From assembly GCA_019695185.1 (NCBI GenBank), contig JAIBAN010000043.1, positions 1-64,000 on the forward strand: a stretch of 64,000 nt of DNA, given 5' to 3'. This DNA is from Blastocatellia bacterium. Its GTDB lineage: Bacteria; Acidobacteriota; Blastocatellia; Chloracidobacteriales; Chloracidobacteriaceae. The position numbers were made by a program, and so were the translations under genes. Below, piece after piece: positions 1-64,000 of this stretch. Numbering within the stretch: position 1 is the first letter of the stretch; the number at the start of each line of letters is the position of its first letter. The notes under the pieces were generated by a model, which made no database searches, was not told where the DNA came from, and was given only the letters and a program-made list of their open reading frames with translations.

Positions 1-60
1 TATTTGGTTCATCTGTTTGGGCAGTTGGTGTATTGATACAACACGTTGATATTCAGGAAC

Positions 61-95
61 ACTCAGTCCTCAGTCCTTGGAAAAGCCCTCAGTCC
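61..95. repeat. CAGTCCT/GGACTGA heptamer array
   Basis: A short degenerate array of CAGTCCT units (GGACTGA on the other strand) ends three bases before the stop codon of the minus-strand TPR-CHAT gene. The same unit recurs near 42779, 61709 and 61817. Confidence 0.7.
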
Positions 96-97
96 TT

Positions 98-3000
98 TTA
101 AAAAATACTGCCCCAGGCTCCGGATTGAATGAAAGCCGCCCAGTAAAACGGATGCCTGCTGGCCGGATTTTTAAGCATCCGAAGTTGCACCTGCCGCAAG
201 GCTGCGGTGCGTCCCTGCTGTGCCAGCAATCCTTTGTAGTAGTCCGCCATCAGGCTGCGGGTTCCCAGGTCTGAAACCGGCCAAAGGCTGATGACCTGGC
301 TTTCAGACCCGGCCAAAACCAGTGCCCGGCGCAACCCGTAAACACCTTCCCCGGTTTTTACCTCACCAATGCCGGTATCACAAGCCGACAGCACCACCAG
401 TTTGGTTCCCCACAAATCAAGTCCGGCCATTTCAAGCGCCGTCAAAATACCGTCATCCCCGTTGCTGCGGTGCAGGTTTGCCCCAGCCAGCCCCAGCCCG
501 GAGCGCAGGAGCGGATTTTCAGCGACTTCGAGCGGAGTATCGTCAACCCGTTCCAGGCTGCGGGTGGAACCTTGTTCCTCTGGTCGAGAAGCCGTGGTTT
601 CAATAAAAAAGCCGTGTGTGGCGATATGCAGAAGTTGGGGGGCTGCCAGCGTCTGAAGCGCCGTCTTGGTGGCTTCCCGCCCGGTCAGCATTTTGGCTTG
701 GGGGAGCAGTTTCCACAGTTCCGCAGCTTCCTGCTCTGTGCCAGGAAGCGGTGGAAAGTACGCCTGATTGAGATTGAAAAAACGGGAGGCTGCGGTTGCG
801 CTGAGGGCCGGTTGGGATTGAGGACCGAAATCCGGTGCCGCCACAATCATGGCCGACTGCAAGGGCTCGGTTGGACGCTTTGGCTGCAACAAATCACGGC
901 CACTGCTGAGATAGGTTATTTCATAGCGTTCGACCAGAAACCGGCCTTTCTCATCCACCAGTGCGCCAAACGGAATCAAATTCAGGATACCGTCAGGTGA
1001 CAGGAGTAGATGTGTTTTCTTCCCCAGCAGTTTGCGTACCGGCTGCATCACAAGTGTGTCCACTTTGCGGGCCAATGGTTTGACTTCCCGGCTGAGGCTG
1101 GAGTTTTTATTCCGCAACGCAACCCGCCAGCGGTTGATGACCTGTTCGATGGGAGCCGTTTCACCCAAATCGGCAAAGACCGGTTCGCCTTCGTTGGCGA
1201 GGGTGTAAACAACCGTCCGGGAAGGGCCAAACTGCATGGTTTTTGGATTGCAGGGGCGATATTCGACAAATTCCACCAGGGCTGCTTCCGACGGAATTGC
1301 CTTCCGGACAGATTCAATCGTCACCGGATGGTACGTGAGCGCGGTTTTGGCCTGATTGCCTGTGGCACTGATTTGGTTTTCCAGCCGCTCCACTTTTTCT
1401 TCGATGGTTTTCAATCCGGTCCGGTATTGTTCGGGAGTTTCCTTCTCCGGCCCGGCCAGCGTCCGGCGGGAAAGCTCCTGCCGGGCTTGAAACAACTCAG
1501 TCAAAAGCTGGTTGTCTTCCGTCGAAGCCCGGCGTCGCAAAACAGCAATGGCATTGGTCATTACGTCGAGCGAACGGCCTTTCCGGCGCAGAATGGCGGT
1601 TAAAGCCGTCTGTAAGGCGGTGGCTTCGCGGGGTGCGTCCTGCACATGCAGGGAAACCGTATGGTCGAATTCTGCGGCAGCCAGATTGAGGTATAAGAGT
1701 TTCTGCCGTTCGGAACCAGTGGTCAGGTTCTGGGCAAAATCTTTTTCCCGGACTTCATTGCAGCGGGCCTGAAAGGAAATGGCTTCCAGTGTGTTTCCAC
1801 GGGCACGGGCCAGATTGGCCAGCCGGTCCAGGGATTCGGCAACCTCGGGGTGCTCGGCCCCCAGGATTTTCTCTTGAAGAGCCAAAGCCTGCCGGTAAAA
1901 GGATTCAGCCTGGGGAAACTCGCCCGAAAGCAAGGCAATGTCACCCAGATTGCTGAACGCCAACGACATGTGATGACTGGGCGGCGTGTTTTTCTCCCAA
2001 ATGGCGAGTGCCTTGCGGTCAAATTCACGGGCTTTGGCATAATCCTTCCGGGTTTTGTAAAGCTTGGCCAGGTTGACATACCCCTGGGCCAATGCCGGAT
2101 GGTTCAGGCCCAGAGTTTTTTCCCAAATCGAGACGGCCCATTGCAACGCGGCTTCAGCCTGCGCGAATTCCTTCCGGGCCTGATAGAGTTCAGAGAGATT
2201 ATTCAAAGCAAAAGCCGTATTGCCCTGCGCCGGACCGGTGGCTTTTTCCCATAATGCCACCGCGCGCTGAAGTATCGGTTCCGCCTTTTCGAAATCACCT
2301 TTGTTGGTGTACATCAGACCCAAATTATTGAGCACCGATGCCACCAGCACGTCATCCGCCCCCAACGCCGCTTCGTAAATGGCCAACGCCTGTTGGAAAA
2401 GCGGCTCGGCACGGGCGTAATCGGTTTTTTCCCAGTAAAAAATGCCCAGATTGTTGAGGCTTTGGCCGGTTTCATAATCCTTGGAACCCAATACCTTTTC
2501 CCGGATGGCCAAACTGCGTTGGTAATACATTTCTGCCCCGGCAAAATCCCCCTGGTTTTGGGCCAGGACGGCCAGCAGGTTCAGCGTTGCGGCTACTTCC
2601 GGGTGGTCCGGCCCCACCAGACGTTCACGCAATTCAAGTGCATTTTTGGCCAGTTCCATGGCTTTGAGGGATTGGGTTCCCCGAATTTTGGCACTTTCCT
2701 CAAAAAGTGCCTGTGCTTGCTCCAGCTTGCGGTCCCGGTCCGTCGGGGCGCGCAGTTCCAACAACCGGATTTCATATTTACCCGGTTCGGCATCGGGCTT
2801 GGCGGAAAGCACTTCGACGGTCCAGACTCCAGCGGCTTCGGTAAAACAGCGGAGCTTTTCCGTCAGCCGTTTCCGTTTCTGGCTGTTGACCTCCTTGATG
2901 GATTTGCGATTGGGGTCCAGCAGGCGGAGGGTCACATCAATGCCCCGTTGTTCAACTTCGAGGGCAAGAAACTGATTGGCAGCCAAATCAAGCCGGTAAG

Positions 3001-3187
3001 AGTGGGTTTGCCCACCAGCCAGTTCGCGTTCAACCGGTTTGCCAATGGTCACTTCTGAAATGGATTGAACGAAGGGACTTGGGTGAATTGGCTGGGAAAA
3101 ATCAGCAACTGAAAAAAAAGAAAGAAGGCTGCTCAAGACAGCAATAAACAGACGGGAGCCGAGGCGGGTTGTGCGCAGCGTGGCCAT
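98..3187 (-). CDS. secreted TPR-CHAT domain protein (caspase-like protease candidate)
   Basis: 1029 residues from the ATG at 3187. That start has GGAGGG just upstream; the ATG at 3199 has no ribosome site. Seen: a hydrophobic signal peptide in the first 30 residues; a PPC-like beta domain at about 50-140; a long run of TPR units at about 150-480 (repeated ALNNLG-type and YQRSLAIREK-type motifs); a linker; and a C-terminal CHAT domain. CHAT domains are caspase-clan peptidase folds with a His/Cys dyad. Matching motifs are present: IATHGFF (His about 858) and LSACDTG (Cys about 936). The dyad looks intact, so proteolytic activity is possible. The signal peptide implies export, unlike CHAT proteins of type III-E CRISPR systems. 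No CRISPR locus or gasdermin-like gene is adjacent. The substrate is unknown. Confidence 0.9.
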   Translation of the reverse strand: MATLRTTRLGSRLFIAVLSSLLSFFSVADFSQPIHPSPFVQSISEVTIGKPVERELAGGQTHSYRLDLAANQFLALEVEQRGIDVTLRLLDPNRKSIKEVNSQKRKRLTEKLRCFTEAAGVWTVEVLSAKPDAEPGKYEIRLLELRAPTDRDRKLEQAQALFEESAKIRGTQSLKAMELAKNALELRERLVGPDHPEVAATLNLLAVLAQNQGDFAGAEMYYQRSLAIREKVLGSKDYETGQSLNNLGIFYWEKTDYARAEPLFQQALAIYEAALGADDVLVASVLNNLGLMYTNKGDFEKAEPILQRAVALWEKATGPAQGNTAFALNNLSELYQARKEFAQAEAALQWAVSIWEKTLGLNHPALAQGYVNLAKLYKTRKDYAKAREFDRKALAIWEKNTPPSHHMSLAFSNLGDIALLSGEFPQAESFYRQALALQEKILGAEHPEVAESLDRLANLARARGNTLEAISFQARCNEVREKDFAQNLTTGSERQKLLYLNLAAAEFDHTVSLHVQDAPREATALQTALTAILRRKGRSLDVMTNAIAVLRRRASTEDNQLLTELFQARQELSRRTLAGPEKETPEQYRTGLKTIEEKVERLENQISATGNQAKTALTYHPVTIESVRKAIPSEAALVEFVEYRPCNPKTMQFGPSRTVVYTLANEGEPVFADLGETAPIEQVINRWRVALRNKNSSLSREVKPLARKVDTLVMQPVRKLLGKKTHLLLSPDGILNLIPFGALVDEKGRFLVERYEITYLSSGRDLLQPKRPTEPLQSAMIVAAPDFGPQSQPALSATAASRFFNLNQAYFPPLPGTEQEAAELWKLLPQAKMLTGREATKTALQTLAAPQLLHIATHGFFIETTASRPEEQGSTRSLERVDDTPLEVAENPLLRSGLGLAGANLHRSNGDDGILTALEMAGLDLWGTKLVVLSACDTGIGEVKTGEGVYGLRRALVLAGSESQVISLWPVSDLGTRSLMADYYKGLLAQQGRTAALRQVQLRMLKNPASRHPFYWAAFIQSGAWGSIF

Positions 3188-3283
3188 AAGCCCTCCCATT
3201 AGTATTCTTTGTCAAATTTGAGATGGTGAGGGGGAAGGGATGACCAATTGTGGACCGTTTTGGCAGTTTCGCCAAGGGGAGTT

Positions 3284-3362
3284 GGTGAATGGTGAATGGT
3301 GAATGGTGAATGGTGAATGGTGAATGGGCATCACTTCAGCTTTCCCGTTACCCATTCACCAT
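3284..3362. repeat. GAATGGT heptamer array with short inverted partner
   Basis: Six copies of GGTGAAT lie at 3284..3328. A short reverse-complement partner (CCCATTCACCATG) follows at 3350..3362, so the transcript could fold back. The array lies between the TPR-CHAT start and the serine hydrolase stop. A related inverted pair occurs at 56618..56693. Confidence 0.8.
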
Positions 3363-3401
3363 GTTCCATGTACCGCCTGAGAGCAGGTTTCTTCCAGACA
3401 A

Positions 3402-4799
3402 TCATTTGATAATCAACACGCCGCTTGAGACGGCTTCACCCAGATTGCCGGCTCCATCGCTGGCCTGAATTTTGACAACGCCGGATTTGGTTTTGGCAAT
3501 TGCATCGGAGATGGTCCAGGTAAAGGATTGCATCCCACCCGGCAATCCTGTTGCCACCGTGGTGGTGAAATTGGTTCCGTCGCCGGCATACAAAACCCCG
3601 TGACCGGTCACGCCAATATTGTCTGTGGACTTCCAGGTAATGGTCACGGTCGGGTCTTTTTTGCGGAGCACTTTGGCTTTGGAAAGCGAAACACTGGCGA
3701 CTGCGGGTGGGGTGGTATCAGAATTGGTTTTTTCGGGAATGAGACGGTGAACCAGGTCTTTGAGGTCAAGATAGACCGGCATCACCTGTTCAAGCTGGCT
3801 TTTGACCAGAAAGACGCCAGCCAGATTGCGCTTGAGGTCAATCCAGGGGCTGCAGCCAAACGCGCCCTGCGAGCTATGCTCCACGACCTGATTGGTTTGC
3901 GGGTCAACCACCTCCAGCCAATGGCCGATTCCATAGCGGGTTTCGGGCAGCTTTGAGTTCAGGTAGGCATAGTTCTGATAGGGGGTGTAGGCAATCGGAA
4001 CGCCTTTGGTTTGGTCCCTGAACATCTCGTCAATGGCCTTTTCTGACAAAACCCGTTTGCCATTGTAGGTGCCCCGGTTGAGCAGCATTTGCAAAAAAGC
4101 GCCGTAATCGTCAATGCAGGACTCGGCTCCTCCGGCAATCAGAGGGTTGTCCGTGACTCCCAGACCTTCGTAGTCGGTTTTTTTCATGCCCAAGGGGTCG
4201 GCGATTTTTTCCTTAAAAACGGCATCCCATGACTTTCCGGAGACAATTTCGGCAATTCGTCCGCCGATGTGCATCGAGACATTCCCGTAGGCAAATTGGG
4301 TTCCCGGTTTCGAAGCCAAAGGCAGAATCGCAATCTGGTTGACACATTGCTCCAGGGTTCCCTGGCCGGAAATGGCACAGAGTGAATTTGAATTTGTTCC
4401 GGCAGTGTGTGAAAACATTTGCCGGATGGTCATGGTGCCTTTTTCGCCCACGTAATTTGGCAGAAATTTGGAGGCCGGGTCATCCAGCGAAAGTTTCCCC
4501 TCATCGGCCAGTGCCAGAAGCACCGCGCCGGAAAGCCATTTGGTCGCGGATGCAATCGGTTCCACCTGTTCGGTGGTGTATTTGCCGAAAGCCTTGCGGT
4601 AAATGACTTTTCCGTCCTGAATCAGCAGTAGGGCGCATCCGTCGCCGCCAATCTGCGGCAGGGAGCGCTGCAAGAAAGCATCCAACTCGGTAAAGTCATA
4701 CGGCTGCGGCTCCTGGGCACGCAACCTGACTGTCAGGCTTTGGCTGAACCCAAGGGCGGCTACCAAAACCAGAGACAGAACCAATCTGAATTTCATCAT
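3402..4799 (-). CDS. secreted beta-lactamase-family serine hydrolase with C-terminal Ig-like domain
   Basis: 465 residues from the ATG at 4799, which has GGAG 11 bases upstream; an upstream TTG at 4808 is less likely. After a signal peptide (about 1-28) comes a class C beta-lactamase/DD-peptidase fold. It carries SATK (Ser84, Lys87), YGN (Tyr171, Asn173) and a HSSQG motif near 308 that replaces the usual KTG region. Residues from about 365 form a separate beta-rich domain of the kind fused to exported proteins. The family includes esterases, D-aminopeptidases and penicillin-binding-like hydrolases; the substrate cannot be told from sequence. Confident for family, not for activity. Confidence 0.88.
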   Translation of the reverse strand: MMKFRLVLSLVLVAALGFSQSLTVRLRAQEPQPYDFTELDAFLQRSLPQIGGDGCALLLIQDGKVIYRKAFGKYTTEQVEPIASATKWLSGAVLLALADEGKLSLDDPASKFLPNYVGEKGTMTIRQMFSHTAGTNSNSLCAISGQGTLEQCVNQIAILPLASKPGTQFAYGNVSMHIGGRIAEIVSGKSWDAVFKEKIADPLGMKKTDYEGLGVTDNPLIAGGAESCIDDYGAFLQMLLNRGTYNGKRVLSEKAIDEMFRDQTKGVPIAYTPYQNYAYLNSKLPETRYGIGHWLEVVDPQTNQVVEHSSQGAFGCSPWIDLKRNLAGVFLVKSQLEQVMPVYLDLKDLVHRLIPEKTNSDTTPPAVASVSLSKAKVLRKKDPTVTITWKSTDNIGVTGHGVLYAGDGTNFTTTVATGLPGGMQSFTWTISDAIAKTKSGVVKIQASDGAGNLGEAVSSGVLIIK

Positions 4800-4918
4800 G
4801 CCGGGCAAAACTCCAGAAAGTATGGGATGGTCATACAGGCTGCCTGAGGCGGGGTTCCCAGGCCCTGATTCAGACGCCAGCCGGAGGGAAAAAGTTTGAG
4901 AAAGCCGGGAACTCTCGG

Positions 4919-5371
4919 TTATCTGGTTTCGGGTTCGCGTTCAAGCAGGATGGTCACCGGACCGTCGTTATGGATTTCGACCTGCATCATGGCTCCGAAA
5001 ATGCCGGTTTCAACCGGCACGCCCGTCGCCCGCAGAAAATCAACAAAGGTGTCCACCAGTCTGGTTGCCTTGTCGGGGGACTCGGCATCGGTAAAAGCCG
5101 GGCGGCGACCTTTGCGGGCATCCCCATACAGCGTGAACTGCGAAATGACCAGCGCAGAGCCTTCAATGTCAAGCAACGACCGGTTCATTTTGCCTTCGTC
5201 GTCCTCAAAAATACGCAGGTTGGCGATTTTGTTGGCAAGCCATTCGGCCTCGGCAACCGTGTCGCCGACCCGCACGCCAAGCAGCAGGTTAAGCCCCCGG
5301 CCACATTGTCCGACCACCGTTCCGTCAACCGTGACGGAGGATTTGGTAACTCGTTGAATGACGACACGCAT
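4919..5371 (-). CDS. dtd: D-aminoacyl-tRNA deacylase
   Basis: 150 residues, the usual DTD length. DTD frees tRNA from D-amino acids (and glycine mischarged on tRNA-Ala) in the cytosol. The two active-site signatures are present: SQFTL at 77-81 and NDGPVT at 135-140 (the cross-subunit Gly-Pro motif). The ATG at 5371 gives the canonical MRVVIQRV start. The three bases before it border a GGGTTCA array, which leaves no recognisable Shine-Dalgarno sequence. Confidence 0.97.
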
Positions 5372-5374
5372 AAA

Positions 5375-5451
5375 GGGTTCAGGGTTCAGGGTTCAGGGTT
5401 CAGGGTTCAGGATTCAGGATTCAGGATTCAGGGTTCAGGGTTCAGGGTTCA
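5375..5451. repeat. GGGTTCA heptamer array (about 11 units)
   Basis: An uninterrupted heptamer array made of GGGTTCA units around a block of GGATTCA variants. It starts three bases upstream of the dtd start codon, in the position expected for its ribosome-binding site, and lies between divergent dtd and rpiA. Confidence 0.95.
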
Positions 5452-5632
5452 AATATCTGAAACCTGAGGCTTCTGGTATCAGGTTTCAATTTGCAATTTG
5501 CAATTCGCAATTCGTAATGGAAAGCCTCTGGACCCTGGCAAGGTGGCTGCGCTAGGATGCGCGCTACCTTACGCAGCACACCCAACCAATTCAAGTTTTT
5601 CCGAGCCATTCATCGCTAAGGAGCTTTTTCTG

Positions 5633-6331
5633 ATGTCGAATCTTAATCCGAAAGAAGTTGCGGGGACGTTTGCCGCCAATCTGGTGCAGGACGGGATGAC
5701 CGTCGGTTTGGGGACCGGTTCAACCGCTTGGTTTGCCATTCAGCGGTTGGGCGAACGGGTCCGCGAAGGGCTTCAGATGCGGGCCATTCCCACTTCCGAA
5801 GCCTCCGCCCGTCAGGCAACCGAACTGGGAATCCAGCTCGTTGGATTTGATGCGGTGAACCATATTGACATTACCATTGACGGCGCAGATGAAATCAACG
5901 CCGAATTTTGTATGCTCAAAGGTGGTGGCGGTGCCTTGTTGCGCGAAAAAGTGGTGGCTTCGATTACCAAACGGCAAATCTGTATTGTGGACCCCAGCAA
6001 GGTGGTTGAATTTTTGGGGACCTTTCCGTTGCCGGTCGAAGTCGTGCCCTTTGGTTGGCCGGTCGTGGCCCGGCATGTTGAGGCGCTGGGCGGCAGCTAC
6101 ACGTTGCGCCAAACCAAGGACGCCGAACCCACAACCTATGTGACCGACAACGGCAATTATATTCTGGACTGTAATTTGTATCCCATCACCGACCCGCCGA
6201 AGCTGGAGCAAAACCTCAAGATGCTTCCCGGCGTGGTCGAAGTCGGCCTTTTTATTGATATGGCCCATACCCTCATCATCGGAAACCCCGATGGAACCTG
6301 TTCTCTCAAAGACAAAGAAACTGCAAATTGA
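5633..6331 (+). CDS. rpiA: ribose-5-phosphate isomerase A
   Basis: 232 residues, typical for RpiA, which interconverts ribose-5-phosphate and ribulose-5-phosphate in the pentose phosphate pathway. The ATG at 5633 was chosen because AAGGAG (5618..5623) lies nine bases upstream; the longer open frame from 5498 has no such site. Motifs: GLGTGSTA (25-32) phosphate loop, TSEA (54-57), DGADE (83-87) catalytic, KGGGGALLREK (96-106). The last two codons, AAT TGA, are already part of the GAATTGA array, so a repeat unit supplies the stop codon. Confidence 0.97.
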   Translation: MSNLNPKEVAGTFAANLVQDGMTVGLGTGSTAWFAIQRLGERVREGLQMRAIPTSEASARQATELGIQLVGFDAVNHIDITIDGADEINAEFCMLKGGGGALLREKVVASITKRQICIVDPSKVVEFLGTFPLPVEVVPFGWPVVARHVEALGGSYTLRQTKDAEPTTYVTDNGNYILDCNLYPITDPPKLEQNLKMLPGVVEVGLFIDMAHTLIIGNPDGTCSLKDKETAN

Positions 6332-6460
6332 GAATTGAGAATTGAGAATTGAGAATTGAGAATGGGCAAACCATCGTTTTGAGACTGACAGTGAGTTGGA
6401 ACAAGGTTTTTTCTGTTTTCTGGTTCTTTGTTTTTAATTCTCAATTCTCAATTCTCAATT
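6326..6460. repeat. GAATTGA heptamer arrays as an inverted pair
   Basis: About five GAATTGA units at 6326..6363 face about three and a half reverse-complement units at 6436..6460 across a 72-base spacer. The left array provides the rpiA stop codon. The right array ends five bases before the glyA Shine-Dalgarno. The pair could form a long hairpin in the rpiA-glyA transcript. Confidence 0.93.
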
Positions 6461-6482
6461 TTATTAGGGGAGTTGTGAAACC

Positions 6483-7784
6483 ATGAACGAACTGATGCAC
6501 CGCACGTTACGCGAAACCGACCCCGAAATTGCCCAGGCCATTTATGACGAAACCAAACGGCTGGCGTCGGGACTTGAGATGATTGCTTCGGAAAATTACA
6601 CGAGTGAAGGCGTGATGACGGCCATGGGCTCGGTTTTCACGAATAAATATGCCGAAGGGTATCCTGGCAAACGCTATTATGGCGGTTGCGAATTTGTGGA
6701 TATTGCCGAAAAGCTGGCCATTGAGCGGGCCAAACAGATGTTCGGAGCCGAGCATGCCAACGTGCAGCCGCATTCCGGTGCCCAGGCGAACATGGCGGTT
6801 TTCCTGTCCATTCTCAAACCGGGTGATACGGTCATGGGGATGGACCTTTCACACGGTGGCCACCTGACGCATGGTCACAAGCTGAATTTTTCAGGGATTA
6901 CCTACAACATCGTGAGTTACGGGGTTCATCCCGAAACCGAGCAGATTGATTATGACGCTTTGGCCAGGATGGCTGAAGAACACCGGCCAAAGCTCATCAT
7001 TTGCGGAGCCAGTGCCTATCCGCGCCAGATTGACTTCCCCCGCATCGGTGAAATTGCCAAATCAGTCGGAGCCTGGTCCATGGCCGACATCGCTCATATT
7101 GCGGGTCTGGTAGTTGCCGGGGAGCATCCAAGTCCGGTCGGTCATATTGATTTCATCACCACCACCACCCACAAAACCCTGCGTGGCCCGCGCGGGGGGC
7201 TGATTCTGTGCGGTGAAAATCATGCCAAAATCATTGACCGCTCGGTGTTTCCCGGAGTGCAGGGCGGCCCGTTGATGCATGTCATTGCCGGCAAAGCGGT
7301 TTGTTTCAAAGAAGCCCTCGAACCGGAATTCAAAACCTATCAGCAGCAGGTGGTCAGAAATGCCAAAGTCCTGGCTGAAACCATTGCTGCCGCCGGTTTC
7401 CGGATTGTTTCGGGCGGAACTGACAATCACCTCATGCTGGTGGATGTTTTCAGCAAAGGCATCACGGGCAAAGTGGCTGAAAAAGTCCTGGAGCACGCCG
7501 GAATTACGGTCAATAAAAATACGATTCCTTTTGACAAAAACCCACCCTTGGTCGGCAGCGGCATTCGGGTTGGTACCCCGGCTTTGACGACCCGTGGCAT
7601 GGGCGAAGAGGAAATGCGCTATGTCGGACAACTGATTTGTGAAGTGTTGGCCGATGCGGAAAACGAAGCCGTCCAGGCATCGGTGCGCAAACGGGTCGAA
7701 GAACTGGCCGACAAATTCCCGATTTATGCCGGGCGGATGCACGCCTACGAAACCGAAACCGAAGCCAAATCGGCCCATTCCTAA
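6483..7784 (+). CDS. glyA: serine hydroxymethyltransferase
   Basis: 433 residues, close to other bacterial SHMTs. This PLP enzyme converts serine plus tetrahydrofolate to glycine plus methylene-tetrahydrofolate in the cytosol. Seen: SENYTS near the N-terminus, the cofactor lysine in [14 protein letters not shown] (Lys231), and [14 protein letters not shown] near the C-terminus. An AGGGGAG ribosome site (6466..6472) sits about ten bases before the ATG. An inverted repeat follows the stop codon within five bases. Confidence 0.98.
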
Positions 7785-7788
7785 TTCG

Positions 7789-7850
7789 AGTTTTGAGTTC
7801 TGGGGTTTTGAGTTTTGGACCTTCCATTCAAAAACTCAGAACTCAAAACT
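7789..7850. repeat. TTTTGAG-type inverted repeat after glyA
   Basis: Exact 14-bp arms (AGTTTTGAGTTCTG) at 7789..7802 and 7837..7850 enclose 34 bases. Its place just after the glyA stop suggests a terminator-like hairpin, but no U-tract follows. A similar pair lies at 58684..58741. Confidence 0.7.
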
Positions 7851-7866
7851 TACAATGTAAGCGTCT

Positions 7867-8490
7867 ATGGACATACAGCAACTGATGCAGGACCTGGAAG
7901 CATGGAGCCTGCACCTTGGGTTCATTGCCTTGTGGGGGTTGCTTGGAGCCATTGCCTGCCTGCTGGCGGTACGATGTGTGTTACTCACCCGGCTGGCAGC
8001 CAGGGGGCAAGCGTTGCAGTTTGAGATGCCAACGGCCAAAACATTGCAACGCATGGCTGTCGGATTTCTTGTGGTGGCCGGATTGGCTGCCTTCTTTCTG
8101 CAAAAACCAGACCGCAGTTTTTTACTGTATTATGGCGCACGAGCTTTAGAGCGGCAAAAATATGCCGATGCGGTTTATGCTTACGAAACATTGCTGACCT
8201 CTGGCCTGACCCGAACGGATGTCTATAACAATCTGGCCATTGCTTATTTTCGGCTTGAACGGTATCAGGATGCCGTGACCATGTTTGGAAAACTTCATGA
8301 AATCAATCCTGGGGTTTCGATTCAAAGTTATCTCTATTGCGCCCGGTCCTTTGAGAAACTTGGTCGTCCTGATTTGGCAATTGCCTATGTGAACAAGGGA
8401 TTGACCCGAAAATGGCCGGCTGACCAGGAAGCCCGACTCCGGCAATATGTGGAGGGGGTGCCGCCCACCCCCCAGTCAGCGCCAAAGTAA
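7867..8490 (+). CDS. membrane-anchored TPR protein
   Basis: 207 residues with two hydrophobic segments at about 17-40 and 60-80, followed by a soluble domain with two or three TPR-like helical pairs (YADAVYAYETLLTSG, YNNLAIAYFRLERYQDAV, then a third). The topology suggests both ends face one side, with the TPRs serving as a docking surface. No enzymatic motif is visible. It lies 85 bases upstream of the PAP2-family gene on the same strand, so the two may be co-transcribed. Function unknown. Confidence 0.8.
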   Translation: MDIQQLMQDLEAWSLHLGFIALWGLLGAIACLLAVRCVLLTRLAARGQALQFEMPTAKTLQRMAVGFLVVAGLAAFFLQKPDRSFLLYYGARALERQKYADAVYAYETLLTSGLTRTDVYNNLAIAYFRLERYQDAVTMFGKLHEINPGVSIQSYLYCARSFEKLGRPDLAIAYVNKGLTRKWPADQEARLRQYVEGVPPTPQSAPK

Positions 8491-8575
8491 CGATCCCTTC
8501 AACAGGATTCAACCTCGGATTTGGTCCTCAAGTTTTTTGGTACCTGAACCCTCACAGCCCCTATTTGTTGTTCCC

Positions 8576-9685
8576 ATGACTATTTCCGACCAGCCTGTTT
8601 CAACCGCTCCTTCTGCTGAGGAAACACCCCGGTTGACCGTAAAATCAGTTTTGCGACGGATTCGCCTGGGCGAATATCTGGCAGTTGGCTGGATTGGGTT
8701 TGTCCTATCCATCCACTTGTGGCAGGGAAGCAGCATCAAAAATCTGTTTCAAGGTCAGTTTGCCTTTCCCTTTTTTATTCCCTTTTTCATCATTCTGTGT
8801 CGTCATTTGGTACCTTTGTTGTGGACTGCTATCCGGAAGTTGAGCTGGACGGTTGAATTGAGTACCAGGGGAGGGGAAAGCCGGCCTGCCCTCCGGACCG
8901 CTTTGAATTTTTCCAGTGAACTGGAGTCTGGGCGGAAACTGATGCACCTGTGTCGTGACGCTGCACCGCTCTACGTGTTTGGTTTGTTTTATCCGATGAC
9001 AGATTTTGTACTACGAGTCCTGCGGGGAGACAAAACCTATGACGCACTGCTCAGCCAGCTTGATTTACTGATTTTTCGCTGTCATTTGTCGGTTTGGAGT
9101 CAACAGTTTATCACGCCGGGGCTGAGCGAGTATTTGAGCCTCTGTTATTTCCTGCATGGCATTATTGCACTCATCATCGTGTTTTTTGTCGGCCTGTTTC
9201 ACAGTCGGGTTTTGCTGGTTGAAGCCATGCAGGGGTTCATTTTGATCTCAATGATTGGGTTTGTACTGTATATTCTGGTTCCCGGTGTCGGACCAATGTA
9301 TTCCTTGGCTGCACTCTATACCCAGGACATCACCGGCGGTCCCATGACCCAGGCCAACTTTACGATTACGGACATGCTCCGTGCCCATCGGGATGTCTTT
9401 CCCAGTTTACACGTGGCAATTTCCGGCCTGATGTTGGTCTATGCATGGCGGGCCAATCGGATTTTTGCCTGTGTCATGGCTCCGCTCATTTTGGGGAATT
9501 GGGTTTCGACCATCTATTTGCGCTATCACTACACTGTTGACGTGGTGGTGGCGTTACTGTTGATTCCCGCTGTATATTTTACCGTGCAATGGTGGGTGCG
9601 CACGTTTCCCGAATCCATGGCTGTTGCCACAAAAACAACAAGTCCGATGGATACGGTGGATTCCCCGCCCGTCAAACCTCACTGA
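8576..9685 (+). CDS. PAP2/Aur1-like membrane phosphatase or transferase
   Basis: 369 residues from the ATG at 8576; the frame upstream of it overlaps the TPR gene. About six membrane segments. The C-terminal half carries a split PAP2 signature: FPSLHVAISG (His about 280) and YHYTVDV (His about 318, with Asp). This arrangement is typical of the PAP2_3 group, which includes Aur1-type inositol-phosphorylceramide synthases and related lipid phosphotransferases. Substrate not determinable. Its 3' end overlaps the convergent MFS gene by 14 bases. Confidence 0.85.
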   Translation: MTISDQPVSTAPSAEETPRLTVKSVLRRIRLGEYLAVGWIGFVLSIHLWQGSSIKNLFQGQFAFPFFIPFFIILCRHLVPLLWTAIRKLSWTVELSTRGGESRPALRTALNFSSELESGRKLMHLCRDAAPLYVFGLFYPMTDFVLRVLRGDKTYDALLSQLDLLIFRCHLSVWSQQFITPGLSEYLSLCYFLHGIIALIIVFFVGLFHSRVLLVEAMQGFILISMIGFVLYILVPGVGPMYSLAALYTQDITGGPMTQANFTITDMLRAHRDVFPSLHVAISGLMLVYAWRANRIFACVMAPLILGNWVSTIYLRYHYTVDVVVALLLIPAVYFTVQWWVRTFPESMAVATKTTSPMDTVDSPPVKPH

Positions 9686-10961
9686 TTTTGGCTTTTGAGC
9701 CAAGTGCGGTCAGACCACAGAAAAGCAGCAAACCACCAGTACAGGTCAGGGTTAATGTGGGAGAGGTCCAATGAGCAAGGGTCCCGGCTGACAAACCGCC
9801 CAGTGACATGCCTGCCTGAAACGAAAGCATATAGATACTGACAATCCGTCCCCGCACCTCATCCGGCAGTTTGAGCTGTAAGAGCCCCGTGAGCGATGAA
9901 AAAGCGGTAATGAGACAGAGTGCTGATAGGAAAAGAACCCCGTAGCTAAACCACAACACCCGCGAATTGGCAAAAGCAATCATAAAAACACCGCAGGTGG
10001 ATTGAGCCGCCAACAGGAGTTGGCCGCGTCGTTGCCAGTGACTGGTCAAGGCGACCACAACCGCTCCGGTGACGGCTCCCAATCCGGCACAGGAAACCAG
10101 CCGGGCATAAACCTCCGCCCCGGAGTTAAAAATGTCTTCGGCAAAAACCGGCAACAGGGTTCCGGTTGAGATACCAAGGAAGGCTGTCAGAAACCCCACC
10201 AGACAGATTTGGGTAAACACCCGGTATTTCTGAATAAAAGCCAGTCCCTGGCGCAGCCCGTGGACAATGGACCCTTTCACCCCGGTCGGCTTGGAATCCA
10301 CCTGGAGCAGGACGATTGAAATAATCACTGCCAGGAAGGAAAATCCATTTGAAGCAAAGCAGACTTTGGGACCGAATTTGACCAACACCAGACCTGCTAC
10401 GGCAGGGCCAATCACACGAGCCAGATTGAATTGAATTGAATTCAGGGCAACGGCGTTGGGGATATGTGCGCGCGGCACCAGGGTCGGCAGCAGCGACATG
10501 TACGCCGGTCCGCCAAAGGACATGGCCGTTCCGGTGATAAAAGTCAAAATCAGGATGTGCCAGACTTCAACCCGCTCGTAATGAACCAGTGCCATCAGCG
10601 TAAAAGCGCAGGTCATTTGGGTGACTTGTGAAGCCAGCATGATTTTCCGCCGGTCAATCCGGTCTGCCACCACACCGCTAATCAAGGCAAACATCATGGC
10701 TGGCAAGGTAGCCAGAAAGGCGTCCACTCCGAGCCAGAAAGAACTGCCGGTCATGTTGAAAACCAACCAGCTTTGGGCGACGGTTTGCATCCAGGTGCCG
10801 GTGCTGGAAGTCATGGCACCGCTCCACAAAACAGCAAAATTGCGGTATTTCAAAGCCCGCAGGGCCGGTGGAACCCAGGTCAAGGCATCTGACTCTTCGT
10901 GATGGTCAGCTACAACTTCAGGTTTGAGAGCAGGAAAAGAAAAGGTTGAACGGCGATCCAT
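9672..10961 (-). CDS. MFS exporter (EntS/MFS_3 type)
   Basis: 429 residues from the ATG at 10961, with AGGA ten bases upstream; a TTG at 11000 is an alternative. About twelve membrane segments. The region LKYRNFAVLWSGAMTS and the loop GVVADRIDRRKIML between helices 2 and 3 are typical of the enterobactin-exporter-like and transmembrane-secretion-effector branch of the major facilitator superfamily. Cargo unknown. No siderophore biosynthesis genes are nearby. It converges on the PAP2-family gene with overlapping 3' ends. Confidence 0.88.
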   Translation of the reverse strand: MDRRSTFSFPALKPEVVADHHEESDALTWVPPALRALKYRNFAVLWSGAMTSSTGTWMQTVAQSWLVFNMTGSSFWLGVDAFLATLPAMMFALISGVVADRIDRRKIMLASQVTQMTCAFTLMALVHYERVEVWHILILTFITGTAMSFGGPAYMSLLPTLVPRAHIPNAVALNSIQFNLARVIGPAVAGLVLVKFGPKVCFASNGFSFLAVIISIVLLQVDSKPTGVKGSIVHGLRQGLAFIQKYRVFTQICLVGFLTAFLGISTGTLLPVFAEDIFNSGAEVYARLVSCAGLGAVTGAVVVALTSHWQRRGQLLLAAQSTCGVFMIAFANSRVLWFSYGVLFLSALCLITAFSSLTGLLQLKLPDEVRGRIVSIYMLSFQAGMSLGGLSAGTLAHWTSPTLTLTCTGGLLLFCGLTALGSKAKISEV

Positions 10962-11000
10962 AGGTTTGCAATCCTGCACTCTGGCAGACACTGAACGCAA

Positions 11001-11276
11001 GCGGTTCAGGTCAAGCAGACGGAAGACCAGATTGTGAATTTTTACATGTTGCCAAATCAGGCCCGTTCCTTGTCAACGTTTTGTAAAAACGGGAGAGGAG
11101 CGCAACTGGAATCTTGATCTGTGCGTACCGATGGCTACCGTATACAATCAATTCAACACACACTCAAAATTTCATCCCGGACGATAACCAGACCCGGACC
11201 CGGCCAAAGGGAGCCGACCGCTTTTGATTGGTTGCTTTCGGGAATGAAACACGAAGTCCAAACACCTGTTACCTGG
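11001..11276. other. divergent intergenic region, no feature resolved
   Basis: This gap separates the divergent MFS and DUF2911-like genes and should hold both promoters. I could not assign a convincing -35/-10 pair, and it holds no heptamer array, unlike most gaps here. Confidence 0.4.
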
Positions 11277-11293
11277 AAAGGAATTTTTGATTC

Positions 11294-11902
11294 ATGAAAG
11301 CTCTGAAGATGGGAATTGTATGCTCACTGGCCGCTGTTTTGCTGACAGCGGTGTGCCTGACCGCCGGAAATCTGGTGGCCGCCCAAAGCGAAGACAAACG
11401 CAAACTGACCACCGTTCAAACCGCCGCCGTGGATGTGGCCAAAACCGCCAAAGCAGTTGAAATCCGGTACCTCAATCTTCCCTGGGGGGAAAAAACCTTT
11501 GGTTTTATCGAAAACGGTGGAAACCAGTATTACAGCACCCGCACGTGGCCGTTTGCCCACCTCAAACTGGCAACCAATGCCAAATTCAACGGGACTGCCC
11601 TGAAACCAGGTGACTATGCCTTAATCATCACCCCCAAAGGTGCTGAAAAAAATCAAAGCATGTCGCTTTCCGTGGCTGCTTATAAACCGGAAGGTGAATC
11701 TGGCACATTTCTGGTTCCCGGCAATGTGTTTACCGATACACCGCCAGGAAAAGAACTGACCAAAAAAGCCATCTCGTTTGGTTCCGGCGCACCCTTGTCC
11801 GACGTGCTGAAAATCGAACTGGAAAACGAAAAAGACAGTGCCGTGAATATCAAGGTTCATTATGGCACTCGTACCCTGACCGAAAAACTGATGCTGAAAT
11901 AA
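11294..11902 (+). CDS. exported DUF2911-like protein
   Basis: 202 residues with a clear signal peptide (about 1-30, ending LVAAQS). The mature domain has beta-strand-rich motifs resembling DUF2911 proteins: TRTWPFAHLKLATNAKF, then LKPGDYALIITPKG. That family is exported and of unknown function in Bacteroidota and Acidobacteriota. AAAGGA (11277..11282) is 11 bases before the ATG. Family membership rests on motif resemblance only. Confidence 0.65.
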   Translation: MKALKMGIVCSLAAVLLTAVCLTAGNLVAAQSEDKRKLTTVQTAAVDVAKTAKAVEIRYLNLPWGEKTFGFIENGGNQYYSTRTWPFAHLKLATNAKFNGTALKPGDYALIITPKGAEKNQSMSLSVAAYKPEGESGTFLVPGNVFTDTPPGKELTKKAISFGSGAPLSDVLKIELENEKDSAVNIKVHYGTRTLTEKLMLK

Positions 11903-11933
11903 TGCCATCAGGGTTTGGGGCCAGGGATTTTAA

Positions 11934-12108
11934 GTTTTGAGAGTTTTGAGAGTTTTGAGAGTCTTGGGAGTCTTGGGAGTCTTGGGAGTCTTGGGAGTCT
12001 TGGGAGTCAAAAACACTCTCAACGCTTAATTCAAAAGACCCTGAACCCTGAACCCTGAACCCTGAACCCTGAACCCTGAGCCCTGAACCCTGAACCCTGA
12101 ACCCTGAA
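11934..12108. repeat. composite array: nonamers followed by CCCTGAA heptamers
   Basis: Three GTTTTGAGA units grade into about five GTCTTGGGA nonamers (11934..12008). After 30 bases come about ten CCCTGAA heptamers (12039..12108). The heptamer block ends 12 bases before the GGAGG site of the AhpD-like gene. The nonamers read as a progressive change from TTTTGAG to TCTTGGG. Confidence 0.93.
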
Positions 12109-12132
12109 TCACACACACCCGGAGGAACCACC

Positions 12133-12558
12133 ATGTCTGAAAATGCTGTCGCCGAACCCGTAATGGAGCCTGTTGTGAAAGAATCGGAACGGTCCGAAAA
12201 CCTGATTCCCACGACCAATGGCGCAACCACTTCGTCCTATTCAATGCTTGAACCCCGCATGAAGCGCGTTTACGGGGCTTATTATAAAGAGCTTTACTAC
12301 ACGCCGGAACGCCGCGTGCTTGACCCGAAAGTGCAGGAACTGGTTTCGTTGGCAGCTTCACTGGTGGCCAAATGCGAAGGCTGTATTGACGGCCATCTGA
12401 AAAAAGCACTTGCGTTGGGCGCGACAAAAGAAGAAATTAGCGAAACCATTTGCATCGCAACCGCTATCAACGCTGCCTCAATTATTGATTTGAGCGACAA
12501 ATCCGCCGCGCGGTTAAATCTCAACCATTTCCCTTCAAAACCGGTCAAGCCGGAATAG
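12133..12558 (+). CDS. carboxymuconolactone decarboxylase/AhpD-like protein
   Basis: 141 residues. The core (about 60-125) carries the AhpD-type redox signature CEGCIDGH (Cys81, Cys84, His88). In AhpD homologues this reduces peroxiredoxin partners and disposes of peroxides. The first 45 residues are low-complexity and probably flexible. A good GGAGG ribosome site precedes the ATG by seven bases. No ahpC gene is adjacent, so the partner is unknown. The esterase gene follows after 18 bases and may be in the same operon. Confidence 0.88.
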   Translation: MSENAVAEPVMEPVVKESERSENLIPTTNGATTSSYSMLEPRMKRVYGAYYKELYYTPERRVLDPKVQELVSLAASLVAKCEGCIDGHLKKALALGATKEEISETICIATAINAASIIDLSDKSAARLNLNHFPSKPVKPE

Positions 12559-12576
12559 GACCTCAGACAACCTGAC

Positions 12577-13518
12577 ATGCGAGTTTTTTCAAAACCTACA
12601 TCACGGCTTTTGTGGATTGGAATGGCGTTGCTTTTCTTTGCGATTCCGGGTTTGACTCTGGCGAGTCGTTCGGTGGCACCCGGCGACTCGCCCAAGGAGT
12701 CAACTGGTGGGCGGATAATCTATACCACCTTCAAATCGGCCAGTTTGGGAAAGGAAGTCAATTGCGCGATTTCCTTGCCGGAGTCTTATGATAAAGACCC
12801 GGCCCGCCATTATCCGGTTGTGTTCTTTCTGCATGGACTCTTCAATAACGAGAGGGATTGGGAGGAACGCGGAATCCAGCGCAAACTGGTTGACCTGCGG
12901 GCTGCCGGAAAAGTGGGCGAATATATCGTTGCCATTCCCTATGGTGCCAACAGCTTCTATTTGAATGGCAAGGATGGCACCCGTTACGAAGATGCCATCG
13001 TCAAGGATTTCATTCCGTATGTGGACCATACCTATCGCACCCTGGGCAATCAACCGGGACGGGTGATTGAAGGCATTTCAATGGGTGGCTATGGTGCGCT
13101 GGTGATTGCCTTCAAGTATCCGCATTTGTTTTCCGGAGTGGTGGCCCATTGTGCTGCCCTCTTTGATGAATTGCCCAAACCTCCGGCGTCGGCCTCGGAC
13201 ATGCGCGGAAAATACCGGTATGAAATTGCCACGACAATCTATGGCAACCCGCCTGACCAGAAGTTTTTTGAGGAAAACAGTCCGCTCTACCTGGCCAAAA
13301 CCAACGCCGCCAAAATCAAGGGTCTGAAAATATATTTTGATGTCGGCTCGGAAGACCGGTACGGTTTTGATACAGGCAACAAGCAGTTGCACGAGGCTTT
13401 GACGGCTGCCGGTGTCAAGCATGACTTCACCTTGACGGCGGGGAATCACGGCTGGAGTTACCTGCTTGGTCGCAGCGAAGAAGATTTTACTGCTGTGTGG
13501 AAAATTTTTAAGCCTTGA
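12577..13518 (+). CDS. secreted esterase D/S-formylglutathione-hydrolase-like alpha/beta hydrolase
   Basis: 313 residues with a signal peptide (about 1-30). Alpha/beta-hydrolase features: oxyanion-side HGLFNN near 86, nucleophile elbow GISMGG (Ser168), Asp about 260 in GSEDRYGFD and His291 in GNHGWSYL, giving a full triad. The fold matches the putative esterase family that includes tributyrin esterase, antigen 85 and feruloyl esterases. The signal peptide argues for an extracytoplasmic esterase rather than the cytosolic formaldehyde-detoxifying enzyme. Confidence 0.9.
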   Translation: MRVFSKPTSRLLWIGMALLFFAIPGLTLASRSVAPGDSPKESTGGRIIYTTFKSASLGKEVNCAISLPESYDKDPARHYPVVFFLHGLFNNERDWEERGIQRKLVDLRAAGKVGEYIVAIPYGANSFYLNGKDGTRYEDAIVKDFIPYVDHTYRTLGNQPGRVIEGISMGGYGALVIAFKYPHLFSGVVAHCAALFDELPKPPASASDMRGKYRYEIATTIYGNPPDQKFFEENSPLYLAKTNAAKIKGLKIYFDVGSEDRYGFDTGNKQLHEALTAAGVKHDFTLTAGNHGWSYLLGRSEEDFTAVWKIFKP

Positions 13519-13543
13519 ATGCTGAACCCTGAATCCTGAACTC
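13516..13543. repeat. degenerate CCCTGAA heptamer run
   Basis: Three or four degraded CCCTGAA units directly follow the esterase stop codon and lead into the next gene's start. It looks like a decayed member of the GGGTTCA family. Confidence 0.55.
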
Positions 13544-13549
13544 TGCTTT

Positions 13550-13798
13550 ATGAAATCCGTCATCTGCACCTTCTGCAATTCGGAAATCTATCGTTACAAA
13601 GGGCCGGAAACGAAGCTGGAACTCAAGGCCGAACATTTTGAACCGATAGCTTTGCCGGAAACGCCTCCAAAATCCGGAGATGCCATGTTTTGCCCGGTAT
13701 GCAAGTCCAAATTCGTTGGGGCTTCCATGCAAAACAAGCAGGTCCGGATGCTGGTCAGTTCAGCTTATTACGGTTCCGGGAATGTTGGGAATCTGTGA
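13550..13798 (+). CDS. small zinc-ribbon protein
   Basis: 82 residues with two CxxC knuckles, CTFC near residues 6-9 and CPVC near 48-51, which together should bind one zinc. No domain beyond this rubredoxin-like ribbon is evident. The ATG at 13550 lies 31 bases after the esterase stop. No strong ribosome site is visible. Function unknown. Confidence 0.6.
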   Translation: MKSVICTFCNSEIYRYKGPETKLELKAEHFEPIALPETPPKSGDAMFCPVCKSKFVGASMQNKQVRMLVSSAYYGSGNVGNL

Positions 13799-13811
13799 AG
13801 AAAAGATTTTC

Positions 13812-15062
13812 TTAGAACTGAAGGCCAAAAGGATTGCGAATCAGAATGACAGGAACCGTGCTTCCGGTCGGGGCCAGGGTGGTTCCCTCGTCAAGAAAAA
13901 CCAATCCTTCTGCCCCCAACATGGAACTAAGCACGCCTGAGCCTTGAGCCGGCATCACACGGGCCAGAAACATGCCATTCTGAAACGAGATACGGGCCCG
14001 CAGGTATGTCGGTCGGTCCCCCTTGGTTTTGGCATCGTTTTCAAGCCGGGCCTGGATTTGCGGCAGCAGCCACTTTGTGTCAGGTACCCTGCTGGCCTTC
14101 CGAATGGCCGGAGATACAAAAAGCAAAAACGTCAGCATGCTTGAAACCGGATTCCCTGGCAGTCCGAAATATGGTTTCCCGCGCAAGGTTCCAAAAAGCA
14201 ACGGCTTGCCCGGTTTCATCCAGACCCGCCAGAATTTTGCCTCCAGCCCCATTCTTTCCAGGACCGGCTTGACAAAATCATAATCCCCCACCGAAACCCC
14301 ACCTGAAGAAACAATAAAGTCGGCTGCCAAAGCCTGTTCGATGGATTCCTCCAGCGCCTTTTCGCTGTCTCGCACCAGCGGAAGATGAAGCGGCGCGGCT
14401 CCGGCTTCACGAACCAGGGAAACCAGTGAATACGCATTGCTGTTGACAATTTTTCCTGGCACCAGCGGCTCGTCAATTTCAACCAGCTCGTCTCCGGTGG
14501 AGAGCACCGCCACCTGGGGGCGGCGGGTCACCGTGACCCAGGAGCGCTGGATGGCCGCCAACGTCCCAACTTCCGCAGCCCGAAGAACGGTTCCCGGCCT
14601 GAGCAACTGATTGCCGGTTTGGATGTCCTCACCCCGCAGGCGAATGTTTTCCCCCGCTTTGGTAGGCTGCAAAACCAGCACTCCATCACCATCTTTTTGG
14701 GTGCGTTCGACCATGACCACGCTATCGGCCCCATCCGGAATTGGCGCACCGGTCATAATCCGAATGGCTTCCCCCTTGGCCATGCGGGCCGTGGGCATGT
14801 AACCGGCTGGCAGGTCGGCAATTACCCGCAGGCGGACCGGACTTTCCTTGCCAGCCGTGGCCAAGTCATCGGAACGGACCGCATAGCCGTCCATGGCTGA
14901 ATTATTGTGAGGCGGAACATCAAATGGGGCAGTGATGGTTTCCTGGAGGATTCGGCCCAGGGCATTGTCAATGCTGCACCGTTCAAATCCAAGGGGATGG
15001 ATTGAATCCAGTATGACCTGCTGGGCAACTTCGACTTTGAGGGGATGCGGATTGGAAGGCAT
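13812..15062 (-). CDS. moeA: molybdopterin molybdenumtransferase
   Basis: 416 residues from the ATG at 15062, giving MPSNPHPLKV. MoeA inserts molybdate into adenylylated molybdopterin, the last step of cofactor synthesis. Family motifs: PPHNNSAMDGYA in domain I, MTGAPIPDGADSVV, STGDELVE, the SSGGVSVGDYD loop and GLPGNPVSSM. A longer frame runs to 15143, but its extra 27 residues (MTPKTPKTL-like) are only the translated nonamer array and are excluded. No Shine-Dalgarno is visible because the array occupies that position. moaB lies about 6 kb downstream. Confidence 0.95.
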   Translation of the reverse strand: MPSNPHPLKVEVAQQVILDSIHPLGFERCSIDNALGRILQETITAPFDVPPHNNSAMDGYAVRSDDLATAGKESPVRLRVIADLPAGYMPTARMAKGEAIRIMTGAPIPDGADSVVMVERTQKDGDGVLVLQPTKAGENIRLRGEDIQTGNQLLRPGTVLRAAEVGTLAAIQRSWVTVTRRPQVAVLSTGDELVEIDEPLVPGKIVNSNAYSLVSLVREAGAAPLHLPLVRDSEKALEESIEQALAADFIVSSGGVSVGDYDFVKPVLERMGLEAKFWRVWMKPGKPLLFGTLRGKPYFGLPGNPVSSMLTFLLFVSPAIRKASRVPDTKWLLPQIQARLENDAKTKGDRPTYLRARISFQNGMFLARVMPAQGSGVLSSMLGAEGLVFLDEGTTLAPTGSTVPVILIRNPFGLQF

Positions 15063-15065
15063 GAG

Positions 15066-15229
15066 TGTCTTGGGAGTCTTGGGAGTCTTGAGAGTCTTGG
15101 GAGTCTTGAGAGTCTTGAGAGTCTTGGGAGTCTTGGGAGTCACAAGATATTTCTGTCATCTTGTCGCTTTGTCACGCTGTCAGGGCTTTGACTCCCAAGA
15201 CTCCCAAGACTCCCAAGACCCCCCAAGAC
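15066..15229. repeat. GTCTTGGGA nonamer arrays as an inverted pair
   Basis: About eight and a half GTCTTGGGA/GTCTTGAGA nonamers (15066..15141) face about four reverse-complement units (15190..15229) over a 48-base spacer. The left array begins four bases from the moeA start codon. The right one ends seven bases before the radical SAM stop codon. On the minus strand the left array is open in the moeA frame. Confidence 0.93.
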
Positions 15230-15235
15230 TGTCTC

Positions 15236-16996
15236 TTAATCTCCGGCTTGGTAGAGCTCGGTTGACAGAACCGGCAGTTTGCCGGGTTTGGCGACAGCAG
15301 CCGAGGTGGTCTCCGGTTTGAGTGCGGTGGCATCCACCATATTGAGGCCCTTGATGGTTTCAAAGCCGGGAATGATTTCCTTGGTAAATGGCTGCATCCC
15401 TTTCGGGCTGCGTTTATGGTTTGAAAAATCAAGATAGAGATGCTTGCGCAGCATTTTTTCGGGGAACCCGGCAAATCGATAGAGCGGATATTTCATACCT
15501 TCGCCAAAGAGCTTTTTGCCGAGCATTTTGTAATAAACGGGAACCCCCATCGAATATTTGTACCGTTCAAACGTTCCGCCCCGATAGAATTCAACATTGT
15601 ACTTCCAGCAGGTAAAGAAGAATTCCCATTGCAGGTCAGTCATTTCAATCAGCTTGGCGCTGTTTTTGCCTTTCATGCGGGAATCTTCCAGCGGTACAAA
15701 CCACGTGGGGACAAACATTCCCTTGGCATCCCGTAGCTCATACAACAGGTCGAGTGAGGCTTTGGTGTCTTCGTCTGTTTCACCCGGCAAGCCGATGATA
15801 AAGGTGCAGAACGGATACCAGTTGTGCCGGTTGAGGATTTCCATTCCCTTCAAAATCACGTCGCGCCATTGGTTCGCCTTATACGGATAGGCTTTTCCCT
15901 TCATATACCTGTCAAACAGGCGCGGCGAGCCGGTTTCAAGCCCGATAATCGGGTCCACGATGCACTTGTTTGGCGCGGTTGATTCGTGGTGGGTGATATG
16001 TGAATAGGGAACCGTCAGCGGGGTCAGGCGCTCAATGATGGAGGGGTCTTTGACCACCGGGGCCATCGTGATATGGGTCATTTGCAGGGTTTCAACCCCT
16101 GGCACGGCTTTAACCTGACGGAAAAGATTTTCCAGCGCCGGAACGTTGGTAACGAAATTGGCTTCCTGTTCATAGAGGAACATGTCCTCCGAAACCAGCA
16201 TGATTTCGGTTGCGCCTTCGTTCACATTGGCATGGACACTGGCCATGATGTGGTCCATCGGAAAGGACCGCCCGACTTTGGTGGCTGGGCCACAAAACTG
16301 GCAGCCACGCCCGCAGCCACGGGTGATTTCCACCACGCCAAAGGTCGAGCGATGTTTGACCACGGGAATTTCTTCAACCGTCGGCTGCATGTTTTTAGGG
16401 ATTTCCAGAATCCGGGGCACAGTGGGGTCACCAGCCATAATCCGACGGAGAAGGTCATTGAGGACCCGTTCCACCTCGCCCTTAATCAAATAGTCCACCC
16501 GGAATTCATCCATCCGGTTGGCCAGTTCAAGTTGCCATGCACCAGGACCGCCAATCACGATTTTCGGCTTGTATTTCTCGATGGCCGGGTGGCGGACAAT
16601 TTTCAGAAATTCGGCTGCATTAAGAGGGAGCAGATTGGGTCCACCCAGTTTCGAATACACGTCCGTGGCATAGGAAATCCCCAGCGGATTGTGCGCATGA
16701 ATTCCAACGATTTTGGTTTCCGGACCGACAAACTTGTCGAGGTATTCGTGGTAGCACACCACCACGTCTGCTTCAGAAAAATCCTTGAGCAGGAGTGTTT
16801 CAACCACGCGCAGGCCGTTGGGGACATATTTGGCACGTCCATCCGGCCAGGATTCACATACAAGCGAATCCGGATTGATAAAGGTTTTGCGGAATTTGTC
16901 GGGGATGGTGGCGGAAAGCATCTGTTGCCAAATGCTGTGCTTGAACTCGCTGGCCTCGCTGGCCGATGCCGTCAGGACGATTTTGGGTGATGGCAC
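15236..16996 (-). CDS. B12-binding-domain radical SAM protein
   Basis: 586 residues from a GTG at 16996, supported by AGGAG seven bases upstream. The N-terminal part (about 60-190) resembles a cobalamin-binding Rossmann domain (KPKIVIGGPGAWQ, DYLIKGEVE). The radical SAM domain has CGRGCQFC (Cys228, Cys232, Cys235) for the 4Fe-4S cluster, then an Elp3/MiaB-like barrel with a GLPGETDED-type motif. The layout is that of B12-dependent radical SAM enzymes such as BchE or HpnP, which act on unactivated carbons. The specific reaction is unknown. No hopanoid or bacteriochlorophyll genes are near. Confidence 0.9.
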   Translation of the reverse strand: MPSPKIVLTASASEASEFKHSIWQQMLSATIPDKFRKTFINPDSLVCESWPDGRAKYVPNGLRVVETLLLKDFSEADVVVCYHEYLDKFVGPETKIVGIHAHNPLGISYATDVYSKLGGPNLLPLNAAEFLKIVRHPAIEKYKPKIVIGGPGAWQLELANRMDEFRVDYLIKGEVERVLNDLLRRIMAGDPTVPRILEIPKNMQPTVEEIPVVKHRSTFGVVEITRGCGRGCQFCGPATKVGRSFPMDHIMASVHANVNEGATEIMLVSEDMFLYEQEANFVTNVPALENLFRQVKAVPGVETLQMTHITMAPVVKDPSIIERLTPLTVPYSHITHHESTAPNKCIVDPIIGLETGSPRLFDRYMKGKAYPYKANQWRDVILKGMEILNRHNWYPFCTFIIGLPGETDEDTKASLDLLYELRDAKGMFVPTWFVPLEDSRMKGKNSAKLIEMTDLQWEFFFTCWKYNVEFYRGGTFERYKYSMGVPVYYKMLGKKLFGEGMKYPLYRFAGFPEKMLRKHLYLDFSNHKRSPKGMQPFTKEIIPGFETIKGLNMVDATALKPETTSAAVAKPGKLPVLSTELYQAGD

Positions 16997-17184
16997 GTTA
17001 AGGCTCCTCTTGTTTGTGAAAGGACTAACTTGATTATTTCAGAGCTTGCAGACTGACCAGGGAGTGGTCAGTCAAAACGCAACATACCGTACAACAATGC
17101 GGAAAAGGTTGTGGGTGAATTATTTACCTGTCGCCTTGAGTTGTGTCAATAGAGGGATTTTCCCCAGCCGGAAGTTTGAATTTC

Positions 17185-17358
17185 AGGGTTCGGGGTTCAG
17201 GGTTCAGGGTCTTTTAAGTTGAGAATTGAGAGTTGAGAGTTGAGAGTTGAAAACTAAACCCCAAACCAAAACCCTAGATTTCCGCTATTCGAAAACCCTG
17301 AACCCTGAACCCTGAACCCTGAACCCTGAACCCTGAACCCTGAACCCTGAACCCTGAA
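17185..17358. repeat. composite heptamer region: GGGTTCA, GAGTTGA, CCCTGAA
   Basis: Three different arrays in sequence: about four GGGTTCA units (17185..17211), about four GAGTTGA-type units (17220..17250) and about nine CCCTGAA units (17295..17358). The first and last are inverted relative to each other. The last unit abuts the pruA stop codon. The gap between the radical SAM start and pruA (16997..17358) holds nothing else I recognise. Confidence 0.93.
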
Positions 17359-18927
17359 TTAAAACTTCTCCGCCACAGATTTGGCTTGCAGGAAGAGCAG
17401 CAGGTAATCGCGTCCACCTGCTTTGGAGTCCGTACCCGACATGTTGAAGCCGCCGAACGGATGCACATCAACCAATGCCCCCGTGCATTTGCGGTTCAGA
17501 TAGAGGTTTCCCACGTGAAAATCGGTTCGAGCCCGTTCCAGCCGTTCACGTTTCTGCGAATAGAGCGCACCGGTCAAACCAAACTCGGTGTTGTTGGCAA
17601 TGTCGAGTGCTTGATCAAAATTCTGCGCTTTGATGACGGCGAGCACCGGGCCAAAAATTTCCTCTTGTGAAATCCGGGCATTCGGGTCCACGTCGGCAAT
17701 CACGGTCGGCTCAATGAAATAGCCGTCCCCCGCAGATTCGAGCTTGCCGCCGCCAGCCACCACGCGGCCTTCACCTTTGCCGATTTCGATGTACTCCAGA
17801 ATGGACTTGTAGGCGCTCTTGCTGGCCACCGGCCCGGTGAAGTTGCGCGGGTCTTTGGATGGTCCGACGCGGAGCTTGTTGGTCCGTTCGACCACCCGTT
17901 CCAGCACGGCATCATAAACATCCTCGACAATCACCGCCCGCGAGCACGCCGAACATTTCTGGCCGGAAAATCCAAAGGCGGCAGACACGATGCCTTCGGC
18001 AGCGGCGTCAAGGTCGGCGGTTTCATCCACCACAATCGTGTCTTTGCCGCCCATTTCGGCCACCACCCGTTTAATCCAAAGCTGCCCCGGAGAACGTTTG
18101 GCCGCCAGTTCGTTAATGCGCAGCCCCACTTCCATCGAGCCGGTAAAGGCAATGAAGCGTGTTTTCGGATGTTCCACCAGAAAATCGCCGACGGCACCGC
18201 CGCTACAGGGCAGGAAGTTGAGTACGCCTGCCGGAAGGCTTACTTTTTCCATCAGTTCGACAAACTTCGCGGCAATCACCGGAGTGTCGCTCGATGGTTT
18301 CAAAACCACCGTGTTGCCAGCGGCAATGGCTGCGGTCGTCATTCCGACCATAATGGCCAGCGGGAAGTTCCACGGCGGAATCACGAGGCCCACACCGAGC
18401 GGAATATAGAAGGCTTGGTTGATTTCGTCCTTGAGCGGCGACTGGGTAACGCCGATAGGCTGGCCATAGCGAATCGCTTCCCGCGCATAGAATTCCATGA
18501 AATCAATTGCTTCGGCCACATCGCCATCGGCCTCGGCCCACGATTTGCCGATTTCATAAACCAGCCAGGCCGACCATTCCATTTTGCGACGGCGCATTTC
18601 CGCAGCAGCGGCAAACAGATAGCGGGCCCGGTCCACTGCCGGAACCCGTTTCCAGCTTTCAAACGCGGTGGTGGCAGTGTTGATGGCCTGGTCGGCCATT
18701 TCACGGGTGGCGCGATGGACACGACCCACCACTTCGCTGGTTTCAGACGGATTGACCGAGGTCAGAATGTCCCCGGTAGTCAGGCGTTCGCCGCCAATGA
18801 CGATGGGATAATCACGCCCCAGTTGGGTCGCCACTGCATCCAGCCCGGCCTGCATGGCATGGGCGTTGGACTCGTTTGAAAAATCGGTAAAAGGTTCATT
18901 GCGGAAAGGTGCAACGGTCAAGGTCAT
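17359..18927 (-). CDS. pruA: L-glutamate gamma-semialdehyde (P5C) dehydrogenase
   Basis: 522 residues, the length of the stand-alone RocA/PruA class. It oxidises glutamate-gamma-semialdehyde to glutamate with NAD, the second step of proline breakdown. Seen: the PWNFPLAIMVGM cofactor region, the GGKDTIVVDE segment with the general-base glutamate, the catalytic cysteine in FSGQKCSACSR (Cys325) and QEEIFGPVLAV. A GGGGGA ribosome site precedes the ATG. No proline dehydrogenase (putA/prodh) is adjacent in this window. Confidence 0.95.
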   Translation of the reverse strand: MTLTVAPFRNEPFTDFSNESNAHAMQAGLDAVATQLGRDYPIVIGGERLTTGDILTSVNPSETSEVVGRVHRATREMADQAINTATTAFESWKRVPAVDRARYLFAAAAEMRRRKMEWSAWLVYEIGKSWAEADGDVAEAIDFMEFYAREAIRYGQPIGVTQSPLKDEINQAFYIPLGVGLVIPPWNFPLAIMVGMTTAAIAAGNTVVLKPSSDTPVIAAKFVELMEKVSLPAGVLNFLPCSGGAVGDFLVEHPKTRFIAFTGSMEVGLRINELAAKRSPGQLWIKRVVAEMGGKDTIVVDETADLDAAAEGIVSAAFGFSGQKCSACSRAVIVEDVYDAVLERVVERTNKLRVGPSKDPRNFTGPVASKSAYKSILEYIEIGKGEGRVVAGGGKLESAGDGYFIEPTVIADVDPNARISQEEIFGPVLAVIKAQNFDQALDIANNTEFGLTGALYSQKRERLERARTDFHVGNLYLNRKCTGALVDVHPFGGFNMSGTDSKAGGRDYLLLFLQAKSVAEKF

Positions 18928-19101
18928 AAAAAATCCCCCGAAAAGGTTTCACTGCTTGTGCATTAAAAAACAAAAAGGTAAGTATTGCGACGCCTACGCT
19001 TCTTATCGCGCTTTGCCGATTTTGGCTAGTCTTTTGCGCGAACGGGCCATTTATTGCTGCCTCCCAGGCACACCACTCTTGATGATTCTCAAGGAGTTTT
19101 T

Positions 19102-20952
19102 ATGAAAACCAGTTACGAATGGAGTCATGCGCTGATTCCGGCCGGCCAACAGTCGCTGACTGATTTGGTCATTCATTTCAAAACCGATACTGAATCCGCT
19201 CAATCCGTCCGCCGCCCGCTCAATCTGAGCGTGGTCATTGACCGCTCCGGGTCGATGGCCGGAAATTCCCTTAAATATGCTATCAAGGCCGCTCAAAATC
19301 TGGTGGACCGGCTGACTGAAACCGATCTGTTTTCAGTGGTTATTTACGACGATGACGTGGACACCATCCTGCCCCCGCAACCCGTCACGGACAAAGCCGC
19401 CATCAAAGCCCTGATTGCCAAAATCCGGGCCGGCGGCTGTACCAATCTGAGTGGCGGTTGGCTCAAAGGCTGCGATTATGTGGCGACTCATGCGACAGAA
19501 GAACGCGTCAACCGGGTGCTTCTGCTGACCGACGGTCAGGCCAATTCCGGCATTCGTGACCCGAAAGTATTAACCCAGACTGCCCAGGAGAAAGCCGAAC
19601 AGGGGATTTCAACCACCACACTTGGTTTTGGCAGCGGGTTTAACGAAGACCTGCTCATTGGCATGGCCAAAGGCGGGCGCGGCAATTTTTATTTCGTCCA
19701 GTCACCTGATGATGCGGTTGAGGTTTTTGGCATCGAACTGGAAGGCTTGGTGTCGGTATCGGCACAAAACCTGGAAGTCACCATTCACCCGCAGGCTGGC
19801 GTGCAGGTCGAAAGCGTGCTCAACAATTACCGGGTTGTCAAAAACAACGGTTCGCTGGTGGTGGCGGTGGGTGATGTCTATGGTGTCGAAGACAAACTGC
19901 TGGCGCTCGAATGCGCTGTGACTGCCGGTGGGGCAACCGGTTTGATGGAAATTGCAAAACTGACCTACGCATATCACACGGTCGTGGAAGGCAGCATTCG
20001 GCAGCAATCGGGCGAATGCGCGGTGGCGCTCACGGTGGGAACCGCCGCCGAAGCCGGAGCCGGAACCCCCAATGCCTCCGTCATTGAGCAGACCAACCGG
20101 CTTCGGATTGGCAAAGCCAAAGAGGAAGCGGTCGAACTGGCTGACAAAGGTGAGCTTGACGCCGCCGCCAAACGGCTGCGCAAAACCTATGACAACCTCA
20201 AAATGCGCATCATTATGGAAACCTTTGAGGCTGCCGAAGAGCTGGACCAGCTTGACCACTTTGCCCAAAAAATTGAGAAGAAACAGTTTGACTCCACCAG
20301 CCGGAAAGAAATGCGCGACCAGTCCTATCAGGCGCTTTCGCGCAATCGCGGTGACTTGAAACTGCGCGGGGCTTCGGGCGGTTCGGCAGCGGGGCTGGCC
20401 GTGGTCAGTACGGCAGACCAGGGCGTGCAGGTGAAATGTTACCGCGAAGGCGGCAAGTTGCGGATGCGGGTGATTTCCGACGGCTACAACCAGGATTTCA
20501 ACGTCCAGTTTCCCCGCCATCTGCGCGAGGAAGGCGTTACCTACCTGGTTGACGAAGTGAATCCTTCCTCCGATGGGTCGTTTTACCGTGCGGCGGGGGC
20601 TATCAAACGGCTGGTTCTGCCCGGCCAGGAACATCTCTACACTGGCGGCGGACGGGTCAGTAAACCTCGCTCCGGCGGACCGCCCAAAGCTTCGTCCGTA
20701 GCCGGAACGGCAGCCGACCTGGAAACCACCGACACGGTTGGCACGGGTGTGCTGGTGCAATGTGTCAAGGACGGCAGCAAGCTGCGGGCACGGGTCGTCT
20801 CGGATGGCTATGACCCGAACTACAATATGCGCTTTCCGCGCAGCATCCGCGAAGAAGGCATGCTGTATGTGGTTGACGAAGTGATTGAACCGAGCGGGGG
20901 TGGTTCCTACATTGCCTGCGGAAAAATCAAGCGGTTTGTGCAACCCACCTGA
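19102..20952 (+). CDS. VWA domain protein with duplicated C-terminal domain
   Basis: 616 residues from the ATG at 19102; AAGGAG (19091..19096) fixes this start against the earlier ATG at 19054. There is no signal peptide. The VWA domain (about 40-220) has an intact MIDAS start, DRSGSMAG, and a later LLTDGQANSG. A YfbK/VWA-like beta region and a helical stretch follow. The C-terminus holds two copies of a roughly 65-residue module (about 442-515 and 550-616) with the shared pattern RV-SDGY-N-FPR-REEG-Y-VDEV. I do not know this module by name. A cytoplasmic metal-dependent adhesion or assembly role is possible. Confidence 0.85.
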   Translation: MKTSYEWSHALIPAGQQSLTDLVIHFKTDTESAQSVRRPLNLSVVIDRSGSMAGNSLKYAIKAAQNLVDRLTETDLFSVVIYDDDVDTILPPQPVTDKAAIKALIAKIRAGGCTNLSGGWLKGCDYVATHATEERVNRVLLLTDGQANSGIRDPKVLTQTAQEKAEQGISTTTLGFGSGFNEDLLIGMAKGGRGNFYFVQSPDDAVEVFGIELEGLVSVSAQNLEVTIHPQAGVQVESVLNNYRVVKNNGSLVVAVGDVYGVEDKLLALECAVTAGGATGLMEIAKLTYAYHTVVEGSIRQQSGECAVALTVGTAAEAGAGTPNASVIEQTNRLRIGKAKEEAVELADKGELDAAAKRLRKTYDNLKMRIIMETFEAAEELDQLDHFAQKIEKKQFDSTSRKEMRDQSYQALSRNRGDLKLRGASGGSAAGLAVVSTADQGVQVKCYREGGKLRMRVISDGYNQDFNVQFPRHLREEGVTYLVDEVNPSSDGSFYRAAGAIKRLVLPGQEHLYTGGGRVSKPRSGGPPKASSVAGTAADLETTDTVGTGVLVQCVKDGSKLRARVVSDGYDPNYNMRFPRSIREEGMLYVVDEVIEPSGGGSYIACGKIKRFVQPT

Positions 20953-20959
20953 ACGTTCT

Positions 20960-21066
20960 GAGTTCCGCCTTCAGGCGGCAGTTTGGATGACAACCTTCAG
21001 GTTGGCTGTTGTAAAGCCCAGCCGCGTAAACGCGGAACTCTAAACTGCCGCCTGAAGGCGGAACTC
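20960..21066. repeat. mosaic palindromic repeat element, copy 1
   Basis: 107 bases bounded by exact 25-bp terminal inverted repeats (20960..20984 and 21042..21066). Inside are four 14-bp palindromes of 6+2+6 form: CCGCCTTCAGGCGG, CAACCTTCAGGTTG, CCGCGTAAACGCGG and CCGCCTGAAGGCGG. Its first 45 bases recur exactly, reverse-complemented, at 51838..51882. It sits between converging genes. Confidence 0.93.
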
Positions 21067-21083
21067 ACAACGAGCCACCGATT

Positions 21084-21446
21084 TCAATGAATCCATTCCG
21101 ATTCCGGGCCACAGCGGGCACATTCCTGGGTTTCCGGGTCAAACATGTCGCTTTGGTGGCAGATTTCACAGCGGTGCGCTGGCGAAACCGATTTGACGTG
21201 CCAACCGCTCCGGTCGGAAATCGAATCATCGTCGTCGGGTCCTGCATAAAGCCTGCGGTGCCGGGCAGCGTAGTCTTCGGTCATCCGCCGACTGGCACCA
21301 TCACCCACCACCCAAAAGTCGTCTGCTTCGGCACGCGGGTCGCGCAATGTGGCCCGCCGTAGCCAAGCCCGCCGTAGCGACTTGCCGACCCACAAAAAAG
21401 AAGCGAAAAACAATAATGCGGAAAAGAAAACGTCAATGAAGAGCAT
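21084..21446 (-). CDS. small membrane-anchored zinc-ribbon protein
   Basis: 120 residues from the ATG at 21446; a GTG at 21467 would add seven. One N-terminal membrane segment (about 1-20) is followed by a charged middle and a C-terminal ribbon with CEIC and CARC, two CxxC knuckles spaced 13 residues apart. The gene is oriented away from moaB, whose start lies 77 bases off. I cannot name a family. Confidence 0.65.
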   Translation of the reverse strand: MLFIDVFFSALLFFASFLWVGKSLRRAWLRRATLRDPRAEADDFWVVGDGASRRMTEDYAARHRRLYAGPDDDDSISDRSGWHVKSVSPAHRCEICHQSDMFDPETQECARCGPESEWIH

Positions 21447-21523
21447 GCCTGGTTTCTTGCTTGCCACTTGGGATATGACGACCGGAATTCAGACAATTTG
21501 AACATACCCTTGGTTTGATTTTT

Positions 21524-22036
21524 ATGGAAACGAAAAAAACGCACGCCCACAGTTCCACTCCGAAACGCGCTGTCTGCTGTGCCGTCATCACGGTCAGCGA
21601 CACCCGCACCGAAGCCACCGACACCAGCGGGCGCACCATCCGCGAACTCCTGACCGAAGCCGGTCATACGGTGGGGGCGTACCGGATTGTCCGCGATGAA
21701 CCAGCGGAAATTGGAGGTTTACTGGAGGAACTGACCGGGAATCCGGACCTGGAGGTTTTGCTGTTCAACGGCGGGACCGGTATTTCGCGGCGGGATACCA
21801 CTTTTGACGTGATTGACGGGCGGTTGGAAAAAAGGCTGCCGGGATTTGGCGAACTTTTCCGGATGCTCAGTTACGAGGACATTGGTCCGGCAGCGATGCT
21901 TTCACGGGCCACCGCAGGCATTCTGCGGGGAAAATTCGTGGTTTCACTGCCGGGTTCAAGCGGCGCTGTCCGATTGGGAATGGAAAAACTGCTCTTGCCC
22001 GAACTGAGTCACATTGTGAATGAACTGGCCAAATAA
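21524..22036 (+). CDS. moaB: molybdenum cofactor biosynthesis protein B (MogA/MoaB family)
   Basis: 170 residues from the ATG at 21524. Molybdopterin adenylyltransferase or MoaB acts just before MoeA in cofactor assembly. Motifs: AVITVSDTRT, the pterin-binding FNGGTGISRRDTT and SYEDIGPAAMLSRATAG. The paired presence of moeA in this window supports the pathway. The symbol moaB versus mog cannot be settled from sequence, since the families are paralogous. The stop codon is six bases from the converging ankyrin gene. Confidence 0.93.
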   Translation: METKKTHAHSSTPKRAVCCAVITVSDTRTEATDTSGRTIRELLTEAGHTVGAYRIVRDEPAEIGGLLEELTGNPDLEVLLFNGGTGISRRDTTFDVIDGRLEKRLPGFGELFRMLSYEDIGPAAMLSRATAGILRGKFVVSLPGSSGAVRLGMEKLLLPELSHIVNELAK

Positions 22037-22042
22037 ATGTCG

Positions 22043-23056
22043 TTATTTTTTCTTCTCACGTGGGCGGGCTCCTTTTTCGGTGAGAAGTTTGACAATGGCT
22101 TCGTGTTTTTCCCGGATGGCAATTTCAATGGCGGTATCGTCGGTTTGCCCTGTAACCGTAAAATCAGCGCCGCGCTCCAGCAACAATTTGACAAAATCGG
22201 TTTGTCCAAAATAGGTGGCCCAGTTCAGGGCATTGTCGCCATGCCGGTCACCGGTGTTGACTTTGGCCCCGGCATCCAGCAAAGCCCGTCCGATTTCGAC
22301 CTTTCCGTCCCGGGTTGACTCCATCAGCGGCGTGGTTTCATACCGGCTTTTGGTTTTTGCGTTCACATCCGCCTTGTTCTGAAGCAGGAATTTGACCAGC
22401 GCAAGTTGTCCGAAGCGGGCCGCCGCCGGTAAAGCCGTATAGCCGGAGGGGTTCATCGTGTTGACTGGTGCTCCGCAGGCGACCAGAGTTTTCACGGTCT
22501 CAAGCTGGTCCTGACTGGCCGCCAGTGTGAGGGCCAATGAGCCAAACTCTGTGTTCAGGTAGGTTTTCTTCTGTCCCTTGAGGCAGCGCACGACTTCAGT
22601 CGGTTTTTTCTGGGCCAGGGCCTCAAGGAGCTGAAGCTCGCCAGGGTTGTGAGATTCTTTTTTCGCAAAGTGGCCCAGCAAAACCTGGAAGACCCCCGGA
22701 ACGTTGCGTTCCACCGCATAATCAAGTGCTGTGTATTCCTGCTGGTCCTTGATGTCGGGCCGGGCTCCTTTTTCAAGCAGCATTTGGACAAATTCAGACT
22801 GCTGATAAATCGTTGCCACCGTCAGTGGTGGCATACCTAAATGGTTGAGCTGGTTGATGTCTGCCCCATTTTTGAGCAAGGCTTGGGCGGCCTCAAGGTT
22901 TCCGTTTTTGGCCGCTTCAAACATGGGCGGTCTGGGTGGCGTGGGAGTCTGGTTTTCCTGGCCGGATACCGTGGTCCGGGCCAGCAGGAAACTGTGTGGT
23001 GCCAGCAGAATGCAGGCTGTCAGGCAAACCTGGAAAAAGAGACAAAGTGTTTTCAT
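22043..23056 (-). CDS. exported ankyrin-repeat protein
   Basis: 337 residues with a signal peptide (about 1-26) and then eight or so ankyrin repeats from residue 45 (LLKNGADINQLNHLGMPPL, LLEKGARPDIKDQQEYTAL, LLQNKADVNAKTKSRY and others). Ankyrin repeats mediate protein contacts. An exported version is likely periplasmic or surface-located. No catalytic domain is attached. The ribosome site is weak. Confidence 0.9.
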   Translation of the reverse strand: MKTLCLFFQVCLTACILLAPHSFLLARTTVSGQENQTPTPPRPPMFEAAKNGNLEAAQALLKNGADINQLNHLGMPPLTVATIYQQSEFVQMLLEKGARPDIKDQQEYTALDYAVERNVPGVFQVLLGHFAKKESHNPGELQLLEALAQKKPTEVVRCLKGQKKTYLNTEFGSLALTLAASQDQLETVKTLVACGAPVNTMNPSGYTALPAAARFGQLALVKFLLQNKADVNAKTKSRYETTPLMESTRDGKVEIGRALLDAGAKVNTGDRHGDNALNWATYFGQTDFVKLLLERGADFTVTGQTDDTAIEIAIREKHEAIVKLLTEKGARPREKKK

Positions 23057-23098
23057 GTTTTTCGGGTTCCACTGGTTATTTATTTTAATTCAACAGAT

Positions 23099-23824
23099 TT
23101 AGGTCAGCAGCGGCAGAATTTCCCCCGCCTTTCCCTGCAGACTCAACGTCACCGAACCTGACAGGGAAGTAATTTCCGGGTTGATTTCAATCACCTTGGC
23201 CCCCATCAGGGAAGCAACCATGGGCAAACGGGCAGCCGGATTGACCAGGGCCGAGGTTCCAATCACCAGGAAAACATCACAGTGTTCCGCCGCCTGCGCT
23301 GCCTGCTCAAACGCACCGGGCGGCAGATATTCGCCAAACAGCACCACGTCGGGCCGGAGCATCTGCCCTGCCGGACCGCGAGGCGGAAGTTCGGCCAGCG
23401 GGGTTTCGTTGAGTTCAAAGATTTCGCCGGTTTGGAAACAGCGTCCACGCCATAAATTCCCGTGCAGTTCAACCATTTTGGTGCTGCCGGCCTTTTGGTG
23501 GAGCCCATCCACATTCTGAGTAATCAGCAAAAATTCCGGAAAGCGGTGTTCCCAAGCGGCCAATGTTGTGTGGGCCGGGTTGGGCTGGAGCGGTTTGATA
23601 AGCTGCCGCCGATATTCAAACCATTCCCAGACCAGCTTCGGGTCGGATTCCAACAACTCCGAAGAGGAAAGCGTGGTGGGCGGCAAGCCTTTCCAGGTGA
23701 TTGTTCCGCCACCGCCACGAAAGGTTGGTACGCCGCTTTCAGCGGAAACCCCGGCTCCGGTCAGGACTGTCACCCGCCGGGCCTGATTGAGAATATTTTG
23801 GGCTTCAGAAATGTGATTGGTCAT
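23099..23824 (-). CDS. cobB: SIR2-family NAD-dependent deacylase, divergent zinc module
   Basis: 241 residues. Sirtuin motifs: GAGVSAESGVPTFRG (NAD loop), TQNVDGLHQKAG and the catalytic His121 in ELHGN; also VIGTSALVNPAA. Two features depart from a textbook class III sirtuin. Only one cysteine (Cys129) remains in the region that usually holds the zinc-binding cysteines. The acyl-pocket YxxR is FEYR (Phe69, Arg72). Deacylation of lysines should still be possible if the module folds without zinc. Symbol given by family. Confidence 0.88.
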   Translation of the reverse strand: MTNHISEAQNILNQARRVTVLTGAGVSAESGVPTFRGGGGTITWKGLPPTTLSSSELLESDPKLVWEWFEYRRQLIKPLQPNPAHTTLAAWEHRFPEFLLITQNVDGLHQKAGSTKMVELHGNLWRGRCFQTGEIFELNETPLAELPPRGPAGQMLRPDVVLFGEYLPPGAFEQAAQAAEHCDVFLVIGTSALVNPAARLPMVASLMGAKVIEINPEITSLSGSVTLSLQGKAGEILPLLT

Positions 23825-23845
23825 ATTGTTTTTTTTGCCTGCCGG

Positions 23846-24331
23846 TTAGGTTTCCCAGTCCGGCCCCAGAATTTGCCTGAGATGGTTTTTCAAGTGGCCT
23901 ACATAGTCGTTCATAAAATAGCCGAGCGTTGTGGGTTCTTCCACCGGAACGGCTTTCCAGGCAATTTCATGCAGATTGTGCCGTGTGCGAAGTTTGGTCA
24001 AGGTTTCTTCCGGAGCCGTTTCCATCACCCGCGCCAGATGCAGATTATAGTATTTCCACAAGGTCACCAGTTCTTCCCACGAGGCCTCGTCATAGCGTTG
24101 CACTCGCACCCAGTCTTCCTGCGCGTAGCCTGGGAAGTGCAAATCCTCCTGGAGTTGCCCCAACACAAACCGCCGGTGATTGTTTGCCGCCGAGTCAATC
24201 AAATGTCCGATTATCTGGCAGGGCGACCATTTTCCCGGCGTGCTCTGGCGCGCTTCTGCCGGAGACAGTTTGAGGAGCAGGGGGGTCGCCTGTTCGACTG
24301 CCATTCTGAGTTCAGCCACGTAGTTCTGCAT
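23846..24331 (-). CDS. DinB-family protein
   Basis: 161 residues, the usual DinB four-helix-bundle length. Candidate metal-binding histidines are GHLIDSAANNH (about 42-52) and DYVGHLKNH near the C-terminus. DinB-like proteins include bacillithiol S-transferases and thiol-dependent enzymes; the actual activity is unknown. It lies between the sirtuin and mqnB genes on the same strand with short gaps, so the three are probably one transcript. Confidence 0.85.
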   Translation of the reverse strand: MQNYVAELRMAVEQATPLLLKLSPAEARQSTPGKWSPCQIIGHLIDSAANNHRRFVLGQLQEDLHFPGYAQEDWVRVQRYDEASWEELVTLWKYYNLHLARVMETAPEETLTKLRTRHNLHEIAWKAVPVEEPTTLGYFMNDYVGHLKNHLRQILGPDWET

Positions 24332-24347
24332 AGAATTTGAAAACCTT

Positions 24348-25103
24348 TTAGCTTTGAGATTGGGAAAATATCATTTGAACGGTTCCCGCCAGCACTTGGC
24401 AAGCCAAAGGCAGGTTCCATTCCTGACGCGCCCGGTCTCCGGTGGTATTGCTGACAACCCGCAGTTCGGCAAAGGGGATGTGTTGGCACTGGGCTATCCA
24501 GGCGGCGGGAAAGCCTTCCATGGCTTCGACTTTGGCTCCGGAACGGCGTTCCATCTCAAGGGCGACTTCATCGGTTCCGGAACAGCTTGCAACGGTGGCA
24601 ACTCCGGCCCGCAGTACCTGTGGCAAACGGGCTGCAACTTCTGCCGACCAGGGATTTTCCAGACTGATGCGGTTGGGAAAATCTTCGGTCAGGCCAAAGC
24701 CCAGGCCGCGCAGGTCCCGAAAGCCTGCCGGGGTGACGATGCCCGATTGCGGGTCGCATTCGCTGTCGGCCAGCACGACATCACCGATTTTCAGCCCTGA
24801 GTTGGGGTAGGCCCCCCCGACGCCAAATTGCAGAACGGCAGCGAATGGTTCCGCTCCGAGCACGGTCGCAAGTGCCGCCGTTGTCCGCACCATGCCAACC
24901 CCGGTCAACAAAAAAGCTACGGAATGCCCATTGAGCACGCCGTAGCGGGTCGTCCATACGCCAAATTGTTTTTCTTCTTTGAATTGAATCCGGGGCAGCA
25001 GGTCAGCGGCTTCGCGCTCAACCGCAGCCACCAGGAGAATTGAGAAGTTCGAATTGAGAATTGAGAATTCCTGATTTGAAAACGGTGTGGGTTGTTTTTG
25101 CAT
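24348..25103 (-). CDS. mqnB: futalosine hydrolase with repeat-derived N-terminus
   Basis: 251 residues from the ATG at 25103. MqnB removes the base from futalosine in the alternative menaquinone route. Family motifs: LQFGVGGAYPNSGLKIGDVV and VEAMEGFPAAWIA, the nucleosidase catalytic region. Homologues start at about the sequence ILLVAAVERE. Here some 22 extra residues precede it, and most (EFSILNSNFS) are a translation of the GAATTGA array. Either the array became coding or a non-ATG start at the boundary is used. Confidence 0.9.
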   Translation of the reverse strand: MQKQPTPFSNQEFSILNSNFSILLVAAVEREAADLLPRIQFKEEKQFGVWTTRYGVLNGHSVAFLLTGVGMVRTTAALATVLGAEPFAAVLQFGVGGAYPNSGLKIGDVVLADSECDPQSGIVTPAGFRDLRGLGFGLTEDFPNRISLENPWSAEVAARLPQVLRAGVATVASCSGTDEVALEMERRSGAKVEAMEGFPAAWIAQCQHIPFAELRVVSNTTGDRARQEWNLPLACQVLAGTVQMIFSQSQS

Positions 25104-25194
25104 CCTCAAGCACTACATTGGTTCTTGGCTTGCAATGAAAGGCGTTCCTCCAATAGCCAGCCAATTCTCAATTCTCAATTCGAACTTCTCAATT
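25038..25194. repeat. inverted repeat element, 32-bp arms, between mqnB and ilvE
   Basis: Exact 32-bp inverted arms (25038..25069 and 25163..25194) built from GAATTGA units interrupted once by AAGTTC. The spacer is 93 bases. The left arm is inside the mqnB reading frame; the right arm overlaps the ilvE stop codon. The shared interruption shows that the two arms are one duplication, not independent arrays. Confidence 0.95.
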
Positions 25195-26140
25195 ACCGGG
25201 CGGCTGCTTGCACGTGACGCTCAAAGCAGGGCGTCAGCCAGTGCGAATAGCGGCGCAGTTTGCCGCGTACCACGTCGTTATACAGATGTTGCAGTTTGGC
25301 CGAAATCGGTCCCACCCCGCCGTCGCCCAAGGGCCTCCGGTCAATTGAGCCGATGGGAGCAATCTGCGCTCCGGTGCCGCAGAAGAACGCTTCGTCCGCG
25401 ACATAGAGTTCCGACCGGTCAATCGGACGGAATTCGGTTTCAATGCCGAGTTCATGTTTGGCCAGTTCGGTCACGGTATGGCGGGTGATGCCTTCCAGAA
25501 TGTTGGCGTAAATTGGCGTCGTGACCAGTCGTCCGTTCCGAATCAGGAAGAAATTCATAGCCGAGCCTTCGGAAATCTGGCCGTCCTCACTGAGGACAAT
25601 CGCTTCGTCAAAGCCGTTGTCACGGGCTTCGGTTGCGGCCAGGGCCGAGTTGACATAGGCACCGGTGATTTTGCCACGGGCCGGAATCGCATTGTCTTCA
25701 ATGCGTCTCCAGGAGGAAACACCCACGTTGAGGGCGCGGAAAGTATCCACGTAATCGCCCATCGGCACGGCAAAAATGGTGAAATCCGCTCCTGGCGAAA
25801 GCTTGGTGCCAATCTGGCAGACGTTTTTGTAGGCCAGCGGGCGGACGTAAATATCCGTGTCAAAGTTGTTGAGCCGTACCAGTTCGGTGGTCAGGTTGCA
25901 CAAATGCTCAACCGTATAGGGCATTTCAATCTTCAGGAGACGACTATTTTGCAACAGACGTTGATAATGCTCGGCCAGCCGGAACAGGTAAACCTCTTGT
26001 TCTTCGCGGTTGTAATACCCGCGAATCCCTTCAAAAATACCGGTGCCATAATTAAAGGCATGCGTCATGACGCTGACTTTGGCATCGGCCAGGGGAACAA
26101 ATTTCCCTTCAAAATATGCAGTACCAATGTGCTGAAGCAT
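25193..26140 (-). CDS. ilvE: branched-chain amino acid aminotransferase
   Basis: 315 residues. This class IV PLP aminotransferase performs the last step of leucine, isoleucine and valine synthesis. Seen: FNYGTGIFEGIRGY, YVRPLAYKN, the cofactor lysine in ARGKITGAYVNS (Lys157), DEAIVLSEDGQISEGSAMN and EAFFCGTGAQI. An AAAGGGG ribosome site lies about ten bases before the ATG, just inside a GAATTGA array. The stop codon overlaps the next repeat element. Confidence 0.96.
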   Translation of the reverse strand: MLQHIGTAYFEGKFVPLADAKVSVMTHAFNYGTGIFEGIRGYYNREEQEVYLFRLAEHYQRLLQNSRLLKIEMPYTVEHLCNLTTELVRLNNFDTDIYVRPLAYKNVCQIGTKLSPGADFTIFAVPMGDYVDTFRALNVGVSSWRRIEDNAIPARGKITGAYVNSALAATEARDNGFDEAIVLSEDGQISEGSAMNFFLIRNGRLVTTPIYANILEGITRHTVTELAKHELGIETEFRPIDRSELYVADEAFFCGTGAQIAPIGSIDRRPLGDGGVGPISAKLQHLYNDVVRGKLRRYSHWLTPCFERHVQAAAR

Positions 26141-26159
26141 AAAGCTCTACCCCTTTCGG

Positions 26160-26313
26160 AAATTGAGAATTGAGAATTGAGAATTGAGAGTTAAGAATTT
26201 GAAATCCTGTTCGAGGTGATAAAGCCATCTGAATTTCTTTTGAAGAAATTTGTTTCTCAAAATTCAGAACACTTGGTTTTTCATTCTCAATTCTCAATTC
26301 TCAATTCTCAATT
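26160..26313. repeat. GAATTGA arrays as an inverted pair between ilvE and the MocR gene
   Basis: About four units at 26160..26190 and four reverse-complement units at 26283..26313 enclose a 92-base spacer. The left array starts just upstream of the ilvE ribosome site. The right one overlaps the MocR stop codon (26312..26314). Confidence 0.93.
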
Positions 26314-27838
26314 AAACAAGCGGGACGGTATGTGTCAGGAACTTGTCCGCCGTCCGGTCGGCGTTGCGTGAAAACAGCTCCCGTGCAGCCCGTCCAAGAA
26401 TTGTCAAACCGGTTTCAATTTGTTTGATGGTGACGTTGCCATAACTGAGCCGGAGCGTATTCCGGACGCCGCCATCAACATAAAACAAGTGTCCCCGACT
26501 GAAGACCACGCCCTTTTGCCGCACGTTCAGCAAAAGTTCCGTAGTATCAATCGTTTCCGGCAGGGTGACCCACAAAAACAGGCCGCCTTCCGGTTTCGTC
26601 CAGGTGGTTCCGCGCGGAAATTCGCGTTCCAGCAGGCGAATCACCGCATCGCGGCGCTCCCGATAGATTGGACGAATTTTTTCCAAATGTCCGTGATATT
26701 TCCGCCGCCGGCAGAAATCCCACAGTGCCGCCTGCAAAATCGGAGGTGTGGTGATGTCGCAATTCTGTTTGAGCGCCGTCAGCCGCGCAATCACGGGACG
26801 CGCTGCCGCACACCAGCCAATGCGTAAGCCCGGCATGAGGCTCTTTGAGAAATTGCTGACGTAAATCACATGCTCGCCGGTGTCGCGTGCTTTAAGCGGC
26901 GGCAAATGGGCTCCTTCAAAGCGCAAATCGGAGCCGTAATCGTCCTCCACAATCGGGATGCCATATTCCTGGGCGATGGCCAGCAGGTGTTCGCGCCGTT
27001 CGCGGCTCAGACAGGCACCGGTCGGATTGTGGAAACTCGGCACGACATACATCAATTTCGGGCGTTTGAGCGCGATGACCTGTTCCAACGTTTCGGTGCG
27101 CATTCCATTGGTATCCACCGGAACCCCCACCAACCGGGCTCCGGCCAGCGAAAAGGCATTGACCGCGCCCGGATAGGTCGGATTTTCGACAATCACGGTG
27201 TCGCCCGGTGAAATGAAGGTTCGCGCAATCAAATCAAGTGCCTGTTGCGAACCATTGGTCATCAGGATTTCATCTGCTGTCAAACGAATCCCCGATTCGA
27301 GCATGTCTGTTGCCAGATACTGGCGAAACTTTTCCAATCCGGTGGCGGGGCCGTAGGCAAAGACTTCGGCTCCCAGTGTGCGCACCGCATAATGGAGCGA
27401 ATTGCGGAATTCCTGAAGCGGAAACGTCGCATTATCCGGGAAAGAGCCGGAAAAGGAAATCACATCCCGCAGGGTGCTGACCTGATACAAATCGAGCAGC
27501 GAGGAAATCACGTGACTTTCCGCGCTGTCGGCAAACAGTCCGTCCCACGACATTTTGACGGGACCGGCGGACCTGCCGTTGTCATGGTGCCCGTGAGGAT
27601 ACGGTTCGGCCACAAAGGTGCCGCGTCCGACATGGGATTCGAGCAACCCGTCTGCCACCAGCTCGTCATAGGCCATCGTAATCGTGCCGCGATTGACGCC
27701 AAGCTGCCGGGCCAGGTCCCGCGTGGCCGGAAGGCGCATCCCGGATGGCATTTCGCCGGTTTTGATTTGCTGTACAATCGCCTGCTTGATGCGCAGGTAA
27801 ACCGGTTTTTTGGCATCTGCTTCAAGCACGAGGTTCAT
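26312..27838 (-). CDS. MocR-family transcriptional regulator (GntR wHTH plus aminotransferase fold)
   Basis: 508 residues. Residues about 1-75 are a GntR winged helix-turn-helix (LPATRDLARQLGVNRGTITMAYDEL). Residues about 120-500 are a fold-type I aminotransferase domain with a PLP-lysine motif YVSNFSKSLMPGLRIGW. MocR regulators bind PLP or amino acids and control genes such as pdxST, gabT or transport systems. A GGGAG site precedes the ATG. Candidate operators lie upstream. The target is not identifiable here; ilvE is the next gene downstream, but the array pair separates them. Confidence 0.93.
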   Translation of the reverse strand: MNLVLEADAKKPVYLRIKQAIVQQIKTGEMPSGMRLPATRDLARQLGVNRGTITMAYDELVADGLLESHVGRGTFVAEPYPHGHHDNGRSAGPVKMSWDGLFADSAESHVISSLLDLYQVSTLRDVISFSGSFPDNATFPLQEFRNSLHYAVRTLGAEVFAYGPATGLEKFRQYLATDMLESGIRLTADEILMTNGSQQALDLIARTFISPGDTVIVENPTYPGAVNAFSLAGARLVGVPVDTNGMRTETLEQVIALKRPKLMYVVPSFHNPTGACLSRERREHLLAIAQEYGIPIVEDDYGSDLRFEGAHLPPLKARDTGEHVIYVSNFSKSLMPGLRIGWCAAARPVIARLTALKQNCDITTPPILQAALWDFCRRRKYHGHLEKIRPIYRERRDAVIRLLEREFPRGTTWTKPEGGLFLWVTLPETIDTTELLLNVRQKGVVFSRGHLFYVDGGVRNTLRLSYGNVTIKQIETGLTILGRAARELFSRNADRTADKFLTHTVPLV

Positions 27839-27897
27839 GGTACAACTCCCGGTGGAGATTGATTGAAATGGACTGGTGAAATAAGACGAGTTTGATT

Positions 27898-27980
27898 ATT
27901 GGTCTGGTCCAATTGAATTCAGTATACCCAGGTTGCAGGATTTGAACAGAGCCAATTCAGCAAAATACTGTGGTCCAATT
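27898..27980. promoter_or_regulatory. candidate MocR operator: dyad and direct repeats
   Basis: About 60 bases upstream of the MocR start is an ATTGG-N6-CCAAT dyad (27898..27913). The sequence TGGTCCAATT occurs twice in direct orientation, at 27905..27914 and 27971..27980. MocR proteins often bind such paired sites in their own promoter. This is inference; no match to a named site is claimed. Confidence 0.45.
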
Positions 27981-27984
27981 TTCT

Positions 27985-28069
27985 CACCACAAAGACACAG
28001 AGGACACAGAGAGGGCCCAGAGTTTTTATTTCTCTGTGGATTCTCTGTGTCCTCTGTGTCTTTGTGGTG
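27985..28069. repeat. 28-bp perfect inverted repeat (CACAAAGACACAGAGGAC family)
   Basis: Exact arms at 27985..28012 and 28042..28069 around a 29-base loop containing a third partial copy (TTTCTCTGTGG). The unit CACAAAGACACAGAGGACAC is a simple purine-biased motif that I have seen scattered in other bacterial genomes. Location between the divergent MocR upstream region and the end of the choice-of-anchor gene suggests a terminator-like or mobile role. Confidence 0.9.
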
Positions 28070-28117
28070 AAAAAAGGCTTCTCTAAAGTGAAGGGAAGGG
28101 AATCGGTACGAGGTTGG

Positions 28118-29272
28118 TCAGGTGATACGAAAAGCCCCTGTCTTGATGGCAGTGGTTCCAGTCGGGGTCGTGACTTTCACATCCCGCAAACCGGCGGTGG
28201 CGGTGGCTTTGATTTTGAGCTTGACGCTGAGTTGGGTCGGGCTGACAAGTTCCACGCTTTTGACTTTGATGCCGCTTCCAAAATCAACCTGTGAACCAGC
28301 CACAAAATTCACTCCCGTAATTGTGACGGTGGGTTTGGCTCCAATGGCAGCCGTACCGGGAGTGACGTTGGTGATGGTCATTGCATTTGAGCGCACAATG
28401 GCGAAATCGCCTGCGCTGGCCGTGGTAATCGGGGGCAGTCCGCCTTTGGGATAGGCTTCGACCCGCAACCGGGCTGTGGTGGAACTCAACGTCTCTGGAA
28501 TCTGCCACGAAAAAGACTGGGCCTGTGGCGAGAGGGCGGCGGCAATGCGGGTCGGGAAGGTCGCCCCGCTGTCGGTCGAGAGCCGGACTTCGTGGCTTTC
28601 TGCCTGACTGGCATTGGTTGTTTCCCATTTCACCTCGACAGTTTGGCCGGTCTGGAAGGTTTCACCTCCATTGGGTGCCAGCAGTTTGACCGCCAGTTGC
28701 GAAGTGGGGGAGTTGGTCAGCGCAACGCTGGAATAGATGTAATCGCCCTGGTTGGTATTATCGCCGTTGGCTGCATTGCCGCAGAAATAAAAGGTGACCG
28801 GGCCGGCATCCGTTGCCGGGGCTTTCCAGGAAAAACGCCAGGTTGCTTTGCGGGGAGTGCCGTTTTGCGTTCCGGCTTGGGTGTGTTCGATGTAATCCCG
28901 CAATTTGCCACTGACTGAGGACGATTGAATGCGGGTCAGGTTTGGATCCGTCAAAACAAACGTCCCTGCTTTTTCACCGTTGGCGGTGAGGGCAGTGGCC
29001 TGGAATCCCCAGCGGGTACGGCCCTGTTGTTCAACCGAGATTGTCAGCGGGTAAGTCTGACCCGGCTGGTAAACCTGTGGCAGCCCCGTCAACGACACCT
29101 GTCCGCTTCCGGTATTCAATTGAAACTGGTCATGACAGTTGACACAGGTGTCAATATCGCCCGGAGCGTTTGTGTAGCCAGGGTCAGGGCCGCTCGAAAA
29201 TCCGAACGTCACCATACTGCCCAGCACCACAAAGCAAAAGGTCACCAGCAGTTTGAGGGAATGACGAGTCAT
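28118..29272 (-). CDS. choice-of-anchor V (Reeler-like) protein with heme motif and IPT/TIG domain
   Basis: 384 residues with a signal peptide (about 1-27). A CVNCH heme-attachment motif follows (CxxCH, about 43-47), in the context GPDPGYTNAPGDIDTC that is typical of choice-of-anchor V proteins. Then come the Reeler-like beta domain, a middle Ser-Thr-rich beta domain and a C-terminal IPT/TIG domain (ITNVTPGTAAIGAKPTVTITG). Probably a periplasmic or surface c-type cytochrome-like protein. The DUF1501/DUF1800 pair lies 158 bases away on the same strand, upstream in transcription. No Shine-Dalgarno is visible because an array starts eight bases before the ATG. Confidence 0.85.
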   Translation of the reverse strand: MTRHSLKLLVTFCFVVLGSMVTFGFSSGPDPGYTNAPGDIDTCVNCHDQFQLNTGSGQVSLTGLPQVYQPGQTYPLTISVEQQGRTRWGFQATALTANGEKAGTFVLTDPNLTRIQSSSVSGKLRDYIEHTQAGTQNGTPRKATWRFSWKAPATDAGPVTFYFCGNAANGDNTNQGDYIYSSVALTNSPTSQLAVKLLAPNGGETFQTGQTVEVKWETTNASQAESHEVRLSTDSGATFPTRIAAALSPQAQSFSWQIPETLSSTTARLRVEAYPKGGLPPITTASAGDFAIVRSNAMTITNVTPGTAAIGAKPTVTITGVNFVAGSQVDFGSGIKVKSVELVSPTQLSVKLKIKATATAGLRDVKVTTPTGTTAIKTGAFRIT

Positions 29273-29280
29273 AGCAATTC

Positions 29281-29432
29281 AATTGAGAATTGAGAATTGA
29301 GAATTGAGAATTGAGAATGAAAACCAAGCTATGTTGAATTCCAGGAACTTTTTTTCTTCAGCAGAAATCAGGGCATCCTCATAACCTGAATGCGATTTCA
29401 AATTCTCAATTCTCAATTCTCAATTCTCAATT
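29281..29432. repeat. GAATTGA arrays as an inverted pair
   Basis: Five units (29281..29317) and four and a half reverse-complement units (29401..29432) around an 83-base spacer. The right array overlaps the DUF1501 stop codon at 29431..29433. The left ends next to the start of the choice-of-anchor gene. Confidence 0.93.
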
Positions 29433-30702
29433 ATCCCAGAAAGCCAACGTTTTCAAAGGTTCCGCCCAGCACCTGTGCGGACGGCACCCCTAGCCATTTA
29501 TCCAAAATCGTTCCATAGACCGACCGGAAATCAACCTTGAATTTCATGTTTCCGGCACTGTCGAGGTCGGTCAGACTGGGCTGGTCGCCATAAATGCCGC
29601 CTTTGATGGGGTTGCCAATGATGAACATCGGGGCGGCGGTGCCGTGGTCACAGCCTTTGCTGCCGTTTTCGTTGACCCGGCGGCCAAACTCTGACCATTG
29701 CATCATGACCACCTTGTCAGCCAGTCCATGCTCGGCCATATCGCGGTAGAACGCATCCACTGCTTCGGAGAAGGCTTTGAGCAGGTTGGCATGGTCACCG
29801 GTGGTTTTGGTGTCGGCATATTGGTTGCTGTGCGTGTCGAATCCGCCCAGGGAGGCATACAGGATTTGGGTTGTGGTGCTGGTGGTCACCACCTGAGCCA
29901 GCATTTTCATGGCTGCTGCCAGCTTGTTATTCGGATAGGTAACGCTGGATTTATATTGGGCAATGTCGGTTTGCAGGGTTTTGGCCCCTGAAACCGCATC
30001 CGTTCCGGTGGCTGCAATGGCAGCCGCCAGTGACCCTGCCGTCCGCCCTGAGGCGCTGTTCGTTGAGGTAAACGTGGTCTGCTGGTTGATGCCATCGGCA
30101 GTGTATTTGCTATCCGTTTGATAGCTGTAGCGTTGGAACGAGGTAATGGCCGGAATCACTGCCGTGTCGCTGAGTAAGGTTTTCGGTAAATCGCTGCCCA
30201 CGCTGACCGCACCAAGCCCAACCTGACGGCCATAGGCCAGTTCAACGTATTTGCCCAGCCAGCCTTCGCCGGAAATGTCGGTCGGGTTGGCCGTATGCCA
30301 GATGTCCTGGGAACGGAAGTGCGAAAGGTTGGGCGAGGGGTATCCGACTCCATGCACAATGGCTACTTTCTTTTCGTCAAACAGTTTTTTGACTTCATCC
30401 AGTTGCGGATGGAGCGCATATTTGTCGGAAATCGGGATGATTCCGTCTTTGTCGGTCAGACCCAGGTTTGGGCGGGCCCGCAGGTAAGCCGGGTCAGTGT
30501 AGGGAATCACGGTGTTGAGGCCGTCATTGGCTCCGGCAAATTGAATCACCAAAAAGATTTTACGGTTGTTCGGGTCGGGTGCAAAAATGGGTGCTTCCTG
30601 TCCGAAAAGGGAAAGACCCAGGTGTGGCAGCACTACGCCCGCGGTTACAAAGCCGAAGCTTTTTTTCAAAAAGTCACGTCGTGAAGTCAGTTTTACGGAC
30701 AT
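29431..30702 (-). CDS. DUF1501 protein, Tat-exported
   Basis: 423 residues from the ATG at 30702, nine bases after GGAGG; the ATG at 30711 abuts the GGAGG and is not used. A twin-arginine signal, SRRDFLKKSFGFVTAG, opens the protein. The body is a sulfatase/alkaline-phosphatase-like DUF1501 fold with QFAGANDGLNTVIPY near the N-terminus. These proteins are almost always encoded beside a DUF1800 gene, as here (21 bases apart). Their function is not established. The DUF1800 gene precedes it in the operon. Confidence 0.93.
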   Translation of the reverse strand: MSVKLTSRRDFLKKSFGFVTAGVVLPHLGLSLFGQEAPIFAPDPNNRKIFLVIQFAGANDGLNTVIPYTDPAYLRARPNLGLTDKDGIIPISDKYALHPQLDEVKKLFDEKKVAIVHGVGYPSPNLSHFRSQDIWHTANPTDISGEGWLGKYVELAYGRQVGLGAVSVGSDLPKTLLSDTAVIPAITSFQRYSYQTDSKYTADGINQQTTFTSTNSASGRTAGSLAAAIAATGTDAVSGAKTLQTDIAQYKSSVTYPNNKLAAAMKMLAQVVTTSTTTQILYASLGGFDTHSNQYADTKTTGDHANLLKAFSEAVDAFYRDMAEHGLADKVVMMQWSEFGRRVNENGSKGCDHGTAAPMFIIGNPIKGGIYGDQPSLTDLDSAGNMKFKVDFRSVYGTILDKWLGVPSAQVLGGTFENVGFLG

Positions 30703-30722
30703 ATCAGGCATCCTCCGGGGCG

Positions 30723-32099
30723 TTAGTTGAGATGATATTCAGGCAGGCTGGCAATCAGGTGGAGCAGCCCGCGAATCTTCTTGTCAGCCGTGGCGTCATC
30801 GAGTTTGAACTTGCCTTTTTTGCCGGAATCATCCAGCGCCAGGTAATTCTGGAGTGCTTTGGCGGTTTTGTTGTCCACCGTCAGCGGCCCCATCAGGTTC
30901 AAATAAAAGTCCACCACGTCTGCCTTGCTTTGTTTGTCCGCCGGAGGCAGCAGTTTGGTAACATCCACAAAGATAGCCCGCTCTTTGCTGGTGCTGCGGT
31001 TGGAGAGCATGTCATTGGCAAAATTGTACCGTTCGAGTAGTGAAGAGGTATTGACCCAGCCAAGTCCACTGGTCCAACCCGACACATCGGGCGGGTCCAT
31101 CACTTCCTGGCCTTGCAGGGAAAGCGATTGGGCCACCAGTCGCAGCGTCCCGGTGCCGCCCAGTTGTCGAACCAGGCCAACAACAAATTCGACCGGGTTT
31201 TTCACCAGGGCAAATTTGGCTTTGTCTGAGTAAAATTCATCCGAAGTCAGAATCGCCCGCATCAATTCCTTGATGCTGTGAGCCTTGGCAAAATAGACCC
31301 CGGCAAAGCGGTCAATCAGGTCGGCTTTGGGATTGGGGTAAACAAAATATTCCCACAGCTTTTTGGCCATAAACCGGGCGGTGGCGTTGTCGTTGCACAG
31401 GTTGGCGATGATGTCTTCGCCATTAAAGTTACCTGTCTGGCCACGGAATGTCTTGACGCCAAAGTCATGCAGATTCTGGTTGAAAAAGAAGTTCTGCCGT
31501 TGGAGCGTCCAGCCGGTAAAGGCACGGGCGGATTCTTTCACGTCGTCTTCTGTATAGTTCGGCTGGCCTGAGACGACATCAAACACCCCACAGGTGAAGA
31601 GTTCCATCAACTCGCGGGCAAAGTTTTCGTTTGGTTTGCCCCGCACATTGTCAATGTTGTCAAGCCAGATAATCATCCCTGGGTCTTTGGCCACGTTCAG
31701 AACCAAGTCGTCAAATTTGGCCAAGGCAAATTTGCGCAACGTCAGGTTCTGGTAATACATGAAGTAATCCTTCACCTTGGAAAGCCCGGTTGCGAAATGG
31801 TCATGCCAGAAAAAAGTCATCTTTTCTTCCAGCGGGCGTTTGGTAAACGTCATGCGGAAGATAAAAAAGCGTTCCACTTCACTCGGTGAGAATGATTTAA
31901 GTTCTGTCGGGTCAAAGCGGAATTCGGATTTAAGCTGGTTTTCGAGTGCGCTGTTATCAATGGACTCATAATTGAGCAGATAATCAACGCTGCCTTCCAG
32001 ACCACGCTTCACGAGGTCGGCCACTTCGGCCTGACTCCCGGCAAATCCGGCCCGCCGCAACAGGTGCGCCGCATTTTCGGTATTCCAGGTAACTGCCAT
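30723..32099 (-). CDS. DUF1800 protein
   Basis: 458 residues. The start region HLLRRAGFAGSQAEVADLV and the later FFWHDHFATGLSKV, ELMELFTCGVF and GWTLQRQNFFFN motifs are typical of DUF1800. AGGAGA sits seven bases before the ATG. No signal peptide is seen, so it probably travels with or acts before the Tat-exported DUF1501 partner. Function unknown; the pair is widespread in Acidobacteriota, Planctomycetota and related phyla. Confidence 0.93.
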   Translation of the reverse strand: MAVTWNTENAAHLLRRAGFAGSQAEVADLVKRGLEGSVDYLLNYESIDNSALENQLKSEFRFDPTELKSFSPSEVERFFIFRMTFTKRPLEEKMTFFWHDHFATGLSKVKDYFMYYQNLTLRKFALAKFDDLVLNVAKDPGMIIWLDNIDNVRGKPNENFARELMELFTCGVFDVVSGQPNYTEDDVKESARAFTGWTLQRQNFFFNQNLHDFGVKTFRGQTGNFNGEDIIANLCNDNATARFMAKKLWEYFVYPNPKADLIDRFAGVYFAKAHSIKELMRAILTSDEFYSDKAKFALVKNPVEFVVGLVRQLGGTGTLRLVAQSLSLQGQEVMDPPDVSGWTSGLGWVNTSSLLERYNFANDMLSNRSTSKERAIFVDVTKLLPPADKQSKADVVDFYLNLMGPLTVDNKTAKALQNYLALDDSGKKGKFKLDDATADKKIRGLLHLIASLPEYHLN

Positions 32100-32312
32100 G
32101 GGACGTGTCTCCTATTTTTTTGTTCGGTCGTTGCCGCTACGCCGGCGTGTGCGAGCGGTTTCAAAAGGCATACTGATCAATGGGATTTGAAGTTGATATG
32201 CCGTCAGATGTCGGCCTGGAAGAAAAAGTTTGGGAAAGATTCCGCACTTTTTCCCGTCCGGCTCTTTATCATGGAGAATAACCGCTTTGAATTCAAATGG
32301 TTAGGTGCAGTT

Positions 32313-32921
32313 TTAAGCAGGCCATGCACCCATTGCAAGGTCTATCACCCGCTCCAAATCAGCCAGTGTTGCCCCACTCGCAGCCTGAACGGCCATCCCA
32401 TGAATAACCGTCACCACGAAGCGGGCGAGGTCGGCTGGATTGACTGAGGCCGGCAGGTCGCCTTCGGTCTGGGCACGTTCAAGTCGTTCCCGGATAGTAT
32501 TTTCACCTGCTCCCCGACGGGCAATCAATTCCTGGCGAAGCGCTTCGGATTCCGTTCCAGTGGAAAGCGCCCCATGCACAAACAGGCATCCTCCCGGATT
32601 GCAGGAGGCCGTTTGGACCTTTGCGGCCCCCCGCAGCAGCGCTTCCACCACAGCACGGGCGGTCGGCTGATTCAACGCCTCCGGAACATATCCGCCCGGC
32701 CCTTGTTCATACCGGTCAAGTGCTTTACGAAACAGGGTTTTCTTATCTCCAAACGTAGCATACAGGCTGGGCCGGTTGATGCCCATGGCCGTAGTCAAAT
32801 CTGAGAGGGAAGCACCCTCATATCCTTTTTGCCAAAAGACCTGAAGTGCCCGGTCCAGTGCCTGGTCAGGGCAAAAGGCACGGGGGCGTCCAGGGTGTGA
32901 GGTTGATTTTGTGGTACTCAT
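32313..32921 (-). CDS. TetR-family repressor
   Basis: 202 residues. The N-terminal helix-turn-helix is complete (ALDRALQVFWQKGYEGASLS, then MGINRPSLYATFGDKKTLF). The ligand domain carries Cys residues in TASCNPGGCLFVHGA, a motif seen in NemR/AcrR-like sensors of electrophiles. It is divergent from two SDR genes. Two operator-like sites lie in the shared promoter region, so autoregulation and control of the SDRs are likely. Confidence 0.92.
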   Translation of the reverse strand: MSTTKSTSHPGRPRAFCPDQALDRALQVFWQKGYEGASLSDLTTAMGINRPSLYATFGDKKTLFRKALDRYEQGPGGYVPEALNQPTARAVVEALLRGAAKVQTASCNPGGCLFVHGALSTGTESEALRQELIARRGAGENTIRERLERAQTEGDLPASVNPADLARFVVTVIHGMAVQAASGATLADLERVIDLAMGAWPA

Positions 32922-32947
32922 ATTTCGAACTGCCTGGGGTTTTATTT

Positions 32948-32965
32948 TTGTACTTGTCGGTACAA
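32948..32965. promoter_or_regulatory. TetR operator 1
   Basis: The palindrome TTGTAC-TTGTCG-GTACAA lies between divergent TetR and SDR genes. A near copy in the same orientation type lies 54 bases on, supporting a real operator pair. Confidence 0.75.
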
Positions 32966-32973
32966 TAAAATAC

Positions 32974-33002
32974 TTGACAGGGGCTGTCTATTGAATTATT
33001 TT
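32974..33002 (+). promoter_or_regulatory. candidate sigma-70 promoter for the SDR operon
   Basis: TTGACA at 32974..32979, a 17-base spacer, then TATTTT at 32997..33002. The -10 element is weak. Operator 2 begins at its last base, so repressor binding would block transcription start. The SDR start codon is 40 bases downstream. Confidence 0.55.
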
Positions 33003-33019
33003 TATACCAATCAGTACAA
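33002..33019. promoter_or_regulatory. TetR operator 2
   Basis: TTATAC-CAATCA-GTACAA matches operator 1 with one change in the left arm. It overlaps the end of the candidate -10 box and the region just upstream of the SDR ribosome site. Confidence 0.72.
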
Positions 33020-33042
33020 AATAAATTTCAGGGAGAAACAGC

Positions 33043-33795
33043 ATGTCACAAAAACTCAACGGGAAAGTTGCGCTTGTCACCGGCGGCAACAGCGGTATTG
33101 GACTGGCAACCGCCGAGCGGTTCGTCGCGGAAGGTGCGCATGTCTTCATCACTGGCCGCCGTCAAAGCGAACTCGACGCAGCGGTCAAACGGATTGGGAA
33201 AAATATCACCGCTATCCAAGGGGACATGGCGAATCTGGCCGACCTCGACCAGATGGTTGAAACTATCAAACAAGAAAAAGGCCGCCTGGATGTCATCTTT
33301 GCCAATGCCGGTGGCGGCCAGTTCGCCCCGCTCGGTGCCATCACTGAGGAGCATTTCGACAAAGCGTTTAATATCAACGTGAAAGGGCTACTGTTTACGG
33401 TTCAAAAGGCGCTTCCTCTGTTGTCGGATGGCGCATCAATTATTCTGAACGCCTCGATTGTCTCTTCCAAAGGGATGCCAGCCTTCAGCGTCTATAGCGC
33501 GACCAAGGCAGCGGTTCGCTCGTTTGCCCGGACCTGGACGGTTGACTTGAAAGAACGCCATATCCGGGTGAATGCTGTCAGCCCCGGCCCGATTGAAACC
33601 CCAGGGATTGACACCCTGGTGACCAGCGAGGAAGAAGGCCACCAGTTTCGTGCCAGCTTGGTTTCCGGCGTGCCGCTCGGACGCATCGGAACAGCGGATG
33701 AAATCGCCAAAGCTGTTGTCTTCCTGGCTTCGGATGACAGCAGTTATGTCACCGGAATCGAACTCTTTGTCGATGGCGGCATGGCGCAAATCTGA
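33043..33795 (+). CDS. short-chain dehydrogenase/reductase 1
   Basis: 250 residues. Classical SDR: cofactor motif TGGNSGIG (about 13-20), NAG in IFANAGGG, catalytic Ser in NASIVSS and YSATK (Tyr and Lys of the YxxxK). ISPG-like [11 protein letters not shown] follows. A GGGAGA ribosome site precedes the ATG at 33043. Substrate unknown. TetR control suggests a role in detoxifying a reactive carbonyl or similar inducer. Confidence 0.93.
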
Positions 33796-33861
33796 ACCAT
33801 CGAAATGAATCCAAACCGATTAAGGAAAACGAACCCTTACAGCAATCACAGGAGAAATTTT

Positions 33862-34605
33862 ATGTCGAATCATCTCACCGGAAAGGTGGCGTTTGTTACC
33901 GGCGGATCACGCGGTATCGGCGCAGCCATTGCCAAACGACTGGCCCAGGAAGGTGCGGCAGTCGCCATTACCTATAGCAGCAACCTGCAAAAAGCCGAAG
34001 ATGTGGTGCGTTCCATCGAAGCGGAAGGCGGGCGCGCCCTTGCAATTCAGGCTGACAGTGCCAATCCCGAAGCCGTCAGGCAGGCCGTTGCCGCTATGGT
34101 GGAAAAATTTGGCCGGTTTGACATTTTGGTTAACAATGCTGGAATTGGCATCTTCAAGCCTTTTGACCAGGTTTCACTGGAAGAGTTTGAAACCATCTCC
34201 GCCATCAACGTCCGGGCCGTGTTTATTGGGGCGCAGGAAGCTGCCCGGCACATGGGGGAAGGTGGCCGCATTATCACGATTGGCAGCGTCAACGGGGACC
34301 GGATTCCGTTTCCAGGTGGGGCCGTCTATGCCATGACAAAGGCTGCCGTGGCAGGGCTGACCCGTGGTTTGGCACGGGATTTGGGGCCGCGCAAAATCAC
34401 GGTCAACAATGTTCAGCCAGGGCCGGTGGATACTGATCTGAATCCGGCGGAAGGTCCTTTTGCCGAAATGCTGAAAGGGTATCTGGCGCTGGGCAGGTAC
34501 GGTCGCGGGGAGGAAGTGGCTGCTCTGGTGGCGTTTCTGGCCAGCCCGGAAGCCAGTTATGTGACGGGTGCCAACATTGATGTTGACGGCGGCTTTAATG
34601 CCTGA
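33862..34605 (+). CDS. short-chain dehydrogenase/reductase 2
   Basis: 247 residues from the ATG at 33862, with AGGAGA upstream; an earlier ATG at 33805 lacks a site. Classical SDR motifs: TGGSRGIG, NNAGIG, ITIGSVNGDR and YAMTKAA. It follows the first SDR by 66 bases in the same direction and probably shares its promoter. The two proteins share the family signatures but differ widely in sequence, so they are not recent duplicates. Confidence 0.93.
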   Translation: MSNHLTGKVAFVTGGSRGIGAAIAKRLAQEGAAVAITYSSNLQKAEDVVRSIEAEGGRALAIQADSANPEAVRQAVAAMVEKFGRFDILVNNAGIGIFKPFDQVSLEEFETISAINVRAVFIGAQEAARHMGEGGRIITIGSVNGDRIPFPGGAVYAMTKAAVAGLTRGLARDLGPRKITVNNVQPGPVDTDLNPAEGPFAEMLKGYLALGRYGRGEEVAALVAFLASPEASYVTGANIDVDGGFNA

Positions 34606-34682
34606 TGAAAGCTGAACCCCAGGAACCACGCTGTTCTGCTGTAATTCCTGGGGTGCACCTTTTTGTCTTGCCGGGAGGTTGG

Positions 34683-36611
34683 TTACGAGCCAATTACCCG
34701 CGCTGTCCGTCCGTCGTCTTCACGGGTGACGGCAATCACGCTCGGACGCGGGTAGCTGGTGCCGTCCGGCCAGCGGCTCAGAGGTTTTTCAATGGAACCG
34801 CCTTCGCCCGGATGTTGAATCGCGCAAAAGAGCGTTTCGTTGTTGGGAGTCATTTCCGGTCCGCAGATTTCACATTCGCTCGGTCCGGTCAAAAACTGGC
34901 GGACAAACCCGCGTTCCGGGCCTTCCACCGGACAGGCATAGATACTGTCGTTGTTTTTCAAATTCCGGGGCATTCCATCGGTCGCAATCCAGAGGTTGCC
35001 CTGGTTGTCAAATGTAATGTTGTCAGGGCAGGAAAGCGCACTGACCTGCCTGCGGTCAAATCCGGCAAAGTAGGTCCCGTCTTTTTCAACCGTCGGGTCG
35101 CCGCACAGCATGAGGATTTCCCACCGGAATTGGAGTGAACCGGGGTCGTTGTCGGCTTCGGTGATTTCAATGATATGCCCGTGTTTGTTTTCGGCGCGCG
35201 GATTGGCTTTGTCCGTACCCGGACGACCTGAAGTTCCGCGTTGCGTGTTGTTGGTCATCACCGCGTAGACCTTGCCGTTCACCGGATTGATTTCGATGTC
35301 TTCCGGGCGGTCCATTTTGGTTCCACCGACCAGTTGCGCTGCCGTCCGGGTGTGGATGCAGACATCAGCCTGGGACATTTCCCTGAGTGCGCCCTGGCCG
35401 CCGATGAGCGGCAGCCATTCGCCGGTGCCATCGTCTTTGAACCGGGCGACATAGAGCGTCCCTTCATCCAGCAGCTTGGCGTTCTCCTCACGCAGCAGTC
35501 GGTTGAATTTCCCTTTGCTGATGAATTTGTACATGCATTCAAACCGCTCGTCATCGCCGGTATAGACAACCGCCCGGCCATCGTAGGCAGCCGCAAACGT
35601 GGCGGCTTCGTGTTTGAGTCGTCCGAGTGCAGTCCGTTTCTTCGGAATGCTCAAGGGGTTGAACGGGTCAATTTCAACCACCCAGCCGAACCGGAACGGT
35701 TCGTTCGGCTCTTTCGCTACATCAAACCGGCTGTAATGATTTTCCCAGCGGCGTTCACTGGCTCCGGCGGTCACGCCATAGCGATTGTGCATGGCTTTGC
35801 GCGGGTCAGAATCAGGCAGTTTGCTGGTATTGGCAAAGTATTGGTTAAAGTTTTCTTCGCAGGTCAAAACCGTGCCCCAGGGCGTCTTCCCGGCGGAACA
35901 GTTGTTGAGCATGCCTCGTGCCCGCAGCCCGCGCGGGTCGTAGGAAACTTTCAGCAGTTCGTTGCCCGCCGCCGGGCCGGTAAACGCGCAAGGCGTTTCA
36001 CCCGTGATGCGGCGGTTAAATCCGGAATCAATCCGATAGCGCCAGCCGTCAATTTCGCTCCGTTCGATTTCAACCACGGTCAGGCCATGCGCGGCCAGTT
36101 CGATGTCCACCTGTTCCTTGGTGGCCTCGGCGGCTTTGTAATTGGCAAACATGGTCGGGCCGTCGGTGTATTCATGATTAACCACCAGCAAGCCTTCGTT
36201 GGAACTGGCCCGGAAATCGCGTTCAAACGGGAAGAAGCCGACAAAATCACAATTGAACCCAAATTGCCGGGCCTGGGCGGCGGCAGTCTGTTTTGCCGGG
36301 TCAAACGCCGGAGCATTCGGAAACAGCGGGTCACCCCAGCGAATCACCACTTGCGAGGTGTAGCCGGGAGCCACCGTCACCGTGTCAGCCTGAGTCATGG
36401 CCAGGGGCTGAAAGGTCAGTTTGTCAGGTGTTTGGGCATTAAAATTCGGTGAAGCTGCCTCTTCCTGGGCAAACAGGGATTGAACATCAGCCAACAGAAC
36501 CGGCGCGACTGCCGCCATGCCTTTCAAAAAGGCTCGGCGCTCGATGCGACGCGCCACAATTTCAGCAAAGGTTTCACTGGTTTCAGCCCGGTGCAAACGC
36601 ACTGTCTTCAT
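34683..36611 (-). CDS. PhoX-family (DUF839) phosphatase-like protein
   Basis: 642 residues from the ATG at 36611, supported by GAGAGGAA just upstream. The N-terminal RRIERRAFLKGMAAVAP matches a twin-arginine signal. The body has the DUF839/PhoX beta-propeller features HGLTVVEIERS, NCSAGKTPWGTVLTCEEN and RPEDIEINPVNGKVY. PhoX phosphatases use Ca/Fe and release phosphate from monoesters outside the cytosol. The activity of this branch is not proven. Confidence 0.9.
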   Translation of the reverse strand: MKTVRLHRAETSETFAEIVARRIERRAFLKGMAAVAPVLLADVQSLFAQEEAASPNFNAQTPDKLTFQPLAMTQADTVTVAPGYTSQVVIRWGDPLFPNAPAFDPAKQTAAAQARQFGFNCDFVGFFPFERDFRASSNEGLLVVNHEYTDGPTMFANYKAAEATKEQVDIELAAHGLTVVEIERSEIDGWRYRIDSGFNRRITGETPCAFTGPAAGNELLKVSYDPRGLRARGMLNNCSAGKTPWGTVLTCEENFNQYFANTSKLPDSDPRKAMHNRYGVTAGASERRWENHYSRFDVAKEPNEPFRFGWVVEIDPFNPLSIPKKRTALGRLKHEAATFAAAYDGRAVVYTGDDERFECMYKFISKGKFNRLLREENAKLLDEGTLYVARFKDDGTGEWLPLIGGQGALREMSQADVCIHTRTAAQLVGGTKMDRPEDIEINPVNGKVYAVMTNNTQRGTSGRPGTDKANPRAENKHGHIIEITEADNDPGSLQFRWEILMLCGDPTVEKDGTYFAGFDRRQVSALSCPDNITFDNQGNLWIATDGMPRNLKNNDSIYACPVEGPERGFVRQFLTGPSECEICGPEMTPNNETLFCAIQHPGEGGSIEKPLSRWPDGTSYPRPSVIAVTREDDGRTARVIGS

Positions 36612-36760
36612 AAATTCCTCTCTCTCCAAAGTTGGTTTCCGCGAAGTTGGTTGAGAACTGCTTTGAAAAAGAGGGGATCATCCACGAAGAACCTTTCGTC
36701 AGTGCGAACAGGAGCTTTCTGAATTCAAACGTTTGCGTGAATTTTATGTTACTGGAAAAG

Positions 36761-36975
36761 AAGTCTTGGGAGTCTTGGGAGTTTAGGGAGTCTGGGGAGT
36801 CTGGAGAGTCTGGGGAGTCTGGGGGGCTGGGGAGTCTGGAGAGTCTGGGGAGTCTGGGGAGTCAAATCCAAGTGACAAATGACAGGTGACAAGAAAAAAC
36901 CTGTTGCTGGTTGCTCGGCACTGTTCACTTCTTCCGACTCCCAAGACTCCCAGGACGCCCAAGACGCCCAAGACT
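36761..36975. repeat. GTCTTGGGA/GTCTGGGGA nonamer arrays as an inverted pair
   Basis: About eleven degenerate nonamers at 36761..36862, drifting from GTCTTGGGA to GTCTGGGGA, face four reverse-complement units (36935..36975). The right array abuts the VWA gene stop codon at 36974..36976. The 36612..36760 stretch before it holds nothing I recognise. Confidence 0.9.
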
Positions 36976-38686
36976 AATCTTTCCGGGCATAGTAACCGCG
37001 TCGGGTACGAATCTGGGCTTCGTCGCGGTTGACCCGGACCCGGATTTTCCGGAAGGAACCATCGTGGGCGATGTTGGTGGGGTAATAGCCGAGGCTGTAA
37101 ATGGTCCGCAGTTCGGCAATCACCTGGTCGTAACGGCCTTCCAGGTCTTCGGCGCGGGCCGCCCGAAAGAGCACGCCACCGGTGGAGTCAGCCAGTTCGT
37201 TCAACTGCCGCTGGGCAATGGCATAGGCGCGGGCAATCTTCATGCCGTTTTCCTGGATGGCCTCTTCTTCGGTATCAAGGTAAATCGGGAAAACCAGGGT
37301 ATCGGATTCCTGAATCTGGCTGTAGATTTCTTCAAAGGAAATTTCCGAACCTTCGCCGGGCACGCTGGGCAGCACGTTATCCACCCCGTCCGACATGACC
37401 ACAACCGCATTGCGTTCGCCCCGTACATCGCGCAGGACATAATTAAGTGTGTAAGCCAGGGCGTCGTAGAAATTGGTCCCGCCATCGGGCTTTTCAATCT
37501 TTTCGATGCGCTGACGGAGCGTCTCGCGGTTGTTGGTCAAGGTCGAAACCACCCGTGGCCGGCTGGTAAAAGTGACAATCGCCACTTTGTCTTCGGGGCG
37601 GGCGGCCTGCACAAACCGCATGGCCGAACGTTTGATGAGGTTGATTTTTTCCCGCATGCTGCCGCTCATATCAATCAGCAGCACCAGATTGAAGGGCATA
37701 TCCACCGACTGAAAATGGACCAGTTCCTGCTGGATGCCGTCTTCATAGAGAGTGAAATCCTCCTTGCGGAGCGTCGTCAGTGCTTCACCGGTCTTTTTGC
37801 GGGCGCTGGCATTAAGGGTAACCAGTTCCGAGGCGATTTTGATGGTATCGCTGTCATCCGGTTTCCCTTTGTCGGCTGTGGGTTTGCCTGCATCCGGGTT
37901 GGGTTTGAGCGGTTCGGGGGCCGTCCGGTTGGTGAGCGATTCGTCGCGGTCATCATCCGTGGAACGGTTGCGCATGGCGATGGTCCGTTCATTGGGGTCA
38001 GATGGCGGGACCGCCGCAAGTTTCTCGCTGCCCGGACTTGTCAGGGTGACGGTTCCCCGTTCCGAACGGCCCATGAGCATGGTGCCGCCTTTTCCCAATA
38101 CGCCCTGCAACGACCGGCCATCCGGGGCACCAAAGGTCTGGATAGGCATGGTGGCCCGGACGCTTCCGGTGTTGGAAAACAACGTCACATCAGCGTTGGT
38201 GGCATCGGGCACATTGAGCAGTACGTCGCCCCGGTGGCTCCAGGCCACCAGACCGCCGGTTTTACCGGTCACCTCAATATTGCCGCTTTCGGATTTGAGC
38301 CGCAGTTCCGTGGTTTCGGGTACGGTCAACACCAAATCAATCCCGGTTTCGGGCGTGCGCGAACGGGTGGTGATGGTGATTTGGTTTCCGGCTTCTTCAA
38401 GGGCGATTTCCTCCGCTGAGACTGCCGGACCCAGTGCTGCATGACGTTTGGTCAGCATTTCCAGGTCGGTCCGGTTCGCCAGGGTGACCCGAATATCACC
38501 CCGTTCATTTTCCACCCGCAGGACGCATTTGGGTGGCAAAGGGATATGGGCCCCGTTGGTTGAACGGTTGCTTCCACTCTGGGCCGCAACCGGTGTCGCC
38601 GGTGGGAAAAACGGTAAAAGTGTGGTGAGAGAGAAAAATGCAACAAGCCAGGAGGACAACTTCAGGGATTTCGGAAAGCTCCGCAT
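36974..38686 (-). CDS. secreted VWFA protein of the Acidobacterial type
   Basis: 570 residues from the ATG at 38686. A signal peptide (about 1-36) is followed by a beta-helical DUF4097-like part (LRVENERGDIRVTL, LRLKSESGNIEVTG), a charged linker, and the VWA domain with MIDAS start LLIDMSGSM and a conserved VVVMSDGVDNV. The C-terminal segment YSLGYYPTN...RVRVNR is the hallmark of the VWFA-related Acidobacterial domain. This is the strongest single taxonomic cue in the window. Function unknown; probably adhesion or envelope organisation. Confidence 0.9.
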   Translation of the reverse strand: MRSFPKSLKLSSWLVAFFSLTTLLPFFPPATPVAAQSGSNRSTNGAHIPLPPKCVLRVENERGDIRVTLANRTDLEMLTKRHAALGPAVSAEEIALEEAGNQITITTRSRTPETGIDLVLTVPETTELRLKSESGNIEVTGKTGGLVAWSHRGDVLLNVPDATNADVTLFSNTGSVRATMPIQTFGAPDGRSLQGVLGKGGTMLMGRSERGTVTLTSPGSEKLAAVPPSDPNERTIAMRNRSTDDDRDESLTNRTAPEPLKPNPDAGKPTADKGKPDDSDTIKIASELVTLNASARKKTGEALTTLRKEDFTLYEDGIQQELVHFQSVDMPFNLVLLIDMSGSMREKINLIKRSAMRFVQAARPEDKVAIVTFTSRPRVVSTLTNNRETLRQRIEKIEKPDGGTNFYDALAYTLNYVLRDVRGERNAVVVMSDGVDNVLPSVPGEGSEISFEEIYSQIQESDTLVFPIYLDTEEEAIQENGMKIARAYAIAQRQLNELADSTGGVLFRAARAEDLEGRYDQVIAELRTIYSLGYYPTNIAHDGSFRKIRVRVNRDEAQIRTRRGYYARKD

Positions 38687-38846
38687 AGGTGGGTTCTCGC
38701 TGAAAAGGTGATTGCCGGAAATGAATTTTGGCCGTAGTGTAACCGAGTTAGTGACAATCAAAAGTGAAAAGTTGCAAACCGGAAGAGGTTATTTTTCATG
38801 ATTTCTTACCCCAGCATCTCTGTGGTAAGAAAAGCCAAGCCAATTT

Positions 38847-41800
38847 ATGAACCACCCGACCGAGATTCCATCCTCTTACACTCCAGCCCAGCAAAAAGCA
38901 ATTTATACCCTGGACCGACCGCTCGCCACGACTGCGGGACCGGGAGCCGGCAAAACCCGCGTGCTGGTCAGCCGTTATCTGGAAATTCTCAACCAATCCG
39001 GCGTCGAGCTGGAAAACATCGTTGCCATTACGTTTACCACCAAGGCCGCCAACGAAATGCGCGAGCGGGTCCGCAAGGCGATTGACGTGGCGATTGAATC
39101 CAATCGCGGCTCCATGCTGGAAAACGTCTGGCGGGAACGCAAGCGGCGGCTGGAATCGGGCATCATCACGACGATTCACGGATTTTGCTCGCGGCTGTTG
39201 CGTGAATATCCGATTGACGCCAAGGTGGACCCGCGTTTTTCGACCCTGGATGATTACACTGCGACCTTGATGCTGAATGTGGCGGCGGAACAGGCCGTCA
39301 CCGGACTTATCAATGCCGGGGACGATGCGGCGGCGCATTTGGTGGCAGCTTATGGCCGGGGCAATCTGGTCGGAGCGCTGGAACGGCTCTACACCCAGTT
39401 GCGTGGACTGGGGGTTGGGATTACTGAAGCCTACAAAGCGACGGAACGCTCGCTCTGCACTTCCAGGGATTACAACGAACGGGTTGAGGAAACCCGCCGC
39501 CGCGTGGCGGAAATTGCCGGAACCACCGGGCTGACACCCAAAGCACAGGAAAGGGTCGCCGAATTTCTGGAAGCCTGGGAGCGTTGGGGCGGACCCTTGG
39601 CCTCGCTGCCTTCGCCTGATTTCGCGGTTGAATATCTGGAAGTGCTGGAACATCTGCGCCGGTCCATGCCCGACGCCCGCACCAAAGCCCTGAAGGAATC
39701 TGTTTTTGCCTTGCGGGCAATGCTCGGACACAAGGATTTTGGGAATGGCCGATTGGCCGAAGCCTATTTCGATGTCTGTGCGCGGAGCTACATGCCGCAC
39801 CTGTTTCAGGCCCTGCGTTCGATTGATTACCTTTATTCCGATGCCAAGCGGGCGGCACAGGCGGTTGATTATGAGGATTTGCAGCTTTTTGCCCGCGACC
39901 TGCTGGCCGATGTACCGGAGGTCCGCCGCCGCGCCGCCGCCCGCTATCGCTACTTTCTGGTGGACGAATTTCAGGACACCAACCGGCTGCAACGGGAAAT
40001 CATTGGGCTGCTGGCACTTGATGCGGAAGCAACCAGCATTGAAAGCCAGAATCTGTTCCTGGTCGGTGACCGGAAACAATCCATCTACAATTTTCGCGGC
40101 GCGGAAGTCGAAGTGTTTGAAGAAGCCATCCGCGACATCACCGCGCGGGGCGGGGAACATGTCAAACTGGATGTCAATTTTCGCAGCGATGCGCGGCTGA
40201 TTGCCTTTTTCAACGAGTTCTTTGGGCGGCTCATGCGCCTTGAAGCCGGTGAAAACCTGGAACATTACCTGGCGCTCGGATTTGTCGGGCACGAACCGGG
40301 CACCGCCCATCGCGGCCAGTTGAATGAAGGTCCGGCGGTTGAGTTCCTGCATTACGCCAAGGAAGTGCAGGAAAGCGAGAAGTTCTATTTCAACCCGTGG
40401 GAGGAGGAGAACCTCCGCGAAGTCGAAGCCAAACGGCTGGCGGCCCGCGTGCAGCGCATCGTCCATGACGGTGAAGAACTGGTGACCGGCAGCGATGGGA
40501 ACAAGCGCGCTGCGCAATACAAGGATTTTGCCATGCTGCTGGGTGCCTTCACCCAGGTCAAAACTTATGAACAGGCATTCCAGCGGGCCGGTATTCCTTA
40601 TTATGTGGTGGCCGGACGGGGGTTTTATTCACGTCCCGAAGTGCTTGACCTGCTGACCCTGCTGGAGTTTCTCGACAACCGCACCGACGAAATCAGCCTG
40701 GCCGGGATTTTGCGCTCGCCGCTTTTTGGCATTTCGGATGAAACCCTCTATGCGTTGCGCTGGACGGAGACGGGTTCAGGGTTCAGGGTTCAGGGCTCAG
40801 GGTTTTCAAATCCGGATGTCAATCCATTGGCTAACCAGGCAAAAGAGGCTCAGGCAGCAATTTCCGAAACCCGAAACCCGAAACCCGAAACCCGAAACCC
40901 GACCCTGCTTTTTTCCGCCCTCCTGCAACACCGGAAGCTGTCCAACATTGCCGAATCCCAGCATGTTTTGCTCGACCAGGCAGCGGAAACCTTGCAGGAT
41001 TTGGTCCGGGTCCGTAACAGCCTGCCCCTTTCGCAACTGCTGGAGCGGGCTATCCGGCGGACGCAGTACGACGTGATTGCCGCTGCTGCCGAAGATGGCC
41101 CCCAGCGTTTGTCGAATCTCGACAAACTGGTTGTGCTGGCCCGTTCCTTTGAAAAGCACGAAACCCGGCTGCTGCGGGATTTTGTCGAATACATCCGGAA
41201 TTTCCGCCGCCTCGAAGCCCGTGAAGCCGAAGCCCAACTGGAAATGGGGCTGGACGCGGTGGCGATTCTGACCATTCACAAATCAAAGGGGCTCGAATTC
41301 CCGATTGTCATCCTGCCGGATTTGCAGCACGGACGCCGCAAATACCGCGACACTTTTGTCTTTGACCGCGAAAAAGGGCTGGGGTTCCGGGTGCCCGACC
41401 GGCGTGGCGGAACGGTCGAAACCGCCGTCTATGCGGAAATCCAGGACCGGCTGGCAGTGCGGGAACAGTTTGAGGCCATGCGGCAGCTTTATGTGGGAAT
41501 GACCCGTGCCGAGGACTATCTGATTTTGTCGGCGGCTTCGAAAAGTCTGAGGGGCAGCGACAAGCTGCTGCGTGAACAGGAAAGCTGGCTGCATTGGGTG
41601 GCGGGCGTGCTGGATGCCCGCGAAATCCACGACGAACGGGTCATTCAATTCGGCGAAGCATTGGTGCAGGTCAAAGGCCGTGAAGTCGAGTTGGTGCCGT
41701 TCCGGGCCGAAGTCGAGGAACTTCCCGCCGACCTCAAAAAAGAAGCGCCGAAACGGGCATTTGTCCAAAACGCGGCGCTTCAGGCCCGCGAACGACAGCG

Positions 41801-42776
41801 CAACATTGCCGCCCTGCAAGCCCAACTGGAGCAGCAACTGGCCCCGGTTCCGGCTGCGGAGGATGTGCAGTCGGCGTTGCATTATCGCTACAGCGTGACC
41901 CAACTGGTGAATTACCTGAACTGTCCGCGCCAGTTTTATTTCGCCCGGTTTTTGCAGATGCCGGAACTGGAACTGCGCTCGACCGGACAACATGCCGATG
42001 ATGCCGAAGCCCGCGAAGGCAAGGCCCGTCTCAGCCCGTCGTTGCGCGGGACGATTGTCCACCGCTTTTGCGAAATTTTCCGCGAAGGTGATGACCTTTA
42101 TGACACGCTCCGGCAATCGCTCATGGATGTGCGGGCCGCCCGCAACGACGAATGGTCGGACGAACTGGCCGCCGTGGACGAAGACGCCACGCTCCGTGAC
42201 CTGGGACCGCTCGCGCAAAACTACATTTACAGCAACCTCCACCGGAAAGTGGAGGAACGCTGGCGGGCCGGGGAAAATCCCGATGTGTTGCGCAATCCGG
42301 CCAGGCATCCGTTTGTCAAAAGCGAACTGAGCTTTGCCCTCCGCACCGAAGCCGCCATGATTTTGGGCAGTGTGGACAAGCTGCTTTTGACCGAAGCCCG
42401 CGACGGGCTGCACGTCCATGTGATTGACTTCAAAACCAACACCTTGTGGCGGAAAAGCAGCGGTTTTGACGCCGAGGTAGCCGAAAAAGCAGCCATGTAC
42501 CGGATTCAGATGCAAGCCTATGCGCTGGCGGTCTGGTGGCTGTTTCCCAAGGTCAAACAGGTGGAGGCCACGCTCCATTTTCTCCATCCGAATCTGGAAT
42601 ACACGTTTCCCGCCGACCAGATGACCGAAGCCGCCTGCCAGCGGGCGGTGGTCAATACCGCAAAAAAAATCCGGCAGGTGCGGGTCATGGAAAGCACCGA
42701 ATTTGAGGCAAATCCCGGTGCGCGCTGTCTGAACTGCCGGTTTGCTGAGGTCTGTCCGGAAGCAGTGCGAATCTGA
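38847..42776 (+). CDS. UvrD-type helicase with Fe-S PD-(D/E)XK nuclease domain (AddA-like)
   Basis: 1309 residues. Superfamily 1 helicase motifs: Walker A AGPGAGKT (about 32-39), FLVDEFQDTNRLQ, GDRKQSIYNFRGAE and LYVGMTRAEDYLIL. The C-terminal nuclease has VIDFKTN. Cys in LNCPRQFYF (about 1025) plus Cys1294, Cys1297 and Cys1303 give the four-cysteine iron-sulphur pattern of AddB/Dna2-type nucleases. That suggests end-resection or repair. No AddB-like partner is adjacent. A segment of about 45 residues (about 642-686) is encoded by a repeat insertion and is absent from normal helicase architecture. No Shine-Dalgarno is visible. Confidence 0.9.
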   Translation: MNHPTEIPSSYTPAQQKAIYTLDRPLATTAGPGAGKTRVLVSRYLEILNQSGVELENIVAITFTTKAANEMRERVRKAIDVAIESNRGSMLENVWRERKRRLESGIITTIHGFCSRLLREYPIDAKVDPRFSTLDDYTATLMLNVAAEQAVTGLINAGDDAAAHLVAAYGRGNLVGALERLYTQLRGLGVGITEAYKATERSLCTSRDYNERVEETRRRVAEIAGTTGLTPKAQERVAEFLEAWERWGGPLASLPSPDFAVEYLEVLEHLRRSMPDARTKALKESVFALRAMLGHKDFGNGRLAEAYFDVCARSYMPHLFQALRSIDYLYSDAKRAAQAVDYEDLQLFARDLLADVPEVRRRAAARYRYFLVDEFQDTNRLQREIIGLLALDAEATSIESQNLFLVGDRKQSIYNFRGAEVEVFEEAIRDITARGGEHVKLDVNFRSDARLIAFFNEFFGRLMRLEAGENLEHYLALGFVGHEPGTAHRGQLNEGPAVEFLHYAKEVQESEKFYFNPWEEENLREVEAKRLAARVQRIVHDGEELVTGSDGNKRAAQYKDFAMLLGAFTQVKTYEQAFQRAGIPYYVVAGRGFYSRPEVLDLLTLLEFLDNRTDEISLAGILRSPLFGISDETLYALRWTETGSGFRVQGSGFSNPDVNPLANQAKEAQAAISETRNPKPETRNPTLLFSALLQHRKLSNIAESQHVLLDQAAETLQDLVRVRNSLPLSQLLERAIRRTQYDVIAAAAEDGPQRLSNLDKLVVLARSFEKHETRLLRDFVEYIRNFRRLEAREAEAQLEMGLDAVAILTIHKSKGLEFPIVILPDLQHGRRKYRDTFVFDREKGLGFRVPDRRGGTVETAVYAEIQDRLAVREQFEAMRQLYVGMTRAEDYLILSAASKSLRGSDKLLREQESWLHWVAGVLDAREIHDERVIQFGEALVQVKGREVELVPFRAEVEELPADLKKEAPKRAFVQNAALQARERQRNIAALQAQLEQQLAPVPAAEDVQSALHYRYSVTQLVNYLNCPRQFYFARFLQMPELELRSTGQHADDAEAREGKARLSPSLRGTIVHRFCEIFREGDDLYDTLRQSLMDVRAARNDEWSDELAAVDEDATLRDLGPLAQNYIYSNLHRKVEERWRAGENPDVLRNPARHPFVKSELSFALRTEAAMILGSVDKLLLTEARDGLHVHVIDFKTNTLWRKSSGFDAEVAEKAAMYRIQMQAYALAVWWLFPKVKQVEATLHFLHPNLEYTFPADQMTEAACQRAVVNTAKKIRQVRVMESTEFEANPGARCLNCRFAEVCPEAVRI
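40772..40904. repeat. in-frame repeat insertion within the helicase gene
   Basis: A GGGTTCA array (40772..40805) and a GAAACCC array (40865..40904) enclose 59 bases inside an open coding frame. Both arrays read through without stops, as GSGFRVQ-type and ETRNPKP-type peptides. The right array is not the exact complement (which would contain TGA) but a stop-free relative. Confidence 0.93.
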
Positions 42777-42778
42777 AA

Positions 42779-42807
42779 GGACTGAGGACTGAGGACTGTG
42801 GACTGAG
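42779..42807. repeat. GGACTGA heptamer array
   Basis: About four GGACTGA units begin two bases after the helicase stop codon. The fourth has a T inserted. The remaining gap to the next gene holds the two palindromes listed separately. Confidence 0.9.
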
Positions 42808-42941
42808 AAAAACAGGGTGGATGGGCCTGATTTTCTAATCCTGTAGGAATGTTGCAGCAACAACCCATTGATTGGAGTCGGCACTTTTTTCCTGAATCGG
42901 TGTCCAACTTTTTCATACTGAGAACGTGTTTGGGAATTGTA

Positions 42942-43034
42942 GCGCGATTAAACAAATCGCGCCTTTGACCTTCTCTTCCACTCAATTGGGAGAACCAAAA
43001 AGTTCTTTCAGAGTGCGATTAAACAAATCGCGCC
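42942..43034. repeat. duplicated GCGATT palindrome upstream of TonB-like genes
   Basis: GCGATTAAACAAATCGC (six-base arms GCGATT/AATCGC around five bases) occurs at 42944..42960 and 43015..43031, in direct orientation about 71 bases apart, each within a longer shared 20-base block. It could be a paired operator for the TonB genes or a small intergenic palindrome family. Confidence 0.7.
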
Positions 43035-43082
43035 ACATTTTTCAAACCCCCAAACAACCTCTGAAAGAGAAAAGGAGTGCGT

Positions 43083-43802
43083 ATGCAGAATCCGTCCAAA
43101 TGGGCGTATTTCGTGACCTGTTGTTGTGTTCTGGGAGGCTGGTTGTTCGTTTCAGCAGTGCCACTGCACAGCCAAAGCCCGCAAACGGCCCCAGCGAGTT
43201 CGGAAGAAGCCAAGTGGAAACAGGAAGTTCAAACTGTCTGGAGCGAACTGACGCAAGCTCGCAAACGGCGCTTTGGGATTCCTGCTGCTGAGGTATCACT
43301 TTCTTCTTCGGAAATCAAAAAGCTGAACGAGAACTTAAAACTGCTGGAAGCCAAACTGGACCGACTGGCTCAGGAAGGTGGGATGAAAGCGTTTCAAGTT
43401 GTTCTGACAGAAGAAATTCCTTTGCCGGAAGTAACGTTTCCCGGTGTTCCGAAAGGTGAAGGCATTCTGGGTGGCGTTCAAGTTGGTGAAAATCCTTCGC
43501 CACCAACCAAATTTGAGCACAGTGAAGGTGTCACGCGGGGGAATCCTGTCATTAAAGTGATGCCTGCCTATCCGGAGTTGGCCAAAAAGGCACGTGTCAG
43601 CGGTGATGTGCCGGTGGAAGTCGTAATTTCCAAAACAGGGAAGGTGATTCAGGCCCGGTGCCTGGGAGGACATCCGCTCTTTCAGAAACCGGCCTTGAGT
43701 GCAGCCAGCCAATGGCGTTTTCAGCCAACTGTTATGCTGTTTCCAGCCAATTCAACTCCAGTCAATGTCAAGGGAATGCTTACCTTGAAGTTTGCGCTGT
43801 GA
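43083..43802 (+). CDS. TonB C-terminal domain protein 1
   Basis: 239 residues from the ATG at 43083, with AAAGGAG upstream; the GTG at 43077 overlaps that site. A signal-anchor or signal peptide spans about 8-30. A coiled, charged region follows, then a TonB-like C-terminal domain from about 155 (VIKVMPAYPELAKKARVSG, VISKTGKV). TonB domains pass energy to outer-membrane receptors; stand-alone family members have other uses. No ExbB, ExbD or receptor gene is adjacent. The next gene is a diverged copy. Confidence 0.85.
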   Translation: MQNPSKWAYFVTCCCVLGGWLFVSAVPLHSQSPQTAPASSEEAKWKQEVQTVWSELTQARKRRFGIPAAEVSLSSSEIKKLNENLKLLEAKLDRLAQEGGMKAFQVVLTEEIPLPEVTFPGVPKGEGILGGVQVGENPSPPTKFEHSEGVTRGNPVIKVMPAYPELAKKARVSGDVPVEVVISKTGKVIQARCLGGHPLFQKPALSAASQWRFQPTVMLFPANSTPVNVKGMLTLKFAL

Positions 43803-43823
43803 GTTTTACTCACGGGAGGAAAT

Positions 43824-44555
43824 ATGCCAGTCAATCCCAAATCCCACAGTCTTTTCAGAATCTGTACCCTATGGTTGCTACTTGGCGGTTGTTTGTGGTG
43901 GGGAGACCCGGTTTCGCTTTTCGGCCAAACTCCAACCTCAACTGCCCCGGATGTGGATGAAGAGACAAAATGGCTACAATCTGTCTGCCAGGTGTGGAAT
44001 GACTTGATTGCTGCCAAACGGAGACAGGTTTTATCCTGGGAAACCGCCCCGGCTCCCGGAGAAATAAGGGAAGCGACTCCTGAGGTCCGGTCTCTTGAAA
44101 AAAGGCTCGATGAACTTGTCAAAACAGGGGCTGAAAAATGCTTTCAAACTGGGTTTGGGGATGGTGAACTCACTCCGGAGCCGCCGCAAAAAAATATAGC
44201 CAAATCAAGCCATTCGGACGCGCCGCCCCGCTCTCAGCAAGGAAGCACCAAGCCTCGAAAATGGACTCAGAGTGAAACCTTGTTACGTCATAATGCCGTT
44301 ATCCGAGTGACTCCGGAATATCCGCCGGTTCCCAAAAACCGGCCTAGGCCGAGTGGCGATGTGCTGGTTGAAGTCACGATTGACCCCGATGGAAACGTGA
44401 TTGCCACCCGTCGCCTGAAAGGGCATCCGGTTTTGTATCAAGCTTCCGAGCGGGCTGCAAAACAATGGCGGTTTCGCCCGCTCAAAGAATTTTCCGAGCC
44501 GGTGGACGCCTCCAAACCTTTGGTTGGTGTGCTAACCTTTCGGTTCACGCTTTGA
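43824..44555 (+). CDS. TonB C-terminal domain protein 2 (paralogue of the previous)
   Basis: 243 residues, the same layout as the preceding gene: signal segment, short helical region (QSVCQVWNDLIAAKRR matches EVQTVWSELTQARKRR in copy 1), then the TonB-like domain with VIRVTPEYPPVPKNRPRPSG and DPDGNVIATRRLKGHP. The tandem pair likely arose by duplication, since the TonB core and linker share motifs. GGGAGGAA precedes the ATG. Confidence 0.85.
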   Translation: MPVNPKSHSLFRICTLWLLLGGCLWWGDPVSLFGQTPTSTAPDVDEETKWLQSVCQVWNDLIAAKRRQVLSWETAPAPGEIREATPEVRSLEKRLDELVKTGAEKCFQTGFGDGELTPEPPQKNIAKSSHSDAPPRSQQGSTKPRKWTQSETLLRHNAVIRVTPEYPPVPKNRPRPSGDVLVEVTIDPDGNVIATRRLKGHPVLYQASERAAKQWRFRPLKEFSEPVDASKPLVGVLTFRFTL

Positions 44556-44568
44556 AAGGAGTTTTGTG

Positions 44569-45156
44569 ATGGCTGCCAATTTACGCAATTTTTATACCCT
44601 GGCTGAATACTTCGCACTGGAGCGGGTCGGCGAAGCCCGTTACGAATATTGGGACGGCGACATTGTGTGCATGAGCGGTGGAAGTCAGTCCCATAGTCGT
44701 CTCAGCGCCAATCTTCACTTTTTGTTCCAAGCGCATGTGCGACGCCATGCACGCGGCTGTGAAGCCTTCACGGCGGAACAATCCGTCAAAACACCGAAGC
44801 TCCCGCCGTACCGGTATCCGGACGTTTCCGTGGTGTGCGGAGAGAGTGTCTTTGAAAAGATTCAGGGCTTTGATGTGCTGGTGAACCCGGTGCTGCTCGT
44901 GGAGGTGGTTTCGCCAACCAGCGAAGAACGCGACCGAAAGCAAAAAGTCCGGGCCTACAAGCAGATTGCTTCGGTTACCGATTACTTGATTGTGGCGCAG
45001 GACCGCCCGCGCATCACGCACTATCACCGGGGAAGCGATGGAAGTTGGACCAGAGCCGAAATTGTCGGGCTGGAAAATATTGTCAAACTGGCCGTGCTGG
45101 AATATGAACTGCCGCTGGCGGAAGTTTACGAGCGGGTTTCTTTTGAGCCACATTAG
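44569..45156 (+). CDS. Uma2-family (DUF820) nuclease-fold protein
   Basis: 195 residues from the ATG at 44569, with AAAGGAG at 44555..44561 overlapping the end of the TonB gene; translational coupling is likely. Restriction-endonuclease-like motifs: YPDVSVVC, LLVEVVSPTSEE and a later Lys in QKVRAYKQI. The family is named Uma2 after a Pfam domain; its biological role is not settled. Such genes are frequent and often lineage-expanded. Confidence 0.9.
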   Translation: MAANLRNFYTLAEYFALERVGEARYEYWDGDIVCMSGGSQSHSRLSANLHFLFQAHVRRHARGCEAFTAEQSVKTPKLPPYRYPDVSVVCGESVFEKIQGFDVLVNPVLLVEVVSPTSEERDRKQKVRAYKQIASVTDYLIVAQDRPRITHYHRGSDGSWTRAEIVGLENIVKLAVLEYELPLAEVYERVSFEPH

Positions 45157-45163
45157 AACCGTT

Positions 45164-46417
45164 ATGAAACATGCAAAGCTGAAGTCCCTACCGCAAAGTT
45201 ACGAAACCATTTTAACCAATCAGACGATTGACGAATCCGGACCCGGTACGATTGTCCGCGATTTTGAAACCTGTCTGACCTTTATCGCCGAAACCCGCTT
45301 TGAAGTCAGCAAAACCAACCAATTGTGGCCGATGACGGTTTTGCCGGACCTGAATGCCCGAATGGTGCATCCCATTACGGTCAATTTGAAACGTCCACAG
45401 CATAAATCCTACCCCACTCTGCTGGGACTTTACTTGCTGCTCAGAGCAACCCGGACGGTTCGGGTGGAGATGACAGGCAAAGCTTCCATCCTCAGACTGA
45501 ACGAACCGATGTGCCAGGTGTGGAACGACCTGAATCCCACTGAGAAATGGTTTTCCCTCTTTGAAACATGGTATCTGTGGGCCAATCCGGAAGTCATCGG
45601 AGAACGGGGCGGTTCCTGGATGCTGCCGTTTTCACAATGCGCACGCTGGTATTTTGAAATTCCAAAGACCGGTTTGGTGCCAAACTATCAGCGCGTAGGC
45701 TGGTCTTTTGGGGCTTTCCAGCCGTTTCAGGTTGCAGTGCTCTGGTTGTTTGGGCTGCTGGCGCTTGAAGAACAACCGCCGGAAGCCGAAAAAGGCTGGC
45801 AGCTTGCCAAAGTCCGGCGGACTCCACTTGGTGATGCTGTCATTGGCTATGCTGATTTTCACTGCCGGACGACACTGAATTCCGAGTTTCTTTTTGGTTT
45901 GGAAAAATTGGAAGATGCCTCCGGCCAAAGGCTGTCGCTCCAAACCGTTTTCCAGCCGCTTTTTCCTGCCTGGGAACGTACCTTGGTCGAACCCTGCCCG
46001 GTCGGATTTCGCCCAGGCACCTATCACTTCAGAGTTTCTCTTGGCCGCAAAGTCTGGCGGCTTCTGGCTGTGCCGGGCGACCTGCTGTTGGATGATTTGG
46101 CCGAGGGCATTTTGGCAGTGTTTGAATTCGACAACGACCATTTGTATGAGTTTTCCTTCCGCGACCAGTACGGTCAAACTATCAAAATTCAACATCCGGC
46201 TTGTGAAGAGTCGCCCGCGACTGACACCTTCCGGGTTGGCGAATTGCCCCTGGAGCCGGGCATGACGATGGTTTTCCTGTTTGATTTCGGCGACTGTTGG
46301 GAATTTGACATCTGCCTGGAAGCTGTCTTTCTGCCCGACCCGAATCTCACCGAAGTCACCCTGCTGGAAAGAAAAGGCAAGGCTCCCGAACAATATCCGG
46401 AATGGGGCGACTCTTAA
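45164..46417 (+). CDS. pRiA4b ORF-3-like protein
   Basis: 417 residues from the ATG at 45164, eight bases after the Uma2 stop; a longer frame from 44990 lies inside the Uma2 gene and is rejected. The C-terminal 160 residues (YHFRVSLGRKVWRLLAV, LYEFSF, MTMVFLFDFGDCWEFDI) match the plasmid pRiA4b ORF-3 fold. That fold is associated with IS1096-type passenger proteins, but many chromosomal copies exist. The N-terminal half is unlike anything I can name. No transposase is present. Confidence 0.75.
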   Translation: MKHAKLKSLPQSYETILTNQTIDESGPGTIVRDFETCLTFIAETRFEVSKTNQLWPMTVLPDLNARMVHPITVNLKRPQHKSYPTLLGLYLLLRATRTVRVEMTGKASILRLNEPMCQVWNDLNPTEKWFSLFETWYLWANPEVIGERGGSWMLPFSQCARWYFEIPKTGLVPNYQRVGWSFGAFQPFQVAVLWLFGLLALEEQPPEAEKGWQLAKVRRTPLGDAVIGYADFHCRTTLNSEFLFGLEKLEDASGQRLSLQTVFQPLFPAWERTLVEPCPVGFRPGTYHFRVSLGRKVWRLLAVPGDLLLDDLAEGILAVFEFDNDHLYEFSFRDQYGQTIKIQHPACEESPATDTFRVGELPLEPGMTMVFLFDFGDCWEFDICLEAVFLPDPNLTEVTLLERKGKAPEQYPEWGDS

Positions 46418-46450
46418 AAACTTTTTACCCAGTCAGAGCCACAAAGGAAT

Positions 46451-46486
46451 TTTACATCCTTAACATCATTTAACATCCTCTTAACC
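46451..46486. promoter_or_regulatory. TTAACA tandem repeats with near-helical period
   Basis: TTTACA at 46451, TTAACA at 46460 and 46470, and TTAACC at 46481 give steps of 9, 10 and 11 bases. Direct TTAACA-like repeats at about 10-11 bases are the form of OmpR/PhoB-family binding sites (for example PhoP boxes). They lie about 100 bases upstream of the kelch-like gene. Confidence 0.4.
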
Positions 46487-46580
46487 AACCTCCGTCTGGA
46501 ATGGCATAGAGTCGGATTACCTTTTGATTGCAACATGCAAAGGGGATTTCTGACTACAAAAAGTTGCAATGAGGTTGGTT

Positions 46581-48740
46581 ATGCACCGAGGAACACTTTT
46601 TATTATTGGATTGCTTTTTTCCTGTCTTTTCACTCCGTTTTTGAATCAACCTGGCTTTCAAAAAACGCCCTTTCCAGCAAAAGTTGAGGCCCAAACCGAG
46701 ATTCCCTGTGAGGTTTGGCGACCAACGTTTGTTTCCGACCCGATGGCTTCGCCCCAGGTGGGAGGAGGGTACGGGGCTGTCTGGACCGGCACTGAGTTGA
46801 TTGCCTGGGGCGGTAATCCGGAAGCGCCAAGCGGAAGCCGCTATAATCCGGTTTCACATACCTGGAAAGCCATGAGCCAGGTCAATGCCCCTGAAACACG
46901 GCAGGAATTTTCCGCTGTCTGGACCGGGACGGAAATGATTGTCTGGGGCGGACGGTTTCGCAGCATTGGTACCCGTAAACTGAACACCGGCGGGCGTTAT
47001 AACCCGGTTTCCGATACCTGGACCCCAACTTCGACCGTCAATGCACCGGAGCCACGCCAGGACCATTCCGCTGTCTGGACCGGCACGGAAATGATTGTTT
47101 GGGGCGGGATTGTGAATGGTTTTCCCACCGGAGGAAAATACAATCCGACAACTGATACCTGGACGCCCATCAACGAAACCGGGGCTCCGCCCTTGCGCGA
47201 CTCACATTTTTCCATGTGGACCGGAAAAGAAATGTTGATTTGGGGTACCCAGGAACAGCTTTCCATGACCGGTGGCCGCTATGACCCGGCCAGCAACACC
47301 TGGAAACCCATCAGTTTCACCAATGCGCCAACGATGCGGACAGGGGCTTCGGTTACCTGGACCGGTACAGAAATGATTGTCTGGGGCGGCTATGACCGGG
47401 TGAACCAGAAATACCTGAATACCGGCAGCCGTTACGATCCGGGAACAGACCGATGGCTTCCGATGACACTGGAAAACGCGCTGCCTCCCGGTTCTTATTA
47501 TTTTGCCGTTTGGATGGGAACAGGCTTGTTGGTAGTGGGGCCGCAGTCGCCAAATGTGGCAATGTATCTGCCGACCGCTGACCAGTGGGTGTCCATTTCC
47601 TACGACCCGGCACTCTCTTATTATCATGGGGGAATACCCATTTGGACCGGGAAAGAGGTTTTATTCGGCACCTGGAACATGGTTCATTACAACCCGCAAA
47701 CCGACCGTTGGAAGGTGGTGCGAGTGACTAATGAAGCACCCGGAGCCATGTTGTGGCATACGGCGGTGTGGAGTGGGGCGGAAATGATTGTTTGGGGACA
47801 TCTCAACGGTAAGCGCTACGACCCGGTGGCCAATCGTTGGAAACTCATGAGCGAGGTTGATGCCCCTTCCCAGCGGTGGCGTCACACGGCCATCTGGACC
47901 GGCACGGAAATGATAGTCTGGGGCGGGGTCCTCACACAACAGGCTGGAAACACCGGAGCGCGTTACAATCCTGCCACGGATACCTGGACTCCCATGAGCC
48001 GGAAAGGCGCGCCGTTGCCCCGCTTTTTCCATAGTGCTGTCTGGACCGGGCATAAGATGATTGTCTGGGGTGGGGTTTTCTTTCCCAATTACCCAAGCGG
48101 GTTTGAAGCAATATTTCGGAATGATGGTGGAATCTATGACCCGCAAACCGATACCTGGGAGCCTTTGGGGGCAACCCCGTTGCTTGAGGAGCGCAGTGAG
48201 CATTTGGCTGTGTGGACGGGAACGGAAATGATTATCTTTGGCGGGAACAACTATTCCAAGCATCTGTTGCCAAACGGAGCCCGGTACAATCCGGAAACCC
48301 ATACCTGGCTTCCGCTGCCAACGGAAAATGCTCCGGATGATCAGATGACCGGTGTTTGGACCGGAAAAGAGCTGATTCTGGTCGGGTCCCATCGAATTTT
48401 TGTCCCTCCGGACCGGCAAATCAGCGTTTTTACTGGCAGGCGCTACAATCCTGAAGAGGACGTTTGGCACAGCATCAACGTGGAGGGAATTCCGGAAAGG
48501 GTTTCCGGCTACGTTTCTGCGGTGTGGACCGGCACGGAAATGGTGGTTGGAACAGATGTGGCTTACAATCCGGTGACGGACCGCTGGCGCAGCCTTTCAC
48601 CTATCAATTTTGAACGCGGGGTTGCAGCGTTTCCCTCGATTTGGACCGGCAGCGAGGTCATTATCTGGGGTGGCGGTCATCCGCTTGAACCGGACCTTCG
48701 GGTACGAACCGGCGGACGCTATCGTCCCTGCCCGGATTGA
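46581..48740 (+). CDS. secreted kelch-like beta-propeller protein
   Basis: 719 residues from the ATG at 46581, with GAGG six bases upstream; the ATG at 46569 has no site. After a signal peptide (about 1-36), some thirteen repeats of about 45-50 residues follow the pattern AVWTGTEMIVWGG and YNPATDTWTPM, the kelch signature. The propeller probably binds carbohydrate or protein at the surface. The gene follows an accessory block of TonB-like, Uma2 and pRiA4b genes and is preceded by TTAACA repeats. Confidence 0.9.
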   Translation: MHRGTLFIIGLLFSCLFTPFLNQPGFQKTPFPAKVEAQTEIPCEVWRPTFVSDPMASPQVGGGYGAVWTGTELIAWGGNPEAPSGSRYNPVSHTWKAMSQVNAPETRQEFSAVWTGTEMIVWGGRFRSIGTRKLNTGGRYNPVSDTWTPTSTVNAPEPRQDHSAVWTGTEMIVWGGIVNGFPTGGKYNPTTDTWTPINETGAPPLRDSHFSMWTGKEMLIWGTQEQLSMTGGRYDPASNTWKPISFTNAPTMRTGASVTWTGTEMIVWGGYDRVNQKYLNTGSRYDPGTDRWLPMTLENALPPGSYYFAVWMGTGLLVVGPQSPNVAMYLPTADQWVSISYDPALSYYHGGIPIWTGKEVLFGTWNMVHYNPQTDRWKVVRVTNEAPGAMLWHTAVWSGAEMIVWGHLNGKRYDPVANRWKLMSEVDAPSQRWRHTAIWTGTEMIVWGGVLTQQAGNTGARYNPATDTWTPMSRKGAPLPRFFHSAVWTGHKMIVWGGVFFPNYPSGFEAIFRNDGGIYDPQTDTWEPLGATPLLEERSEHLAVWTGTEMIIFGGNNYSKHLLPNGARYNPETHTWLPLPTENAPDDQMTGVWTGKELILVGSHRIFVPPDRQISVFTGRRYNPEEDVWHSINVEGIPERVSGYVSAVWTGTEMVVGTDVAYNPVTDRWRSLSPINFERGVAAFPSIWTGSEVIIWGGGHPLEPDLRVRTGGRYRPCPD

Positions 48741-48803
48741 TTGGGCTCCGGTCTTTCAGGGATTTTTGCAGGCTGGTTTCCCGTTCAGTCTCTCAGTCCT
48801 GCT

Positions 48804-50747
48804 TCAGGCCGGTTCAATCCAGCGTTCGTACCACAAACTGAGATTCAACAGGCCCCAGAGGTGGAAACTATAGTCCATTTTCCCCGCCTTGTGTTCGGCC
48901 AGCAGCCGTTCAATCTCGCGGTAGTCAAAGAAATTTCGTTTTCGCAGCCGTGAGTTGAGGATGTGGTCTTCCAGTTGCTGGCCGAAACCGGCCATGAACC
49001 ATTCTTTAATGGGCAGGCCGAAGCCCTGTTTTTTACGGTAAATGATGTTGTCGGGCAGGATGCCTTCGAGAGCTTTTTTGAGGATGTATTTCGTCTCGCC
49101 GTTCTTGTATTTGAGACTGCGCGGAATCGTCATGGCAAATTCCACCAGGTGGTGGTCCAGAAACGGCACGCGGGCTTCGATGGAGGTCGCCATGGTGATT
49201 TTGTCCACCCGCATCAGCAACAGTTCGGCCAGCCGCAGTTTGAGGTCCATGTAGGTCATCCGCTCCAGAAAATCCCCATCGGGTTTGCGGCTGTCGAAGC
49301 GGTCGAAAATCTCCCGCACAACCTGGTGGGATGACACTCCGTTCATCCGCTTTTGAAAATCCCGTGAGAGCAGGCGGTTTTTGCTCACCTCGTCATAAAC
49401 CACGGTGCCGCCCCAGAAAAGTTCTTCGCCATCACCCCAGCGGCGGACCAAATCCGGCAGGAGCTTTTTCCCACGGGTCATCAGATTGCGGGCGGCAAAG
49501 TCGCTGAAGGGAGCGGCGGCGGCGGCCAGGCCGCGCTTGACGCCGTTGGGCAGCCGCTCCAGTTGGCCCCAGCCTTTTTCATAGATTTTCAGGAAATCCA
49601 CATAATTCGGATAACCGCAGAAAATTTCGTCCGAACCTTCGCCCACCTGCACCACAATCGTCCCGCTGTCGCGCACCAGTTTCGAGACGTAATAGAGCGG
49701 CACGCAGACCGGGTCGGCAATCGGTTCGTCCTGATGGAAAATCAGTTCCGGCAGAAAGGAAACGACTTCCTCCGGTCCAATCAGAACCTCGTGGTGGCGG
49801 GTGGCGAAATGCTGGGAAATCTGCCGGGCATACTGGAGTTCGTTATACTGCTCCAGTCCATGAAAGCCGACCGTAAAGGTCCGCACCGGTTCGTCGGAGC
49901 AAGCCGCCATGAGGGCGACGTTGGCGCTTGAATCCACGCCACCGCTCAGAAAAACACCAAACGGAACATCCGACATCATCCGTTTTTCGACGGCTTTGGT
50001 GAGCAAATCACGGATGCGCTCAATACATTCGGCTTCGTCGGGAGGCTGGGCCGGAGTGGCGACAATGGCGTCCCAGTAGCGTTCAATCCGGATGCCCTCC
50101 CGGTTGCAAATCAGCATGTGGCCCGGTGGGAGTTTCTGGATTCCTTTGAACAGGGTTTGCGGCGAAGGCGTCGTGAAAAAAGTCAGGTAATGGTACAGCG
50201 CGGTTTCGTCCACGTCGCGGGAAACCGCCGGGTGTTCCAGAATGGCCTTGATTTCCGAGCCGAAAATCAGCCGTCCGTCAACAATCGTGTAATAGAGTGG
50301 TTTGACGCCAATCCGGTCACGGACCAGCACCAGTTCCTCTTTGATGGAATGCCAGAGCGCCATCCCAAACATGCCCTGAAGCGGCTCAACAAATTCGTAG
50401 CCGCGTTCCTCAAACAAGTGAATGATGGTTTCCGTGTCGGATTCCGATTTGTATACATGACCTTGGGCAATCAGTCCGGGGCGCAGGCTGCGGTGGTTGT
50501 AGATTTCGCCGTTGTAGGCAATCCAGACGGTGCCGTCTTCGTTCGTCATTGGCTGATTGCCTGCCGGTGACAGGTCAACAATCGCCAACCGCCGGAAGCC
50601 AAGGCCGACTTTCCGGTCCGGGCTGATGTAATTTCCGGCGCTGTCCGGGCCGCGATGCTCCATTGCGTCGCGCATCCGGGTGAGAACGGTTTCGGTTACC
50701 TCGCCGGAAGTCCGGCCAAATTCATAAATTCCGCAAATTCCACACAT
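48804..50747 (-). CDS. asnB: glutamine-hydrolysing asparagine synthetase
   Basis: 647 residues. Class II glutaminase N-terminus (MCGICG, Cys2 nucleophile) and a synthetase domain with the pyrophosphate loop LSGGVDSS. Converts aspartate plus glutamine to asparagine. Some AsnB-type proteins act in cell-envelope or secondary pathways rather than asparagine supply, so the role is probable. No ribosome site is visible before the ATG at 50747, because a GGGTTCA array begins six bases away. Confidence 0.95.
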   Translation of the reverse strand: MCGICGIYEFGRTSGEVTETVLTRMRDAMEHRGPDSAGNYISPDRKVGLGFRRLAIVDLSPAGNQPMTNEDGTVWIAYNGEIYNHRSLRPGLIAQGHVYKSESDTETIIHLFEERGYEFVEPLQGMFGMALWHSIKEELVLVRDRIGVKPLYYTIVDGRLIFGSEIKAILEHPAVSRDVDETALYHYLTFFTTPSPQTLFKGIQKLPPGHMLICNREGIRIERYWDAIVATPAQPPDEAECIERIRDLLTKAVEKRMMSDVPFGVFLSGGVDSSANVALMAACSDEPVRTFTVGFHGLEQYNELQYARQISQHFATRHHEVLIGPEEVVSFLPELIFHQDEPIADPVCVPLYYVSKLVRDSGTIVVQVGEGSDEIFCGYPNYVDFLKIYEKGWGQLERLPNGVKRGLAAAAAPFSDFAARNLMTRGKKLLPDLVRRWGDGEELFWGGTVVYDEVSKNRLLSRDFQKRMNGVSSHQVVREIFDRFDSRKPDGDFLERMTYMDLKLRLAELLLMRVDKITMATSIEARVPFLDHHLVEFAMTIPRSLKYKNGETKYILKKALEGILPDNIIYRKKQGFGLPIKEWFMAGFGQQLEDHILNSRLRKRNFFDYREIERLLAEHKAGKMDYSFHLWGLLNLSLWYERWIEPA

Positions 50748-50753
50748 AAGAGC

Positions 50754-50900
50754 AGGGTTCAGGGTTCAGGGTTCAGGGTTCAGGGTCCAGGGTTCAGGGT
50801 TCAGGGTTCAGGGTTTTCGAATACCGGAAATCTGGGTTGGACTTGGGTTTGAATTCTCAATTCTCAATTCTCAATTCTCAATTAAAAAGACCCTGAACCC
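50754..50900. repeat. composite heptamer region between asnB and rsmI
   Basis: GGGTTCA array (50754..50816, about nine units), then a 34-base spacer, a TCAATTC array (50852..50882, about four units) and a single CCCTGAACCCTA remnant (50889..50902). The remnant supplies part of the rsmI stop codon. Confidence 0.93.
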
Positions 50901-51730
50901 TATTTCTTGATCCACTGATTGTACACCTCCCGTTTGGAAATGCCACGCTCCTGCGAAACCAGTTTGATGGCGGCGTTGGCGCTGATGCCCCGTTCCTGCA
51001 TGAGGGTTTCGATGCGGGCCAGCAAGGTCTCGGATTCGGTCTGGGTTGCGGGTGCTGGTTCGACCGGGTTGTATCCGGCAATCAGGAGGACAAATTCGCC
51101 GCGCGGCTCGTGTGTCTCGAAATGGTGCATCAGTTCCTTGAGTGGCAGGCGCAGATACTGCTCAAAGTGCTTGGAAAGCTCGCGGGCCACGGTTGCCTGC
51201 CGGTTTCCCAAAACTTCCAGGGCGTCTCTCAGACATTCATGGATGCGGTGTGGGGCTTCATAAAAAACCAGTGTGGCTTCAATTTGGGCCAGTTGCTGCA
51301 AGGCATTGTGCCGGGCCTGTTTTTTGGCTGGCAGAAATCCGGCAAAGTAAAAACTTTCCGTGTTCATTCCCGATGCTGCCAAAGCTGCCACAAAGGCACA
51401 GGGACCGGGCAAGGCCGTTACTGGAAAGCCTGCGGTTACTGCCGCCCGGACAATCACTGCGCCAGGGTCGGAAATGCCGGGCATACCGGCATCACTCACA
51501 ATTGCAACCGACTGGTTTTGTTGTAACCGTTCCAGAATCAAGGCCACCCGGTCGTGTTCGTTATGTTCGTGATAGCTGATGGTGGGAGTGTCCAAATTAT
51601 AGTGATTGAGCAGTTTTCGGGTGTGGCGCGTATCTTCGCAGGCAATCAGAGCCACTTCTTTGAGCACCCGCAACGCCCGCAGGGTGATGTCTTCGAGGTT
51701 ACCAATCGGGGTTGGGACGAGATAAAGCAT
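50900..51730 (-). CDS. rsmI: 16S rRNA 2'-O-ribose methyltransferase (C1402)
   Basis: 276 residues, a normal RsmI length. SAM-dependent methylation of 16S rRNA C1402. Motifs: VPTPIGNLEDIT at the start, IACEDTRHTRKLL, SDAGMPGISDPG and ALPGPCAF. The C-terminal extension (about 230-276) is an extra helical region. Confidence 0.96.
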   Translation of the reverse strand: MLYLVPTPIGNLEDITLRALRVLKEVALIACEDTRHTRKLLNHYNLDTPTISYHEHNEHDRVALILERLQQNQSVAIVSDAGMPGISDPGAVIVRAAVTAGFPVTALPGPCAFVAALAASGMNTESFYFAGFLPAKKQARHNALQQLAQIEATLVFYEAPHRIHECLRDALEVLGNRQATVARELSKHFEQYLRLPLKELMHHFETHEPRGEFVLLIAGYNPVEPAPATQTESETLLARIETLMQERGISANAAIKLVSQERGISKREVYNQWIKK

Positions 51731-51764
51731 GAAAAAGGGAACTGAGGACTGAAGCTAAAGTTTT

Positions 51765-51882
51765 GAGTTCCGCCTTCAGGCGGAGGCTCTGAGTTCCGCG
51801 TTTACGCGGCTGAATGTTTTCTTCCTTTTCGGGAAAACAACCTGAAGGTTGTCATCCAAACTGCCGCCTGAAGGCGGAACTC
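51765..51882. repeat. mosaic palindromic repeat element, copy 2
   Basis: Same palindrome modules as copy 1 in a different order: CCGCCTTCAGGCGG (51770), CCGCGTTTACGCGG (51796), CAACCTGAAGGTTG (51838) and CCGCCTGAAGGCGG (51864). A 45-base stretch (51838..51882) is the exact reverse complement of 20960..21004, and a 22-base stretch (51791..51812) of copy 1's P2 module. It ends 16 bases before the phosphatase stop codon. Confidence 0.93.
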
Positions 51883-51897
51883 AAAACGCAAAACTGT

Positions 51898-52332
51898 TCA
51901 GGTAAGCGCCAATGAGGCTGCCGGTAGGGTTTCCAGGTAGGCCGCAAAATTCTCATTAAACAAGGCACCGGGCCGGATGCTGCGCAAATGGTCAATCGCT
52001 TCTCTGCCGCTCATGCCGAGGTAGGTCAATGCAACCCCCATGACGAGGCAGGAACGATTGAACCCCATCTGGCAATGAACCAGGACCGTTTCCGAGCGGG
52101 AAAGGTTGGCGACCATGTGGCTGATGGCATGGAGCTTGTCCAAATCCGGCAACTGCTCGTCATAAATTGGATAATAGACATACAGGAAGTGGTCGGGTTT
52201 GGTGGGAACGTTGTCAATCAGTCCATCCATATCCACGATCACTGTAATCCGGCGGTTTTCAATACCATGCCAGTCGTCAATGTCAGAAGAAACGAACAAT
52301 GTGGCGTCAGCGTTGATTTGAAAAAAATCCAT
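51898..52332 (-). CDS. dual-specificity/tyrosine phosphatase-like protein
   Basis: 144 residues with the cysteine-phosphatase P-loop HCQMGFNRSC (Cys87, Arg93) and a candidate general-acid aspartate near 63 in LPDLDKLH. Compact DSP-like fold. Its gene lies 24 bases after the TMTC-like gene on the same strand, so the two are likely co-transcribed. Substrate unknown; two Ser/Thr kinases are encoded nearby but on the other strand. Confidence 0.9.
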   Translation of the reverse strand: MDFFQINADATLFVSSDIDDWHGIENRRITVIVDMDGLIDNVPTKPDHFLYVYYPIYDEQLPDLDKLHAISHMVANLSRSETVLVHCQMGFNRSCLVMGVALTYLGMSGREAIDHLRSIRPGALFNENFAAYLETLPAASLALT

Positions 52333-52356
52333 TGAGGTTGCGTTCCTTGGAGAAAG

Positions 52357-54210
52357 TTACGGAGCGGGTATGTGCAGGCGGTCAAGTTTGGCCTGTGCTT
52401 CAGCTTTGTTTTGGGGGTCAATCACCATGAAAGCCCGATAGGTACGGGCTGCGGTTGCCTGGTCGCCGGTGGCTGCTGCCACATCCCCAAGCAGCATCCA
52501 GTAGGCTGGCTTGTTGGTTTCCTGCGCGATGGCAATTTCAATGAACCGTTTGCTTTTTGCCGGTTGGTTGAGCAGAAAAAGAACCATGCTGTACAGGTAA
52601 CATCGTTGATGGTCAGTCGTGAAATTCGGGTCGTAGGTTTCGGCATAGGCCAAAGTCCGGGCCACATCAACAAACCGTTGCTGTCGGTTGTAAGCAGTGG
52701 CCAGAATATACCGATACCCAAGCTCCCTGGGACGCAATTGCAGAATACGCTCCAATTGAAGGATTTCCAGGTCATAGCGCTGTTGGTCCCGGTAAACTTG
52801 AGAGAGGTTCCCCAAAGCAAAGATATTGTTGGGATGGTAGTGCAAAATATTCCGGTAGAGGGCCTCGTCATTTTTCCAGACCGGAATCAATGGCAGATTC
52901 AGCAATGCCAACACCAAACAACCTGCCAAAGCCAGCAGCAGGGGGTTCCGGTAAGGTGGGACCAGCACTTTCGGGGAACTGCCGACCGGAGGCACTGGTT
53001 CGTTCGGTTCCAGGTTCCATTGCTGGTCAGCACGTCCGCGCACCAGCCAGCCAACCAGAAAGCTAAACCCCAAGGAAGGCAGGAACAGATAGCGGTCATG
53101 CAGAAATTCACCGTTGCGAAAATGCCAAATCAATAAGGCCGGGAGGAGCGGAAGTACGGTCCAGAGGGCGAAAACCCAGGCATTCCGGCGGCGGCGGGTC
53201 AGTATCAGGAACCCGCTTCCACCCAGCAGCAGCAGCAACAACGGCAGCCAAAACCAGAGGTTGGTCAATGAAGTGACATACCCAAGTTCATATTCCAGGC
53301 GGAGGTTGACCGGCCAGACCAACAGTTTGAGATAGGTCAGCAGGATCAACGGAGCCGTGCAAAAAACCGTTTCTGAATTCAATTCCGGTTGGCCCACCAG
53401 TGGTTCCGGAATGACAATTTTATGAATAACCAGGTACACTGAGGTAATGGCGATATGAGGCAGGAGCAAGCGGAATGTGGTTCCCAGTCGTTTCCACCAG
53501 GCAGGGGGCATGCCCGGTGCCGGTGCCAGGCATTCGTAGATAAACCACATCGGCCCCCAAAAAACGGCAAACTCTTTCGTTAACAGCGCCAGGAGCAGAG
53601 TTCCAGCCGAAAGCCAGCCAAACCAAAGTTGTTTCGGCAGGGAACGGTCCCGGACCCAGGCATTGCGCGAATGTAGATACAGTGCCGAGGCAATCGTGAA
53701 AAAAATCATGACCAGGGGGTCGCAGATGGCGGCAATCCAGCTTCCAACCTCGACATGGGTTGGGTGCCAGGCAAAAACCATGGTGGCGATGATCTGCGCC
53801 GGATTGCGCCCCAAAACCATTCCGGCCAGCCACCACACACATCCTATCGAGACCAAGTACGCCGCCAATGTTGTGAAATGCCACCCCAAGGGCTGTTGGC
53901 CAAATAAGCCATAATTGGCTGTAAACCAGACCAGATATAAGGGGCGGTAGGAATTGGTGACCCCATAACCTTCCTGGCCTGCCCATACATGAGCGGAAAA
54001 CGCCTTGTCAATATTTGACCAGGAACGGATATTCAGGTTTTGTTTGATTTGCAAATGATCGTCAAACACGAAATCAAACGATAGTGTCTGCCCATAGAGT
54101 GCGATTGTGAAGCAGAGGATACCAAGCAGCCAGAGCCAGCCCGGATTTTGGCAGGTGGCTGCTAGGCGATGCAGAAAAGTGGGTGATGCCTGAGGAGACT
54201 GAGCGTTCAA
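52357..54210 (-). CDS. TMTC-like membrane protein with C-terminal TPRs
   Basis: 617 residues from a TTG at 54210; no earlier ATG exists in frame. About ten membrane segments with a first-loop FVFDDHLQI acidic pair, then a soluble C-terminal region (about 440-610) with TPR units (ALGNLSQVYRDQQRYDLEIL and others). This is the layout of TMTC/PMT-type glycosyltransferase-like proteins, which add mannose to proteins in animals. Bacterial members are not characterised. A glycosyltransferase role is inferred. Confidence 0.82.
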   Translation of the reverse strand: MNAQSPQASPTFLHRLAATCQNPGWLWLLGILCFTIALYGQTLSFDFVFDDHLQIKQNLNIRSWSNIDKAFSAHVWAGQEGYGVTNSYRPLYLVWFTANYGLFGQQPLGWHFTTLAAYLVSIGCVWWLAGMVLGRNPAQIIATMVFAWHPTHVEVGSWIAAICDPLVMIFFTIASALYLHSRNAWVRDRSLPKQLWFGWLSAGTLLLALLTKEFAVFWGPMWFIYECLAPAPGMPPAWWKRLGTTFRLLLPHIAITSVYLVIHKIVIPEPLVGQPELNSETVFCTAPLILLTYLKLLVWPVNLRLEYELGYVTSLTNLWFWLPLLLLLLGGSGFLILTRRRRNAWVFALWTVLPLLPALLIWHFRNGEFLHDRYLFLPSLGFSFLVGWLVRGRADQQWNLEPNEPVPPVGSSPKVLVPPYRNPLLLALAGCLVLALLNLPLIPVWKNDEALYRNILHYHPNNIFALGNLSQVYRDQQRYDLEILQLERILQLRPRELGYRYILATAYNRQQRFVDVARTLAYAETYDPNFTTDHQRCYLYSMVLFLLNQPAKSKRFIEIAIAQETNKPAYWMLLGDVAAATGDQATAARTYRAFMVIDPQNKAEAQAKLDRLHIPAP

Positions 54211-54468
54211 GGTTTTGACCGGAGTTGGAAAAGTTCAAAGTTGAGCGTACAAACTGTGGCCACTGGTGCATCATGCCACGAATTACAGAAACCTCGCAAT
54301 CACAGCCACTTGAACTTAAACCAAGCATCCGAATGGGGATAGGAAGGGAACCCGACTGGTTTCGATGGATTTTTCGGCCAGGGCCAGTCACGAGGTGGAA
54401 GACTTTCAACCCTTTTCGTGTTACCCTGTGAGGACCAATACCATCAATTTTTACCTGATTACCGCACC

Positions 54469-56469
54469 ATGAAATACTGTCCGACCTGCCATGCCGAATA
54501 TAGCCGGGAAACAGCCTTTTGCCCTGCGGACGGCAGTGCCCTGGTTATCAAAATTACCGACCAGGGGATTGTGACCATGGCTGTCGGGGCAGCAGGCAGC
54601 ATCCCTTTGGTTTCGTCACCCAGTCTCAACCTGGACCCCTTGCTGGGGCAAACCATTGAGGGAAAGTTCCGGATTGAAGCCGTGCTGGGGCGCGGCGGAA
54701 TGGGGGCGGTCTATCGGGCCCGTCACCTCATGCTGGACCGCTGGGTGGCGGTGAAAGTGTTGCGCCCCGAAGTAGTTGGGACCAAGCAAATGGCCGACCG
54801 GTTTTTGCGCGAGGCTCGGACTTCGGCCCGGATTGATCATCCAAACATTATCACTGTTCATGACTTTGGGGTTTTGAGTGACGGCAGCGCTTATCTGGTC
54901 ATGGAATATATTCAGGGGTTTTCCCTGCGCGAGTTACAAAAGACCCAGGGGGCGTTCCCGTTGACACTGGCTTTTCCCATCATTCGGGAGGTCTGCGCCG
55001 CAGTTGAGGCAGCTCACTCCAAGGGCGTGATTCACCGTGACCTGAAGCCCGAAAACATCATGCTCAAAGACAATGAGCGCGGGGGCTGGACGGTCAAGAT
55101 TCTTGATTTCGGACTTGCCAAACTGGCCGAGGCTTCGGACTCAATTGCCAACATCACCGGCACGGGTGAAATCATCGGAACGCCGGCCTACATGTCACCT
55201 GAGCATTGTGAAGGCATTGAGCTGGACCAGCGGTCGGATATTTACAGCCTGGGCGTGATTTTTTATGAAATGCTGGTCGGACATCCACCGTTCCGGGGTC
55301 GGATTGTGAGCATCCTTAGTGCTCATTTGCAGAAACTGCCCGAACCTGCTGATAGGGTCAATTCGGAAATTCCGGCTGAAATCAGCCAGGCGATAATGCA
55401 GGCCCTGGCCAAAAAGCCGGAAGACCGGCCGGATTCGGTGGCGGGTTTTTGGGATTTGCTGGAACAGGCGGTGCATCACACCCGCATGCAGGTGACAAAG
55501 CAAACCCCAACTTCGATCTCTGCGGAATTGCTCAAAAGAATTGAATCACAGCGGCTGGAAGGTGAAGTTCGGGTGGCGCGCTCGGTTCCTTCCGAACCAC
55601 AACCGGGCGATGACCCGGAAGCCTATCGCACGGTGATTACTACCGAAGAGGTGACAGAAGCCACCCCTCAAGCACCGCCGGTGGGAACCGTCCATTTTTC
55701 TGCGGTTCCGGCCAGCCAGGAAGTGGTTGACCGATTGGCGACACCTGCCCAAATACCGGCCCTGCCCCCGGTGGCTGCACCGCCGGACCTTTCCTCAACC
55801 GGGAACCTTCCGGCCTCTTCCGAAGTAGCCGTCCGACCTGTGGGCGCAGTCCCTGTCCCGCACCTGACTCCGCACCACCCGGAAGCACCGACCTGGAAAA
55901 AATATGCGGCTGGTGGGGCGGTCCTGATTGCATTGGGAACGGTGGGAACCTTTGGCTGGCTGGCCCTGCACAAACCAGCTCCGGCCCCCACTGCCGTGGA
56001 ATTGCCGGTAACGACGCCACCACCTTCGGTTCCGGCACCCGGCACCACCCCGCCTCCGGACCCTTCTGTCACAAGTTCAGAGCCTGTTCCTGTGTATTCG
56101 GGTGACCCGCTTCAGGTTCCCGGACAAACTGACACCGGTCCAAAAGGAACCAAACCCAAATTGGGAGGTGTAAAAAATCCAGGTCCGGTTGAGAATCCGA
56201 ATGGAACGACTCCCACCGTGCCAACAGGCACAATGAGCAGTACCACGGCACCGGTCAAAACCGAACCGCCGCCGGTTCCGACTTCAAATCCAAATTCAAC
56301 CGGCAAGCCGGAACCAACCACGCACAGTACGCCGCCCGTGGTCGCCAAGAAACCGGAAGAAGAAAAGAAAGATGGGTTCTTCAAAAAAACCGGGAAGAAA
56401 ATCGGCGGATTGTTTGGATTTGGCAAGGATGACAAAAAGGACGACAAAAAAGATAAAAAGAAACAATAA
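54469..56469 (+). CDS. membrane-anchored Ser/Thr protein kinase with zinc-ribbon
   Basis: 666 residues from the ATG at 54469. Order: an N-terminal zinc-ribbon with CPTCHAEY and CPADG, the kinase domain (about 65-330: GRGGMGAVYRA, AVKVL, HRDLKPEN, DFGLAKL, GTPAYMSPEH), a linker, one membrane segment (about 485-505), a Pro/Thr-rich part and a lysine-rich tail. Kinase residues are all present. The extracellular part is proline-rich rather than PASTA, so the signal sensed is unclear. Confidence 0.92.
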   Translation: MKYCPTCHAEYSRETAFCPADGSALVIKITDQGIVTMAVGAAGSIPLVSSPSLNLDPLLGQTIEGKFRIEAVLGRGGMGAVYRARHLMLDRWVAVKVLRPEVVGTKQMADRFLREARTSARIDHPNIITVHDFGVLSDGSAYLVMEYIQGFSLRELQKTQGAFPLTLAFPIIREVCAAVEAAHSKGVIHRDLKPENIMLKDNERGGWTVKILDFGLAKLAEASDSIANITGTGEIIGTPAYMSPEHCEGIELDQRSDIYSLGVIFYEMLVGHPPFRGRIVSILSAHLQKLPEPADRVNSEIPAEISQAIMQALAKKPEDRPDSVAGFWDLLEQAVHHTRMQVTKQTPTSISAELLKRIESQRLEGEVRVARSVPSEPQPGDDPEAYRTVITTEEVTEATPQAPPVGTVHFSAVPASQEVVDRLATPAQIPALPPVAAPPDLSSTGNLPASSEVAVRPVGAVPVPHLTPHHPEAPTWKKYAAGGAVLIALGTVGTFGWLALHKPAPAPTAVELPVTTPPPSVPAPGTTPPPDPSVTSSEPVPVYSGDPLQVPGQTDTGPKGTKPKLGGVKNPGPVENPNGTTPTVPTGTMSSTTAPVKTEPPPVPTSNPNSTGKPEPTTHSTPPVVAKKPEEEKKDGFFKKTGKKIGGLFGFGKDDKKDDKKDKKKQ

Positions 56470-56617
56470 CCGGGCGTTTCCACGAAACTGAAAGACCGTG
56501 CAAACGTAGGAGCAGCATTCAAACAGACCGGCGGCAAAACTTTTTTTCTTTTGCCCGGCTCAAACAGTAACAACGTACCGGGAGCGGGAAATTCCCAGTC
56601 AGGTGGTAACGAGTAAA

Positions 56618-56693
56618 TAGTGAATGGTGAATGAGAAGCAGAGGGCAGCTTCGACAAATTACCATGTGCCATTTACCACGTACCATTCACTTC
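56618..56693. repeat. GAATGGT-type inverted pair between the kinase genes
   Basis: TAGTGAATGGTGAATGAG at 56618 and the partly inverted ACCATGTGCCATTTACCACG at 56661 (ending near ACCATTCACT at 56693) enclose about 30 bases. The unit is the same GAATGGT found at 3284. Imperfect, so low confidence. Confidence 0.55.
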
Positions 56694-56710
56694 AGTAGCA
56701 GGTTTGGTTT

Positions 56711-58657
56711 ATGGAAACGGTGAATCCAGCTTCAACCAGTTTGGTTGGAACAATCCTTGATGAAAAATACCGGCTCGAATCGAAAATCGGTTCGGGCGGG
56801 TTTGGGACGGTCTTCAAAGCCACTCACCTGGGATTGGGACAGGCGGTGGCCGTGAAAATCCTTCAGGCAGATGTTTCAAATGCCACCACGGACGATTTGG
56901 CCCGGTTCCGCCAGGAAGGGGCCTCGGCCTGCCGCATCAAACATCCGAACGCCGTGACGGTGTATGACTTTGGGGTGACGGCTTCGGGGTTTGCCTATCT
57001 GGTGATGGAGCTGCTGGAAGGACATTCTCTGGCAACCGAATTGCGCGGACATGCTCCGCTGCCAGTGGTCCGGGCGGCCGAAATTCTGATTCCGATCTGC
57101 GATGTGCTCGCGGAAGCCCATTCCGAAGGAATTGTTCATCGGGACATCAAGCCCGACAACATTTTTCTGCACCGGACCAAACGGGGTGAAGTGGTCAAGG
57201 TGGTTGATTTCGGCATTGCCAAACTGATAGACAAAGCCAAGGACACAACCGGAAAAGGCTATGCCACAACCGGCGGGGTGATTGGGACACCGGCCTACAT
57301 GGCACCGGAGCGGCTGCGCAACAAACCCTATGACGGGCGGGCGGATGTCTACAGCGTGGGCATCCTGCTCTATGAAATGCTGGGCGGGCGGGTGCCGTTC
57401 GAGGCTTCGGAAAGCGGCGATGTGGCAGCCGTCATCCTGATGCAGGTCACGGAAGACCCCAAGCCTTTACATGAACTGAATGCAGCGATTTCACCCGCAG
57501 TCGAAACCGTGGTCATGCAGGCATTGGCCAAAGACCCGGAACAGCGCCCAACGGCTCGTGAACTGGCGGAAAGTTTTGCCCGTGCCGCCGGGGTTCAGAT
57601 TCAGATGGCAAGCGCGCCGTTCATTTCCACTGTCGCCTATGACGGAAGAACCGGACCCGCCGGCCGGGCGGCTGTGACCCAGCACGAACCCGGCCTTTCC
57701 GAAGCTTTCACAGTTGAGGCCGATACCCGGATGTATCCCAAGCTGCCCGAAACCGAAATGGTGAAAGGTGCAGACACCCCTAAAAATCCAGCGGTGGAAA
57801 CCGGTGAACGACGAGGGGTGACAAACACCCCGCCGGAAGCCTATGCCACCCGCCCGATGCTGGTGGCTGAAAAAGGAACGTTGGCCAAACCGGCAACCGC
57901 CGGGGCCGCTGCCAATTTAGGGCCGCCAGCGCCGGCCACCATCCTGGTCAACCCGCCTGCCACCTCACACTGGAAACCTTACGTGGCTGGTGGAATGGTG
58001 ACATTGGCATTGGGAGGGCTGGTTTTTGGCGGGATGAAATGGTTCCATTCAGAAACCCCTGTGGCTCCGCCGGTTCCGGTCACCCAGATGATTCCAGCCC
58101 CGCAACCCCCACCGCCGATTGACCCTAAGGCACAGCCACCCCAGGATGAAGGGAAAAACATTGACTCGAACCTGGAGCCGATTGACCCGGATACAGACCA
58201 ACCGAATGAACCCCCGGTCATTGCCTCCAAGCCGGCCAAGCCGGCCAAAACCAATCCGAAAAAGGCAGATGAGGGAGCTGCATTCGTGTATAAGTTCAAA
58301 GACCCGGAGACAGGCCAGGATGTGGTAGTGACAATTCCAGAGAAAAATGGAAAAAACCCGGAAAGCAGGCCCAGCGTGGTAACAGCACCGCCAAAAAACA
58401 ATGGTACCACGGGCTATCCAGGGACCAGTGTCACACCGCCCAAGCCTCCCAAACCTGAAGATTATTCCGAAACGCGCCGCCAGATTGAAGAGGAATTCCG
58501 CAAAGGCAATCTGGACCGGGGGGCCAAGGAAGGAATGCGGATGGCCATAGTTCAAATCATGAAGGCGGAAATCCAGGAAGACGAACGGAATGGCCGTTAT
58601 CAGGAGGCCCAGCGGAAGCGCAAGAAATTACAAAGTCTGATGAATCATAAATTTTAG
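56711..58657 (+). CDS. membrane-anchored Ser/Thr protein kinase 2
   Basis: 648 residues. Kinase domain (about 18-285) with GSGGFGTVFKA, VAVKIL, HRDIKPDN, DFGIAKL and GTPAYMAPER. A membrane segment at about 420-440, then a Pro/Lys-rich external part and a charged coiled tail (REQIEEEFRKG-type). Parallel layout to the preceding kinase, though the N-terminal zinc-ribbon is missing. They are probably paralogues. Confidence 0.92.
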   Translation: METVNPASTSLVGTILDEKYRLESKIGSGGFGTVFKATHLGLGQAVAVKILQADVSNATTDDLARFRQEGASACRIKHPNAVTVYDFGVTASGFAYLVMELLEGHSLATELRGHAPLPVVRAAEILIPICDVLAEAHSEGIVHRDIKPDNIFLHRTKRGEVVKVVDFGIAKLIDKAKDTTGKGYATTGGVIGTPAYMAPERLRNKPYDGRADVYSVGILLYEMLGGRVPFEASESGDVAAVILMQVTEDPKPLHELNAAISPAVETVVMQALAKDPEQRPTARELAESFARAAGVQIQMASAPFISTVAYDGRTGPAGRAAVTQHEPGLSEAFTVEADTRMYPKLPETEMVKGADTPKNPAVETGERRGVTNTPPEAYATRPMLVAEKGTLAKPATAGAAANLGPPAPATILVNPPATSHWKPYVAGGMVTLALGGLVFGGMKWFHSETPVAPPVPVTQMIPAPQPPPPIDPKAQPPQDEGKNIDSNLEPIDPDTDQPNEPPVIASKPAKPAKTNPKKADEGAAFVYKFKDPETGQDVVVTIPEKNGKNPESRPSVVTAPPKNNGTTGYPGTSVTPPKPPKPEDYSETRRQIEEEFRKGNLDRGAKEGMRMAIVQIMKAEIQEDERNGRYQEAQRKRKKLQSLMNHKF

Positions 58658-58683
58658 AGGAAACGGATTTTGAGGGAAGGACC

Positions 58684-58741
58684 AGTTTTGAGTTTTGAAT
58701 TCCAAACGCTTTCATTTCCGTAACAAAGAAAACTCAAAACT
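58684..58741. repeat. TTTTGAG-type inverted repeat before the ROK gene
   Basis: Exact 13-bp arms (AGTTTTGAGTTTT) at 58684..58696 and 58729..58741 with a 32-base spacer. Same family as the inverted pair after glyA at 7789. Confidence 0.7.
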
Positions 58742-58764
58742 CACAACTCACCATTCGAAGGAAC

Positions 58765-59715
58765 ATGACTGAAACTATCGAAAACCCGCTCTATATTGGA
58801 CTCGACATCGAAGGGAAGTCCCTGCGTGCCGTTTTGTGTGACGAAGAGGGGCAAATCATTGCGCTCCGGCGGCAGACCTTCTCGACCCTGGCCGAACAAC
58901 CGGTGTGCGAACAAATTGTAACGGTCATCCGCGAATTGCAGGAATCCGAAGGCGATACGGCATCCTTTGTTGGGGTCGGCCTGGGCGTACCGGGGCTGGT
59001 CAACCTGCAAACCAATCAAATCGAACTCTGGAAAGACCTGCGCCATTCGACTTCCGTAACGTTTTACAATGCCATTTTGGAAAGCACAGGGTTGCCGACT
59101 GTGATTGACAACCGGGTCAACACAGCGGCTTACGGCGAATGGCAGGCCGGCATCGGGCGGGGATTCCAGCATATTTTTTACGTGGACATTGGCCATCATG
59201 TCGGTGCTTCGCTGATTGTCAACGGGCAAATGTGGCGTGGTGCGCTGGGTTTTGCCGGGGAAATCGGGTTTAACACGATTGACATTGACGCCGAACGAAC
59301 CCTTGACAGTGCGGTTTCCGGCGACAGCATCGTGCGGCGGGTGCAGGAACGGCTGCACCGGGACCGGACTTCTTCACTTTCCCGGCTGGCCATTCCGCGT
59401 GACCGGGAAATGACGTTGGAAGATGTGGTCAATTCAGCCCGTGCCGGCGATGAACTGGCTCAGGTCGTACTGGAGCGCACCGGGCTTTACCTGGGCGTGG
59501 GCCTTTCCAGTCTCATTAATCTGCTCAATCCGGAACTGGTGGTGCTCGGCGGAGTCGGAATGGTGGCCGGCGATTTGTTTTTACGCCCCGTGATTGCCGA
59601 AACTGAACGGCGAACCTTTGACCTGGCCTTCAAAAACTGCCGGATTGTCGGGGCCCAACTGGGCATCAATGCCGCCATGGTGGGAGCGGCGATGCTGGCC
59701 CGCGACAGCCTCTGA
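58765..59715 (+). CDS. ROK-family protein lacking the zinc motif
   Basis: 316 residues with a GAAGGAAC ribosome site. ROK features: DIEGKSLRAV phosphate loop, DNRVNTAAYGEW and YVDIGHHVGASLIVNGQMW with GFAGEIG. ROK sugar kinases and repressors usually continue with a GH...CxCGxxGCxE zinc motif. Here GEIGF is followed by NTIDIDAERTLD with no cysteines. There is no N-terminal helix-turn-helix, so it is more likely a sugar kinase or a kinase-derived protein than a repressor. Confidence 0.85.
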   Translation: MTETIENPLYIGLDIEGKSLRAVLCDEEGQIIALRRQTFSTLAEQPVCEQIVTVIRELQESEGDTASFVGVGLGVPGLVNLQTNQIELWKDLRHSTSVTFYNAILESTGLPTVIDNRVNTAAYGEWQAGIGRGFQHIFYVDIGHHVGASLIVNGQMWRGALGFAGEIGFNTIDIDAERTLDSAVSGDSIVRRVQERLHRDRTSSLSRLAIPRDREMTLEDVVNSARAGDELAQVVLERTGLYLGVGLSSLINLLNPELVVLGGVGMVAGDLFLRPVIAETERRTFDLAFKNCRIVGAQLGINAAMVGAAMLARDSL

Positions 59716-59752
59716 AGGAAAGGCAGAAGGCAAAAGGCAGAAGGCAGAAAAG
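59716..59752. repeat. AAGGCAG heptamer array
   Basis: About five units of AAGGCAG/AAGGCAA immediately follow the ROK stop codon. This is a further heptamer family with the same length unit. Confidence 0.85.
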
Positions 59753-59904
59753 ACACCACAGCTTGTGAAAAGCCCTCTCAATTCGGCCCACACACATAAA
59801 TCGTTTTACAGTTCCGCCGCAAAATGCTAAATCTTGCTGTTTTGGCTCAAATCGTTGAGTTTTCCTCCTTTTGACTTCGGATTTCTGACTTTTGAATTTG
59901 TAGT

Positions 59905-61704
59905 ATGTTGCCTGAAAAGATTCGGAATTTTTCTATCATTGCCCACATTGACCACGGAAAGTCCACTCTGGCGGACCGCATCCTGGAAAAGACCGGTGCT
60001 CTCTCACAGCGTGAAATGGCCGAGCAGGTGCTGGATGCCATGGACCTGGAACGCGAACGCGGCATTACCATCAAGGCGCACGCCGTGCGGTTGCAGTATC
60101 AGGCCAAGGACGGCGTAGAATACGTCCTCAACCTGATTGACACACCGGGACACGTGGATTTTTCCTATGAGGTTTCCCGCTCGCTGGCTGCCTGCGAAGG
60201 GGCGTTGGTGGTTGTGGATGCCTCACAGGGGGTCGAAGCCCAGACTCTGGCCAATACCTATCTGGCGCTTGAAAACAATCTCGAAATGATTCCGGTCCTG
60301 AACAAAATAGACCTTCCTTCGGCGGAACCGGAACGCGTACTGGAACAGGTCCAGAATGTCATCGGCCTCGACCCCGGCACCGCAGTCTTGGCCAGTGCCA
60401 AGACCGGAATCGGGATTGAAGAAGTGTTGGAGGCCATCGTCCGGCATGTGCCGCCGCCGAAAGGTGAACGAAACGCTCCGCTCAAAGCTCTGATTTTCGA
60501 TTCGTGGTTCGACCCGTACCGGGGCGTGATTGTGATGATTCGGCTGGTGGACGGCGTGATTCGTCCGGGCATGAAAATCCGCTTTATGTCCACCGGACGC
60601 GACTATCAGGTGGAAGGGCTGGGCGTTTTGACACCCAAAGCCCGTGAAATTGACGAACTTGGTGCAGGCGAAGTGGGTTTCATCGTCTCAAACATCAAAA
60701 CCATTGCCGATGTGCAAATCGGCGACACGGTGACCGAAGCCGCCCGCCCGACGGAAGAACCCTGCACCGGCTTCCAGGAAATCAAACCGATGGTGTTTGC
60801 CGGACTCTATCCGGTGGAAACCGACAAGTATGAGGAACTGCGCGACGCGCTCGAAAAGCTGCGGCTCAACGATTCCTCGTTTTTCTACGAGCCGGAAAAC
60901 TCAACCGCGCTTGGCTTTGGTTTCCGTTGCGGATTTCTGGGCCTGCTCCACATGGAAATCGTGCAGGAGCGGCTGGAACGCGAATTCAACCTGGACTTGA
61001 TTACCACCGCTCCCAGCGTGCGGTTCCGGGTGACCCAGACCGACGGCGAAGTGCTCAATATTGACAGCCCGGCCAAGCTGCCCGACCCTTCCCGGATTGA
61101 AAAAATCGAAGAACCCATCATCCGCGCCATGATTATGACGAACGATGATTTTCTGGGACCGATTCTGAAACTGCTGGAAGAAAAACGGGGCGTACAAAAA
61201 GGGTTTGAGTATGTGGCACCCAAGCGGGTGATGCTGACGTATGACCTGCCTTTGCTCGAAGTGGTGCTCGATTTCTTCGACCGCCTGAAATCCGTCTCGC
61301 GTGGCTATGCCTCGCTTGATTACCACCTGAACGGCTACCAGGAATCGGACCTCATCAAACTGGACGTGATGGTGGCGGGTGAGCCGATGGACGCCCTTTC
61401 GTTGATTATTCACCGGGACAATGCCTACACACGGGGCCGCGCCCTGGTAGACAAAATGAAGGAACTGATTCCGCGCCAACTGTTTGAAGTGCCCATCCAG
61501 GCCGCCATCGGCAACCGCATCATTTCGCGCCAGACCGTCAAAGCCATGGGCAAAAACGTGCTGGCCAAGTGCTACGGCGGCGACATTACCCGAAAACGCA
61601 AGCTGCTTGAAAAGCAAAAAGAAGGCAAAAAGCGCATGAAGAAGGTCGGGCGCGTGGAAATTCCCCAGGAAGCCTTCCTGGCCGTTTTGCGGGTGGGAGA
61701 ATAA
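59905..61704 (+). CDS. lepA: elongation factor 4 (back-translocase)
   Basis: 599 residues, standard LepA length. GTPase motifs [17 protein letters not shown] and NKIDLPSA, and the LepA C-terminal domain ending in the basic [26 protein letters not shown] region. LepA acts on stalled ribosomes and affects ribosome assembly. The start at 59905 gives [19 protein letters not shown]. No ribosome site is visible. A GGACTGA array starts five bases after the stop codon. Confidence 0.97.
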
Positions 61705-61708
61705 AACA

Positions 61709-61846
61709 GGACTGAGGACTGAGGACTGAGGACTGAGTGAAATCCTGTATTGCTAAAAAGTGAGGCTACAGATAAAACCAAAGAGTGGTGGCAACACAAC
61801 TTCAGTAAAGATTGATACTCAGTCCTCAGTCCTCAGTCCTCAATCC
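61709..61846. repeat. GGACTGA arrays as an inverted pair
   Basis: Four units at 61709..61737 and four reverse-complement units at 61817..61846 around a 79-base spacer. The right array ends eight bases before the start of the Lon-N gene, in its ribosome-site position. Confidence 0.93.
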
Positions 61847-61854
61847 CCAAAAGT

Positions 61855-62556
61855 ATGTCTATCCAACAAATCCCCCATCTTGAAGGTATCCGCCGATTAA
61901 AGCTGTTTCCGTTGCCCGTGGTGTTGTTTCCGGGAGCCATGCTGCCGCTGCATATCTTTGAAGAGCGCTACAAACAGATGATTCGGGATGCCATGGAAAG
62001 CGACAAAGTGTTTGGCGTGACCTATACGGACCAGGCAGACAACTGGCCGCCGCCGGTGGGGAGGGTAGGCTGTGCCGCTTTTATTCTGGCAACCGTGCCG
62101 CTGACTGAAGGGCGGATGAATCTTTTGACCACCGGATTGCGCCGCTATCGGGCGCTTTCCTACAGTGAAGAACAGCCTTATCTGGAAGGCGAAGTCGAAT
62201 TCTTTCAGGATGAACCGGTTCAGGAAGATTTGGACAGCCTGATTCAGGAAGTGAAGGAAACGTTTCGGCGGGTGGTGCGGGCAACCCGCATTATCAACCA
62301 GAATGAAGGTGATGCCGAGGATGACCTGTCGGATGAACCGGAGGACCTTTCGTTTGCGATTGCCTCCAGTCTGCAATTGGAAGACCGGCAAAAACTGGAA
62401 CTGGTCGAACTCAGCAATTCCAAAACCCGCTTGCAGCGCCTGGAGACAATTTTAAGCAGCGTGGTGAAAAAGTACGAAATCCGCGCCATGATTCACGAAA
62501 AAGCCAAAACCAATGGCCATGGGCCGCGCAAGATAGTGGTGGAACATGAAGACTAG
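61855..62556 (+). CDS. Lon N-terminal-like (LAN/PUA) domain protein
   Basis: 233 residues. The start LKLFPLPVVLFPGAMLPLHIFEERYKQMIRDAM is the Lon substrate-binding domain. No ATPase or protease part follows, so it is a stand-alone member, seen in many genomes. The C-terminal part (about 110-233) is acidic and helical. No Shine-Dalgarno is visible because the array occupies that position. Stop TAG (62554..62556) overlaps the start of a GGGTTCA array. Confidence 0.92.
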   Translation: MSIQQIPHLEGIRRLKLFPLPVVLFPGAMLPLHIFEERYKQMIRDAMESDKVFGVTYTDQADNWPPPVGRVGCAAFILATVPLTEGRMNLLTTGLRRYRALSYSEEQPYLEGEVEFFQDEPVQEDLDSLIQEVKETFRRVVRATRIINQNEGDAEDDLSDEPEDLSFAIASSLQLEDRQKLELVELSNSKTRLQRLETILSSVVKKYEIRAMIHEKAKTNGHGPRKIVVEHED

Positions 62557-62683
62557 GGTTCAGGGTTCAGGGTTCAGGGTGTTTTTGATCTTTGATTTTC
62601 AATTCTTGATTCGAAACCAATCGAAGCCTGGAAAGCTGGATTTCAAAACCCTGAACCCTGAACCCTGAACCCTGAACCCTGAA
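62556..62683. repeat. GGGTTCA arrays as an inverted pair
   Basis: Three and a half GGGTTCA units (62556..62580) face about five CCCTGAA units (62648..62683), around 67 bases. The right array ends five bases before the AAGGAGG site of gatA. Confidence 0.93.
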
Positions 62684-62702
62684 TTTTAAGGAGGATGCAA
62701 TT

Positions 62703-64000
62703 TTGGACATCACAGGACTCACGGTTGATGCGTTGCACGCAGCCTATGCGGCACGCGAAACCACGGCGACCGAAGTTTGCACGGCGGTACTTGACCGTAT
62801 CGAAGCAGAAAACCCTCAACTAAATGCGTTTATTACGGTTACCCGAGAGTCAGCCCTGGCGCAGGCGGCCCGTGTGGATGAAGCTCTGGCGGCTGGCGAG
62901 TCGCTCAAACCGCTGGCTGGCGTTCCGGTGGCGCTCAAGGACAACCAGTGTCTAAAGGGCGTGCTGACGACCTGCGCTTCGAAAATCCTGGGAAATTTTG
63001 TTCCTCCCTACACGGCGACAGCGGTTGCGAAACTGGCTGAAGCCGGAGCAATTTTCGTCGGCAAAGCCAACATGGACGAATTTGCGATGGGTTCTTCGAC
63101 TGAAAATTCGTCGTTTGGTCCGGCCCGCAACCCGTGGAATCAGGACTGTGTGCCGGGTGGTTCAAGCGGGGGCAGCGCCGCAGCCGTGGCGGCTGATTTA
63201 TGCGTGCTGGCCACCGGTTCCGACACGGGCGGCTCGATTCGGCAACCAGCCAGCCTCTGTGGCGTGGTCGGACTCAAACCGACCTATGGCCGGGTGTCCC
63301 GCTATGGGCTGGTGGCGTTCGGCTCGTCGCTCGACCAAATCGGACCGTTTGGCAAAACCACCCGCGATGTGGCCCGGATGCTCGGTGTGCTGGCCGGTCA
63401 TGACGTTCACGATGCGACCTCCGCCCAGGTTCCAGTGCCCGACTATCTGGCGGCTCTGGATGGCAACGTCAAGGGGTTGCGTATCGGCGTGCCCAAAGAA
63501 GCGATGGGTGAAGGGCTTGACCCGCAGGTCAAGGCGGCGGTGGAACAGGCACTTCGGAATTATGCCGAACTGGGAGCGGAAATCGTTGAAACGACGTTGC
63601 CGAATTCAGGCTATGCAATTCCGGACTACTACATTATCGCCACGGCGGAGGCGAGCGCGAATCTGGCCCGGTTTGACGGTGTGCGTTTCGGATTTCGGGT
63701 GGAAGGAGCCAAAACGCTCCACGAGATGTACCAGAAAACCCGTGACCTGGGTTTCGGCACCGAGGTCAAGCGGCGGATTATGCTCGGCACCTACACGTTG
63801 TCGTCCGGTTACTACGATGCCTATTACCTGAAGGCGCAAAAGGTGCGGACGCTCCTGCGGCGGGATTTTGAGCGGGCCTTTGAGAGCTGCGACGTACTGC
63901 TCACGCCGACTGCTCCGACACCGGCCTTCAAGCTGGGAGAAAAAACGGATGACCCGTTGCAGATGTACCTGTCGGACATCTACACGGTGACACTCAACAT
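62703..64000 (+). CDS. gatA: Asp-tRNA(Asn)/Glu-tRNA(Gln) amidotransferase subunit A (partial)
   Basis: Open to the window end, about 432 residues seen. Starts at a TTG, chosen because AAGGAGG (62688..62694) lies eight bases upstream in ideal spacing. The ATG at 62695 is adjacent to that site and in a different frame. Amidase-signature catalytic residues are present at the positions known from GatA: Lys79 (VALKDN), Ser154 (GGSSGGS) and Ser178 (GSDTGGSI). GatCAB converts misacylated Glu-tRNA(Gln) and Asp-tRNA(Asn). The gene continues past 64000. Confidence 0.97.

Follow-up and report, generated by a model that had tools for sequence, protein, structure and literature searches.

The 64,000-nucleotide stretch of DNA analyzed here (the window) contains two copies of a short palindromic repeat, and the question is what kind of element these copies represent and which enzyme could serve them. 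The first copy (20955..21071, no strand assigned) consists of four 24-nt units around a loop: unit A (20955..20978, plus strand; GTTCTGAGTT followed by the hairpin CCGCCTTCAGGCGG), the variant unit B (20981..21004, plus strand; GTTTGGATGA followed by the hairpin CAACCTTCAGGTTG) in 26-bp register with unit A, unit C (21022..21045, minus strand; hairpin CCGCGTTTACGCGG), and unit A once more in the inverted arm (21048..21071, minus strand). The CAACCTTCAGGTTG palindrome of unit B belongs to the same 24-nt unit in register (GTTTGGATGACAACCTTCAGGTTG), with its stem changes compensated. The second copy (51760..51887, no strand assigned) contains units A (51760..51783) and C (51786..51809) on the plus strand, a loop, and units B (51838..51861) and A (51864..51887, inverted arm) on the minus strand.

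The preliminary description of this locus had reported four palindromes of 6+2+6 form in copy 1, 25-bp exact inverted ends, a second copy at approximately 51765-51882 and a 45-base exact inverse match between the copies. All of these were recovered: the palindromes lie at 20965-20978, 20991-21004, 21022-21035 and 21048-21061, the inverted ends extend to arms of 34 nt that are 94% complementary, the second copy is present, and the inverse match covers about 46 bases. It had also regarded the modules as shuffled between the copies, which did not hold up, as both copies have the identical module order (A> B> loop C< A< in copy 1) in opposite orientations. The reverse complement of copy 1 reads A> C> loop B< A< and aligns with copy 2 from end to end; the alignment score was 182.5 with copy 1 reverse-complemented vs 123 in direct orientation.

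As single-stranded DNA, copies 1 and 2 gave fold energies of −44.7 and −42.0 kcal/mol, respectively, against means of −16.3 and −17.1 for shuffled sequences (z = −10.1 and −9.2), and none of the 200 shuffles folded equally well. There were no Rfam matches above the gathering score in the window. Copy 1 is preceded on its left by a gene for a VWA-domain protein; to its right lies a 127-aa minus-strand ORF (21084-21467) with a 52% match in another genome, G051, and copy 1 may thus be located between convergent genes, although the gene caller classed the gap as tandem. Copy 2 is flanked by a tetrapyrrole-methylase-family gene and a dual-specificity-phosphatase-like gene.

The unit consists of a foot, GTTYNGAGTN, which includes the guide tetranucleotide NGAG, a 5-bp stem and a TTCA or TTTA loop. 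In 65 outer flanks from this genome and 117 distinct copies from elsewhere, the information starts at GTTY and nothing upstream is conserved, and for this reason the outer limits of each copy were placed 5 bp further out on both sides than in the preliminary description. The stem variants found here (CCGCC, CCGCG, CCACC, CAGCC and CAACC) are compensated. Over 15 variants from several genomes, five of the five stem pairs vary on both sides, and all 75 stem cells pair, with slid-partner controls failing; as these 15 rows were chosen as hairpins, the paired percentage is biased, and the informative part is the count of compensated changes. Ladders of the REP-foot heptamer GTTTTGA lie on the outer side of some REP arrays, and inverted pairs of such ladders occur by themselves as well (C11:99717-99821, C171:60501-60620, C175:3425 and C7:24162, given as contig:position); the foot GTTYTGAGTTC contains a 7-bp near-repeat, at which slippage could occur.

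The preliminary description had suggested a REP/BIME-type or MITE family, provided that the genome holds more than these two copies, and scanning of the genome (8.33 Mb, 222 contigs) bore out the REP/BIME type. There are 385 perfect CCGCCTTCAGGCGG palindromes (188 + 197; reversed control, 0), and with up to three mismatches allowed, 579 copies of the 24-nt unit were counted (control, 0). Element statistics were obtained from 1.137 Mb of the genome, picked in part for containing elements. In this sample of 36 elements, the order was (>)n loop (<)m in all 30 two-armed cases (one of which is an overlapping match and not a true pair), neighboring units of the same orientation were spaced by 26 bp in 71 of 73 instances, and the loops were mostly dissimilar between elements. 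Thirty-two of the 36 elements were assigned to intergenic gaps, at a median distance of about 20 bp from the neighboring genes. No preference for a gap type was found (tandem 25, convergent 4, divergent 3; p = 0.38), the classes being approximate because the gene calls came from a simple codon-score script. The window element is a REPIN/BIME, made of inverted REP units with arms in tandem at 26 bp and a variable loop: the unit falls in the 20-60 bp range, is palindromic, extragenic and present in high copy number, pairs inversely around a spacer and forms a compensated hairpin.

Neither an empty site nor a polymorphic insertion turned up. Beside the tetrapyrrole-methylase-family gene, synteny is broken in the nearest relative, G051, which has no phosphatase gene there and so offers no clean empty site, and a BLAST search with joined flanks within the sampled genome returned repeats only. 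The viral collection contained no exact match, so no phage carriage was seen, and a literature search with the letters of the motif retrieved unrelated papers only.

Other repeats were noticed during this work. One consists of inverted 7-bp ladders, (GAATTGA)n - loop - (TCAATTC)m, with a loop that is mostly 56-125 nt and differs per copy; in the window, ladder pairs lie at 6332-6455, 25051-25181, 26167-26308 and 29287-29427, and a single ladder near 50857. The 1.14-Mb sample contains 46 clusters of this ladder, of which 43 are outside genes, and all 30 paired ones have the > then < order. In yet another heptamer ladder, (GGGTTCA)n and the inverted (TGAACCC)m enclose a GAATTGA or GAGTTGA ladder (window 17190-17360 and 50740-50900). 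At C185:47337-47382 and 47859-47905 (locus L256), inverted repeats (CGTGC[GA]TTAAAA[TC]ACACGGCTACAATCA...) flank an IS200-type Y1 gene, and related copies adjoin or sit inside REP elements (C7:41453 and C3:9310-9354).

The preliminary description had noted that no RAYT gene is near the repeats and had proposed a genome search for one. The first point is correct for the window, not for the genome: the search identified a cognate RAYT, a 200-aa protein encoded on contig C213, inside 26-bp units and at the position where the loop of a REPIN would be. The gene is bracketed by three and five tandem units of the window family, at 26-bp spacing and pointing inward, which is the arrangement of a REPtron (a RAYT gene bracketed by dispersed REPs). 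The frame is intact, and the protein contains the motifs NHYH, YVHHNP, VWH and HSPPH; HYH, Tyr147 and Asn151 are invariant. It scored 66 bits against the NCBIfam model REP_Tyr_transpos (cut-off 80) and 19.6 against Pfam Y1_Tnp (cut-off 23), and a profile of 15 relatives matched a single PDB entry, TnpArep 4er8 (E = 3.9e-7). With one 100% match in the genome, the gene is single-copy, and no tnpB was present among the ORFs listed beside it; the protein thus shows the features of a RAYT/TnpA-REP, namely an HUH motif, a single tyrosine followed by xxNP, no TnpB partner and a single copy.

Two further RAYTs were found on contigs C35 and C86. The C86 protein was first seen as a weak Pfam Y1_Tnp match, the other matches being mostly IS200-type genes, and it passes the cut-off of REP_Tyr_transpos with 87 bits. 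The C213 and C35 proteins were recovered with the C86 protein as query; the Pfam search missed C213, whose score is below the cut-off. The three RAYTs go with three different REPs, each gene lying between inward-pointing REP arrays: the C35 gene is flanked by 2 + 2 units carrying CAAGCTTTAGCTTG, and the C86 gene by units of the GGAGTGCGGCGACTTGTCGCCGC type. The copy numbers of the respective REPs, counted at differing mismatch limits, were 579 units for C213, 81 matches for C86 and nine for C35.

The exact 19-mer GAGTTCCGCCTTCAGGCGG, for which approximately 1.9 chance occurrences are expected in the 257-Gb collection searched, was present in at least 100 stretches, those listed being mostly from Acidobacteria, Verrucomicrobia, Planctomycetes and Lentisphaerae; isolated single matches, e.g. 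in Streptomyces or Lysobacterales, may be due to chance. Within the phylum of the window it was found in 11 of 396 genomes, all from the same class. RAYTs related to that of C213, with 45-63% identity, are bracketed by the hairpin unit of the window in Acidobacteria (G398, G235 and G346), Phycisphaerae (G412) and Verrucomicrobia (G401 and G409), and in several genomes the layout varies in that two complete REPINs flank the RAYT. The unit also occurs in genomes without a full-length C213-type RAYT, with 28 copies in G051, 59 in G397, 31 in G399 and 29 in G400. The RAYT tree splits into two deep clades (support 100/100). Wherever REPs were detected, their type agrees with the clade: clade one has GAGT followed by one spacer base and a hairpin of 5 bp, and clade two GGAGTGCGG. 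The Phycisphaerae RAYT nests among those of Verrucomicrobia, a tree position that hints at horizontal transfer.

The units of the window's family carry NGAG as guide here and in 123 of 128 counted copies from other genomes, which sets them apart from the GTAG REP superfamily, where GTAG or GTGG lies 0-2 nt away from the hairpin. In genome G251 (locus L392, 1362-2208), a RAYT of the C213-type clade lies between two REPINs built of GTTTC-GTAG-T[CA]-CCGCCTTCAGGCGG units, i.e. a canonical GTAG foot on the hairpin of the window. Since GTAG occurs there on the same hairpin, NGAG looks like a diverged guide.

Given the observed architecture, copy number, unit boundaries, stem covariation, extragenic placement and bracketing of RAYT genes here and elsewhere, the window copies are very probably non-autonomous REPINs of the BIME type, belonging to a REP family served by the C213 RAYT that the genome encodes once. 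TnpA-REP is an HUH single-strand endonuclease. How the present system would cut, move and lengthen its arms can be outlined by analogy. A single-stranded state of the region, arising for instance in lagging-strand synthesis, would give the RAYT access; the protein would bind the REP strand through foot and hairpin, as do E. coli and Stenotrophomonas TnpA-REP, the predicted substrate being single-stranded GTTTGGAGTTCCGCCTTCAGGCGG, and its tyrosine would cut near the REP, at a dinucleotide that the guide specifies. In the Stenotrophomonas system, mutating the A or the G position of the guide abolished cleavage (PMC8266576); the A and G conserved in NGAG correspond to these required positions, so that cutting at CT is predicted. 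The inverted REP pair would be moved or copied into other extragenic sites, and the arms may then gain 26-bp units in head-to-tail orientation, whether by slippage, unequal recombination or strand transfer by the RAYT. Observations that go against this explanation are the lack of an empty site, the unit-bearing genomes without a full-length RAYT, the scores below cut-off, and the foot, which has NGAG and not GT[AG]G. A broader proposal, which we offer as tentative and open to considerable doubt, is that of one REP-RAYT lineage in which the 24-nt unit has stayed nearly letter-perfect across phyla, the RAYTs have diverged to about 50% identity, and spread has been partly horizontal; here the succession of tandem arms, RAYT and tandem arms would form a self-contained, transposon-like REPtron, and the REPINs would be the same element with filler in place of the RAYT.

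The family could instead be a relic of an old spread, its RAYT now a domesticated nuclease and its copy changes confined to slippage or recombination of the 26-bp arms. The exact 26-bp register in which arm number varies, the mostly dissimilar loops, the genomes that hold copies without a matching RAYT and the single-copy state of the gene would all agree with such a history. It is nevertheless rather unlikely, as the C213 RAYT retains its frame and catalytic residues, most units still have the perfect palindrome, and 46 bp are exactly common to both window copies.

Strong hairpins located just behind genes, at a median distance of about 20 bp, could also mean that the copies are bidirectional terminators or mRNA stabilizers kept by selection on host genes and not a mobile family, and such roles of REPs have been described in the literature. 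There was no enrichment in convergent gaps (p = 0.38, as above), the cross-phylum conservation of 24 nt and the sharp unit boundary exceed what a terminator needs, and the units bracket a RAYT gene; we therefore consider this very improbable as the main explanation, although a secondary host role of the REPINs is possible. Hardly any likelihood is left for the idea that the copies are MITEs, mobilized at their terminal inverted repeats by the conventional transposase of a DDE or IS200-type insertion sequence. The inverted ends and small size of the copies, and the IS200-type genes of this genome, are compatible with a MITE; however, each unit is a palindrome in itself, the units stand in tandem and in varying numbers, the gene that they enclose encodes a RAYT, and around the eight IS200-type Y1 loci examined the motif was found neither exactly nor at up to four mismatches, so that at these loci the link expected of an IS200/IS605 MITE is missing.

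A REP/RAYT system with REPINs and REPtrons is of a known kind. The REPINs of Pseudomonas fluorescens SBW25 are likewise extragenic, hairpin-forming and RAYT-linked, with two REPs in inverse orientation around a spacer that varies, and are present in hundreds per genome (PMC3116915); tandem REP arrays were also reported (Bertels and Rainey 2011, PMC3116915). The SBW25 REPs start with GTGG or similar (PMC3116915), whereas the guide here is NGAG and each arm is a 26-bp tandem array. The C213 protein fits RAYT subclass 2.8 (NHYH, W[YH], YxHxNP, about 199 aa, proline-rich N-terminus; PMC6006769), a likeness drawn from its motifs and not from placement in a tree; the subclass was sampled from Cyanobacteria and has GT[AG]G feet (PMC6006769), in contrast with NGAG here and GTAG in the relative G251. 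E. coli TnpA-REP (4er8; PMC8266576) shares with it the tyrosine and asparagine four residues apart and a substrate of foot plus hairpin; unlike the longer, bulged stem and GTAG foot of the E. coli REPs (PMC8266576), the stem here is a perfect 5 bp and the guide is NGAG, in which A3 and G4 are kept.

In the parts of Di Nocera 2013 (PMC3733652) available to us, REPtrons and TIRtrons are described in which a RAYT is bracketed by its own repeats, as here, and species with several families have family-specific REPtrons. The same parts name Acidobacteria among the hosts of TIR-flanked RAYTs, and it is possible that the window family is identical to one of these TIRs; the families covered there have GTAG or CGTC tags or unrelated TIRs, and that text contains no GGAG family. 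A GGAG foot is likewise not mentioned in the text, figures aside, of the REP/RAYT literature as far as it was accessible. Within these limits, and provisionally, the combination of NGAG as guide, a RAYT enclosed by tandem arms of 26-bp units and one REP common to several phyla looks new. REPs have been described as unconserved between species (PMC6006769), in contrast with the identical unit in Acidobacteria, Verrucomicrobia, Planctomycetes and Lentisphaerae, where several copies adjoin RAYTs that are about half identical. Large REP families can escape surveys that consider GT[AG]G feet only. Three RAYTs with three REPs in one genome, together with NGAG or GTAG on the same hairpin beside related RAYTs, amount to a natural experiment that can help to tell the RAYT residues recognizing the hairpin from those recognizing the guide.
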